64,000 nucleotides of DNA, from positions 9,991 through 73,990 of the forward strand of contig JAKUCV010006880.1 in assembly GCA_028386065.3 (NCBI GenBank). Direction: 5' to 3'. The number at the start of each line of letters is the position of its first letter. Within the stretch, counting starts at the first letter, position 1. This DNA is from Turnera subulata (taxonomy: Eukaryota; Streptophyta; Magnoliopsida; Malpighiales; Passifloraceae). This document shows, one piece after another, positions 1-64,000 of this stretch. The translations under genes and the position numbers were made by a program. The notes below the pieces were generated by a model. The model saw only the letters and a program-made list of their open reading frames with translations. It was not told the DNA's origin and ran no database searches.

Positions 1-12
1 TGCAAAACATGC

Positions 13-2514
13 ATGCTTACTAAAATCACAAGACATCCATTCCCAAAAGTTGAAAGAAGTACTAAGATTCTTGAATTGGTACATAGTGATGTTTGTGACA
101 TGCATAGTAATCCTACTATTGGTGGAAAGAAGTATTTTGTTACTTTTATTGATGATTACTCTAGATTTTGCTATGTTTATTTGTTGAATTCTAAAGATGA
201 AACAATAGATAAATTTAGAGCATTTAAACTAGAGGTTGAATTGCATTGTGAATCACATGTCAAAAGATTAAGAACTGATAGAGGTGGTGAATACTATGAT
301 CCAAGTTTCTTTAATTCAACTGGGATAGTCCATGAAACAATAGCTCCATATACACCACAACAAAATGGTGTTGCAGAACGCAAGAACCGTGTTCTGGTAG
401 AGATGGCAAATGCCATGCTCTCTAATTCCGGTTTGGGATTAGGATTTTGGGGTGAGGCAATATTAACTGCCACTTACATATTGAATCGAGTTCCTAATAA
501 AAGGAGCAAGATTACCCCATATGAGTTTTGGAACAAAAGAAAACCAAATCTTAGTCATCTAAGAGTTTGGGGATGCAGAGCAATTGTGAGAGTTCCTGAG
601 CCTAAGAAAAGAAAATTGGGCGAAAGAGGAATTGAATGCATATTCATAGGATATGCACATCATAGTAAGGCTTATAGGTTCATGGTTATAGAACCTAATG
701 ATGCAATAATAATTAATACTGTTATTGAATCAAGGGATGCCTTATTTGATGAGACAAGATTCAATTCCATTCAAAAATCTATAGCATCTCTACTTGACAT
801 TCCAAACTCAAATACAAAGAAAGACTTAAGTGATGCACTTGAGCAAAGAAGGAGCAAAAGAGTTAAAAGAACTACACAGTCATCAGACTTTTATTACCTA
901 GTTGAAGGTATAAAAGAAGGTACTGAAAATCATGTACCATTTTGTTACAATATAGAAGAAGATCCTAAGACTTATAGTGAAGCTATGAAGTCACAGGATG
1001 CAGCCTTCTGGAAAGAAGCAATCCAAGATGAAATGGATTCTATAATGGGTAACAAAACTTGGAAATTAGTAGACCTACCACCAGGCTCCAAACCGATTGG
1101 ATGCAAATGGATTTTCAAAAGGAAAATGAAGGTTGATGGAACTATTGATAAGTTCAAGGCCAGGTTGGTGGCGAAAGGATTTACTCAGAAAGAAGGAGTA
1201 GATTATTTTGATACCTATTCACCAGTAGCAAGAATTGCTACAATAAGATTATTGATTGCACTTGCATCAATACATAACCTGGTTATTCACCAGATGGATG
1301 TTAAAACAGCATTCTTGAATGGTGAATTGGATGAGGAAGTTTACATGGAACAACCAGAAGGTTTTGTCCTACAAGGACAAGAACATAAGGTTTGTAAACT
1401 TGAGAAGTCCTTGTATGGACTTAAACAAGCACCTAAGCAATGGCATCAAAAGTTTGATGAGGTTGTGCTTGCAGATGGTTACAAGATTAACACATCTGAT
1501 AAATGCGTATATAGCAAATTCAAAGATGGAAAAGGTGTGATTATTTGCTTATACGTAGATGACATGCTTATATTTGGCACGGACATGGATCAAGTTGAGA
1601 ATACCAAGAAGTACTTGTCAGAAAATTTTGATATGAAAGATATGGGAGAAGCAAATGTAATTCTTGGTATAAAGATTATAAGGAGTAGTAATGGGATTAC
1701 ATTGTCGCAATCCCATTACATTGAGAAAATACTCAACAAGTTTGAGAAACTGGAGAGTTCTCCGGTATCTACTCCATTTGATCCAAACTTGAAGTTGGCT
1801 AAAAATCAAGGAAGTCCGGTAGCACAACTAGAATATTCAAAGGTTATAGGCTGCTTGATGTATGCAATGACCTGTACAAGGCCAGACATTGCATTTGCCG
1901 TTGGAAAGCTAAGCAGATTTACTAGCAATCCGGGTAAGCAACATTGGCAGGCAGTTCATAGAGTTTTAAGGTACTTAAAACGAACTATGAACTATGGTAT
2001 ATGCTATACCGGATATCCTTCGGTGTTAGAAGGATTTTCAGATGCTAGTTGGGATTCTAATAAAGATGATTATTCATCTGTAACTGGATGGATCTTCATG
2101 CTTGGTGGGGGTGCAATATCTTGGAGCTCTAAAAAGCAAACTCTTTGCACAGACTCCACTATGGCATCTGAATTTGTGGCCTTAACATCTGCTAGCAAAG
2201 AAGCGGAATGGTTAAAAGATTTACTTTATGAGATTCCGCTGTGGCCCAAACCAATTTCTCCCATATCAATACATTGTGACAGTCAGGCCACATTGTCTAA
2301 AGCATATAGCCAAGTTTACAATGGAAAATCTAGACATATCGGATTAAGACATAGCTATGTACAAGAATTGATAAGAAATTCGGTGATCACCATTGATTTT
2401 GTGAGGTCACAACAAAACTTGGCAGATGCTTTTACAAAAGGACTTACCAGAGATAAGGTAAGTAAGACCTCTAATGGGATGGGTCTCAAGCCAATTTCTA
2501 TAGGTCACCAATAG
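13..2514 (+). CDS. Copia Gag-Pol polyprotein, C-terminal part (integrase, RT, RNase H)
   Basis: This is an 833-residue open frame whose true start lies outside the window; the first Met here is not the initiator. The integrase core appears first (residues ~20-150, with HSDVCD, FIDDYSR and PQQNGVAERKN carrying the D-D-E type residues). The copia RT domain follows from ~335 (KARLVAKGFTQKEGVDY, MDVKTAFLNGELDEEVYM, catalytic YVDDM near 515). RNase H comes last (FSDASWDSNKD, STMASEFVAL, HCDSQATL, SRHIGLRHSYVQELI). These enzymes copy element RNA to DNA and insert it into the genome. The frame is intact. YVDDMLIFG is common in Tork-type copia elements, but lineage assignment is only tentative. Confidence 0.95.
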   Translation: MLTKITRHPFPKVERSTKILELVHSDVCDMHSNPTIGGKKYFVTFIDDYSRFCYVYLLNSKDETIDKFRAFKLEVELHCESHVKRLRTDRGGEYYDPSFFNSTGIVHETIAPYTPQQNGVAERKNRVLVEMANAMLSNSGLGLGFWGEAILTATYILNRVPNKRSKITPYEFWNKRKPNLSHLRVWGCRAIVRVPEPKKRKLGERGIECIFIGYAHHSKAYRFMVIEPNDAIIINTVIESRDALFDETRFNSIQKSIASLLDIPNSNTKKDLSDALEQRRSKRVKRTTQSSDFYYLVEGIKEGTENHVPFCYNIEEDPKTYSEAMKSQDAAFWKEAIQDEMDSIMGNKTWKLVDLPPGSKPIGCKWIFKRKMKVDGTIDKFKARLVAKGFTQKEGVDYFDTYSPVARIATIRLLIALASIHNLVIHQMDVKTAFLNGELDEEVYMEQPEGFVLQGQEHKVCKLEKSLYGLKQAPKQWHQKFDEVVLADGYKINTSDKCVYSKFKDGKGVIICLYVDDMLIFGTDMDQVENTKKYLSENFDMKDMGEANVILGIKIIRSSNGITLSQSHYIEKILNKFEKLESSPVSTPFDPNLKLAKNQGSPVAQLEYSKVIGCLMYAMTCTRPDIAFAVGKLSRFTSNPGKQHWQAVHRVLRYLKRTMNYGICYTGYPSVLEGFSDASWDSNKDDYSSVTGWIFMLGGGAISWSSKKQTLCTDSTMASEFVALTSASKEAEWLKDLLYEIPLWPKPISPISIHCDSQATLSKAYSQVYNGKSRHIGLRHSYVQELIRNSVITIDFVRSQQNLADAFTKGLTRDKVSKTSNGMGLKPISIGHQ

Positions 2515-3047
2515 TGGAACCTCGACTCAACGTTTGATAAAACATCAAATCTTGAGTTCAATGAGTCAAAGTACACTATTAGGATGACTGGCAAGCACTC
2601 ACTTTATATTCCATCCCAAGATAAGAGTGCTTGGTACCCGTTAGGACAAGAGAAAGGGTGAGCTTATGCTCTTAATAGATCTCTATGGCATGTATTTGTG
2701 AAAGTGTTTATAACGGGAACACTAAGAATATAGAGACTACCTATGTGAGTGGAAGTGTGGCCGCTTCTAGGAGTTTTATGGCTTGAACTCTAACAGCACT
2801 CATGAACAGATACAAGACACAAGGCCTTTAACGTGTCGGCTATAAAGATCACATTTCTGGATGAGAAATCTTGTGTGTGGATATGTGGTCCAACCAGTCA
2901 ACATGGAAGATGTTAGTTCAAAGCATAGTCTACTGACAATTCCGATTGGCGATACACGATTCACTAAGTGAAAATTCAAGTCTCACCGACATTTTCATTT
3001 ATGCATAAGATTTCCAGAACTATCGAATTGCAAGGTATTATAAAAAT
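2515..3047 (+). other. 3' untranslated region of the copia element
   Basis: Non-coding stretch between the pol stop codon and the polypurine tract. I see no reading frame of note and no second gene; it is part of the element transcript. Confidence 0.7.
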
Positions 3048-3057
3048 GGTGGGGGAA
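3048..3057 (+). promoter_or_regulatory. Polypurine tract (plus-strand primer site)
   Basis: GGTGGGGGAA lies immediately before the LTR start TGTTGGA, the expected place and composition for the primer of plus-strand DNA synthesis. Confidence 0.85.
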
Positions 3058-3736
3058 TGTTGGAGGATTTTTATAATATAAGAGGAATTATATTTGTACC
3101 TTTTGGTGTAAAAGGTATCTACTGGAAATGAGTTTAAAAATGAATAGTTACATCCTTTTGTATTGTGTCTTTTGGAAAAGATACAAATTTAAGTTTGAAT
3201 TTAATGGCTGTAACTTTTGGATTAAATGTGTCTTTTGGAAAAGATACATGAAGGCTTATAAATAGGCCACTCATTCTCATTTCCAGAGATCAGAAAGCAT
3301 CCAAACGTACAAATAAATTGTGCTTTAGTTTCCCTCTTTTTCTCCAACTAATTTACTTACTATCCCTCTTTTCTTATCTATCAAATTTCTCCCACAAAAT
3401 AAAAATACTTTGCCTTTTATATGGTATACTACTGCAGAAGTTACCATATAAAATAGATATTCTGCCTATATTCGGGAAGTGATCAAGGGTTGTGGTGTTT
3501 ATGCAAGACATCTCCAACCAGGGGCTTCATTGTATCTCCGAGGCAAATTTGCAAGACACCGTTGCATACCGACTTTAGAGAAAGTGGTGGTGGCAAATAT
3601 TGTCTTAAGGAAAGTGGCATTAGCAGCACGCCTTGAAGCATCTGCAGTTATTATATTCACAGCCTTGTCTACTCCACATCACCACACAGTGCAAGAAGCA
3701 GTGTAACAGTGCAGGAAGAAGAGTTCTGTTCCAACA
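3058..3736 (+). repeat. 3' LTR of the copia element (679 bp)
   Basis: It starts TGTTGGA directly after the polypurine tract and ends TCCAACA, a perfect 7-bp terminal inverted repeat. TATAAATA at 3257-3264 is the likely U3 promoter. The near-palindrome GTGTCTTTTGGAAAAGATAC occurs twice upstream of it (3165-3184 and 3228-3247). Confidence 0.9.
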
Positions 3737-5682
3737 AATGGTTCTCCGTTCTTGTTGTGAATATATGATGTTGGATTTATAATGAATGAACAATAACCTA
3801 CTCGGATACGTTTGGTTCCTTGTATTTGAAATTGGGATGGGAATTGAGTATGATATGAGGAACATTACATGCAATGCACATATGAACAGGACTCTTTGTG
3901 GTTTCTTTCAATTTGCTAGCAAAGGGAACAAAAGGAAACCTGATGAGAGAACATCACAGTACATGCGCGTAAAAGAACTCTTCGACTCGTTTGTTTTTCT
4001 AAACATAGAATCTCGTTTGATTCAACAAACAGCTATACGCATGCAATGCAACTACTTTTTTCATGATCCTGCTCCACTTTATTTTTTGCGATGAACCAAA
4101 AACAAGTCATTCCATTATTATTATTATTATTTTTTACTTTCGCTCGAGGCTATGCATGCCTAATATTAATATACATACTACACATGGACCATCACACAAC
4201 GTTAGAAACCATCATAATTTTTTTTTTTCTGTACTAGAATATAATTATATTTGTGCCAATAACGATGCGTAAAGGAGGGAGAGAAATATGGTTTAAATCT
4301 AGGATTTCTGAATAGAGAGTGCAGTCACTCAAAACTTAAAAGATGACTATACATAATCCAACCACAACAAAAGGAATCATAACTCAAAAGATGACTATAC
4401 AAAACAACGGAATTAATGTACTGGGCAATCATGCTTCTTCATATAATTCCAGCTACCAGAGACTATATGAGAGCACAACAAGATAAGGAATCAGAGAAAC
4501 TGAAATTGAGAATTCCATAGCTTGACTAACAATACCATATATATGTATGGAAATGAAATGAATTAGTGCCAAACTGGTTATCAAGAAGAAGGATATATAT
4601 GCACCAAATTAATTGCCATGGGGTAGGTTTTGACCATGCATTTAATTAGTCAAACACCATAGAAGAAAAGGACCTGGCCTTTTCCCAGTAGGATTTGCTA
4701 CATTGTTCGACTTAAATGATCAAGTTCTGGACCGGTTGTTTTCCATAAAAAAGGAAAGAGATTAATTTCTGATTTGCGTAGCTACTAGCCCTGCATGATG
4801 GTTGTAAAGTCATTATGGCACCCACTTGAAATATGCCACGTTTCGTTCTAAATTTGTTGTTTTGCGGTGGTGAGGATAAGTCCTCCAGCAAAACTGGCAG
4901 TGTACGTAATATCTCCATGGATATTTTTTTCAAGGAATGAGAAAATATAGCTAGTAACAGGCTGAGAAGATTCTACTGGAAAAAATAGGGTCTTATCCAC
5001 ATTGAGGGAGTTTTTCTTTTTATTTCTTTGAAGAAAGTTCAGCCATTGATGAACCTTCTTGACATTTTCCTAAAACTTGAAAACACAAGGACAGTGCGTG
5101 AAGCTTATTGTGCTTGCATGATGATATATATAAATAATGCCTATAAAACCTCCCCTGTCCTGCACTGGAAGTACTTGACTAAATTATTAAGGCAGCTTTT
5201 ACATCCGTATCTGAACTCTCTAAAGTACTTTTGTTGAATAATTAAGGCCGAACTGGTGATGAAAGTCCAGAGAGTATTAATGTAAAGAAACAGAGACAAT
5301 AAAGTACTTAGCAAAAGTCATTATAAGAGAATGACCGGACTCTGTCAAACAACTTTACTTCTGTAACCACTAGTACTTTAAAAGTTTATTGTAAATTACA
5401 AATTTTTAATTGATTGATCTCATTCAAGAGGACGAAACAATTAGCCAACATATATATCATTTAATCATAAGGTTAACTTAAGGGTTTAAATTTTCAACTG
5501 AAAATGAGCGGATAAATAGGGGCGTTATATCAAAGAAATAAAAGTAATCCCAGATTTTTAAAGAATGTATGAACTTAATTGAGACAAATTAACTACATAT
5601 ATATACTTAGTATCAAGTACAATGGCTCTTCTTCTTTCTAATCCCTTGGTCTTTAACTTTTCAATAAAAATCTTACTAAACT
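3737..5682. other. Gene-free AT-rich intergenic DNA
   Basis: Only short chance frames occur. There is a small imperfect repeat (a block around AAAAGATGACTATACA at about 4340 and 4390). No gene, tRNA or complete element was recognised. Confidence 0.6.
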
Positions 5683-7376
5683 CTTGTTGTAACAGTCCGG
5701 GTGAAAATTTACATTTTACCGGGACTGTAAAAATACTTTGTACAGTGATTACCAAATAAAAATAATCTTGGGTAATTATTTCAGGGTAAATTATGTATCG
5801 GATTCCGAAACCGACCCTTACCCCACGATCTGGATTTTTTTGCGGATATTACGGACCAAAGTTGGAATTTTTCGGGTCCAGGAATCTCGAGGAAAGTCAT
5901 GTTTAACCTCGAATTATCGGGCCAGAAATAAAGTCAAGGGGGTATTATAGTTATTTTTTGGTCCGGACGGGACACGACTGCATAATTGAAATTATGCAGC
6001 CGCCTTTCTCCTGTGCGCATGTGAAGGACTGTCTCCCTCCTGTGTCGAACGTGACTCTGCGTTTTATTTTGCTTGCATCCATCTTCTCCTGCCTGCAGAG
6101 AAAACCCATCACCCAGTCTCTACATTCTCACCGTGCAAAAACTCACTGCCTACAACCCATCTCCTTGCACCTGCAAACACGCAACCCAACTTATTTTCCT
6201 TTACCCTGCAAAATACCCAGTGCAACCCATACCAGTAAGAAAGGAAATAATAAAAAAAACACACCATCTACCAACCAGAAGCTGCCACCTCGTCACCATC
6301 CCAACACCACCGTCACCCTCCTCTTCCTCCCCTCCTCGTTACTGTTCACGAGGAAGAGACCCCCGCTGCTTCACACTCCACCGCCCTCACCATCACCCCT
6401 CCGTCGCTGTCGCCGGTCCAGCGCAACCTTCGCCGCTCGAATCCACCGCCCGACGCGCCGCCAGCGACTGCCAACCCGACGGCTACTCCCTATTGGCCTG
6501 TCGTGTTGCACCTCCCCTCGTCGCCTGCAGCCTCGCCGTCGTCGCCACCTTCCTCGCGTCATCTACTCGTCGTGGTTGCTGCCTGCACCAGCTGCTCACG
6601 TCTGCACCGCCGTTCGTCGTCAACCCGTGGAGATCCGGGTCTGTAGGTGAGCTGACCCGTTTCCATTCGGGTCAGGCCGCGGGTTGCAGGGGCGCTGGGC
6701 CGAGCCTTGGCACGGGCCCGTGGTGGGGTCTGTCGCCTTGGCCTGGGTCTGGTAAACCTGGACCTTGGGCTTGACTGCTAGGCCCAGTCCCTAAATTAGA
6801 AAAAAAAAAGAGAAAAAAAAGAAAGGGAAAGAAAGAAAGGGAAATAAGAAATAAAAATTTGGAAAATAATAATTCTGGGAATAACTTGGAAATAAAAATA
6901 ATTTGTATTTTGGAAAAGAGTATATGTTGTGGTATATAATATTTTGGAAAAAGAAACATATATATATACGATAAATTATATTATGGAAATATTTTGGAAA
7001 GTACATACTTAAGGAAAATAAAAATGGAAAGGGTAATATCAAAGTAAATACGTACTGGAATAATATCCGGGTACAAGTATGGTATTATTTTGACACCTGA
7101 AAATAAATGGTGAATTATGATGATAATGGGAATAAACCGGGGAAGTACCGAATAGGTCCAGTAATTATTTTTACGGCTTACAGAAATAGACGAGCATTTG
7201 CATATCATCTTATATGTGCATAAATTTTTGTTTGATATAGGAATTGATAACGAGCAGTACCCCGAGGAGCCTGAGCCGGAACACTTCGAGGACTATCAGG
7301 AATAGAAAATCGGCTAAGGTGAGGATAAGTAAATATTTATATACTGCCGTAGTACCAAGTTGCTGTTGTGTTTTTT

Positions 7377-7596
7377 CTGATAATAGGCGATAATCTTTAT
7401 TAAGAAAACAATGATATGTACAATGGACAGAATGGAGACAAGTAACCACACCACAGACTAACTACTACACCTCAGCTGATAATTATTGCGAAAAGCGTAT
7501 GTTGGGGACACTCCCAGAACGCCAGTCTTTCAAAGTATTCGGAGAAGCCATCACCGCCCCTAAACTATAAGGGAAAAGGGGATGCAACAACTTAAA
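7377..7596 (-). other. 3' untranslated region and tail of the LINE
   Basis: About 220 bp between the ORF2 stop codon and the A-rich tail. The end contains AATAAAG followed by a T/A-rich sequence and the A run. Confidence 0.8.
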
Positions 7597-10500
7597 CTAC
7601 CAGAAAGCCCTTGCAATAGCAAGATCAAACAAAGTATCATGTTGCACGGGTTTCTGCGCGAAAATCAAGCTATTCCTGAAGAGCCAAAGAGACCAAAGGC
7701 TTGATAGACCAAGAAGCATCCAGACTTGTTCCGAATGACGATAGCCTGCTAAGTGCGTCCACTGCACGAACCAAGAAGTAATATCTGCCGGAGAAGCCCA
7801 ACGTACACCCCACCAACTGCACAATCTCGACCAAAGGTTTGAAGCAAAAGAACAAAAAAGGAAGAGATGCGATATATCCTCAACGGCTATGTCGCAGAAA
7901 GGGCAAGTGGATGCATGTACCTCTATGACTCCACGGGATAAAAGTGCAGCTCTCGTGGGTAAGCCACCATTCAATAGCCACCAAAGGAAAGCCTCAACGT
8001 GAGGAGGGGCAATGTTCAGCCAAGGTAAAGGCTGTGGAACTACTGCAACATCACACAGGAGAGTATAAGCACTATGGACAGAGAATCGCCCGTCGTCCCT
8101 GGTCCAAATCCATTGATCCTCGGCTGTCCCCGGTGTAAGTACCTGACCCAACAACTCGGATAATTGCCGGCAGGTCTCTTGTTCCCAGGAGTACAAAGAC
8201 CGTGTCCAAGCAGCTGCAAATAATAAAGAACCTTCATGTTGTACTTGCTGCAATGAAGCCTCCTGAAATTTAGATATTCTAAAAAGTCTATTATGCGTAT
8301 CCTTTAGTCGGCCCAGAACAGACCAAGAATCATGCCAAAAAAGTGTTTTTTGTCCATTGCCAACCGAGAGAACAAGCCCGACAGAAAGAGAAGAACCACT
8401 GATGCCAACAAAACTGCCACTACTCACCACATTCCGCCAAACAGGCGATGCATGTGATGTGCGAAAACGTGGAGTGAAAGCTGTCCCATGAGCCCCGCAT
8501 TTAGCCTCTATAATACTCTTCCACTGTGAATCTCCCGGTTGATAGTATTTCCATAACCATTTGAAAAGTAAGACTTGATTCTTCATCAACAAATTCTCCA
8601 CACCCAAGCCCCCTTCATCTTTAGGTAACGCAATCTTGGACCATGCACTTAAACATAGTTTCCTAGATTCCTTAACACCACCCCACAAAAACCGTCTTTG
8701 AATGCTCACTAATCTCTTGGCAACTTTGAGTGGAATATTGTACATGGACATGAAATAGAGAGGCAGAGAAGCTAGTACCGATTTGAGAAGCACAATTCTT
8801 CCAGCAAAAGATAAGAATCTTCCTTTCCAGGCATGCAACCTAGAACGAAATTTTGAGACCACCGGATCCCAACTTCTCGCAAGGCGCATATTGGCCCCAA
8901 GAGGTAGTCCCAAATAAGTAAAAAGAAGGTTCTCCACTTTACATAGCAGACTACCTGCATAGTAGTTAACCTCATGATCCTCCTTATATAATCCCACCAA
9001 ACCATTTTTATGGAAATTGATACTGAGTCCAGACAACAATTCAAAACAGCGCAACACTCGCTTCAAGTTTTGTAAAGAACCACTATCCCCCGGGTTGAAC
9101 AAGAGAGTGTCATCTGCAAATTGTAACAAAGAGAGAGGCACGTCATGCACATAGATAGGCCGTATCAAATTAAGCATAGTTGCCCGAGAAAGCAAAGATG
9201 ATAACCCCTCAGCGGCTAAGAGAAAAAGAAAAGGGGATAATGGATCCCCTTGCTTCAACCCCTTTTGCATTCCAAACTCTACTGTTGGGGAGCCGTTAAT
9301 TAATACAGAAAGAGAAGAGGACTGAAGGCACCCTCTTATCCAAGAAATCCATTTGTATCCGAAACCCATGCACTCCATAACTTGAAAAAGATATCCCCAA
9401 GACACGAAGTCATATGCCTTTCGGAAATCCAGCTTCCATATTACAGCTTTCGACTTGGACGACTTTAGGGAATGAACCACCTCGGATGCCACTAAGTGAC
9501 AATCCAAGATATTTCTTCCAGCAATGAACCCAGATTGAGCTGGATTTATCAGTTTATCCATGATAGGCTTAATCCTCTCCGCAGGAATCTTGGATATTAT
9601 CTTATATATTTCGTGTATCAAAGTGATGGGACGGTAGTCATCAAAACCCTCCGCTGAGATCTTTTTAGGAATAATAGTAATATACGCCGATGTAGCACCC
9701 TTCGGCAGCTGACCAGTATCAAAGAAGGCCTGAACAAGATCAAAAATGTCATTCTTGAGAAGCTCCCAACACCTCTTATAAAAAGAGAAATTAAATCCAT
9801 CCGGTCCCGGGGCCTTGGAGTTATCACACGCCCAAAGCGCCTCCTTGATCTTATCTATTGTAACTGGCCGTTCCATGGAACTTGCGGCTGAGTTATCCAT
9901 CTTGGAAAATGCGAGACTACCAATTCTTGGCCGAAATTGGTGAGTATCCTTGTAGAGATTAGAAAAGAAAGTGACTGCCTCATTCTTAACTTCCACAGGA
10001 GATGAAATCTCCCTTCCATCTACCACAATGCTATGTATTCCTTTCTTCCTCCCTCGGTGACAAGCATAAGAATGATAAAAATTTGTATTACGATCGCCAA
10101 GCTTACCCCATGATAATCTCGCTTTTTGTCTCCATAAACATTCTTTTTGCCGCTCACGGACAAGAAGCGAGGAACGAGCAGCAGTCAACTCCGATTTCTC
10201 AGCACCCGTTAAATCTTGCTGCTCAAAAATCAATTCTAGACCGTCCACTTTCTTTTGTAACTCAGTCACTTGCTCATCAACATTACCGAAGACTGTCTTA
10301 TTCCAATGTGCTAACATCATACGTAACCGGTTCATCTTTTTCAGCAAGCAAAATCTCCTAGGGAACTCATGCTCAATGGAAAGCCACATCTCCCAAATAA
10401 CCTCCTCAAACTTCTGGTAACTCCACCAATAGTTAATAAACCTAAAAGGTTTGAAACCCAAATTAACCCTCTCCTGACTCAATATTATAGGCCAATGATC

Positions 10501-11797
10501 TGAGTACCTCCTACTAGCTGTTCGGAGGGACAGAGTCGGGAAAGATAAACTCCACTCAACCTCCGCCATTGCCCTATCGATCCGACTTGCCGATATTGAG
10601 TTTGCCCAGGTGAACAATCACCCTTCTAAAGGGAACTCAAGAAGAGATAACCGCTGCATGAAACGCCGGAGTGCACCGGCCCCACTCCTACACACTCTCC
10701 CACTTCTTCTCTCCGTATTATATAGGGTTTCATTGAGATCACCTACTAGCAACCAAGGTGAAGAGAATGAATTTTTTAGGGAGACCAGATTAGACCACAT
10801 ATCATTGCGGTCCTGTAAATCCACGGCGCCATAAACACAACATATTGTAAAAACCTTATTTGCCTTCAACATCATCCCTTCCACTATCAACCATCTACCC
10901 CCGTAATCCAACTACTGCACTTGAAGTCATCCATATCCCACATGAACACCAAACCACCCGCCAGGCCATCAGGTTCAACTGCCCTGAAACGCAAATTCAC
11001 TGGAGACCAAAGACTGCGGCACCACGTTTCATCAACAGCATGCGATCTAGTATCACAAAGAAAAACAAAATTGCATAAGTGCTGTCGTATTAGAGTCTTC
11101 AAATAATCAGCTTTCAGTCCGGTCACCGTTCCCACTACCTGTTCTTGGTTTGCATCCACTTCCCAGCCCAAAAGATTGCCAATCCGGATAGTATCCTGAG
11201 CTTCCTGTTCTGTGAAGGATGTCGGTGATGCTGATGTCGTTTCATGTTGGCTTAAACGATGGTTTACCCTTCTAATATTATTATTGGAAGAAGAATCAGT
11301 AGAAGTAAGACTACCGGTGTCCTTGATTTTCCGGAAGCGTCGCCCTTTATTCACACGACCGGACCTAACAGCCTTGGCCAGTCTTTCCTCTAGGAATTTA
11401 ATGTATCTCGATTCTGAGGAGTTACATCGTTCTGAATATTCCCCTGTACCCGACCACGAACGTGACATGCTGACCATAGGGCTCATTACATTTGGTGTGT
11501 GGGCCTCAGCTGTCTTGTGGCCCAAGCTAGGTTGGGGAGATAGGGCGTCATCACTTCTCACTAACAAGCCTTCATCATAATTAGCTAATGGGCCAAAGGA
11601 GTTGGAACCTAACAGGGGCTTTGAATTTGAATTTGAACAGGACGCACAATTAGGAAGTAATGCCTGGGATTTGCCCTGATTACATAATTCATGGGGTTTT
11701 GTCCTAATCAGAGGCAATTCAGGCTCTGACTCAAAAATCTTCCTTATTGGTTCTGATCTTGCCTTTATTGCAGATCGAGAATCCCGTAAAACACTCC
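7597..11797 (-). pseudogene. LINE ORF2: AP endonuclease, reverse transcriptase, zf-RVT; disrupted
   Basis: From high to low coordinates: a linker of ~200 residues (11797-11150), the endonuclease domain (CNFVFLCDTRSH, GGLVFMW, then VGDLNETLYNTERRSG and SRIDRAM; 11150-10500), the RT domain (KAPGPDGFNFSFYKRC, IIPKK, YRPITLI, SGFIAGRNILDC, KLDFRKAYDFVSW, QKGLKQGDPLSPFLF and catalytic FADDT near 9110), and a C-terminal zf-RVT module (CPFCDIAVEDISHLFLFC near 7880). Two lesions are seen: a frameshift near 10890-10911 and one in-frame TGA at 10618-10620, inside the endonuclease just before FTWAN. The RT frame below that stop is open for 1006 codons. It encoded the nicking and copying enzyme of the LINE; this copy cannot make full-length protein. 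Confidence 0.93.
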
Positions 11798-12175
11798 CTG
11801 TTGTGTTATATGCTTGAATAATTCTTTGTGGCTGTGTATAGTTGTTGTGAGATGAATTTAATTGGAATTTGTTGCCGTTGATGTTGTTGAATTGATGCTA
11901 CTGTTGATGTTATTGGTAATAGTAGAAATGTTGGTATTAGTAGAATATTTCTGTTGTTGTTGGCTGTGAAAACTGTGTGGGTAGAGTATCGAGGGTACTA
12001 GTTGAAATAAGTTTGTATTATCCAAACGAGCAGAGAGGCTGTGAGCCTGCTCGGGATAATGAGATAATGGAGGATAATAGGAATTAAGTAACTAGGAATA
12101 ATAAAATTGGTCACACTTAGACATCTAGTAAGTCACAGTTAAATGTTGGAATAGCTAGATGGTAGTCTTATTTTT

Positions 12176-12300
12176 ATGGTGCTGGGAGAGAGTGTGCTTG
12201 AGGTCTGCTCCTTGTCTGTACTAGTTTTTATTTTAGGCGCTGGGGGAGAGTGTGCTTGGGGTCTGCTCCCTGTCTGTGCCAGTTTTACGTGGAGGTACCA
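12176..12300 (+). repeat. Short tandem duplication inside the solo LTR
   Basis: Two neighbouring copies of a ~60-bp segment around GGGAGAGAGTGTGCTTG and GTCTGCTCC..TGTCTGT, with a few differences. Confidence 0.7.
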
Positions 12301-12885
12301 GGGCGGGGTCCACGGGCTAGCTAGCTTGACTACTAGGCGACGACCACCATTTAACTAGTGATAGGGCCCTGATAATAAAATTGGTGTAGCGTGTCTAGAA
12401 TCACAGAGTGTGTTATTTAGGATTCAAGTGAACCTTAGTTACTTGTTGTTGAGGTGACTTGGATTATTTATGGTTGTTGTATATGTATATTTGCTTATGG
12501 ATTTTACCCGGTGAGCACTTCGGACTCACCCCTCGCCTGCGTGACCTGGTCGCGTAGTTTGATTGTGCGTTGCTCAGGTACGTACGAGGCAAGCTGTGGC
12601 GCACCCTCTGCCAGGCTTGGATCTATCCTGCGTTGCATCATATTTATACTGTTGTCTATTGTTGTGTTGTATTAAGACTTCCGCTGCTTGCATTTTATAA
12701 CTCTGTGGATTAATGCTTGTTGTAATAATGTTCCCAAGCCGGGACAAGTACGGTTGATGTATTATGTACTTTTATTGTATTAATTCTGTTGGTTGTGAAT
12801 TTACCACTGTGGTTACTGTAATAGTATGTGGTCCTACGTGTTTACTGTGCATAACGGTAAATACGGATCGGGGCGTTTCACTTGT

Positions 12886-13667
12886 GCAGAAAACTCGCAT
12901 TTTTCTTTCTTTTACATAAAAAACAACGGGAATTACCCGCAAATAATTAAATAGCACGGTCTCCCTACGAATAATAAATAGAGTAGAAGGCCCGCTATAT
13001 CTAGATATCATAATTTAAGATAAATATGTGGACATATATCGCTCAAAAACATTTGGATATGCACTATTAATTTTCATGTCATGTAGGTTCTCAAAAAAAA
13101 AAAATTCATGTCATGTAAGACGGTATTTGTTCAAATCAATTCCACATTCAGTGCAAACCGCAATGTCTTTGTTGAAATCATTCAGTACTGTTGGATAATA
13201 ACAAATATATTATATCCCATTTTTATATACATAAAATTCTTGGTGGTTATCGACCAAAAAAAAGGTTAGTGTGGTTAATAATTAAAGAACCACGCCAGTG
13301 GCCACTGTTTGATCTGAAACGGACACATTCAAGCAATGCTGGCGCGGTTTGACTATCCGCTAGCTCATACGTACGTTTAGAAATGCAGTGAGTAAATATA
13401 CAGCTGAAATCCTAACCAAAAAAAGAGAAGGGAGAAAAGAAACTCCCACGGACGTAGCTGAGCTTTTATATCCTCCAGCGTACCATTTCCCTTTCTGATT
13501 AGAACTTATGATTATTTTTTCTTAAAGCAGCAGAAACTCCCGCGTCGTATTTCCTTGTTAGAGTATATATTGTCGTTGTTTAGGCAAAAAAAGAAAAAAA
13601 GAAAAAAGAGATGCACACTGTTGCTCAAATGCGGATAGTCATCGTCATCAAATTAACTAATTAACAT

Positions 13668-13701
<34 letters not shown>

Positions 13702-15199
13702 AATGAAAGAAATGCATTTCAGATAATTGTTGTTATTAAATATTCTCGTTAACTAGTTAAAACTTTTTATTAAGAAATTATTAACTAGTTAAAACTTGAA
13801 AGCATGAAAGGTTAGCACCCATCCTAGAAGAAGAAATCATTTTAGTTTCAACCTAACATGGTCACAAATCCATTTCCCCAACTTTTTTCATTTTTCGATT
13901 AATTAATTAATTAGCTCAAGGTTCTAAGCGGATCTAATCGTATATTCAATGTTTGTCAGCAATGCTGGAGAGATAAGTTCTTTTTCCTGAGAAGGAAAAA
14001 AAGATAAGCTCTTTCTAAAGATGAGTTTGCCAATTATGTCGTACATTAAAAAATCATAATAGTGACAGATTTTGCACGGCTCATGTGGTGACGGCCTAGA
14101 ATCATGGAAGTGTCTCGTAAAGCATCAACGTAGGGCACCCATATATGCCACCAAGCCAACATGTGTCCATAAACAGAGGCAACCACAAACGATAGCAGCT
14201 ACTACACCATGTCATATACTAGATAATGTATATATATATATATATACTTTTTTTTAAAAAAAAAATCCTCACGTACATATGCACACGCATTAAGTAGCTT
14301 TTTTATGGGAAAATTTCAATTCAATTGGCAAATTTGGCACCCTGTAAATAAGGGGACTCAGTTATAATTAAGGATTATTTCGCACGTTATCTAAGTTTGA
14401 TCCTTCGTATCGTTCATTCAATCTATATGTGAAATGCAATTTTGTACTGAATCCATTAAATTAGGTCAGCAACTATAAAAATATTCATAAGAATTGAAAT
14501 CCGATCATAGGTATTGCCACTTATAATTGACTGAATCTTTTTAATTAATCAAATAAGTGCTCCTAGTTAAATTAACATTAAGCGGAGTACTCTGATCATA
14601 GATACTACCTAGCTGCCTATAATTGGTTGAATCTTTGAATTAAAAATACTCTCTCGACGAATATGCTGCCCTAGGCTAGGATCGATGAATACTAGTACCA
14701 GAGGCAACAGCATCAATAAAAACGAAAGACAGACCACGATGAAAACAAAAACAATTCGTTTTGTCTTCGTTCAAAACGATCACTTCATATTTCTTCGAAC
14801 AGTACGCAACCTGTTTTCAACTCTTCTTAATCTTTTTTATTCATTTTTTTTAATATTTACTGGATAAAAGAAAGATAAGAACGGTTCAAAACTAACCCAA
14901 CAATTGAACAAAAATAAAGATCATGATCTTATTTTTCTTTCAATTGCCGTATTCGCTCTTATTATTCTTAGAATTTTTATATTTTAGTATTTTCCTTTTT
15001 TTGGGTCAACTTTAGAATCCTTTTTTCTTTTGAGAAATAATTAGAAGTTTAGAACTCTTTTTTGAATGCATGTCGGATCTCTATAAGTGCAGTGAGTCGC
15101 AAAGATATTATGAAAACTTTTTCTTTTTTTATAAAAAAATATACATGGTAGTTTACCTTGTTTGTACTTTGCATTAGTAACTTGACATTATTATATCAA

Positions 15200-15245
<46 letters not shown>

Positions 15246-15297
15246 AATCAAACTTGGACTTTTATGATTAACTGCAAAACGCACCAACCGATGCCAC
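12886..15297. other. Gene-free AT-rich DNA upstream of the asparagine synthetase gene
   Basis: Only low-complexity tracts stand out: CT then TA repeats at about 13669-13700, a TA tract near 14229-14245, and the ATT array listed separately. No gene was recognised. Confidence 0.6.
15198..15244. repeat. (ATT)n microsatellite
   Basis: About 15 uninterrupted ATT units. Confidence 0.95.
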
Positions 15298-15340
15298 CTT
15301 AGTGTACAAGGCCCCACACTCGGCCACTTCAAGTCACGGA

Positions 15341-15346
15341 CACGTG
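15341..15346 (+). promoter_or_regulatory. G-box CACGTG (distal) of the asparagine synthetase promoter
   Basis: CACGTG in the context GACACGTGG, about 400 bp upstream of the TATA box. It matches the core bound by plant bZIP and bHLH factors and ABA-response elements. Function is inferred from the motif and position. Confidence 0.55.
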
Positions 15347-15384
15347 GAGGGAAGAAATATCACGTAACGATGACTTTGACTTTC

Positions 15385-15397
15385 TGCTGACTCAGCA
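15385..15397 (+). promoter_or_regulatory. Perfect 13-bp palindrome with GCN4 core (bZIP site)
   Basis: TGCTGACTCAGCA is symmetric around its central base and contains TGACTCA, the GCN4/C-S1 bZIP core. Plant asparagine synthetase genes of the ASN1 type are known targets of C/S1 bZIP factors in sugar starvation and dark response, so this is a plausible control site. Confidence 0.6.
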
Positions 15398-15507
15398 TCA
15401 CCGCACTAAAAAGTTTCAATCCCAAACGGATAAACCTGACCAGACCGCGGAAATATGGAATCGAACAGCAGAAAATTCACTGCCCGCCCCGACCAACAAG
15501 ATTCCAC

Positions 15508-15513
15508 CACGTG
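15508..15513 (+). promoter_or_regulatory. G-box CACGTG (proximal)
   Basis: A second CACGTG in the context CCACCACGTGTAG, about 230 bp upstream of the TATA box of the same promoter. Confidence 0.55.
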
Positions 15514-15739
15514 TAGCTGCCGCAATCCCTCCCATATTCCACGAGATTCCGTAGATTAATTATTCCAGTGAACGGTCATCTCACATTCATTCATTTTTCA
15601 AAAGGAAAAGTAATTATTGACCCAAAAAATAAGGAGAAAGTAATCAGTAAAAGTTAATTAAAAAAATCCCCACAAAGAGTTTTAAAGAACCGACGCCGCT
15701 TATTGGCTACGAGTTTGGGCAGCTCTCCCGCTCAGGCGC

Positions 15740-15747
15740 TATAAATA
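15740..15747 (+). promoter_or_regulatory. TATA box of the asparagine synthetase gene
   Basis: TATAAATA about 330 bp before the ATG. It is followed by a pyrimidine-rich leader, as expected for a transcription start near 15775 and a ~295-nt 5' untranslated region. Confidence 0.75.
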
Positions 15748-16071
15748 AGGGGGCTGGCACTTACCCATTCAATGCAGAAGCATAAACATTGCATAAACAC
15801 ACAACTACGTGTAACTCTTTCCTGTTAACACTCCCCACTCCCTCTTTCCATCTTCCCTTCCTTTCTGGTTCCCTTTGAATCAACTAATTATCAGCTTATC
15901 CAACCGCTTTCCGTTATCTTCTTTCTTTTCGGGAAAAATCTCTGTTCCCTTTAGTATTATCTTCTTCTCTTCCTGTTATTATCGCTGATTCGGCCCCCTG
16001 TTTTTCTTTCTTGATAAGGCAACTTTTTTTTTTCCTTAAACCAAAAAACACACACAAAAAAAAGAAACAAA

Positions 16072-19000
16072 ATGTGTGGAATTCTTGCTGTTCTTGGTTG
16101 CTCCGATGATTCTCAGGCCAAAAGGGTTCGGGTTCTTGAACTCTCTCGCAGGCAATTCTCTTTCTTTCTTTTTGTGTACCAACTTATTGTCTTCCACATT
16201 TGGAGCTTATTTTTTTATCGGGTTGCCATGCACGTTTATTGTTTTAAATTTCACAGGGAGAATAGCATAATATCGTTCATAAACTTTGAACAGTGATATG
16301 TTGGATTTTTGTAATTATTCTAACATGTTATTCTCACATTTCGTTTTGTTAATCTCATACCTCGTTGAGATTATATATAATTAAGGGTATGGCTTGGAGT
16401 TGTTTTTGTTTATTAGTGTACTACTGTAGTAGCAAATATATTAGCTATGACTCATATATATTATTCAAAAGACACGGAAGCGGGACCCGGAATTTAATAA
16501 GATAGGATTGTTAAAACTCGACTAAGGGCATCTATAAGCTCAGGAATCAGGATCGATGGGATTGTTTGAAGTATGGCCAATGAATCTTCTGACAAGTGGG
16601 GAGATGTTAGAGGAGCATGATTAACAAATTCTGGACAATATCTACGAGATAGTGCTGAGACAAATATTATTTAAATGATGTCGGGTTTCACGATTGATGA
16701 CTTGATGTAACAGATTGAAGCATCGTGGTCCTGATTGGAGTGGTTTGTATCAGCACGGAGATTGTTACTTGGCTCATCAACGGTTGGCCATCATTGATCC
16801 CGCCTCTGGTGACCAACCTCTTTTTAATGAAGACAAAGCCATCGTTGTCACGGTTAGTCGTGTGCTAACGAGTAATATTTTGTAGTTATTGTTTCTTTAT
16901 GGTTCTCTTTTCAAGTCCCAGTTTTGTTTGTATTATACGTAGCATATGATGTATTACTCAACTTTTTTTTGGTTAGAAATTGGACGTGTGTAAAAATGAT
17001 GTAGTAATTCAGGCAAACCTGTTTGTGGTTCTAATTGGACATCATTAGGGTTGTGTGGATTCTCACGGAGAAAATTGATGTGTTGATTACAGGTGAATGG
17101 AGAAATTTACAACCATGAAGAACTGAGGAAGCGTTTGGCAAATCACAAGTTCCGTACCGCCAGTGACTGTGCTGTTATTGCTCATCTGGTGGGTTGCTCT
17201 GAAAATTCTTTTTTCTTTCCTAATGGATAATTAAGATGAATATTGGCCTAAAGTCTAACCAACCGACCACCTAATTAATTTTTGAATACTTAGTACGAGG
17301 AGTATGGAGAAAATTTCGTGGACATGCTCGATGGAATGTTCTCATTTGTGCTGTTCGATACTCGGGACAACAGTTTCATTGTTGCTCGTGATGCCATTGG
17401 GATCACGTCCCTCTATATTGGATGGGGACTAGATGGTGAATTTCCTCCTCTTGGCTCCTCTTTTCTTTTTTTCAGATTAAATTATGTCTCTGTGCATCAG
17501 ATCTTGAAAAAATTGATAGGAGTGTAATAGAGAAGTTTGTGCTTGTCATGTCCAGGCTCCATATGGATTTCATCTGAATTGAAAGGCTTAAATGATGATT
17601 GTGAACATTTCGAAAGCTTTCCCCCTGGTCACTTGTACTCGAGCAAATCAGGTGGATTAAGGCGATGGTATAATCCTCCTTGGTTCTCTGAGGCTATTCC
17701 ATCAACTCCATATGATCCACTTGCTCTAAGGCATGCATTTGAAAATGTAAGGGCATTATGCAGGAAGTAATTTTTAACTATATAAGTCAGTTATGTGTTA
17801 TTACTCACCTGCTGGAAATTCTTGAATATGGGAATTTTTACTGGAGTAATTTATAGTTTATGGTGCATACATATGCAGGCTGTAATCAAAAGGCTTATGA
17901 CTGATGTTCCTTTTGGAGTTCTGTTATCTGGAGGCCTAGATTCATCATTGGTTGCAGCTATCACGGCTCGCCACTTGGCAGGCACAAAGGCTGCCAAGCA
18001 ATGGGGAGCACAGCTCCATTCCTTCTGTGTTGGGCTGGAGGTGAGTGTAAACCTTTGAGGACAGTGTTCTTTAGCTTTATTAGAGTTGTTTTGGTCATTG
18101 ACTTGCCTGTTTCTTGAACAGGGTTCACCAGATTTGAAGGCTGCAAGGGAAGTTGCAGATTATTTGGGGTCTGTTCATCATGAATTTCATTTCACTGTTC
18201 AGGTATGTTTAAAAAAAAAAAACAGCTCTCGAACTTTGTTAATCATTTCTAAGGCCATCACAGAGCATAGAAAATTATTTATCAATTTTTCTCTACTCGC
18301 ATGTGACAGGATGGAATTGATGCCATCGAAGATGTCATCTACCATATTGAAACATATGATGTTACTACCATCAGAGCAAGTACCCCCATGTTCCTGATGT
18401 CACGTAAGATTAAGGCACTGGGAGTGAAAATGGTTCTTTCTGGTGAAGGCTCTGATGAGATTTTTGGTGGATATTTGTACTTTCACAAGGCACCTAATAA
18501 GGAAGAGTTCCACCGCGAAACATGTCGCAAGGTAACTATACCGTGGATAGTGCAAGTGTATTTTCCTTTTGAAATTAAGAGCAGAGCAAGGTATAGTTAT
18601 TATGATTTTGTTTATATAGATTAAAGCACTGCATCTGTATGACTGCTTGAGAGCTAACAAATCAACATCTGCGTGGGGTCTGGAAGCTCGTGTCCCCTTC
18701 TTGGACAAGGAATTCATTAATACTGCAATGGCTATTGACCCCGAGTGGAAGATGGTAAATCCTTGTTTCTTTGTTTATGGGAGTGCTTCCTTTAATGTGA
18801 AGCGTTACTGGTTTGGACTGTAAAACTTGTTGACTCGGTTTCTTTATTCCCTTTTCCCATCATTTTCAGATAAAACCTGAGGAAGGACGCATTGAGAAGT
18901 GGGTTCTAAGGAGAGCCTTCGATGATGAAGAGCGCCCCTATCTGCCAAAGGTCCACATACTGATTGATTTGCCCCTAGTATGTTGTAAAATTTGGGGATT

Positions 19001-19661
19001 ACCTAAATTAACATTGCCTATCTTATTTCCTGCAGCACATTCTGTACAGGCAGAAAGAGCAATTCAGTGATGGTGTTGGTTATAGCTGGATCGATGGCCT
19101 AAAGGCCCATGCTGCAGAACATGTAACATATTTTAACCTTCTATTTCTATTTCCTAGTGATGTTCAGGGTTCATTAGAGCGTTTGCATGCTTGTGATTAA
19201 CTTTCAGGTGACAGACAAGATGATGCAAAATGCTGCTTACATCTTTCCTCATAATACTCCCAACACCAAAGAAGCCTACTACTATAGGATGATCTTTGAG
19301 AGGTTCTTCCCACAGGTGATCCAATCAAAATAATGAAAATACAACGTAGCAAATAAAATCTTCTTGATGATTAAAATGGACTAATTTGATTCTCTTAATT
19401 GCTTTCATTCAACAGAACTCGGCAAGGCTGACAGTTCCTGGAGGAGCAAGCATAGCTTGCAGCACAGCTAAAGCAGTGGAATGGGATGCATCATGGTCTA
19501 ACAATCTTGACCCTTCTGGAAGGGCAGCTCTTGGCGTCCATCTTTCAGCTTATGAACAGCAGGCTGCTGCCACCAATGCCAGTGTGGTGCCACTGAAGAT
19601 TATAGATACTGTCCCGCGAATGATGGAAGTAAGTGCTCCTGGAGTTGCAATCCAAACCTAG
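16072..19661 (+). CDS. ASN1: Asparagine synthetase [glutamine-hydrolysing], 13 coding exons
   Basis: A cytosolic enzyme that moves the amide nitrogen of glutamine to aspartate using ATP; central to nitrogen storage and transport. Exons: 16072-16151, 16714-16852, 17093-17188, 17294-17435, 17556-17746, 17879-18040, 18122-18202, 18310-18531, 18620-18754, 18870-18950, 19036-19122, 19208-19315, 19416-19661. They join in frame to 589 residues, the normal plant length. The start MCGI supplies Cys2, the glutaminase nucleophile. The class II amidotransferase domain covers ~1-210 ([29 protein letters not shown]). The synthetase domain follows, with the ATP-binding SGGLDSS at 233-239 and later [11 protein letters not shown] and EARVPFLD. 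All introns are GT-AG except the first, which reads GC-AG. No damage is seen, so it should be functional. Confidence 0.97.
16152..16713 (+). other. Intron 1 of the asparagine synthetase gene, GC-AG type
   Basis: Exon 1 ends CGCAG and the next bases are GCAATT; exon 2 starts after AACAG at 16714. Only this junction joins the conserved [11 protein letters not shown] sequence in frame. The donor is therefore GC rather than GT, a rare but valid U2-type class. Confidence 0.75.
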
Positions 19662-20639
19662 CACCTGATGGACTTGACTGGCTGGAGCAATCGATAATCT
19701 TATGTCACAAGTGTAGAAGTTACTAGTATATATGATTAAAACCTAAATAGCCTGAATGTAGAAAATTCCCACGTAGGCTATATGTTTATGGATCATCTAG
19801 TTCCAATCCTTTGTACTGTCCTTACCTTGTTGTTTTCATCCAAGGTGAGTGTGTGTGATTGATATTATGTAGGTCTTTTGTGTGATTATGCAAATTGTCC
19901 TTTGTTTTCTTATTGTGCAAATGTTGTATCTTTGATCTCAATATTCCGTTTCAGTGTAATCCTACACGGTTATTTACTTTGTAATCTGCTGAAACAAACA
20001 TATGAATTGCAAAAAATCACTGAAGTAATGCCTGTTAAGAACCAACGTTTGCTGGGAAGTAAAGGGATAGCATCTACTTTGCCGACCAAATTATCCTGCC
20101 TGAAATGGCCCATACTGGATCAGCCCAGAGACACCAACCGACCAATGGGCATTTCAGTATCAAAACACCATCATCTCATGATCAAAGCCCAAATAAGACT
20201 CTAACGGTGCGGCCGTTTGTGTACAAAATTCCAGGTTTGGGCTTCGTGCTAGTAAAGTTGATGATTGAAGTGACTTCTTCAACTCATCTTTCACTAATCA
20301 ACGCCATATTGAGATATGAGACTCGACAAGAAAGAAAAGTAAAATAATTCCTTAGATGGACAAGAACATAGTCTTAAGACTTCTTCAATAAGTAGATAAC
20401 CCACAGATTTCTGCCAGACTCAATTCTTGTGGCAAATAATAATATAGCTATACAAGATATTTGGACCACCGTTTAGAGACCAAATAATAGGTTTGATGGT
20501 TGATCACTGTTGCTATAAGTCTATAACTGATGAGAGGGTTGCATTACGAATCCACCCCTAACATATATTGTATAACATATATTAACTAAAAATTAGTAAT
20601 TAACACATCAAATGATATGAATTCTTAGCAAGTTTAAAC
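19662..20639. other. Intergenic region between convergent genes
   Basis: Holds the 3' untranslated region of asparagine synthetase on the left and that of the TBL gene on the right. No further gene was recognised; the short frames around 19878-20347 show no family features. Confidence 0.7.
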
Positions 20640-23600
20640 TTAGTAGAACAAAGTAGTGTAGAACAATTGGTTCCAAGTATCAGGCAAACCAGGAAGGCAC
20701 CAATGGCTACAATCTGCAGATCGAGGATTAGCCCTCTGTGCAGGGCTCAAATCACCACTATAAACTGATGGGTGACCATCTTTTCTCAGCTGTGATAGCA
20801 TTGTAATATCCATCAAGTAGACAGGGGTTTGCATATCTCGGATGACAGAATCGAGCACCCTCATTTGATCAGGGTATGCGCCAGGGTATGTTGTCCCACT
20901 CATTGGTGTTGTTTCTCCATAACAATTTTTTGTCGCTGTTGTTGTGGTTACACCAGTACCCCATTCACTTGGACTGCAAAAGCATTCACCTCAATGGTTT
21001 AGATCACTTGTTTTATGCATTATAGATGCAATGTATGTCTTACAATCAAATAAGATAATCAAATAAGATAGACTGAATAAGTAGTACAAAAAGAAAAGAG
21101 TCCCCAAATTTCCTGTCACAGAAAATGTAACTTAAAAATGCTGTAGAGCAGGGTCGTTGGATTTATCTAGTTGGGTCTTCTTTTACTGAAGAAGTAAATG
21201 AATTTATGATGTTCAAAAAAAAAAGAAATTTATGATGTTCAAAAAAAAAAAGAAGTAAATGAATTTTACAGTCCACCGACAGAAGATGGGAGTCCAACGT
21301 TCACATCTTAAACAACAACAGGACCACGTGTGATGCTACCTGCTTTCTTTGGCATAACATGTGATACACTGTTAAAGGTTGTCGGTATATTTTAGCTTCA
21401 GTTTGCTCCCATTAAAATGCCTTTTCCCCTTGCTCAGAAGGAAAAAAAAATGCCTCACCAAAACTCACTGAGAAGAAAATTTTGTCAAATGCAGATTTAT
21501 CATGCTAAAGCTGAGACTAGCTAAGAAAACATTGTTTTTTTGCTGATTTTCATGGGTAACATCTTCATGCTAAAGTAATCTTGAACACCTAGTGTGGCCT
21601 CATTTCATTTTACCCAAGCAAAAGCATATGTAGAAGCAGATAAATCCATGCTAAAGCAAAACCACCAGTTAGATTAGAATTGTAAAGTAAACAAGAGTTT
21701 ATCAAAGTACAAATCTTGAAATGAGGTTTCTATGCTGAAGTAACAAAAGCGTGCCACTTTTGCACACTCGGTCTCTAATATGAGATGACTGACAATGGTT
21801 TCAGTTTATTCGCTGCATTGAATTTTTCACAGCATTCCAGCCCTACAAAGGCGTATCATCTCAAATGCATTTGTGATAACTCCTAAATTAAGGACTTTGA
21901 AGGAAATCGACTAGGAAAAATGAACCTGCTGTCTCCTACTGACACCTTAAAATAATATAGGAGTACAACAGAAATCAAGTTTTTTTTTTTTAAGAAACAA
22001 AGATTGCAATAGGAAGGTACTATTGAAGATTATTTATGCATCCTTATCCCTACAGTTATCACAAAATATTTTATTTTCCTGCGTTTTCTACCGCAGTTCT
22101 GTTGCTTCAAGCCTTCAACTACTATCTTTGTCATAAATTCAGTTCAAAATGTTCAATTTAATTGCTTTAAATGCTGCTACTGGGAAAGCACGTCGCTTTT
22201 GCAACTTGTGTTAGGCTCTTTCCCTTTCTATCTATCCATTCAGCTTTGGACCAAACAATATGAACTCAGATTGGTCCAGCCTGTTCCTACTTCCGCGGTT
22301 TCCACTACCTATAACAGCTCAGTTTGGACCGCATTTTTGGTACTTAGAGCCACAAGAATAGAACACAAAGCACGCCAATAATGGAATATAGATTGCCACA
22401 AAAGAAAATATAACAAAATACTAATGCTAGAGAGAGAGAGAGAGAGGATCTTACTCGTAGTGGGTAGGGGATATGGACAGGAAAAATACTCTTGTTCTTG
22501 TACAGTCAATGTTGTGTTCAACCCAATTAGCCCATGTTCTTAGCCCTTTCTCCAATGCAACCAAACGGTCCATGTCTTGGTAATATGTACCCCCTGATTC
22601 CATGTACTCCCACCTGCCCATTTTTAAGTCATCCAAGATATGTTATTACTAGTACTTTACATTAAACTAAACTTGTTTACATCGCTCCCCACGCGCTTAG
22701 AGAAGTGCATAAAGCTTTATAATAGTACTACTAGTAAACAAGAAAAAAAAGTGCTAACCCTTGAAGAGAGCCTTTGTGAGTCCACCAATGTCCTGTGTTA
22801 AAAGAAAGCACATCAGCATTCCGCCATGCGTTGCCATTGCCGGAAATTTCTTCTAGCCTTAAGACTCTCTTTCCTTGCATCACATCTATGTCTACCAAAT
22901 ATGGTGCTTTGTAATATGAAATGGTCACTTCGTAATCCTGCAACATCATCGTAATATGCAAATCAGATCAACAACTGATTCTCATTAGTCATTACAAATA
23001 TCTCCCAAGATAGTGTGTTGCAGTTGTCACCAAATTTCTAAAAAGTCCACACACAAAGTGATTTTTGGGCCCCTCAAAATATGACAACCTTTAGCCGAAT
23101 TTTCATGCCAGTACTATACACTATACACCACTGGCGTGGTAACAACCACCGTCCGATTTCTATCATTATCCCCGTGGCAAAGTGCATGACAACCCTGTAT
23201 ATGTTTTCTTTTTGACTAACTGTAGTAATTTCAAATAACATACAACTAGAAACGAAGAGCATTATTTAGAGGACTGAGTTCCATATAAGAATGAGTTAAA
23301 AGTTTGTATATTATACAGAGACACCATTGACACTATTTGACCGATCGAAAACCCTGCTCTTCGGTTCCACCAACTTCGAAGTAAAACCACAACTCTGTTC
23401 TAGAGTACTACTACTTAAGAAGTGTAGCCAAGAGAAAACTTGCTTGGTTTAAAATAAATGATAGTAAGGCATTCACCTAGTTTAAGACATTGTGCATTTA
23501 TTACCAAAAAAACGAAAACTTTTGAATTAAGGTATAGGCCACACTGCCGTGTCTGTGTAGGACCAACATAAACAATGTGAATTCAGTATTAACATCTTAT

Positions 23601-24338
23601 CATTGAACAGAATCGAAAAAGAAAACAAAGTTTGGGCCATCATTTCAAAGGGTTAAAACTTTCCAGTCTACACAAACAATGGAATTGCAGAAGAGATGCA
23701 TAATTACCAAGAACTTGAAGATGGAGAGAGGCTCTCCTCTGCTCATTTGTGTGGATGTTCTTGGCGCAGAAGTTGCAATCATGCAAATCAAAGACTCCCA
23801 TTGGTTCCGTCCAAGCGAATCACCAACAAACATCACAGTTTTGCCCCTCATTTTCACCAAGAATTCCAGCCCATTGAAACTATACGCGTCACAAAAACTT
23901 GTCCTCTTTAGAACCAATTAATGAATCCCATTCTTAACCTTATCAAGAAAGCAAAAACTGAGCAACCACAGCACAAATTAATTACCTTGGAAGTTCACAA
24001 TTGAGAGGCTGCCACCTGTATTTGAGATAGTCAGAATCCGGTCGGCCGAACAATTGGCAATTGAATTGTGGGTCAATAATGGAACAACTAGAAGCTTGGT
24101 ATAAAGGGTATGAATCGTCACGAACCCAGGTGCCAGCAAATAATGCGCAACCACTTTGGTTAGTTTGCAGCATTGGCTGCCTTCTATGGTGATGTTGGTT
24201 ATGGTGGTTCCTCAAGCTCATTATCAAAGCTGAAGATACTATCTGGGTCTGAAACAAAACTACACATACTACTACTGCAAAACATGTTGCAAATAGATTG
24301 CTGGAGGTTAGGCTGCAAGTAAAAGACATTTCATTCAT
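20640..24338 (-). CDS. TBL/PMR5-type polysaccharide O-acetyltransferase, 5 exons
   Basis: Exons in gene order: 23986-24338, 23708-23879, 22759-22937, 22455-22613, 20640-20973. They join in frame to 398 residues, typical for the TRICHOME BIREFRINGENCE-LIKE family. Residues ~10-40 are hydrophobic, a signal anchor for the Golgi. The TBL domain begins [17 protein letters not shown] and includes [10 protein letters not shown]. The PC-esterase part has the GDS motif ([14 protein letters not shown], from residue 137) and the DxxH motif ([15 protein letters not shown], Asp375 and His378), which together form the Ser-Asp-His centre. Family members acetylate cell-wall polymers such as pectin or xylan. 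Sequence features are closest, from memory, to the PMR5/TBL44 clade; the substrate cannot be told here. The codon spanning exons 1 and 2 gives Ser in LPSFNG. Confidence 0.94.
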
Positions 24339-26541
24339 AAACTATGGAGGAATTTAGGATGAGAAGCAAAAAAGCAAAAGCCAAAAGGCACAAGAAAAAG
24401 TGATGCAAACAGTGGGAGAAAAGAGAGTGAGAGAAGAAGAGAGGAGGCAAGGAGGGGGGGTGCTAATGGCCTAATAAAAGATTTTTGGGGGGGTTTTTGT
24501 TTTCTTTGTCTGTTGCGTGTACATGTGATGGTAGCTGAAATGGGTTCACGTGACTTAAATATTAGTAGATTGATGGGAGATGGCTTGGGGAGATCGATTT
24601 GGACTTGGAACTGAGTTCTTTAATTCTAGCAGAGGGCAATTGGTTCATCTGCAGCTGGAACTCTTTTTTTCCTGTCCACAAACCATGGGTGTGGTTTTGG
24701 ATCCATTTGTGAACAAATACATATTAATTGAAACCAACTTTTCTGAAAAGTGGAATGAGAGATAAGAAATTTTTATAAAAGGAGAAAGAAACTAAAGAAG
24801 TGACATGACATACATTAGGAATTCATGTTTGAGATTGAAGAAGGGTAAGCCATTTAGGGGATGGGACCTTAAGCATTCAGGGCCGTATTATTTTTTTTCT
24901 CTATGATATATATCGGGACAATCAGGTAGGTGAGGTCACCTCCACTTTTAGAGCATTGTCTTGCAAGTTGGGCTGTTTTTCTTTTTTGGTTGTTTCTTGA
25001 ATTTTTGCTATTGATCAAGTAAAGAGCGCAAGTAGCATTGTCACAATCCGAGTCACAGAGCAAGTACTGTGCCTTTTTTTTGTTCCAATGTTAAGGAGGA
25101 GAAGAGAAAGAATACGCGGTAGCTGATTTTTTTCCCTTCCTGCCAAAGAAAGAAGCAGTCTTTACTTTTCTGTAAGTACTTGTTCTTTGCTTTCCTTAAA
25201 GCACATGCACAGAACATCATTCTATACTACTACAACTTTTTGGATAACCTACATACATGATACATCCATCACCTCCGCCTCCGAGCTTTTGTTATTATAA
25301 AGCCACCATCCCAAAAAATTGAGCTTTATTGTGCTTTTATTACCTAATCTATTGCATGTCCCTTCCATCATTTCACGCATTAGTTTCTAATGAAATCAGC
25401 AGATTTCTTCGCCTAATGTTCTATCATCCTCGTCTAAATATAACTCGTATTTTCCATATCCAATGGATTTTAATTGGTAACTGATTATGTTTGCATAATC
25501 TATGGATATAACCCAACTAATACAATTTAATTTCTCGCCCAGTCAATCCAAAAGTATAAACTACATCTAGAATATTGGGCTCTTAGTTTGGGTATGGAGC
25601 TTAAAAAATGGTTTTTCCTTTATGAAAGGCGAAACACACATTATGGCTATGGACCTCTAAATCTAAACCATGTGATAGAGATGCTTTTCAGTCTCCATCA
25701 ATATTGCGCAACCTGGACCGGCCATAACCACTGGATCACAATTTTGGGGTTAAATTGTGGTCAACTTGGATTCAATATGAATTTTTCAAATGAGGAATTA
25801 AACCGGAAAACTTGCTGGGTCATGACTATATGAGTTTGATCGGCCAGTCCCAGTCCGGGTTTGAAAACACGGGTCTCCATTGCCAAACCCGTAGGCCATG
25901 ACCGTTCTACTAAAATGGCCCAATTGATTTATGATGATGACTCTATTTTTCGAACCAATTGGTTGATTGTGTCTTCATGAGACGAGACTGTTGAACAAAT
26001 GGAAGCATGGGCTGTCATGACAATGATTTGTGTGACTATGTCTTGCATGTAGGTGGATTTATACGGATTGCGACCCCAAAGCCATCATTTAATAGCCCGT
26101 GAATGACAGGAAAGCATCCTTAATTTTGGACTAACCGGAATCAACAAAAAACATTATGGATTAACCAACATTGCATTACGTCTTGATAAAAAAAGGAAAA
26201 AGATGGCATTCCCTTTGTTAAGTCCAAACCTGGATAACGTTTCCCACCAATTTTTTTTTTAAGACAAAACCTGGAAATGACCGTGAACTCTATTTGACCT
26301 GGAGACTCCCCAAGGCCCAAGTAGTCTTTATAGCGAACTTCTCTTGGGACTTTTTGCTAGTGTAATCTTGAATTGAGGGACATACTTTTTCAAGGGCGAA
26401 AAAATATAGTAGAGACAGTCCTTTATCAAAAAGATACTCCTATAACCTATTCTTAACTTTTCGAGGTTACCAACTTGTGCCGCGCATTTGCAGCCAACAT
26501 TAAGGAAGAAAGGTTTTCAGAGGAATACAGAACTAACATGC
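24339..26541. other. TBL promoter side and gene-free DNA
   Basis: The first ~130 bp (24339-24470) are purine-rich on the plus strand, i.e. a CT-rich leader on the TBL strand. The rest is AT-rich with chance frames only; no gene or complete element was recognised. Confidence 0.6.
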
Positions 26542-26613
26542 GGTTCCATGGTCTAGTGGTCAGGACATTGGACTCTGAATCCAGTAACCCGAATTCAATT
26601 CTCGGTGGAACCT
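26542..26613 (+). tRNA. tRNA-Gln (anticodon CUG), possibly impaired
   Basis: 72 nt with a full 7-bp acceptor stem (GGTTCCA with TGGAACC), a D arm around TCTAGTGGTCAGGA and anticodon loop ACTCTGAA giving anticodon CUG. The T arm reads CCGAA-TTCAATT-CTCGG. The last stem pair is A-C instead of the near-universal G53-C61, and the loop differs from the usual TTCAAAT. This also weakens the internal B box needed by RNA polymerase III. A T5 run shortly after the 3' end (26616-26620) could serve as terminator. There is no intron. It is either a decayed copy or a poorly expressed gene. Confidence 0.85.
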
Positions 26614-26917
26614 CCTTTTTCACTTTGTATTTCTCCTTTTTTTTGATGAAGACGTGATAGCAAACTGATTTGATCCGGAGTATCATTTTAATCCTTTTTT
26701 TTTTTTTTCTAACGTATCTGTATTCTGTAGTGATTAAGTTAAGATCTTCAACATTAATTTTGAATTTTAACACCAAATCAAATTCTCGGACATTGTTGTT
26801 GATAATATTGTAATTTGCATTCATAACATTCCCATTAATACAACGGGGAAGGAAATCTATTTTCGACACGGAGCGTGTAATCCAGCCAAAACAAATCTAT
26901 GCCAAATCTAATAAATT

Positions 26918-27219
26918 AAAACCTCAAATTTTGGCGTCCAAACCCATCCCAAATCTTATCCTGAAAATCTTATTGAATTTCCTTGCCCTATCTACTTTCA
27001 TACCACCTTGTCATGGAAGCATATAAACATCTTTTTTACAAAAGCACCCTCAAACTGGAAGTTTATCACAAAACTTCCACTCCCACTTCCACTTCCACAT
27101 TATTGTGCTCCTTGATCTCTGACACGAGCTCCTCTATTAGTATATGTGCACAAGATAACCCATTGCTTGATGCTACACTTTCTAGTGCAAGAACAAGGGA
27201 TTATGATCCTGCAGGAAAG
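26918..27219 (+). repeat. Flanking repeat A, left copy (302 bp)
   Basis: Nearly identical to 33087-33376, differing by a 12-bp indel in a CCACTTCCACTT run and scattered substitutions. It starts at AAAAC, the same five bases that follow the 3' LTR of the enclosed copia element, and ends GCAGGAAAGG where it joins that element's 5' LTR at LTR position 49. No known domain is visible in it. Confidence 0.9.
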
Positions 27220-27355
27220 GCCAACTCCCTTGTTATTTATTGTGTTCATTCTGGAAATGAAATAAGAAAATTGAGCGATGCTCTTCTTCACCTCTTCCAT
27301 TCTTCTCCATCTCCTTCTCCTTTAATCCATCTTCATTAACAGTTTATTTATAACA
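27220..27355 (+). repeat. 5' LTR, truncated (136 bp)
   Basis: Aligns with positions 49-185 of the 3' LTR at 32902-33086 and ends TTTATAACA. Confidence 0.9.
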
Positions 27356-27369
27356 CGTTATCAGCACGA

Positions 27370-28200
27370 ATGATCTCTACCCGAGCCAAGAAGGAAACAA
27401 AACGGAAATGAAGGAAAAAAATAGGAAGAAAAATACTGGGAAAAGGAAAACGAGTAGTGAACAGTTTGTCACCCCACGGTCACTGTTCACTCGTAAGCAT
27501 TCTGGGCCGTTACTCGCGTCACCACCACCACCAGTCCATTCGCCGTGCCGTCGCCGACTAAACGGCGCCGCCCTCATCCTTCCCTGCCGTCGGACGTGCC
27601 GCCTTAGGGAGATGACCTGACGAGTGATTCGTCGGATCCACCTTGCCCGAGCCACCCTCTGCCTCCTACCGACGTTGCTGCTGCCACCAGCGAGCCTCCT
27701 CCGCGACGCCGCATCCCCCTGCCATGGCTGCCCTTGTCCGGTGCCATCTGCCTCCCTTACGCCGCCGCCTGCAACACACCAAGGCGGGCGACCCGCGAGC
27801 TGAGGAAGCCGACCCGGATGGGTCGGAGTGACCCGACGGGTCAGCGTGCTCGGGCCATGCCTGGTGTTGGGCTTGGGCGCTGGGCCGGTACTGTTTATGT
27901 CCAGCCTGGTTAAAAAAAAACCTGGGCCGGTACTGTTCACGGCCTAGCCCAGGTATATATAAAAAAAAGGAAAAGAGAAAAAGAAAAGGAGAGAAAGAAA
28001 AGAGAAAAAAAAAAGAAGAGAAAGAAAAGAGGAAAAAGAAAAGGAGAGAAAAAGAAAAGAAAAAAAAGGAAAGAGAGAAAAAAATATAATTCTGAAAAAA
28101 AATAAAATTTGAGAATATATCTACCGGAATAATAATCAGGTATAAGTATGATATATTATATATTACTGCTGAAAGATTTATCGAGTAAGCATATTTTTGT
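27370..28200. other. GC-rich then purine-rich segment within the copia element
   Basis: Long chance frames reflect high GC only. It contains GACCCG-type inverted repeats (CCGACCC/GGGTCGG and TGACCCG-A-CGGGTCA near 27807-27845), then AAAGGAAAAG-like runs, then GGAATAATAATCAGGTATAAGTATG. The same succession occurs in the solo LTR at 6290-7095, so this may be a piece of a related long LTR. That is inference from visual similarity. Confidence 0.45.
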
Positions 28201-28216
28201 TTTTATTTACATTATG

Positions 28217-28430
28217 ATTGGGCTGTAAAAAAGGCCCACTGCATTTAATTTCTTGCTTTAATTTCATTTATGTTTTATTTGGGTTTGTACAAGGCCCATC
28301 ACATTTAATTTTTCGGTTATTTATTGGGCTATGAAAAGACCCATTATATTTATTTTCTTGCTTTAATTTACGTTTTAATTGGGCTCGTACAAAGGCCCAT
28401 TGTATTTAATTTTCAGTTATTTATTTTAAT
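28217..28430. repeat. Two ~105-bp repeats with TTGGGC...GCCCA motifs
   Basis: Four half-units start with ATTGGGC or TTGGGTT, followed by AAGGCCCA and then TTTAATTT tails. Units 1+2 and 3+4 pair as two diverged copies of a dimer. Each half-unit can form a small hairpin between TTGGGC and GCCCA. Confidence 0.75.
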
Positions 28431-29255
28431 CCATGTTTATTTATTTAAGTCTTTTATTTATTTAATTTTGGCATTATGTTACAAATATTAGAGGCCCTTA
28501 AAATTTCCGAAAGAAATTTGTTATGGGCATCGCAGACCTTTGAGAAAAAAAAAGAAACTTTGTAAAAAAAAATATAACCATCAAGAAGATGAATATTGTA
28601 TGACCATCACGAAGAAGGATACTGTTCTTATCTTGCTTACCCTGAAGATGCAAACAAATATATATTGAATAATTTCATTTTATGTTCAGTTTTATTATTT
28701 TATGTTTAGTTTTATGTTCAATTTTATTTAATTTTATTTCGTTTACAGTATTTTATAATTGTTTCTAGAATAATGGCTCAGGCATTAGTCTTGAAGACAA
28801 TGCAAATTAACATCTAAGGGGGAGAATTATCTGTGTGGATGTCAACTATTTCACATGACTAATGTGATAGTACAATTTCGAAATGAGAAAAAGATTAATA
28901 CGCTCCAGAAGAGCATAAGTTTGAATACGTTCCTGAAGAACGCATGCTTTACTATGATCTAGAAGATCATATATTTACGCTCTGAAGAGCATATACTCTT
29001 GAAGAGTACAGACACCCCCATTTACAGTAATAAAGCAATTATTATGGATCCTGTTGGATTGACTCTGCTCTATTTCCTAAAGTGAATAAGACAGTATAAT
29101 TAATTGTGCTTGTGACTATGAATGAGGTTATAATGGCAAAGGGAAAACATGCATATTATTGCATAATGGATCCATAACTGGAGAATATTCACAAAGAGGA
29201 ATTGTTCTCATACATAAGTTTAGACAAATATTTATCTGTTGGGTACAACATTAAC

Positions 29256-29916
29256 TCTAAAACTCTGAGCCTCATTGTTGATGTTGACCCTAACACTATC
29301 GTTCTAGGAGAACCACATACCACCCATGTTATTTTCTCCAGGTATCTCAAACCGATTTGTTGGAGGAAAATAGAGTGGTATTACTCCATGATTCTCTGCA
29401 GGTTGCCACAAGGTTTCAGTAATCAACACCATATTGGGCTTATACTCATTCTTCAGATCCCTTAAGGTACGCACAAAATCTTGGGACCTTCTGGCTACAC
29501 CTCTGCAATTTCATAGTAGAAGTCGTACCTTAGACCATGTAGGTGGTAACCCAGACACCCTTGGGACACTCCGAGCCATCATAGAAACCTGATAATAGCT
29601 GCTTTGGTTTAATATTTGACAAGTAGGCTCTAGCTGGAATTCTTGCATTCTATCAGATATGAAAAACATAATAGAGTTAGCCGAGCCATAAAAGGAAGCT
29701 CTTTAGATTGCTTTGGTCCTCTAGGAAGAAAGTTTCTTCCATAGGAGTCACAAAGAACCTAGATGAATAAAGTTCATCAACAAAAACTAAACGAGAAATT
29801 CTTGCAAGTTCACTCGGTAGTTCCTCCTGCTGCTCATTCACCATGCTATAGGCTAGTCTATTCCTCCTTCCTAGAGAGGCACCCTCAACAAAGAAAATGG
29901 TAACGAGGGAAGGCAT
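29256..29916 (-). pseudogene. Endonuclease-like (EEP) gene fragment, disrupted, antisense in copia
   Basis: Reading down from 29916 the frame gives MPSLVTIFFVEGASLG and RRNRLAYSMVNEQQEELP, then LVFVDELYSSRFFVTPM. After a frameshift near 29690 it continues through YGSANSIMFFISDR, a stop inside the NCRG motif, LRDLKNEYKPNMVLITETLWQP and GGMWFS. This is the same family as the plus-strand frame at 58785-59398. The second half resembles the start of LINE-type endonuclease domains (WNCRG ... KPNMVLxTET). The ~130-residue N-terminal part is not recognised. Confidence 0.8.
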
Positions 29917-30409
29917 GTTTTTATCTTGTTGATGTTTTTCTGTATGTTTTTATCATATATCCCCTCCCCTTCTTATAGCCTGAGCTTAGACAGTGTTGGC
30001 AGCAAGGTGTCAGTATTTTCCAAATGGGGACCCTCTTTCTGTCCCCGAAAAGATCCAGAAGATTTATCGGTGATTGGAAATGTGTATTATTTTTCACAAA
30101 AACTCCAAAAGTTTTTCAATCTTCGAGGATTTGCTTTTGGAAAAGTTTGCCGCCACTTTTAATTATTGCTCAATAATTCTGATCTTTTTCGACATGAGTG
30201 GCAGAAATAAGCCTAACATTGACACATATATTGTAGCCTGAAGCTAGCAAGTTTAAGTTATTAAATACACAATATTCGAGTAATTGAAACTTATCATATC
30301 CAGCCAGAAGCTGGAATGCACTAGCCTGGAGCTAGCAATTTTAAGTGTTTAAATACATAGTTTGCGCAGCCTGAAGCTGACACCAACTTGACATTGGTTC
30401 ATGGATTTT

Positions 30410-32700
30410 TTGTTTGGCATGACCGGATGGGCCATCCCAGATTAATAATGATGCACAAAATTTATTTGGTTATTCATTGAAAAACCAGAAGTTTTTACAA
30501 TCAATGAATTTCCATGTATTAGTTTGCTACGAAAACTAATTGTTCGGCCTTCCTAAGATGAGATTGGCCTAGAATCACTAGTAAGTGTGGGAATAATTCA
30601 GGGACATGTACGTGGACTAATAAATCCGCCGTGTTGACCATCTAGGTGATTTTTACGATGCATCGACTAGATGGTCTATTGTGTGCAAGTTGGCATTGTG
30701 TGCACTTATTTTAATGATTAAGTCACTTGCGGGTACACATCCCTAATTATGTTATAAGACTATATGTTTAGATAATACTGGTATATTTCTTTAATGGATA
30801 ATGTATATCATTGGTAATAAACCCAAACAGATCTGGGTGAATATCTCCAATTGATTGGAAGACCATTGTTAATGAGATATTACTGTTTGAGAAAATGGTA
30901 TTTTACTTGCAGCATCACTTGTGTGCATCAAGCCAACAAGTTATCATAAAATCTCCCCATTTTATTGGTTCATGGTCACAAACTCATCTTTAGACCGTTG
31001 ATTGTACAGTATATGTACCTAATGCTCCACCACAGCATAGTAAAGTGGGTCTTTAAAGAAGAATGAGAATATATATTGAGTATGTTGGGTATGTTGATTA
31101 CAAATTAGATGAAAGAGTTTACCAACATAAGGGGGAGGAAATAAGCAGCTGGATCAAGAGTTTATTGAAATACATATCAATATCTAGTTTTGATCCTCAA
31201 ACAAATTAGTGTGAACCTGAAGTTCAAAAGATGATTCATTTGCAGGAAAATTGATATGAAATTGCCAGACACATAAAGTGACCAAATCCTATATACCAGC
31301 TGCAAGTGCTCCTGATCAAATTAATATTCCAGAAGAACAAGTATAGTATGCAAATGAATATAAAATACGCAAGAAGCGTAGAATATACTCGATTCTAACA
31401 GAAAAATTCTCGATAAAGAAAAAGGAGCAAAGAGATAAGATGGCCAGTAAGAAAATAAGGCCTCCAGTAGAGGTTCATATTATAAGTCTTCAAGAAGAGG
31501 TAAATCCTCCAGAAGAGGTTGATAAAGTTCCAGAAGTAACTCAGGTACCTGAAATAAATGAATATGATGAGATCTTAATTACAGTGTCAGGAATAAGATG
31601 GAACCGACGTGAAATAACCGTCGACGAAATATTTACTTTATACAGCGCTAAATATCATGGAGAAAATGAGGATCATGAACCTACATCTATTGATGAATGT
31701 AGGCGCAGAATGATTGGCCAAAATATAGAAAGACATAATTAAGGCTGTATTAGACTCTCTTGTGAAGCGAAAAAATTTTCGGACCTGTAGTCCGTACAAC
31801 AATGGTATAAAACCGGTCGAGTATAAATGGGTGCTTGTGCGAAAAAGGGGGAAAGCACGACTTGTCGCATAAAATACGATTTGTAGCACAAGGTTCTACC
31901 CAAAAGACCTGGTATTAATTGTGAGGAGAAATACTCCCCTGTGGTGGATGCAATAATTTTGATAAGTCTGGCATTATATGAAAAGAATTGGAAATGCATC
32001 AAATGGATGCTATTACAGCCTATATTTTTACGGATCCATAAGTCATGACATATGCATGAGAATCCCTGAAGGATTCAAGTTGCTTGAAGCAACTAATTTC
32101 CGAGAATATACAAAATTAAGATAATTTGATTTTTACATGGTTTAAACCAATTTGAGTATGCTTAGTTTAAAGTACATGCATGAATTTATTATTGCTTATA
32201 TTGTTTGTTCATATCTCTATGTGAATTTTCATTATTTTTGTGATTTAAATATTATTGGAACTCCTGAAGAAGTCTCCAAATGCCGTGCTATGTTTTGAGA
32301 TGAAAAATCTCATCAAAATTAGATTGGTCCTGGAGAACTCTATTAAAGTGCAATTTATATTGCTAGTAACATAAAGCCTGAAGCTTTTTGACTTAAGCCT
32401 ATTGGCAAGATATAACTTTGCTCTTATCTTCGGGATATAACTGATGTGGTATTATGTTAACCCTGTAAACCCGAAGAGAATATAGTTGGTTTTTGCAGAT
32501 GCAGGTCCTTTATTTGATCCACATAAAGCACAGACAGACATCTGCTACAACTTTACACATGATATTGCTATATCATCAGGACCACAAAAGCAAGAGGGCA
32601 AGGAAGATGCTCCAATAACAAATTATGAAGATAATGCTACCTACATTGTCCAATTAAAGTAGTGATGCATCAAAAGTGATCGGACAAAGCACTCGCCACC
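30410..32700 (+). pseudogene. Relic of copia pol (GAG-pre-integrase, linker, RT, RNase H)
   Basis: Recognisable pieces in order: HDRMGHPRLIMMH-like GAG-pre-integrase near 30420; an integrase-RT linker open at 31440-31742 (VHIISLQEEV, GIRWNRREITVDEIF, ENEDHEPTSIDECRR); RT sequences VEYKWVLVRK, ARLVA, MDAITAY and ESLKD/IPEGFKL at 31790-32090; RNase H pieces at 32490-32700. Many stops and frameshifts separate them. The motifs IPEGFKL and the linker are typical of the Ale/Retrofit group of copia. Confidence 0.8.
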
Positions 32701-32890
32701 AGAAGTTGACAAGGATGATTGATATACGACGACATCAAGAAATCAAGAGAGGCCAAAATGAGGGGGAGTAGAATACGCACTGCACTTTTTTTCCCTTCAC
32801 CAAGTTTTTATTCCACTGGGTTTTTCTTGGTAAGGTTTTTAATGAGGCAGTTGTCCCAAAAGGCGTATTCTACCTAAAGTACAACAGTAT

Positions 32891-32901
32891 TCAAGGGGGA
32901 G
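32891..32901 (+). promoter_or_regulatory. Polypurine tract of the short-LTR copia element
   Basis: TCAAGGGGGAG lies directly before the LTR start TGTTATAAA. Confidence 0.85.
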
Positions 32902-33086
32902 TGTTATAAAACGTGTTGAAGTGAACACTGTTGTACCAACCAAAACAGTGCCAACCCCCTTGTTATTTATTGTGTTCATTCTGGAAATGAAATAAGAAAA
33001 TTGAGCGATGGCTCTTCTTCACCTCTTCCATTCTTCTCCATCTCCTTCTCCTTTAATCCATCTTCATTAACAGTTTATTTATAACA
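32902..33086 (+). repeat. 3' LTR, complete (185 bp)
   Basis: Starts TGTTATAAA and ends TTTATAACA, a perfect 9-bp terminal inverted repeat. It is followed by AAAAC (33087-33091). Confidence 0.93.
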
Positions 33087-33376
33087 AAAACTCAAATTTT
33101 GGCCTCCAAACCCATCCCAAATCTTATCGTGAAAATCTTATTGAATTTCCTTGCCCCATCTACTTTCATACCACCTTGTCATGGAAGCATGTAAACATCT
33201 TTTTTACAAAAGCACCCTCAAACTGGAAGTTTATCACAAAACTTCCACTTCCACATTATTGTGCTCCTTGATCTCTGACACGAGCTCCTCCATTAGTATA
33301 TGTGCACAAGATAACCCATTGCTTGATGCTACACTTTCTAGTGCAAGAACAAGGGATTATGATCCTGCAGGAAAGG
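33087..33376 (+). repeat. Flanking repeat A, right copy (290 bp)
   Basis: Second copy of 26918-27219, starting right at the end of the 3' LTR with AAAAC and ending GCAGGAAAGG before GGGCCCCGGG. Confidence 0.9.
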
Positions 33377-34921
33377 GGGCCCCGGGTCTGGTCGGTCCAT
33401 AAACAGAAGTTTGTTCCACAGGGCATGTACTCAGAGCCCAGTGACCAATTGTAAGAAGATATAGGTCACTTTAAAACGAGGAACAAAGAACTCCATAGGA
33501 ATCAAATCCTAGGTGGTCATCTAATATCAAAATCTGCCAAGGGTTTAACACTTTAACGTGAATCAGTGAGAAACAGAAATATGCCAAGTGACCTGACAGA
33601 CTCGGGTCACATATATATCCTGCAAAAGCAAGTACTTTTCTTTAGTATACCAAACACTATGTAGTACTAACTAATCTCCAACAAAACTGCACTGGATTCC
33701 TTTAGCCAAGGACTGCATCATATGAGCAGCAAACTCGACAAGAGTAAAAATGGCTTTATAAATATGATCAAGATATAAGGCTGCAGCTTAATATACCAGC
33801 TTGGCTACATTTATACTCCGAGCTTCCGTGCTAAAAGAATCCAAACAAATGAGCCTTTCGCAGTATCTACATTTTGATATACATAGACTGACATGAACCC
33901 CTATCTGGTGACATGTTCCTCTCGGTATATACAGGTACAGGAGCCTTTTGCAGCTTTTGAAGCAAATTGAGGTACCAGATCCACTAAAAAATTGCCGTTT
34001 CCTACTGTACTATCATTGGCCTGCTTTTGTCTGCGGCAACCTGAACAGAAACTTTTTTTACACTTGCTAATCTCCTCCTCTTGTAGAATTTCAAAACACC
34101 ATTGCTGAGTCGCCCGGAACAAGCTAATGAATCATTCGCATCAACCCTTCTTTCCTTGTGATTTGAATCCTCAGCTAAGGACTCGATGTTACTTTTGCTG
34201 CAGCAAGGTTCACCTTCAGGACTTATTTGTTGGCTCACCTATTCATAAAAAATATGTCAAGTAATACCATATAAGAACAACAGATTCTGATAAAAAAAGG
34301 ATAGAGAACTTAAGATAGGAATTGTTTCTCAGCACAAAGTTGGATACCATATGTACTTGATGAATCGTGCTTTGACTTCTAATATTGCTATCCCGCGCAG
34401 CAATTCTGCTAGAGATTGCTATCGTCAGTATTCAGTAGCAAATAGGTGACTCGATGTATAGAAACCCAAAGCAGATACAAAAGTTCATGAACAAGTATTT
34501 CGAGCCATAAAGTTCACGAAGACTAACACGAATAATAAATCCAAGAACTCCGTAAATTTTATGAGAAGTGCATTCTAATCTCCAAAGTAGCCAGATGTTT
34601 CTTGTAGATAATAAGAAAAAGTATGCCATACAAATGAATGTCTCATACTCAGTAAAAGCATGATCGAGTTTACTGAATTTCAACAGTATTAGAGGCTGTG
34701 AAATAATTTTAACTTTATCACTTTGGTAATAATCTGCTGGTGTGATTATTAGTAGCAAATTTACAGTCCAACTAACCAGATTCACAAGCAAACTTACACT
34801 ATCAATAATTTTCAAATAAGGGAGACCTGATGGATGCTAACTTTCAACCTAGTTTCATATCTCAGGCAATAAGTTTATCCTTTTTCCCCAAATACATCTA
34901 AGCCTGCCTATTCATCATTTC
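33377..34921 (-). other. 3' flank of the IDM1-like gene with two overlapping short frames
   Basis: No complete gene. At 33901-34240 on the minus strand two overlapping frames look compositionally coding (one with SNGVLKFYKRRRLASVKK, the other ending KGSCTCIYREEHVTR). A good acceptor (TGAATAG/GTGAGCC) sits at their start and a donor-like CAG/GTCTCC near 34826. This may be a 3' UTR exon or an alternative last exon of the neighbouring gene. Without transcripts this cannot be decided. Confidence 0.4.
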
Positions 34922-37900
34922 CTATCTCCTTTTTGTTTTTGCTATTAGAATTTCTTCAAAGAAGGAATTGAGAGACAAGCCATACTCCACTAGTTCTTCC
35001 ACAAAACCACCATCTTCAGTTATATCTGCTTGAAAAATCTCAGAGACAGCACTGCTTCCGTCAAGAACAGTAATAGAATCTCTTCTGTAAACATTACCAC
35101 AAAGGATAGGTTGCACTTCTGCAGAAAACAAAAATAAGAGCATGCAACATGGTCAGTAAGGTGACACTTGTATGCCATCAACAAGAAAGATAATTTAAGA
35201 AACAACAAGAGGCAAGGTAAGTTTGATGCTAAGAAAACCTCTTGACAGGCTACACTGAGTGGACGGGGTTGCCGTTAATAGTTTCTGGCACATGACGGTA
35301 TCCTGAAAGTCCAAGAAAATGTTATCTACCAGTTGTAGCCTTTCAGAGTCTGTCATCTTTGAAAACCCAAATGAACCAGTCCAAGTGTTTAAGACAGCAG
35401 GAACAGCTGGCAAAGTCAATCTCTGGACTCCTAATTCCATTAGCTTCTGGAAAAAGTTTTGAGCCAAGAATAGTGAGAGAAATTGATCAGAAAGAGATAA
35501 TGGATTAATATGTGAGGAGGTCGCTGCCATTAAGATTATTGTCATTGTTAACAAAACATCTGTCATGCTCTAACTATTGATCAAATACATGCCCATGTAT
35601 GCAAAACACACCCCACCAAGGCCTATGGCTATCAACAAATCTACATCAAAATGTGAATCTTTAACTACTTTAAGAAAATCCAAATTCATCTATCAAGCAG
35701 AACCATAAACTGAATAGAAAAGCTGCTCCTCATTTTAAGATCCAGAAGATAATGATTGAAATTATTAGTGATTGGTGGTTTTGCAATGGAGAAACAAACA
35801 GAAAATCCAGCAAACTGAATGTTGAAGTTGGTCCAAAATGTTTAAAACAGTGGCAATGCAAACTAAAAATAAACAAAATTTTAGCACATATGTTGACTTT
35901 TAACATCAAATTACCTTCTCAAGCACATTTAACAGTTTGCGGCACATTCCCATGCGGCGGTATTGGAATCTAGTACCAACAAGTGGCATTTCTGCAACCT
36001 TCTCACCATATACCCTGGAACAAAACAAATTCAAAGAGTCAGGTAACCACTATTTGGTGGTATTCATTTTTCCAATAAAAAGATTCAGTAAGAAGACTTC
36101 ACCTCACAGTGGCCACAGTAATTAGTTCATCATTTTTCTCCAAAAGTGCCGTGTAGAATCCTTGAAAGTTCAAACGCTTAAATTCTGACCTATAAAAGCA
36201 GAAAATGCAGAATCAAGCCGAAAGCCACAGCTCTATCACCATCTAAACACTCATCACCATCTAAACTTGTACAATATCCACCTGGGATTCAGCTCCCAAA
36301 AGAGGACAACACAAATCATTTCACCAAATGCATCTTAACCATTTAGCATCTATTAAAATTATCCCATATAGAACTCAAATGTATCACAGGAGCACCACCC
36401 ATTAAAGCTTCAGTACAACATTATACATGTGAGAATCAGCATCCCACAAGTTAAGAAAATTGCCTTTTGAGGGAGAGCAAAATTGGGCATATAAAGACAG
36501 GGCTTTAAGGGGACTTTGTATAAATTTAAGTTTACATACAACCTTGTGCTTTTCTTTTCAGTTTAGCACATGTCAAATTTGGGAGAGGTCAGAAGTTTGC
36601 AGCTGACTTCATGAAGAAAATAAGGTGACTGGAGCTATAGATGGTACAAATACCCATGACAATGTAAGAAGTGACTGTACGGGGGTCACTCTATCAAATA
36701 ACATGAACAATAATATAGAAAGGAAATTTTAAGCAGAGAAAGTCGTATTTGAATAAAAGCTATTAATGCACAGAAGACAACCAAATTCAAAACAGAGAGA
36801 GAGAGAGAGAACTGTTTCTCCTTATATTTTCAGGGGGTGGATGGGGTATAAGTGACAGATGGAGCAGCACCAATTTCTGTTGGGTGAAAATGATAATGAC
36901 AATCCATACAATTTGATAGCTTCTTGTTCTGTATTTTTTTTACTTTCCCTCTTACCGAAACATCCATTTCTGATTCAAAAAAAAAGTGAAACTTTATTTT
37001 ATGATAAAAAAAAGAACCTTGATTGCTTCTGAAATTTTTAAAACATACTGAACTATGTGTTCTGAATGCAGAAAATGGAAAAATCAACTTATTAGGGGTC
37101 TCAGTTCACCAATGCAGGTAGGGGCACATTAATGTGTAAGAATGGTCTATAAGAAGGCAAAAAATGATACCATCGCTTCAAACATAAAAACGAAGCACAA
37201 AGGGCATTCCTTTCTGTTTCTTGAACACAGAAAAGTCTTACCCTTTACTGAAGACAACATCCTTCACAAGATCTCCCTTGGTACGAGGTTCTTTCACAGG
37301 CTCAAAGCACTCATGCAAGACATCAAGAGCAAGACTGAGCTTGCTGTAGGCCTCAATTTCAAACTCGTCAAGTTCATGATTATTGGATGGCTTGGACTTG
37401 AACAACGTCCAAGTAAGATTGTCTACACCAACTGGAATTGGATGTCCAAGAAGCTCCTGGAGACCACTGAATATCTACAAATAAAGCAAAGCAGCTCATC
37501 TAAAATATGGCTTCAATTTTTGAATTCAAAGAAGCATAGGCTTCTTAAGATGTACCATGACACTTTCATATTGTTAGATGTTAACTAAAATGTTGCAGGG
37601 AACTATATAAGCAAATATTTATACTTATCTGCCAAAAAGTATAATTACATCTAATTACATTTAAGTACGAACAAGCAGACTTAAAGATATTATTCTCTAA
37701 TCCAAAAGAAATATTGAGTGCTTTTATAGGAGGAGGATTGAATTACCACTTCACACTTTTTGCAGCAAAACCAATTTTGTTTAGGAAAAATTGGCACATC
37801 AGTCCCTCTGTCATGCAAACACCGAACATGATCTATTTCAGAGAGATAAAACCCACATCAGGGACATTTCCAACATTGGGATACAAGTGCAAGGAAAACA

Positions 37901-40900
37901 GAAGACACAGTTAAAATAGACCTACATTTAAGCTCGCATTGTGTACAACTAAGAAAGCCACCATCTGTAATTTGTTCTGCGTCTCCTGTCAACTGAGATT
38001 GGCGACAAATTCTGCAACAACATGATGGGCAGAACCAGTCTCCTTCTGGAATATCCTGCAAAGTCAGGAAAGGAAAACAACAATAAATAATATTCTGTTG
38101 AAAAGGTGCACAATACAAAAAGACATCTTCATAATCCAAGTATTAAGAACTCCTCAGAAACTCAAAATACAAAATAAAATAACTGACTTACCTTCATGCC
38201 GAGGCAATCTATATGGAATGAGGATGGACAAAGATCACACAGAACTAGTTCACCCCCATAGTGACAAAGAGAGCATACACTATCATTCTCCCTTTGCTGC
38301 GGATTCCCCTCCAACGTTTGAGGTACTTCTGCTATGTAACTTCTCAGCTTCTCATTCTTTATCAGTTGCTTCAGGCAATCCAACAGAGACCTTCCATCTT
38401 TCAGAAAGATGTTAGTATATGGCAATTTGGCATCTTGCGTCTGGTAATAAGATGTCCGACGAACTTTGCTGTGAACATGACGCTCAAAGCATCTAAGAGT
38501 AAATACACTGCCACAGCACTTGCACTTTATTCCAAGACGGGTTATTTGCCCTTCTCCAATTGGACATCTGTTCTTTCTAGCATAGTAATGCACTTTTGTC
38601 CTTGGCAACACGACATCATTTTCTATCAACCGAGAAAGAATTGTTTTAGGATTCTGATTTGAAGGATTGGAAAGAACAACCTGCTGCACTCTTTTGCATG
38701 ATCGCAACCCATGGATTGGTCGTGTAGACTTTGTATTATTTCTAACCTCAATCATCTCTCTAGATACCATGCTGCTTTTTAGTATAGGGAGAGTGGAATT
38801 TGGAGCATCTGAATTGGGTTCAGTTTGAAGTAGGGAAGGTGTCATGTGTAAACTGCCCTTCCTTTTACTCTGTGGTTTCTGAGCAGGTAGAGCATGAACT
38901 ATGTGAATGTCAAGGTGAGTTCTTAACTCTGCCATACATGAAGATCCTTGGCGACAATTTTCATCCCTTTGGAAGCTAATCTCGGTAAATTCAGTAGGAG
39001 ATGTCAACTGACCTTGAACTATCATACGTCTACCAGTAGGAGAATTGCCTCCAGAAGAATTTTGACGCATAGCAGCTTTACAAGCTTGTCTAAGTGAATT
39101 ATAACTCCTCCCAGTAGGTGATCTGTAGGATATAACGCTCCCCCTAAGGAATACCCATCCTAGAGCTGAAAGATGCTTCCTTGCTAGATCAGCCATAGTA
39201 CGTTTGGTACCAATTACCCCATGGCTGTTCACAGTTCCCAAATTACACCATTCTTCAATTGCTTGGGGACAGTAATGAGGTTCAACATAGAGAAAATCAG
39301 AGCTCGAAGTACCAACAGCTTCAGCTCTAGCATAACAATCAGAACCCAAGTTTATTGGTGATTGTTCAGTATGATGAGATGGACAATCACCAGGAGAAGT
39401 AAATGCGCATCTTTGTTCATCATGAGAGAATGGAGAAAGCATCCCTGCATCATTTTTATACAAGTCCTCACAGACTCGACGGAGTGAATAGTAACACTTA
39501 CCGTCAGGTGATGTAAAACGCAGTCTAATCATTTTATCCCTAATGAACTCAATCTTCCACTTTAGAAATGCAAGGTGCTTCCTAGCACGAACAATAAACT
39601 TTCTACTACCACTATGTGCATAATTGGCGATAGCATCTGGGCAAAATTCAGCTCCAGGAACAATGTCTGGTCCAGCAGGCAGCCATTGTCTGGTCGAGCA
39701 GGGATTTCGATTATTCAAATTCAATTCAGACACCCTTTCATCATCGGAAGTATAACTTTCAACAGAATAAACTGCTCTGTCTTGGCAGGTGATGCTTGAT
39801 TCAACAGAAATATTCATGTTTGATTCCGGTGAAAGGGATGCTAATTGCTCCATGCTTGACTTCTCTTGAGTTGATTGTACAACAGGTGAGTTCTGATGCG
39901 AAATATCACCATGCAGTAAAATCTCGTCTGGTACGATAACAAGACTTGTGAGGGGATCTGCTTGACAATGCAAATCAGGATTATTGACAGGTTCAATGAA
40001 CTCCAGGAAAAGATCATGTGCTGCAACTTTAATATTCTCAGCAATTGCCTCCATCAACAACTCATCCCATAAAGATTTGTCAGAGGAAGTCCAATCCCCA
40101 AGCTTCTCAGAACTCTCTCTTTCTTGTATTTCATACCAAAGTTGCTGAATAGAAACAGGAATATGAAAGCGTTGCTCATGTTCCTCAACCGACTGAAGCA
40201 GCAACCAGATCCCCCGATGATGCCACATTTCACTAACATGATTCCAGTCTTGAGAAATCCTTATTGAATCAAGAGATGCCATCATCTCATCACCTAAATC
40301 AGGGAAAAATATCTTCCTTTCCTCTGACCCGTCATTGTGATCAGCAATAACGCCTTCCCACCAACACTCCCGGTAATACACGTCGACACATGTCCCATAA
40401 GGAAGGTTCCACTCTCCAAACTCAAATGGCGGTGGTATTGGCCTGATGATGCCTCGGTGATCAGTTTTGCTTGCATTGGGACAAACAATGTCTTCCACAA
40501 ACACTTGCTCAACAAGAGGATGAGACTCATCCTCAGCAAGCATGTTATCGTACTTGACATTATACAGGATACCCGAGCTCAGTCTATGGCATCCAATGAC
40601 CGTTCCAGGGTGCCAAGAGCCCAGAAAACCTTCCTCTAGGCTCCGAATCTGCAAGATTTTATATTAGATGACAAAAATTAATCTCTAGACTGAACAAAAA
40701 TCCTTATAGCAGACCATAAATTTGGCTCGTGCAATTAGAAGCCATACATGGACATGACAATAACGACAAAACCCAAAAAAAAAACCCCCACAATGCAGCT
40801 CCAATCACAGGCAGGTTGGCTGATTGAATTTTAAATTCAATGAAAACGCAAAAACAGAGAGAAAACTGAAAACATGCGAGAGGGTAACCACAACCCAGAA

Positions 40901-41179
40901 GAGAAACATAAAAAAGACTCCGACTTTCAAAGAAAGAGTGGGTATTTATTTATTTCCAGTGCATGTAATGGAGAAATCAAATAAAAAAAGCGGAGTCCAA
41001 AACGACAGGAACAACAAGAGTAAATAAGGCATTACCTCTACTTTGTCATCACAAGCGAACCTTTTGGTCCTCTTCTGCTCCCTCTCCACAGCGGATTGCC
41101 CCGCCACAACTATGTCAAGACAATGTGGTTTTAGGGTATCCCGCTTCCTCTTGCCGGCGGATTGTCGGGTCGCGACCAT
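34922..41179 (-). CDS. IDM1-like chromatin protein: Agenet/Tudor, PHD finger, GNAT; 9 exons
   Basis: Exons in gene order: 41036-41179, 38192-40648, 37926-38055, 37747-37832, 37242-37474, 36103-36189, 35915-36014, 35239-35446, 34922-35118. They join in frame to 1213 residues. An N-terminal Agenet/Tudor-like region covers ~50-200 (GSWHPGTVIGC, VDVYYRECWWEGVIAD). Two diverged modules follow with ARKHL ... SPDGKCYYSLRRVCEDL and ARKHL ... SPTGRSYNSLRQACK. The PHD finger (VCSLCHYGGELVLCDLCPS, then GDWFCPSCCCRIC) spans the exon 2/3 junction near 835-880. The C-terminal GNAT-like domain (~940-1213) includes FQYRRMGMCRKLLNVLEK, the acetyl-CoA loop. In the family this architecture is a nuclear histone reader and acetyltransferase; Arabidopsis IDM1/ROS4 counters DNA methylation. 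Exon 4 was found because the phase demands it (donor AAAT/GTAGGT). No damage seen. Confidence 0.93.
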
Positions 41180-41539
41180 TTGAACACAATGTGGTTTCGT
41201 GGTATTAGAGGGCTGTACGTTTGATGAGAAAACACAAAACCATTAAACATTAAAACCCAGGAGGATAGAAGAAGTTATGTTTTGGGTCCAGTCACGCCAC
41301 TGACAACTCCCTGGACTCTACTTTGACTTTATAAAAGACTTGATGATACTTTCTCGACAAGGAACGCCGCTAATTAAAAAAGAAAAATATAACCGAAAGA
41401 GAATAGTCTCCGCCTCCTCCTTCCTGGCCCTACTTCTTTGATTGTTTACGATTTTTACTAGGTTTTGTTATAGTTACTAAAATAAAAAAGAGAGCAAGCA
41501 GTAGTGGACTAGTGAGTAGTGAGTGAGAACTAACCGTGG

Positions 41540-41917
41540 GAGCGCGAACTCGCTGTCTTCGACTGACTCGTCGTCCGGGATTACACTGAAACGGCGCCGT
41601 CTGGGCTGTGCGCCGCTGCTGCTGCTCCTCTTGCTTTTCCGGGGAGGGATGGTCCATCTGGGGTTGGGTTGGGGGCGAGAGGAGAGAAGAACGCCGTGTC
41701 CAAGAGGATCACGCGGCTGATTTAGCGGGTAAAACAATTGAACGGAGAGAATGTGGGTGAGTGAGTCATCATCTGAGGAGGTAGAGGTAGAGGTAGAGGT
41801 AGAGGCACTAAGGACTGTTTTGTGTTTGTTACTTAGGGGCCAAATTAATGCTACTGTATCAAAATTCTGATTTTGCTCTTCATTCTTTTCTCGACAAAAG
41901 ATTTTAGTCAGTAACAA
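41540..41917 (-). other. Possible leader or first exon upstream of the IDM1-like gene
   Basis: Two overlapping frames read to a good donor (CCCACG/GTTAGT at about 41540). One contains SDDDSLTHI and RRRRFSVIPDDESVED; the other starts MDHPSPEKQEEQQQRR after a pyrimidine-rich stretch ending CCCCAG. A (CCTCTA)n-like array at 41777-41810 encodes the Ser-Thr run. It lies 360 bp upstream of the ATG at 41179 on the same strand, so it may be a 5' UTR or alternative first exon of that gene. An orphan exon of another gene is also possible. Confidence 0.35.
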
Positions 41918-44900
41918 ACAGATTTTGTGTGGGTTACTCTCTTTTATTATTGGTTCTGCTCTGCCCCTCCTTGTTTTTTACTTACTTTGGAAAGGAATTG
42001 TGTTTTTCCCCTTTTTTCCTTATTTTTTATATGATGATATTGTTTTTTAAAAAAATTTATCCGACAGTTTTGGTATGGAAAATATTTTGCATTCTAATAA
42101 ATAGCATTGATTTATTCGTATGGACAAATCACGTAATTAATGTGAAAAATTACATATATAACTATGAGTGAAACTGTACCTATAATGGAATGTGGAATAC
42201 CGTAGGGAGTATCAAAATTGCTAATACTTAATTGACCTATTCATTAACTTCTTCACTCCTAACAGTTGTAGAAATTGTTGTAGTTGTAGATTCTCACGAA
42301 TTTTTGTTGGACCAAAACGTCTCATTCCTACTTACTCGATGAAGCCCATATATAGTATTAAAAAACACATCTCATTAAATATTTTACCTTCGTTTTTGGA
42401 TTAAGCCCATGGAACTAGTACCGTTGATCTTCCAGATGGAGTGATTCTTGAGATAGATATCCGAGGGCACCACAACATATATAGTATTTTAGTAGCACAA
42501 CTAATTAATAGTAAAAAAGTTACTGGATGGGACGGTGCTATAAGCTCCTCAGTCATCACAAGGCTTATTACAGTGCATATATAGTGTGTGCTATATTGTT
42601 GCAAAGAATATGGAAAACTTTTGTGATTAGTAAACTGGAGAAAGTATATTGTTGCAATCATCCAAGGCGTAAAAATTTTCCATATTTTTTCTTTTAACGG
42701 CTGTTTCGTTCCGTCCAAGTCATCCCCGGATCTGTTTTAATCTTTTTAAATTTTTTATTTTTTATTTTTTATTTTTGTTTTGGATGTAGGCCAGTATAAT
42801 TAAGGATATCATGATGTTCATCCAAATTTTTGTCATCATCCCTTATGGAGATCTGAAATTTCGAAGAGTTTTAGAATTCTTCAAATACACCCAAAACCTA
42901 GCCCTTCTCGATAAATGAATAAGATTACACCAATGTCACGCCAGCGAGATCCTTCGCTTAGCGGATATACAATCTCTATTTACTCATTTAATTAGTTAAA
43001 TTACATTAATTAAATTCCCACGCCTTTATAATACTGCCATTATATTTGTCCTTTTTATTGCGCCATAAGATTTGTACGCATTCTAGCAAGCATATACATG
43101 ATAAATCAATGCACATAAAAGTTGTGTGAAACTTAACAGCATTCGCACTTTATGTCGTGATCCATCCATAGAAACTCTCAAAACCATTAAGTAAGATAAA
43201 TGCAACATGAAATTTGTTTAACGCTTTTAAAACCTTAATAATCAATAGACATTGTAACTGTTTCTGGAACAGTTTTGTTACATATGAGACAAAACTCTAA
43301 GGCAGTTCGACCAAAACAAACTGCAAGGCAGTACTTTTAATGAATTTCAACAGTTAACATACTTAATTTTGTAATGCGCAGAAATGGTTAATTCAGTGGT
43401 TACATGTAGTTTCCAGGCTCAATAAGGCCACGCAGACCACGGTGAAGTAATTTATGATTTAGCTCTTAATTATATGTTATATCTGCTAGTACTATACTTC
43501 AGCTGTAACAGCAGGAGTGAGATAACTATTTTTGTTTTTAGGATGAGCGAAAGATAAAAAAAATAGTTAGAAACTAGTAAAAAAAACAATTAGAAACTTC
43601 TCCAGGGTCTGATCCAAATTGATTGTCAGTTTGGGGAGAAAGAAACTTTTTTTTTTGGCCAAGAAAGAAACTTAGTGCCACGTTCCACCAAAATTCTCAT
43701 GTGCGTCATGCCAATATAATAAGTTTAATATCAAATTTTGCGAAATGTAACTAAAGTTAAAATTTATAGACTGTTGAATCAAAAAAAAAAAAAGAAAAAA
43801 TAGACTGCGAGTGAAATTGTCGATTTGGATATCTCAGACTCAGAGCCATCCATAATAGACTTTGTCCACCAAAAATATTAGGTGAAAGAAAAAGAGCCCA
43901 CAAGCAAAACTCGTTAGCTATAAACTGATCCATAAAGTCCAGGCGAAAGCCTACCCTGCGAAATAGGAATGGAGAAGTCCAACACCCGCACTTTTGACCC
44001 ACAAAAAAATCCACATGGAATTTTTTTTTCATTTTCGACAAAAAATCATTCCAAAAGGAACCAGCCAAGACTCCAAGTTCTGATCCTACTGTGCCATTAC
44101 CACCATACATGACAATTCGTGTTGATGGATTGGGTTCATGACGGATTGAACATGCAAATGGGTTTAAATTCTTCAACTCATATCTGATAATCGTATCGTA
44201 TGGTGTTGTTGTGTCAACTCGTTTATAATCATGTTGTGTTCTGATTAATTCTCGGGTTACCTATTAATTCTAATAAGTTTACAAGTTAATTTGGAGTTTG
44301 TTTATTTTACACATTTTTTAGAAATAAAGGTATATAATTAGAATTTTCCCATATGGTAAATAGAGTTATAAATTATAGAATCATAATGTAATAATATTTT
44401 TAAGCATATATAATAATATTTTTGGATAATTTTAAAACAATTAGCATTAAATATTAAATAAGTAGTGTACTTAATCAATAAAATATATAAATTCTAAATA
44501 TAATCGAGTCATAAATATGTACTCTTCAGGATGGCGGGTCAACCCGCAAACTGACCTACTAATTTTTGTGTCATGTCGTGTCAACCTACTTAACTAAACG
44601 GATTGAAAATCTTTGACCTATAATTGCTAATTTCGTGTAGGATTCATGTCGTGTCGTCGTATCGAAACCTGTTCTACCAAGTCTAACCATACACGCCTTC
44701 TAATAAACTTTGGATTTATCACTACGTAGATGATTATGCTTAGCTAGACATTTGCGTGTTCAAATAAGACTGAAGAAGTCTTAAGTTTGTAACTCTTGGA
44801 ATATTCTAGGATGCTTAAGTCAAAAAGATGCTTTATTTGTGGAAAAGTAAGGTATGTGTGAGAGAGTTAAATAAGAGACATTCTCCATAAATACTATTTA

Positions 44901-46092
44901 GAGCCTATCTGTATAAATATATTATAGTGGAACTCATTCATGTGAAATTAGGAAGCTGCATGGCAAGTTATACACTCACTATTTGAATTGCAGTTTTGCC
45001 GAAGTTAAAATCATGTCTTGTGGGTGGAGAAGAAAAAATAGAAATAACTCTTCATGAACCATAATTTCTACCTCAAAATATTTATGAATCGTAATTAAGG
45101 CTAAAAATTCGATTCATGAATCCCTGATTTGTTGCGAGAAATTCATGAACCATAATTCATAATTTAGGCTATAAATTGCATCCCTTTTTCTAACCTCGTT
45201 TTCCTATTTTTGCTAAGCATGCTGCGTTCCCAATCTATCCCTCATCTTTTCTCACTATTATTTTGTCCCTGGCCATTCCGATCGGGAAGCCACCAAAAGC
45301 AGGCAATTCGGCCTAATTTGAGCTTGACAAAAAGAGGTTTACCTCCTAATCGGCGGGAGGCAGAGCACCTTGGCAGTCAGTGACCTCCCTTAACCACAAG
45401 AGTCGAGGAGGATGGTTCAGAGCTTGGAGGAGTTTGTTAATTGCCTTGAAAGCAATATCTACTACAAAGTCATAAAAGTGTGACCCCTAACGAGGCCGTT
45501 AATCGCCTACTCACTTAAGGTGTTTTCCTCTTCGTTGTTGCCTCTATTCAACTACATTTTCCTTTTTTCTCGTGCTTGGATGCTTACATTTTTTTTATAT
45601 TTTTTAAGAAATTAGGTTTCCATCAAAAGTTTTTCTTTAGGTGATTGGTAGTTGTCATGAAATATATATTTTTTTCTACTCCTATCTTCAACCATTTTTT
45701 GTTTAGCGGCACAGATACTTTAGTGTTGTGATAATACTCATATATTTCACTTATTTTCTCGGCACCATCCCTCCCTCTTCCATTGTATTATTATAATTAG
45801 TCGATTAAAAATGGGTATGAATATGAATAAGAGGGGAGGTATGTGTGCTTAAAAATATAACAATCTAAGAATAATGGGTGGACTGGTGATGATTGGAATT
45901 TGAATGGGTTTGATTGTTGTCTATTTAATTTTTGTTACAGCAAGAAGATGCCTGTAAAGTCGAAGCGAGCAGGAGACATGAAGAAGATATTATTTTTAGG
46001 AGAGTCCGAATGAATTAGCGCGAGCTTTTTCAGCACCAGCCTGGGAATTTGATGGTCATCAATATTTGAGTGTCCTATCTAACTTAGGGTAG
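41918..46092. other. Gene-free AT-rich DNA with decayed repeats
   Basis: No gene was recognised. The part 44120-44690 has a common plant dispersed-repeat look, with clustered GTCATGTCGTGTCAACC and GGCGGGTCAACCCGC motifs. Around 45040-45190 several copies of TTCATGAACCATAATT-like sequence occur in both orientations. Confidence 0.5.
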
Positions 46093-46675
46093 TGTGAACA
46101 CCCAAATTTGACCCACGAATATTTTATTAAACTAGATTCCAAACATGATTAACTTGAGGTTAATGAGATGATTTGATTTCGAGTCAATGCATGATAAGAA
46201 TTTAATTTAGTAGAATTAATGTATTTTGGTAATCTAAACCTTTGTGCATCTAAACTTTAGGATTAATGAGATGATTTAATCTTAGGGTAAAATATATGAT
46301 AAGGTTTATTTACATTAAGATATATTTCATTTTATTGCTTGGGCTCTTTTAGTTGTTTTTAACCCAATTATATTGAGATGATTTATTTTTAGGTTAGGAA
46401 TGGGTTTAAGGGTCCAAGTAGATGGAAATCAGAGCTAAATCATCATTTATATGGAAATGTTGTTTTTGGTATGATTTAGTATGAAATAGGCATTAAGGTG
46501 TAACTAATTTGTTATGGAATGATTTAGGGGGAGTGATAATCAAGTAATTGAGTGATTCTAGGTTGATTAGGGGTTAATTATGCGGTAAGATCAAATTAGA
46601 GCTGAATCAAGGGGATTGGGGGTTCGAAAATGGAAAGAACGAGTGACACGCGGGGCAACCGGCGGTTATCTAGCG

Positions 46676-46768
46676 ACGACCGCCAGGTGCTGGCGGGCAT
46701 CCAACCATGAACGCCGGCACTGGCGGTCAAGCAGTGGATGACCGCCGGCAGTGGCGGTCACGTCTCCC
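46676..46768 (+). repeat. Three 31-bp units, each with a small inverted repeat
   Basis: Units start at 46676, 46707 and 46738. The core resembles GACCGCC-N6-GGCGGTC, giving a 7-bp stem, most complete in the third unit. The array ends about 120 bp upstream of the TATA box. Confidence 0.85.
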
Positions 46769-47024
46769 CAGATTCGCCCAAATCTCCGATTTTGTTTCTA
46801 ATTTCGATCCTACGCGGTTTTGGACCAGATTTTCGGGCATAACCTTCACCATTAAGCAGGTCCACGCCTCTAGACTTCCCAGAGCACTATAAATAGACCC
46901 CTCACACACATTTTAGAGAATCACACACTTTTCTCACATACACACCTATAAGCCCTGAGTGCTTGGAGAAACTCTACTTCTCCAAGCTTAGAAATACATT
47001 CCTTAGGCAGAAACTCTGAAAGAA

Positions 47025-47868
47025 TTTCGTGGGAGGCATTAGCAGTAGTCCAGCAAGGAGGAGTCAAGAAGAGGATCAACCATAGAGCTTAGAAGTGGCA
47101 AGAAGGTGGGTGTATAACTCAACCCATTGCAAGGAGCTAGAGGAGGGCTACAAGAGGTAACACTAAACCTTCTTTTTGATTGATCTTTGTTGATTATATG
47201 CTGATGCTTTTGATGATGTAAGTGGTCGATTTGTGCCATGTTTAGAACTACGTGGCTTTGACCCCGGTAAGTCGGGTACGTTGGTAGTCTCGGTTTTACA
47301 ACGGGATGCAAGCCAAATCTTCTTCTTCTCCCCTTCTTTTTATTTTCCACACATGCACACCTGCACCAGGCACACTTGCATTCTACAATTGCACCTAGTC
47401 TCGACCCAACACGGATGGATGCCTAACACCTTCCCATCTATGCCTAACAATTTCGTGGGAGGCATTAGCAGTAGTCCAGCAAGGAGGAGTCAAGAAGAGG
47501 ATCAACCATAGAGCTTAGAAGTGGCAAGAAGGTGGGTGTATAACTCAACCCGTTGCAAGGAGCTAGAGGAGGGCTACAAGAGGTAACACTAAACCTTCTT
47601 TTTTATTGATCTTTGTTGATTATATGCTGATGCTTTTGATGATGTAAGTGGCCGATTTGTGCCATGTTTAGAACTACGTGGCTTTGACCCCGGTAAGTCG
47701 GGTACGTTGGTAGTCTCGGTTTTACAACGGGATGCAAGCCAAATCTTCTTCTTCTCCCCTTCTTTTTATTTTCCACACATGCACACCTGCACCAGGCACA
47801 CTTGCATTCTACAATTGCACCTAGTCTCGACCCAACACGGATGGGTGCCTAACACTTTCCCATCTGTG
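47025..47868 (+). repeat. 426-bp tandem duplication within the LTR
   Basis: Units start at 47025 and 47451 with identical spacing throughout. They differ at only about six positions by eye, nearly all transitions, so the duplication is recent relative to the LTR family. Confidence 0.93.
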
Positions 47869-48063
47869 ACGAACCCCCGATCCCATGTCTTTGGTTCGCC
47901 AAGACCATATAGCCTAAAGGAGTCATCTAAAGGTTTTTCCCAAGTTTTGTCCTTAATAAAACTTGGGTGGCGACTCCAATGACATGGGATTGACCCGAAG
48001 AAGAAGGTGTAAGGAAATAGGTGAATAGGCCCAAGTGATTTTGGGTCGGGTATTCACAGGTAG

Positions 48064-49730
48064 GAAGTTAATTATTGCGTTTCTTTTTCTTTTGCTTAGA
48101 CTACCTTTTCAGGTTTTCAATCTAGCAGGCTTGTCCTATTTCTTACCTAGACCGCCTTTTCGGGTTTTCAACCTAGCGTACTCTTCTATTTTTTCCTTTT
48201 CTCTTTTTATTTTCTTTTTTATTTTTTTAATCTCTTTTTTCGTTCTTTTTTTTTCCCGAGGGAGTAGTAGCCATGAGCTTTTTAAGAGATGCAAACATGA
48301 CGGGTTTGAAGAAGTCAGGGCCGTTTGAGCAAGCCGCATTTAGAGTACCATCAGAGGATTAGATGGATAGACAATAAAATTGGCGGGAAGCCGATATTGG
48401 ACCTTCGAAGGGAGCGAAAGCTCTTGAACATATCATGGTCTAAGGGCTTTCGAAGACGAATTAGGAACTGACCACTTCTTTATTCGTCATTGCTCATGCT
48501 CGGAGCATCATCACTACCGTTTTAACAAAGTTCAAACTCACAGAAACTATTATACAATCTTCATGGAATAATCGACTGGACCATACTCGAAGATTTTTTT
48601 CTTGGTCATATCCATCCATTAAAGGATTGAGCCATACCACATTCGGACCCATTAAGAAACCGGGAGAGCCGTGCCAGGCAAATATCACCCACTACTAATG
48701 TTGCTTCGTGCGAGAAGCAAGGCAATCATCAATCGAATCCATCAAGCCAATCAATGACTAAAACAGAGGAGACACAGTCAACCGTCAATCTATTCCACTG
48801 ATAAATTGAGATAAAAGTGTGATAATTGAAATTCCAGTCCATCGAGAGAGAATCAACTCGAATTATATTGAGTGCTTCAAATAATCAACAAATCCAGGGA
48901 ATAATCCCATTCTTGTCCAGATATGTGTCCTATGAGGAAAATGGCGATACTTCAAAGAGTTCCAAAAAGTTAGCATTTGAATACCCTCGTGGCATATTTA
49001 GCTTGAGATACAAGCACAAACTTTAGTCTTGTCCATTGAACCAACTTAAGAACCGAGTAGACCGGATAATATCAGTTTTCTTATTATTAAAAAAATTATT
49101 CTCTTATTATTAAAAAATTAATAGGAGAATAATTTTTAATAATATTATGAGGGAAATATAGGAAAATAATTTAGGTTCCAGAGGGACACAAACCTCTATT
49201 GCTCGCTTTCCTCTTTGTTGAACTTGAGTAGTTTTAAGTTCTCGAAGCACAACTTTTGTGTTATACAAAGGGCTGCAATTCATACTAGAGATTAAGTTAT
49301 ATGGCTCCACCGAATGGCAGGATGACAATAGAGGAAACAACAAAATCACCTCCTAGGATCCTTAACTATGGCTTCAAAAACTACCTCGTCAGCCTGAAAC
49401 AAAAGCGAAACTCAGTTACTTTTAGAACTTGGTTTTGTTCTTTGGATGGGCTGAGCTAGCCTCTGTATTTGGCTTAACTGTTGTATCAGGCTTTTAATAC
49501 TGATTATAAATTTATAATCAATAAAGATTTGAAGTAGCTTTTTCAAAGAAAAAAATAGGATTAAAGCGTTTTTTGGTCCCTGTGTAAGGCCTCAAAGTTG
49601 GATTTCATCCTCGTGTAGGTTTTTGGCCTCTTTTCATCCCTCCGTTCGACCCATTTGGTTCGTCCGGCGAAAATCCAGCCAAAATTGCTTTTGAGTATTA
49701 AGAATAATGGAATAAATAACAAAATGTGAT
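48064..49730. other. Gene-free DNA, probably old transposon debris
   Basis: A short repeat with ACC..CCTTTTCGGGTTTTCAA.CTAGC occurs twice near 48095-48175. An AT hairpin (AAAAATTATTCTC with GAGAATAATTTTT) lies near 49090-49140. At 49440-49556 an AATAAAG-like signal followed by an A-rich tail resembles a LINE 3' end, but no target-site duplication was found. No protein domain was seen. Confidence 0.4.
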
Positions 49731-49991
49731 AAGGATGTCGATCCTTGGTTTTGGATAGGGATGTCTATCCCGGTATTTTGGTTAGGGATGTTGATCCCTG
49801 TGATTTGATTTTAACGATGATATTATAATTGTCACGTGGTAAGTAGTGGTACGACTCGATGGTTTAAGACTGTTTCGTGGTGGCCTTGACCTGGGTTACT
49901 TATGATAAGCATGTCTATGCTTGGGATGTCTATCCCGTGATTATTTTTGGGATGTCTATCCCTGGGTTCGTATTTTTGGGATGTCGATCCA
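49731..49991 (+). repeat. Seven small hairpins with GTCT/GTCG loops
   Basis: 49731-49746 AAGGAT-GTCG-ATCCTT; 49758-49771, 49923-49936 and 49949-49962 GGGAT-GTCT-ATCCC; 49785-49798 GGGAT-GTTG-ATCCC; 49907-49922 AAGCAT-GTCT-ATGCTT; 49978-49991 a degenerate copy. Stem bases change in matched pairs while the loop stays the same. Confidence 0.85.
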
Positions 49992-50552
49992 TGGGTTCTC
50001 TGGATTTGGTCTGGCACCCTAGCTTATCCGTGACGGGGCCCGGAAAGATAAAATTGGAAAATTGGATTTTATTTGAGTCTTTTTGGTCTTGGACCAGTTT
50101 TGGGTCGAGTCTTTCGGATTGTTTCATTTTGGCGGATATGCCTGTGTTTTCACCTTGAGTAATTTTAGTGTTGCATATTGATCGTCTATCCATGGTTGTG
50201 AGCACTTCGGACTCACCCCTCACCTGCGGGCTTTCATCCCGTAGGATGAGTTATTTGTGGTACAGGGTTGGTGCATTCCAGACAGGCTGCGGCGTTATCC
50301 CTTGGACAGGACTTGGATCCATAGTTTGCATCAGTGTCGCATACAGTGTTTTGTGAGTTATTAAGTCTTCCGTTGTGCATTATTTTTGCTATTGTTGGGC
50401 CATTGGGCCGGTTATATTGTTATTGATGTTTTTCTTTTGGGCTGTTAAGCCCGAGTTTCTGTTGTATACACTGTATGCTGGGCTTTGTATGGTTAGGTCG
50501 TCACAGTTCCGACACGTGTTTACTGTGTACAGTAAATACGGGTCGGAGCGTT
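49731..50552 (+). repeat. LTR fragment related to the interrupted solo LTR at 5688-12880
   Basis: The right part (50160-50552) matches 12490-12880: GAGCACTTCGGACTCACCCC, a CTGCGGCGTTATCCC/CTGTGGCGCACCCTC block, and the end ACACGTGTTTACTGTG...CGGGTCGGAGCGTTTCA. The left end of the LTR was not found. The left part carries seven copies of a small hairpin, GGGAT-GTCT-ATCCC and variants. Confidence 0.8.
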
Positions 50553-50689
50553 TCAACTCCACTCTAAGAGTGGTGGTGTCCAAATTCAAACAAACAATCA
50601 AACAAAAATATTAATTTCAGCCCGCTTTATCTACTAATATAGATATAAATATGAACAAACTTTACAGAGAAGCAAAAAAAAGAAAAAGG

Positions 50690-51265
50690 GCTAACCCAGG
50701 GCTGCCGTGGCACTGGAGAAGTGGACACCTCTTCTAGAACCCACGATATTTAATTTTTTTATTATTGATCGACAGGTGAAGATAAGAAAATTCCTGCCTA
50801 AAAAAAGGGACAAAAGAGTGAGGGTTTTGGGATAGATATGGTAAAGTTAAACAACAAAGTCATCACAATCAAAACTCAAAATTAAATTATAGAAACCGAC
50901 ACCAACAAATACCCATCCATAGAAACATCAAAACAGATTATAAAGTTATGAATTCGAAGCGTATCTAGTATGGTGTCCTTGGGCAATCCTCCGATGAAGA
51001 TCTTTCTGCACTAAATAAACATATAATCTTAATTCTAATTAACTTTAAACTATACTGAGAAACAAATAAAAAAAAAAAGGGGCCGACCCAGGGCTGGTGC
51101 CACCGGACAAGCGGTCACCCCTTTTAAAACTCACAATATTGAATTTTTTTATTAATTGATTGACAGGTGAAGGAAGATCATAAAATACCTTCCTTACAAA
51201 AGAGAAAGAAAACAAAAGAAAAGTGAGAAACCAAAAGAGTGATGGTTTTGGCAGGACATGGTATA
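50690..51265 (+). repeat. Direct repeat, two diverged copies about 380 bp apart
   Basis: Copies at 50690-50845 and 51070-51265 share the order GACCCAGGGCTG, a CACCCCTT/CACCTCTT block, a TTGATCGACAGGTGAAG block, then AAAAGAGTGA.GGTTTTGG. Confidence 0.8.
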
Positions 51266-51348
51266 TGGTAAGCGTTTACTGGGGTGTTGAGTCGTCCTTT
51301 TTCTACGATATAAAATGGGAAAAGATATGAAATTTATAGCCTTCGTTC

Positions 51349-51420
51349 ATGAATCTTTTCGGTTTAAAATTATGGTTCATGAATCTTTTGGGTTTAAAAT
51401 TATGATTCATGAATCGTTTA
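51349..51420 (+). repeat. 30-bp tandem repeat
   Basis: Two full and one partial copy of a unit beginning TTCATGAATCTTTT and ending TTTAAAATTATG. Confidence 0.85.
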
Positions 51421-53009
51421 TTTTTTCTCCTCAACTGAATTAAATTAATACATGAATCCTTTGTTTTTTCTTATCCCTAATTGAATTAAATTTTGAGTAG
51501 AATTGCAACCCAAATATTGACTATTTAAGTTACCACGTTACTTCCTAACTTTACAGGAATGGGGTCTACTATTATATATTTATATAGATGCTTAAAATAG
51601 CCTAATAATTGTAGACCGACTAGTATATTAAGTGTCAAAGAAAATCACATTTAAGAATGTACCCCACGCTACTTAAAGCTTTGCTGTATTACCGAAATCC
51701 TCACAAGCTGGCTGAAAAATTTCCTACATGGGAGCATAATTAACAATTTCATGCATGCCCAGGAGTCTAATAATATCAAGGGGACCATTGAATTAATATA
51801 CTACTATTAATATACTAGTTAATTTCATGCATGCACACAAAAGAATCTTTTTATGCATAGTCGTTCTCTATGTGATATCCAGGATAGAAACACTTAAGAA
51901 TTGGAGGGTCTTAGCCACAACTTTTGTGCTCTGTTAGTCATGATGCTTTTGTGCTCTGTCAGCCATGGTTCGGAGTATGATGCATGGTTTGGATGATTAT
52001 TTTTTTCCCCACAGTTTAGAGTATTTGGTTGGGAAGGAATAAAACTATGTTTAAGCAGGTTGATGTGGATCGGGAAAGAAATGTTTGATATTATTTTGAT
52101 AAGAGCTCTCTCCTGGATAAAAGGCAAAGCAACTACATTTTGCATGATTTACTTGAATAGTTGTATCAAGCAACCACATATTGTTACCTATAACTAATCA
52201 CCATAGTTTATCATTGAAGCTCCCAAATAATGTCATTATACTTTATAGGTGGTCCAATTGTTGTCCTAGAGTTAATAATATTCTAATTTATGTGTAAAAT
52301 ACTCTATTACCTTGCTTTTGCACTTTCTCCCAAAGAGACTTTTCCGTCTTTGGTAATATTATACACCCAAATATTCAATTTCTTATGGTTGAGGGAGTTG
52401 GTTGTATAGAATTCGGGCCTAAAAAAATGTGCCTCCAAGAGCGAGGCTGGACTAAGACTAGAAATCAAAGTAGCAATAAGTATAATAATATTCTAGCATG
52501 TATAATCTTATTATGTTTGTATTCCTTATTTGTGTAAGATTTGAACTATAATATAGAAGTAGTAACCACTACAATAGTAGTGTAGTATGCAATATATATT
52601 AACTATTAAGGCATTTTACTTAGGAAAAATGATCTATAAGAAACACTAGCATAAAGAGTGTGTTTGTTGTGGGATAATTTTTTTTATGAAGAATTATGTA
52701 ACTTTACACAAGTAATCTTTACAATTTTTCCAGTGAGAGTTATATATTTTGTTTTTCTATTTATGAAAAAACGTTGTTATTCTTTCAATTTTTTCACGGG
52801 TAGTTATATCCTTTTACATTTGTGCCATTCTTACAATTTTTTTAAGTAGAGTTATGTAATTTTATTTTTGCAATTTTTCATTTCTATATATTGTCAAGAA
52901 AGCATTCTTTTATGAATTTCTCGGAGGTGAAGAAGAAGAAGTGTAATATCAATGTAATAAAGAAGTGTAATATCAATACAATAATAGATCAATAATTTTT
53001 GGACGTGTC

Positions 53010-53915
53010 TGTGAACACCCAAATTTGACCCACGAATTTTCTACAAAGTTTAGGTTGTAAACATGTTTGAACTTAGGATTAATGAGATGATTTGATCCTA
53101 GGAATAAGGCACGTTAAGGATTTATCTTAGTGGAAACAATGCATTTTAGTAACTTGAGCCTTTGTATATTCGACTACTAGGATTAATGAGATGATTTAAT
53201 CTTAGGACAAAATATATAATAAGGTTTATTTACACTAAAATGTGTTTGGGCCTTTTATCTATCTTTAATCTAATTTTAATGAGATGATTTATCTTTAGAT
53301 TGGGGATGGGTTTGAGAGCCCAAGTTAATAGATTCTCCAGAGTTTGATTAACCCATAAACACTTTACTTGCAGACTAATTTTGGTTCTGATTTTCGTAGA
53401 AAATCAGAATCAAATCATCCTTAATATGGTAAATATGTTTTTGGTATGATTTGGGGACTTCATGTGTAATCAATCAATTAGGGGATGATTGGGGAGAGTA
53501 CTAATCAAGAAAAGATCTGATTCTGGGTAGATTAGGGGTTAATTATGTGGTAGAATCAAATCAGGGAGGAATTAAGGGAAACCGGGAGCAAAAAAAGGAA
53601 AGAACGGGGAAAATGCGGGGTGCCGGGCGGACATAGCGGGATGACCGCCGGCCTTGGCGGTCTTGTCACCCATGACCGTCGGCCATGGCGGACATCCAGC
53701 TTATGACCGCCGGCCCTAGCGGTCCTGGCACCCAGATTGCCCGATTTTCCCGATTTTCGCCCCCGATTTGATTCTATGCAGTTTTGGACCAGATTTTCGG
53801 GCATAATCTTGACCATTAAGCAGGTCCACGCCCTTAGACTTCCCTGAGCACTATAAATAGGACCCCTCACACACATTTCAAAGGATCACACACTTTTCTC
53901 ACATACACACCTAAA
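53010..53915 (+). repeat. LTR fragment of the 46093-48058 family, interrupted at 53915
   Basis: It starts TGTGAACACCC and follows the solo LTR through the three 31-bp hairpin units (53641, 53672, 53703), TATAAATA (53852-53859) and CACACTTTTCTCACATACACACCTA. It is then cut by the Sirevirus-like element. The remainder should lie beyond the right end of the window. Confidence 0.88.
53641..53733 (+). repeat. Three 31-bp hairpin units (second LTR copy)
   Basis: Exact 31-bp spacing. The best core is GACCGCC-GGCCTT-GGCGGTC, a 7-bp stem with a 6-base loop. It sits ~120 bp upstream of the TATA box, as in the 46-kb copy. Confidence 0.88.
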
Positions 53916-55190
53916 TGTTAGAATAGGTGCCCTACGCTAGAGAGGGGGGGAGTGAATAGCATTTTATGGACAATTAAAAAACTTGCAGAAAATAATTGTG
54001 GAATTGAAAGAATGAAGGACACACCGAATTTTATACTGTTTCACACAAACAACCTGTGTGGCTAATCCAGTCCTCTGAGAGACTCTCTCGAAGATTTCAC
54101 TATCTAGGTTAAGCTTCCGGGTGCTTAACAAACCGTATACAAACCTAGAGCTCGAGTCACACGAAACTCTACTTACTTGCTTGAAGAAACCTCACTTTAA
54201 GACTTCTCTCAAGGAAAGAACACACTCTTCCTATGAGTTGCTACAAGGGAACAATCCTCCCTTAAGGTGTATGACAATACTTAAAATCATCAAACAAAAG
54301 CTCTCTTAAAGAGTGGATATGAGTAACAAGTAAAACTCTATAAAGGCAACTCTCAATTCTCAAGGATATTGGCTCATAAAAATTGTAATGTATGTATGAA
54401 AATGAATGCTTAAAATGTAGAGAGTTGATTGATTCTAAACAGAGATGTAAATCCTCTATTTATATGTCTCAAAACATGTATGACCGTTATGGAATCAATC
54501 CAAAATACCTTTAGACAAAATAGCATGGAATGTTGAAAAAATGTCTGTTCAAAACGGCACAACATCGATGTTTAAACATGGAACATCGACGTTTGGCCAG
54601 TAAATTTGAATTATTGGACCAACGGTCATGAGAACATCGATGTTTACTCACTAAACATCGATGTTCATTTGGTTCGGCAAAATCATTTTAAAGCTGATGA
54701 TCATGGAAACATCGATGTTTACTTGAAGAACATCGATGTTCATTTGGTTTGGAAAAATCATTTTAAAGACATCAATTGATGGAACATCGATGTCTAAATT
54801 TAGACATCGATGTTTTGCTGTTGCAAAACATTTTTCAAGTGCAACGGTCATGAGAGCATCGATGTTTGGGATGCCAACATCGATGTTCTGAGCTACTGCT
54901 TGTTTTTGAAAGATTGTTTGAAGGCAGGAACATCGATGTCTAAAACCAAAACATCGATGTTCATTGCTCAAAAAGCATTTTCATGATTGAAAGGATGCTA
55001 TTCAATGCATGAGTAAAATTAACCTTTGTACAATTTGAGTTCCTAACTCCTCTTACTTGTCACTTTAATTCTTGTGCTCTTTTGCTCTTTGATTGATTTC
55101 TTTTTGCTTCAAGATTGTCATCAATTGAATCATGGTTGGTTTGTCAGTATCAAAACCCTGAAATGAGATAAGGAGGCATGAGTTTTAGCA
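53916..55190 (-). repeat. 3' LTR of the Sirevirus-like element (1275 bp)
   Basis: On the plus strand it begins TGTTAGAATAGG at 53916 and ends TTTTAGCA at 55190, next to the polypurine tract. It matches 61273-62042 plus 63576-64000. The minus-strand TATA box TATAAATA lies at 54458-54466, just downstream of the palindrome array. Confidence 0.85.
54561..54971 (-). repeat. Six paired AACATCGATGTT palindromes in the 3' LTR
   Basis: CATCGATG cores begin near 54563, 54635, 54710, 54785, 54857 and 54931. Each is followed by a second core 21 bp later (20 in the fourth pair). Pairs repeat every 72-75 bp, so this is also an array of diverged ~73-bp units. 54632-54666 forms a perfect 15-bp stem with a 5-base loop, and 54783-54814 is a perfect 32-bp palindrome. 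Confidence 0.95.
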
Positions 55191-55420
55191 ATTTCTCCCT
55201 TTTTGATAATGACAAAGAAATAGGAGTATATGCCAAATTTATATGTTCAAAATGAGGAATTAGTATATGCCAAGTTTTGTGGATTTAAAGTGTTATGTTC
55301 AAGTCATGATTCCCCCTAACTTGGTGCATATGCTTCTATGATTCCCCCTAACTTGGTGCATATTATTTCTTTGTGCATATACTTTTTCTTATCTTCCCCC
55401 TTTTGGCATTAGCAAAAAGA
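55191..55420 (-). promoter_or_regulatory. Cluster of polypurine tracts before the 3' LTR
   Basis: On the minus strand AAAAAGGGAGAAAT adjoins the LTR start, and further purine tracts (AAGTTAGGGGGAATCA twice, CCAAAAGGGGGAAGA once) lie upstream. Repeated polypurine tracts at this place are a known Sirevirus feature. Confidence 0.8.
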
Positions 55421-55498
55421 AATAAGAACAACAATTTTTTTATTGAATTGAAAAGCCAAAAAAATAGAACAAGAGATAAGAGTTTAGAAAGATGGGTC

Positions 55499-56803
55499 TT
55501 AGTTCCCATCATTGTCATCATCATCATCAGATTGTTGTGTAGGGATGTTTTCCTCTTCTTCTTCATCTGCTCCTTCTTCACCATCACCTCCTTCTTGACC
55601 ATCCTCAACATCCATTAGAGTGAAGTCTTCATCATCATCATCACCTTCATCTTCAAAATTGTATCCATAAAGTGTGGTGTGATATGGTGGAGGATTATAA
55701 TTCACACGGGCAAAGTAAGACCGAAGAGAGTGGCTTTGTCTTTGCACTTCCGTGTCAATTCTCTCTATTGCTCGGCCCATGCTTGTCATGCTTAATTGAA
55801 GGCCGTGGATGGAGTCAGCAATGGACTCAAGAGTGACTCCAGAGGTTCGGCGTCGAGAAGGGGCTGCACGGGAACTTTCTGCTTGGGCAGTCCCTGGAGC
55901 TTGCTCGGAAGTTTGGCCGGTCCTTTGTTCTTCCACAGATTTTCCGGTGCGGAAAGTAGCGTCACTTATCGCCCATATTTGGGTGTGAGGAACCTATGCG
56001 CCTTTCCGAGCATCAACACTTGCATGCAATAAAATATCCAAGACCAAAAATGGATAGGGCAATGGATGTTCGGTGTATGCGGATGCATATTCCGACATGT
56101 GTATGAGCACAAATCGTGCCCAATTGATTGGTGCATGGTGGATGATGGCATGAAGTACTTTCACATCTTGAACGGATAAGACGGTGTGATTTCCGTCTCT
56201 TGGCTTGATGACCCGGGTGAGAAGGTAGAACATGACTCGGTACTCCGGGTTGATGGAATGAATGGTTGGCCTCCCGGATTTGTGACGGACAATAGTGGTG
56301 AAGCCAAGCTCTGGCAGAAAAGGTGCTTCATAGACCGTGAGCCATTGATCACCTCCGTAGGATGCAATATCATCTCCCTGGAATAAAAATCCAGCCCTCG
56401 TCCTAAATTCCTCCAATGTCATGGTGATAGACACTCCATTGACACTAGTGGACATGGTGTCACCATCTCGTCAGAGAGTGGAATAGAAGGCTCGGACGAA
56501 TTCAGCACTGTATTGCCAGCCCCTATTAGTCACGAATTCCCACAATCCCGATACGCGGAGAATGGCTTCAAGCTGCGTGTAGTTCTTCTCCTTCGGGTAA
56601 TCCACCGGCAGATACTGTGGAGACGCAATTGAGCTCTTGGAGAAGAGAGACATGAAGTTATGGAGTTCGACTCTGGTAGAGAACCAAATTGAGGTGCCTT
56701 CCACTGCAAATTGAGGAGCTGAGCTTGAAGAGCCTCCTCTTTGCTTTGGTGGTCTTTCCATAGCAGGAGATTTGCCCTTGGAAGATTTCTTCCCGCCTGC
56801 CAT
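55499..56803 (-). pseudogene. Env-position reading frame, plant transposon-protein type, two in-frame stops
   Basis: A single frame of about 434 codons from MAGGKKSSKGKSP (ATG at 56801-56803) to 55499, broken only by TGA at 56471-56473 and TAG at 55994-55996. The N-terminal part is basic. The middle (HNFMSLFSKSS, LRVSGLWEFV, EFVRAFYSTL, VNGVSITMTLEEFRTRAG) resembles the putative plant transposon protein domain found in some retroelements. The C-terminus has a helical stretch and a long Asp/Glu-rich tail. It follows a TATA box and a palindrome array. Its role is unknown. The first stop fits a C-to-T change of CGA. Confidence 0.75.
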
Positions 56804-56896
56804 ACTTGAGAAAAATAAGTAAGGGAATGATATGGAGAGTAAGTATAAAATGAATGAACAGTAGGAAGTGTGTAAAAAGTGAGAAGGAAGCATCAT

Positions 56897-56904
56897 TTAT
56901 ATAG
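56897..56904 (-). promoter_or_regulatory. Internal TATA box for the env-position frame
   Basis: The minus strand reads CCCCTATATAAATGATG, about 95 bp upstream of the ATG at 56803 and about 80 bp downstream of the nearest palindrome. Confidence 0.65.
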
Positions 56905-56978
56905 GGGAGCCCAAAATAGAGCTGTTGGAGTGCTGAAATCAGGCTCCAACGGCTATTTTTTTTTGAAAGTTAACGGAC

Positions 56979-57420
56979 AAACATCGATGTTCAGTCTGAT
57001 GAAATCGATGTTTGACTCCCCAACGGCTATATTTTTTTTGAAAAAGAGGGCTAAACATCGATGTTCAGATGTTCAACATCGATGTTGTCGAGCTTCTGGA
57101 CAAAAAATTTTAATTGCTGCCAACTGATACACATCGATGTTGTCTTGTGTGAACATCGATGTTTAAAAACTTCTGGGAAGAAAAATACATACTGAACATC
57201 GATGTAGATATATCTTGTCAATTGCTTGATTCTGCACATGATGGAACATCGATGTTGGACCATCGACATCGATGTTGTTAAGCTACTGGTTGAAAATGGT
57301 ATGAGCTGAAGTCTGTAAAACATCGATGTTTGATCGTCAACATCAATGTTTTGAAGCCTCGGGGCTAAGTTCGTTCATTCGGAACATCGATGTTTCGTTG
57401 AGCAACATCGATGTTTTGCA
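56979..57420 (-). repeat. Internal array of AACATCGATGTT palindromes
   Basis: Cores near 56982/57004, 57057/57078, 57132/57154, 57197 (single), 57245/57265, 57320/57341 and 57382/57403, again mostly paired at 20-22 bp. It lies directly upstream of the internal TATA box, as the LTR array lies upstream of the LTR TATA box. Confidence 0.93.
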
Positions 57421-57619
57421 GTCTCGACTTTCTTGTTCCCCCTATCTTTTGGCTTAAATGAAGGATACCTACAAAACAACTTAGAAAATAATCTGACGCT
57501 CAAGTCAGTAAAGGTAAGACAATAAAAAATACACAAATTAGATCAATGTAGAGTCAGGGATTCTTAGTTCATTTCGAATTTCCAAAGAATGACTCTTTCT
57601 TTACGGATTTTGATAGTCT

Positions 57620-57717
57620 CGTCACGGCTTACGTCAGCAACCCTCTCGTGTATTCCGTATTTTTCAACATGAAGTCTCGTATATGTCCTTACCGTCATCA
57701 CTTTTTGCTTATAAATA
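57620..57717 (+). promoter_or_regulatory. Putative promoter: as-1-like element plus TATA box
   Basis: 57620-57636 reads, on the minus strand, TGACGTAAGCCGTGACG: two TGACG motifs with the 7-bp spacing of as-1 elements bound by TGA-type bZIP factors. TATAAATA follows at 57710-57717 and the ATG at 57752. Inferred from motifs only. Confidence 0.5.
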
Positions 57718-57751
57718 CCAACCTCATGCTTGGCAAGGCATATCTCAAACC

Positions 57752-58135
57752 ATGGATTCACCAATAAGAACGAGAACTACCTCTGACTCAGAGGAGTTAA
57801 GCCATACTTTTGGTGATCCTCTCTTTGGTGATTCTGATGTTGAGGTAAAGCAGAAGAGAGATCGTAAGCGGAGGAACGTCCCTGGTTATTTGGAAGACAC
57901 GGCCATGTCTCGCAAGCGTCAAAAGAAAACGGTCACCAAAGAAACTGATAATTCGAAGGGCAAAGGGATAGCTCATAGTAGTACACCATTACAGACACTG
58001 GAGCATCTGAAGTTAGCCCTGAAGAAGATCAGTTCTGCTGTGATGCAGATCGAGATGGCTTGTATGGGACTTTCCTCCCAGGTTGAGAATGTCCGCAAAC
58101 ATGTAAAGGAATTAGAGAAGCAAGTAACTCCATAG
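57752..58135 (+). CDS. Hypothetical 127-aa basic protein with C-terminal coiled coil
   Basis: Starts MDSPIRTRTTSDSEELS, then a Lys/Arg-rich part with likely nuclear signals (KQKRDRKRRNVPG, SRKRQKKTVTK), and ends with a heptad-like helix (LKLALKKISSAVMQIEMACM, LSSQVENVRKHVKELEKQV). No family was recognised. The ATG at 57752 is preferred over upstream non-ATG starts because TATAAATA lies 35 bp before it. The LINE-like frame follows 650 bp downstream, so it could be an ORF1-like partner, but this is speculation. Confidence 0.5.
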   Translation: MDSPIRTRTTSDSEELSHTFGDPLFGDSDVEVKQKRDRKRRNVPGYLEDTAMSRKRQKKTVTKETDNSKGKGIAHSSTPLQTLEHLKLALKKISSAVMQIEMACMGLSSQVENVRKHVKELEKQVTP

Positions 58136-58784
58136 AGTGCTTCTTCTCTATTGTAATATCTTATGAAGAAATAAATAAGTAGTTCCTTTTTCTGAATCAA
58201 GCTTATTATTAAACATAAATGGTAGGAATGATATAAGATCTAATAAAATCAAGCCTATTATTAGTAACAAAAAAGAATATAAATGATGAAATCACGAATT
58301 TCTTGTAAAAATAGAAATTAAATATTCCTTGATAAAACGATGGTCATAATTTGTGCAAGCCGAAAAATGACGTTATTACGTGCGGCGAATTAATGAAAAC
58401 AATTAGCAACCACTTGATTATAAACCCCACATGAGCAAAAGCGATTTTTCGGGATTCGTATCCCTTTATTGAAGAATCAAGATAGCTAGAATAATGCATG
58501 TTAGAAGTGAGCTAGAAAACACAAGTGTTTGTAGCCTGAAAACATGCAAAGTGACAAGAGTAATAATGTAGGCAGTGGTAAAGATTTTCAAAAAAGGAAA
58601 GCCTTGAGGAGCATAAACAATTTGTAATTTTGTGAAGAGAGAGGTCTGTTTTACCGTTTATCGAAAAATAGGTAATCGTATTTCTATAAAAGGCAAAGCA
58701 ATGGTTAGTAAATAATCAAAAGCACTTTAAGAAAAAAATACGATTCAGAGAAAAAAAGATACACAAACCACAACAAGACAAAAA

Positions 58785-59398
58785 ATGCCTGCTCCATCAT
58801 CTGTCTTCTTTGTTCAGGGAGCCTCCTTAGGAAGGAGAAATCGGTTAGCCTATAGCTTGATAAATGAGCAACAAGAGGAACTGCCGAACGAGCTTGGGAG
58901 GATGCCTCGTTTGGTCTTCGTTGACGATCTCTACTCGTCCCGGTTCTTTGTCACTTCCATGAAGGAGACAATCTTCCTGAAGCACCAAAGTACCCTGCGA
59001 GCTTCCTTCTACGGCTCGGCCAATTCCATCATGTTCTTCATCTCTGACAGACTTCAGGAGTTCAGGCTGGTGCCTTCTTGCCAGACTCTGAATGAGGGCA
59101 GCTATTACCAAATTTCAATGACTGTTCAGAGCGTTCCGCGGGCAACTGGCTTACCACCCACTTGGCCAAAAGTTCGCCTTCTGGTTTGGAACTGCAGAGG
59201 AATCACTAGGCACTCCAATGAGTTCACACGTACCTTGAGAGATCTGAAGAACCAGTACAAGCCCAACATGGTTCTGCTCACAGAGACTTTATGGCAGCCT
59301 GAGGATAATCACAGTCTCATCCCACTTCATTTTCCTTCAGCAAACCAGTTCGAACTACATGGCCAAAACAATTCGGGCGGAATGTGGTTCTTTGATTA
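58785..59398 (+). pseudogene. Endonuclease-like (EEP) gene, truncated at the copia junction
   Basis: The open frame reads MPAPSSVFFVQGASLG, RRNRLAYSLINEQQEELP, LVFVDDLYSSRFFVTSM and YGSANSIMFFISDRLQEF (residues ~1-95). From ~128 it has VRLLVWNCRGITRHSNEF, LKNQYKPNMVLLTETLWQP and GGMWFFDY, the first third of a LINE-type endonuclease fold. After 59398 the frame runs into antisense copia sequence (WYLDSGCSK on the other strand). The catalytic C-terminal part is missing. A second, more damaged copy lies at 29256-29916. The N-terminal ~120 residues are unrecognised. Confidence 0.75.
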
Positions 59399-61217
59399 TG
59401 TACTTGGAGCATCCGCTATCAAGGTACCAAAGTACACTTGATGCCTTCAAGCATACCTACAAAACAAATCAATAGGTTTTTGGCACCCAAATCTTCTTGG
59501 GTCCTTGAGTGTTAGAGACATAATGGTAATGAGCTTCATTTTATGCCCAATGCCTATGCCTTGTGAAGCAAACGGGAGCAATATGTCTTATTCTATTGCA
59601 ATAATGACAAATAACATTTGGATTGTGCATTCTTCTAGGTTGATAATAGTTACTATATTGCCTATGTTTGTGCATTTTACTAACCTTGTTTTCCTTAGGT
59701 TGTACCTTAGGTTTCCTAGGTTTATTGTTCTTCTTTTTATGTTCATTCTTGAAACCTAGTCCATGCTTATGTGATTGTAAGTTACCTAAGATAGAATTTA
59801 GGTTCTTTTGAGGGGTGTTAAATTTTTTTAGTGTTGTTTCAAGTTCATTAACTTGTTCTTTTAATGTCTCACATGATGAACACTCCCTAGTTTTTTTTTT
59901 TAAGTTCTTCAACTTGTTCCCTTAATGACTTACATGATGAGCATTCCTTAATTGGACTTTCCGGTTTATTAGCACTCCTCTTTCCGTAAAACTTATTCTC
60001 TTCTTTAAGCTTTTCATTTTCACTTGACGCTTTCTCCATATCATTTTCTAGAGTTGCAAGTTGTTTCTTTAAGCCCTTATTAGTTCTAGATGCCGAAATA
60101 AATTCACTATAAGTGCATCAAATGCATTTTGCAATTCTTCATATGTAAAATCTTCATTTAGAGAAGTGGTACTTACCTCTTCCGGTTCTTCTTCCTTTTT
60201 CATGAGACATAGGTTGGCCGTTTCTTCTTCATCGCTATCGGATGATTCATCGCCGGAATCGTCTCCCCAAGAAATGTATGCCCTTTGCTTCTTGTAGGGC
60301 TTCTTTTCCTTTCCTTTCTTTGCCTTGGGGCACTTGGGCTTGATGTGCCCAACCTCTCCACACCCATAGCACTTAGGTGGACCGAAAAGCTTCCTCCCTT
60401 TCCTTTCAAATTCCTTCTTCAAGAATTTGTGAAATTTTCGGATGACTAGTCCTAGTTCTTGATCATCATCGCTAGAGTCCATTTCAGTGAGCTCTTGCGT
60501 CTTGAAGGTGGAAGCTTAGAGGGCTATGTCCTTCTTCTTAGGTTCCTGAAAAGAAGGTTTAAGAATTGTAGTTTCATAGGTTAGAAGATTACCTCTAAGA
60601 TCATCAATGGTTGTGTTCGATGTCCCGATGTTTTCATAGATTGCGTCGGCTTTAGAACGCCATTCGGGAGTGAGGCATCTAAGAAATTTTCTGACCAAGT
60701 CCTTGTCGGAGTAGACATTCTTGAGATCATGAAGGTTATTTACGATTTTTGAAAATCGATCGAACATCTCCTCTATTCTCTCGTTCTCCTTCATTCGAAA
60801 GAGTTTGTATTCTGCAATGAGGGAGTCGATTTTGGCCTCTCGAACTTGATCGGTTCCTTCGTAGGTGATTTCCAGCTTATCCCACATTTCTTTTGCGGTT
60901 GTGCAGCAAGAGATTTTCCGATAATCATCGAGGTTGACTACACAATATAGCATGTTGATTGCTTTGGCGTTGTTTTCAACCATCGTAATGTCTGCAGCGT
61001 CATACTCCGCCTCCGTCTTTGTCACGGTGGTTTCACCAACTTTCTTCGTCGGAATTTGCTCTCCGATCTTCATGATTCGCCAAAGAGCATAGTTGTTGGC
61101 TTGGAGAAAGATTCTCATCCTCTCCTTCCAGTAGCTGTAGTTGGTGCCATCAAAGAGCGGTGGACAAGTGGTTGATTGTCCTTCGAAAAGTCCTGCATAA
61201 TTACTTGAAGAAGCCAT
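59399..61217 (-). pseudogene. Sirevirus-like gag with two CCHC knuckles and protease start, disrupted
   Basis: ATG at 61215-61217 (MASSSNYAGLFEGQSTTCPP). The gag core has FDGTNYSYWKERMRIFL, KEMWDKLEITYEGTDQVREAKI and LKNVYSDKDLVRKFLRCLTPEW. After a TAA stop near 60516 the same frame continues to CYGCGEVGHIKPKC (CCHC) and an acidic stretch. A second frame at 59541-59912 has a coiled coil and CHYCNRIRHIAPVC, then KKIWVPK and WYLDSGCSK at 59400-59500 (the protease Asp-Ser-Gly). Gag packages element RNA in virus-like particles. At least one stop and one frameshift disable it. Confidence 0.85.
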
Positions 61218-61255
61218 GGAAAGTTCCTCTCAAACGGTTAAGTTTTTCAGAGAGT

Positions 61256-61270
61256 TTGGCTCCGCTACCA
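61256..61270 (-). promoter_or_regulatory. Candidate primer-binding site of the Sirevirus-like element
   Basis: On the minus strand TTGGTAGCGGAGCC follows the LTR end CTAACA by one or two bases. It resembles but does not equal the usual initiator-Met site TGGTATCAGAGC. Confidence 0.5.
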
Positions 61271-62042
61271 ATTGTTAGAATAGGTGCCCTACGCTAGGGG
61301 GGGTGAATAGTGTTTTATGGACAAATAAAAAACTTGCAGGAAATAATTGCGGAATTGAAAGAATGAAGGACACACCGAATTTTATACTGGTTCACACACA
61401 CAACTTGTGTGGCTAATCCAGTCCTCCGAGAGACTCTCTCGAAGATTTCACTATCTAGGTTAAGCTTCCGGGTGCTTAACAAACCGTATACAAACCTAGA
61501 GCTCGAGTCACACGAAACTCTACTTACTTGCTTGAAGAAACCTCACTTCAAGACTTCTCTCAAGGAAAGAACACACTCTTCCTATGAGTTGCTACAAGGG
61601 AACAATCCTCCCTTAAGGTGTATGACAACACTTAAAATCACTCAAACAAAAGCTCTCTCAAAGAGTGGATATGAGTAACAAGTAAAACTCTATAAAGACA
61701 ACTCTCAATACTCAAGGATATTAGCTCATAAAAATTGTAATGTATGTATGACAATGAATGCTTAAAATATAGAGAGTTGATTGATTCTAAACAGAGATGT
61801 AAATCCTCTATTTATATGTCTCAAAACATGTATGACCGTTATGGAATCAATCCAAAATACCTTTAGACAAAATAGCTTGGAATGTTGAAAAAGATGTCTG
61901 CTCAAAACGACACAACATCGATGTTTAAACTTAGAACATCGATGTTTGGCCAGTAAATTTGAATTATTGGACCAACGGTCATGAGAACATCGATGTTTAC
62001 AAAAGGGAACATCGATGTGTTTGCTAGTAAATATGAATTATT

Positions 62043-63575
62043 TGAAAGTATCCGGGCATGCAAATTTACAATCAAATGCAATAACATACGCAACGAAAAA
62101 ACCGGATACACATGGAGGATCCAAGTGAAGGGTAGCTAAACCGAATAACAATTTTTACGTACCTAAATCGGTTGAGGTCTTTCACCCAACTGTAGGGACG
62201 AATCAGCAAGAGCCGGACAGAAATCCCGCCCGTCTACGGTATCCACACGAACCGTGATAACTAGTTGGAATCGTCATATGATTACCAACCCGAGCACCCC
62301 CGAACTGATGTGCTAGCAGCAGGTTTCGGAAGCTAGAGTTTGTGGTATTTTCTTCTTTCTCAAAGAAGGTGTGTATGGTCTGAAACTCACAAGAACTCTC
62401 AAGACTCTCTCAAGGCTCAATACTCTGAAAAAATTTCAAACTCAAAGTGATGAATCCCCAAGCAAAATCAGATTATGCTTAATCAAATCCCACTCACAAA
62501 AGCAAGGGACAAAGTGGCCAACACCTTTGGCCACCACTAACTCTTGGTGGGATTACACATCACATGGTACTAATTATGGTTCAATAAATCAGACATTTAG
62601 TGAACCAAACCAGCCCAAAACGACCCTGGTCCAACCACGATCCAACCACAGTCCAACTATGGTCCAACCACAAACTCAAATACCTAGTTCAACCATAGTC
62701 CAACCATGGTTCAACCACCAGCTCGAATCAACGGCTCTAAGTGTATGACCCTGTAGGTACTTGTAACGTCCGACAATAATTGTAAACTCATTTACAATTA
62801 TAAGCAAAGAGCGGCGTCTAGCAACACATCATTGCTACCCGAACGACAAGATCAGTACTGATTCATATGCCTCGCAAACATGTCATCGTTCCTTCGTCCC
62901 ATTACCAAGATTAAACACGAGACATGGAATATGTCAATCTCGTATATGTTCAATCTCGGTTTCTTGATCCTCGAGTTAACCGCGTAAAACGGATACCTAT
63001 GATATCACCATATCATAATCTGAGCATGGCCATGCATTTACGGTTCAACTCTATCAAGATACCATTCGATAATATACCCGTTATATGGGTTGGACGAATC
63101 CTCTCTGGATCATACAAAACCCACTACACATTTATCATATACCCAATGATTACACTAAGGTCTACTCATTTATGAAATAGCCAAGAGTAATATCAAAGTA
63201 TACGACTCATATGTTGGGAACCTTGATGATCTCAGGTCTAAGGACAATACATATAAGAACCGCTATCGACAAACATATAACGTTCCATGTAGCATTCTTA
63301 TGTGGGTCGGTCCAGTCCACAAGTTCTCTAACTTGTACCCGTATGTAGAATTCATATCACATATAAATTCTCAACATACGCTAGTCTTAATTTATTATTA
63401 CAACCCATCCATAATAATAATCGACTAGGGATATTTAAGAATATAAAATATTCTAGGGTTATAAATATGTGCAAGCGTTTATCTCATAAACTATATTTAT
63501 TGGAATAACCTTGATGTGTATACATGACTACAAACAATCTTCCATTGATTGGCTTTTGGGCATATTACACTAACA
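62043..63575 (-). mobile_element. Solo LTR (1533 bp) inserted in the Sirevirus-like 5' LTR
   Basis: On the plus strand it runs from TGAAAGTATCC to CACTAACA and is flanked by TTATT at 62038-62042 and 63576-63580. Removing it restores the match to the other LTR (AATTATT joined to GAGTCCAACGG). It carries no coding domain. The minus strand is probably the sense strand, from the T/A-rich start TGTTAGTGTAATATG. An array of 11-bp TCCAACCACNN units lies at 62629-62719. Confidence 0.9.
62629..62719 (+). repeat. 11-bp tandem units within the solo LTR
   Basis: Four consecutive units of TCCAACCACGA type (62641 onward and just before), then further spaced copies (TTCAACCATAG, TCCAACCATGG, TTCAACCACCA). 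Confidence 0.8.
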
Positions 63576-64000
63576 TTATTGAGTCCAACGGTCACTAGAA
63601 CATCGATGTTTACTCACTGAACATCGATGTTCAATTGGTTCGGCAAAATCATTTTAAAGCTGATGATCATGGAAACATCGATGTTTACTTGAAGAACATC
63701 GATGTTCATTTGGTTCGGCAAAATCAATTTAAAGACATCAATTGATGGAACATCGATGTCTAAATTAAAAAATCGATGTTTTGCTGTTGTAAAACATTTT
63801 TCAAGTGCAACGGTCATGAGCACATCGATGTTTGGGATGCCAACATCGATGTTCTGAGCTACTGCCTGTTTTTGAAAGATTGTTTGAAGGCAGGAACTTC
63901 GATGTTTAAAACCAGAACATCGATGTTCATTGCTCAAAAAGCATTTTCATGATTGAAAGGATGCTATTGAATACATGAGTAAAATTGATTTTGTTTTGAG

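Follow-up and report, generated by a model that had tools for sequence, protein, structure and literature searches.

A candidate internal promoter for the env-position gene of an ambisense, Sirevirus-type retrotransposon in Turnera subulata

Palindromic boxes have been described in the LTRs of 13 Sireviruses, and in the nine of them that carry an ENV gene the boxes also occur in the linker, where 77 of 79 copies lie upstream of ENV (Bousios et al. 2010, PMC2829016). For the Sirevirus gene downstream of pol, an internal promoter was proposed in 2002 and had not been conclusively identified in 2010 (PMC2829016). Elements of the SIRE lineage typically carry an additional sense ORF 3′ of pol, as 74% of them do (Neumann et al. 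2019, PMC6317226). Antisense additional ORFs are reported from Ty3/gypsy elements, namely gene23 of Grande, RIRE2, Retand and PvRetro13, and for gene23 a separate promoter has been reported (Vicient and Casacuberta 2020, PMC7264820; PMC4093653; PMC11963269).

The element analyzed here lies in a window of 64,000 nucleotides of the T. subulata genome (contig JAKUCV010006880.1, positions 9,991 to 73,990; coordinates below are those of the window). It resembles the RM-box pattern of Sireviruses in the many palindrome copies of the LTR and of the DNA 5′ of the env-position gene, in their absence from the linker of ENV-less elements and in the TATA box that follows the LTR cluster (PMC2829016). Like the extra ORF of the SIRE lineage (PMC6317226), its third gene, ORF3, is sense, and in the relative C15 it lies 3′ of pol. 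It differs from the described RM boxes, which are of the CGG-CCG type, by its word ACATCGATGT, and it adds to their pattern a positioned internal TATA box, MSA-type sites and an ATG-free leader (PMC2829016). Since boxes in the LTR and upstream of ENV were published in 2010, the duplicated array is a new case of a known pattern; what is apparently added is a promoter of fixed position that has MSA-type sites, together with an ambisense order of genes. Neither the word antisense nor the word MYB appears in the main text of PMC2829016, and the matches listed by a literature search for the word ACATCGATGT include no paper on plant mobile elements.

The element and its env-position gene

The element occupies the minus strand and looks like a Ty1/copia retrotransposon of the Sirevirus type. 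The 3′ LTR (53916–55190, 1275 bp) contains a palindrome array (54562–54960), a TATA box at 54464 and a C-rich 3′ end; the 5′ LTR (61273–64000), with its own palindrome array and a TATA box at 61816, extends beyond the window to C6220:74187. The two LTRs are 95.2 to 95.8% identical, TGTTAGAA opens the 5′ LTR and TTCTAACA ends both, and the target duplication of 5 bp is imperfect (TATAG/TTTAG). A 1533-bp TG...CA insert with a duplicated AATAA (62043–63575), probably a solo LTR of another family, splits the 5′ LTR. The gag frame (60516–61217, minus strand, 233 aa) is of the copia type, with a PF14223 match at E 4.1e-25, and is followed by DNA that, read by eye, codes for a zinc finger. Between gag and ORF3, pol was found neither in this element nor in its relative in contig C24. 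A more distant relative, C15, carries a copia pol, whose identity to a different copia pol in the window is 33% over residues 16–825. With a copia gag and a copia-type pol, the latter known from C15, the element does not belong to Ty3/gypsy. At 13–2514 on the plus strand, another element of the window has a copia pol frame of 833 aa (rve, SH3, RVT_2) that is open throughout.

The signals described for Sireviruses (PMC2829016) are matched in part. The junction between 5′ LTR and primer-binding site is exactly the CA/ATTGG of the Sirevirus pattern (CA/ATTGG plus TATCAGAGC), and the primer-binding site itself, TAGCGGAGC, deviates from TATCAGAGC, fitting it at 7 of 9 positions. The C-rich integrase signal CTATTCACCCCCCCTAGCG stands about 20 bp before the CA end of the LTR, and a palindromic repeat precedes the LTR TATA box, with the core ATCGAT as in Tnd-1 and not CGG-CCG. 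Four AGGGGGAA polypurine copies compare with the Sirevirus AGGGGGAG, and the terminal tract of this copy, AAAGGGAGAA, deviates; three of the AGGGGGAA copies lie between ORF3 and the 3′ LTR (55310–55401, minus strand, starting at 55310, 55342 and 55394). The AGGGGGAA variant is given for Tnd-1 and ToRTL1, and its combination with an ATCGAT-type palindrome is that given for Tnd-1 (PMC2829016).

ORF3 (55499–56803, minus strand) owes its env label to its position and resembles Transposase_32: two intact relatives score 44.8 and 44.9 bits against PF20167 (cut-off 45), over profile positions 5–177 of 177. A PF20167-like stretch also occurs in the sense additional ORF of Athila, a Ty3/gypsy element, and a transmembrane domain is reported in an Athila additional ORF (PMC11728184). 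The original prediction took 56803–55499 for a 434-codon frame; in this copy it is interrupted by a TGA at codon 111 (56473–56471) and a TAG at codon 270 (55996–55994). Over its first 330 bp, a dN/dS of 0.24, against 0.92–1.05 in the other frames, indicates that ORF3 is under purifying selection.

The region upstream of ORF3

The internal palindrome array (56981–57414, minus strand, within 57420–56897) comprises 11 exact copies of ACATCGATGT, often paired about 21 bp apart, and one-mismatch copies at 57002 and 57340. The 3′ LTR has ten exact copies, and the stretch of the 5′ LTR that falls within the window has 12, so that the palindrome is, as predicted, the same in the LTRs and inside the element; all 33 exact copies of the 64-kb window belong to this one element, against 0.05 expected from shuffles. 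Both arrays sit 5′ of a TATA box. The internal one, TATATAA (56897–56903, minus strand), starts at 56903, at a distance of 78 bp from the last palindrome upstream and of 100 bp from the downstream ATG (56803), and the TATAAATA of the LTR at 54464 lies 98 bp past the last LTR palindrome, distances that confirm those given originally. Two MSA-type sites with CCGTT on the sense strand (57019–57029 and 56945–56955, minus strand) fit YCYAACGGYYA, and the window contains only one other perfect site of this kind, in the 5′ LTR. A pyrimidine-rich, ATG-free leader (56804–56873, minus strand) extends from 30 bp past the TATA start to ORF3. Upstream of the array, a conserved, splice-acceptor-like TTTTGYAGG block (57463–57476, minus strand) is followed by a further AGGGGGAA (57436–57443, minus strand); the pair could represent a splice acceptor, an internal polypurine tract, or both.

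We searched the 518.7-Mb host assembly with the first 110 residues of ORF3 (721 candidates, 150 scored) and with the start of the C15 ORF3 (695 candidates, 150 scored). The 30 best loci (L026–L055), which include this copy (L026) and C24 (L042), form the close set; they are one subfamily chosen by similarity to the window ORF3 and hence not independent, and counts on 29 loci leave out this copy where sister loci are meant and otherwise the truncated L030. The diverged set comprises 11 loci, C15 and ten more; the C15 ORF3 is 51–67% alike that of the window by piece. Palindrome pairs number 36171 per strand in the assembly, against 16 for the reversed pattern. At least three palindromes (6–13 each) occur within 1 kb upstream of ORF3 in 30/30 close loci, this copy and all 29 of its sisters, and all 11 diverged loci have palindromes as well (C15 has 10 exact copies, and each of the other ten loci has 1–4 within about 370 bp), so that no member lacking the internal array was met in these sets. 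TATA[AT]A is found at about −98 to −103 in 25 of the 30 close loci (24/29 minus this copy), the other five having CTATACATATAG (three), CTATTTAAG (one) or a truncation (one), and a perfect MSA site lies upstream of ORF3 in 28/30; the first kb of ORF3 in the 30 loci contains neither palindromes nor perfect MSA sites. Sister copies can have an open ORF3 frame, which runs for at least 400 aa in 6/30 loci, this copy counted among the 30. In the 11 diverged loci, palindromes, CCGTT sites, an A/T-rich box and a pyrimidine-rich leader precede the ATG. Only 5 of them have a canonical TATA[AT]A, the count we use as evidence, a wider TATA-like pattern having been defined after looking; the remainder have A/T-rich stretches. 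The DNA between gag and the array is not a private insertion of this copy, as 28/29 sister loci match 57420–58300, and in 26 the match is at least 380 bp long.

The CCGTT cluster is strongly enriched. In the last 330 bp before the ATG, CCGTT/AACGG occurs 72 times in 29 close loci, against 12.9 in mononucleotide shuffles (maximum 25), and 39 times in the 11 diverged loci, against 4.5 in shuffles (maximum 12). All but one of these 111 sites share one orientation, mostly as TAGCCGTT, the complement of AACGGCTA, which most sites of the diverged loci retain without the whole MSA consensus. Genome-wide, a palindrome followed after 5–35 nucleotides by TAGCCGTT is found 2392 times, against 1 for the reversed pattern. 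The MSA element is bound by MYB3R factors and lies near start sites in either orientation (PMC10905365). AACGG-core sites are placed in the same way near the candidate start, and the cluster upstream of ORF3 fits a MYB3R-bound MSA element by its sequence. The LTRs of the window element, C24 and C15 use TGACCGTT, with AACGGTCA beside the TATA box in the window element and C15, and enrichment of the core is uneven among LTR stretches (P 0.000, 0.031, 0.33, 0.008 and 0.082). The core is absent from the arrays of C8, C20 and C12. In contigs C112, C147, C158 and C170, three clusters of palindrome plus TAGCCGTT follow in a row, about 4.1–4.7 and 2.5–2.7 kb apart; they look like a further family with an LTR-internal-LTR layout and MSA-type sites in the LTR too.

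Comparison of LTR and internal arrays reveals a common grammar. Spacings of 20–22, 50–55 and 72–76 bp recur in both kinds of array of the elements examined, and in each of the three elements compared the spacers of the LTR and internal arrays are alike at chance level, except that one of seven window spacers exceeds the 99% shuffle line, which a further window spacer and a C15 spacer just reach. A shared word and spacing with unlike spacers are better explained by constrained binding geometry than by recent copying. The proposal that the internal array was copied from the LTR is thus not supported, and its other half, that the array co-evolves with the LTR promoter, is compatible with the common word and spacing.

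From the first palindrome to −70, each locus contains 14–21 ATGs, one being part of every ACATCGATGT palindrome, and the last 70 bp before ORF3 lack any in 28/29 close loci. This is barely above what composition predicts (28/29 against 23.6 expected in the close loci, 10/11 against 8.8 in the diverged ones). For 31 codons in 17 loci with a TATA box at exactly −100, dN/dS is 0.95 for the leader in the ORF3 frame, 0.83 for the first 93 bp of ORF3 and 0.43 for leader frame 2, so that selection does not settle the exact start of ORF3. A signal-peptide-like N-terminal extension starting at an ATGATG beside the TATA box is not favored in view of the in-frame ratio of 0.95; the in-frame ATG is moreover missing in 10/29 loci and the leader length is out of frame in 7/29. 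Against dropping the extension stands the ratio of 0.83 for the first 93 bp of ORF3 itself.

Antisense genes beyond the array

Two frames antisense to the element lie on the far side of the array. ORF_A (57752–58135, plus strand) encodes 127 aa; TATAAATA (57710–57717, plus strand) is placed 42 bp before its ATG, and a CGTCA-N7-CGTCA pair (57620–57636, plus strand), which we take to be as-1-like, 132 bp before it. ORF_B (58785–59441, plus strand) encodes 218 aa, alignable to aa 202, with a TATAAA (58685–58690, plus strand) 100 bp before its ATG. The family is thus ambisense in gene order, the array standing between ORF3 and the antisense ORF_A and ORF_B, which have their own TATA boxes.

ORF_A is found upstream of ORF3 and antisense to it in 27/30 close loci. 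Its ATG is at the same place in 20 of these 27, and from there the frame is open for at least 120 codons in 15; the TATA box at about −42 is present in 23/27 and the as-1-like pair in 20/27. An upstream in-frame ATG at 57683 was rejected as the start, since a stop follows at codon 5 in 18/27 loci. At first look, genome searches gave 3866 candidates for ORF_A and 7906 for ORF_B, of which 150 each were scored; pairs were counted from the best 80 of 150 ORF3, 105 of 150 ORF_A and part of 150 ORF_B matches. ORF_A lies within 4.5 kb of 64 of the 80 best ORF3 matches, upstream and antisense in 64/64, and ORF_A/ORF_B pairs within 2.5 kb are on one strand in 71/71 cases, mostly 1.1 kb apart. In contigs C3129 and C5120, ORF_A/ORF_B cassettes occur in facing pairs about 9 kb apart with similar spacing, either a duplicated region or a nested pair.

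For ORF_A, dN/dS is 0.37, against 0.83–1.04 in the other frames (20 loci, ungapped matches of 120 aa or more). For ORF_B it is 0.12 between window and C15, at a dS of 1.3; where the second C24 copy is one partner (two pairs), dS is saturated. By these ratios, both genes are under purifying selection. The C15 element has the order gag, pol, antisense ORF_B (69% identical), array, ORF3, and thus a conserved antisense ORF between pol and the 3′ LTR; ORF_A was not found in it. In the window and C24, where pol was not found, the antisense ORFs come after gag. The TATAAA upstream of ORF_B is also present in C15 and the second C24 copy, and the C24 copy inside the element has CTATAACAG. A second ORF_B copy in the window (29310–29916, minus strand), about 72% identical and broken by a frame change, is flanked by the direct repeats (26918–27220 and 33086–33376) of a different element of LTR type. 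Apparently, ORF_B is not confined to a single kind of element.

Protein database searches gave 89 candidates for ORF_B and 6 for ORF_A, none at E 0.001, and a PDB search for related structures gave no matches or chance-level ones only. The C-terminal half of ORF_B shows a weak endonuclease-like match below the Pfam cut-off; a single-sequence fold of ORF_B was discarded (pLDDT 35). We found no description of antisense ORFs in Sireviruses in the literature searched, and in four papers on the Sirevirus lineage or on plant elements in general the main text lacks the word antisense. The survey of Neumann et al. (PMC6317226) applied a limit of at least 250 codons, by which antisense genes of 127 and 218 aa would be missed. 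Unlike the Grande and Retand type (PMC7264820; PMC4093653; PMC11963269), the present element is Ty1/copia of the Sirevirus type and has in addition a sense ORF3, divergent from the antisense genes around a palindrome array. The likeness to Grande and Retand is one of arrangement, the sequence relation having been compared only through Pfam.

Readings of the internal array

We read the interval as an internal RNA polymerase II promoter within an ambisense Sirevirus, serving ORF3, with a probability of roughly three in four. As originally proposed, the third gene would have a promoter of its own, and this is well supported by the array, CCGTT sites, TATA position and ATG-free leader conserved in sister loci; it is the derivation by copying from the LTR that lacks support. 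The array, with its LTR-like word and spacing, the MYB3R/MSA-type sites and the TATA box would give rise to a short mRNA that begins some 30 bp past the TATA box and has the ORF3 start codon as its first AUG. A single factor binding the palindromes at both promoters would switch on gag and ORF3 together, probably in dividing cells. The candidate promoter can accordingly be named, from its motifs, down to a putative start point and factor class.

ORF3 could instead be expressed from LTR-started RNA, by splicing at the TTTTGYAGG acceptor or by readthrough, the internal array and TATA box being by-products. Predicted splice acceptors in BAGY2 and Athila and stop suppression in SIRE1 are precedents (PMC2829016), and the acceptor-like block lies upstream of the array in 25/29 close loci and, as TTTTGCAGGTACCC, in the diverged C15 element. 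In the 25 loci counted, a leader spliced there would nevertheless include 14 or more ATGs ahead of ORF3, and the product would still carry the array. Nor does ORF3 adjoin pol: the C15 pol stops 2.3 kb before it, and in neither the window element nor C24 was a pol detected between gag and ORF3. Neither route explains the fixed place of the TATA box or the CCGTT cluster. The ratio of 0.83 for the first 93 bp of ORF3 shifted a hundredth of our confidence from the promoter to splicing; splicing or readthrough is the weaker reading, which we regard as rather unlikely.

That the arrays serve chromatin, anti-silencing, recombination or packaging, next to a TATA-like sequence without a role, seems to us quite improbable. 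The word and spacing do persist between diverged families whose spacers are not shared, some of their elements having no ORF3 match, and the TATA box is degenerate in 6/11 diverged loci. We know of no factor that binds these palindromes, which also counts in favor of a non-promoter role. Two C8 elements and one from C20, all gag-pol, have arrays at both ends only, called LTR by place and not by aligned repeats, and no match to the window ORF3, meaning no tblastn match at 1e-4, by which other kinds of ORF3 would be missed; their gag is only about 27% identical to that of the window. C23 likewise has no ORF3 match and two arrays beyond the pol ends (candidate LTRs, by place), and its gag-region DNA is 78% like that of the window over 981 bp. 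The internal array was found where ORF3 was found and not in the three mapped gag-pol elements without a match, which, with the TATA box downstream of both arrays in the window, speaks for a promoter. Very improbable is the view that the internal array is what is left of an LTR that was nested or recombined here long ago and came with its promoter: the word and spacing do equal those of the LTR array and one of seven window spacers is more alike than shuffles, but the others are at chance level, the array is followed by leader and ORF3, and the arrangement is common to C15, for all the divergence of its ORF3.

A wider proposal, which we hold only tentatively and consider doubtful as a whole, extends the internal promoter to both strands. 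The array would act in both directions, with facing promoters for sense ORF3 and for antisense ORF_A and ORF_B; a shared palindrome-binding factor would link it to the LTR promoter, the MYB3R sites would link it to mitosis, and one of the extra proteins encoded by the element would itself bind the palindromes, for example to counter silencing or to set timing.

The conserved antisense genes suggest a gene content beyond gag, pol and 'env' in elements of this sort, the extra genes having separate promoters, and the candidate promoter makes the question of how Sireviruses express the gene downstream of pol testable.
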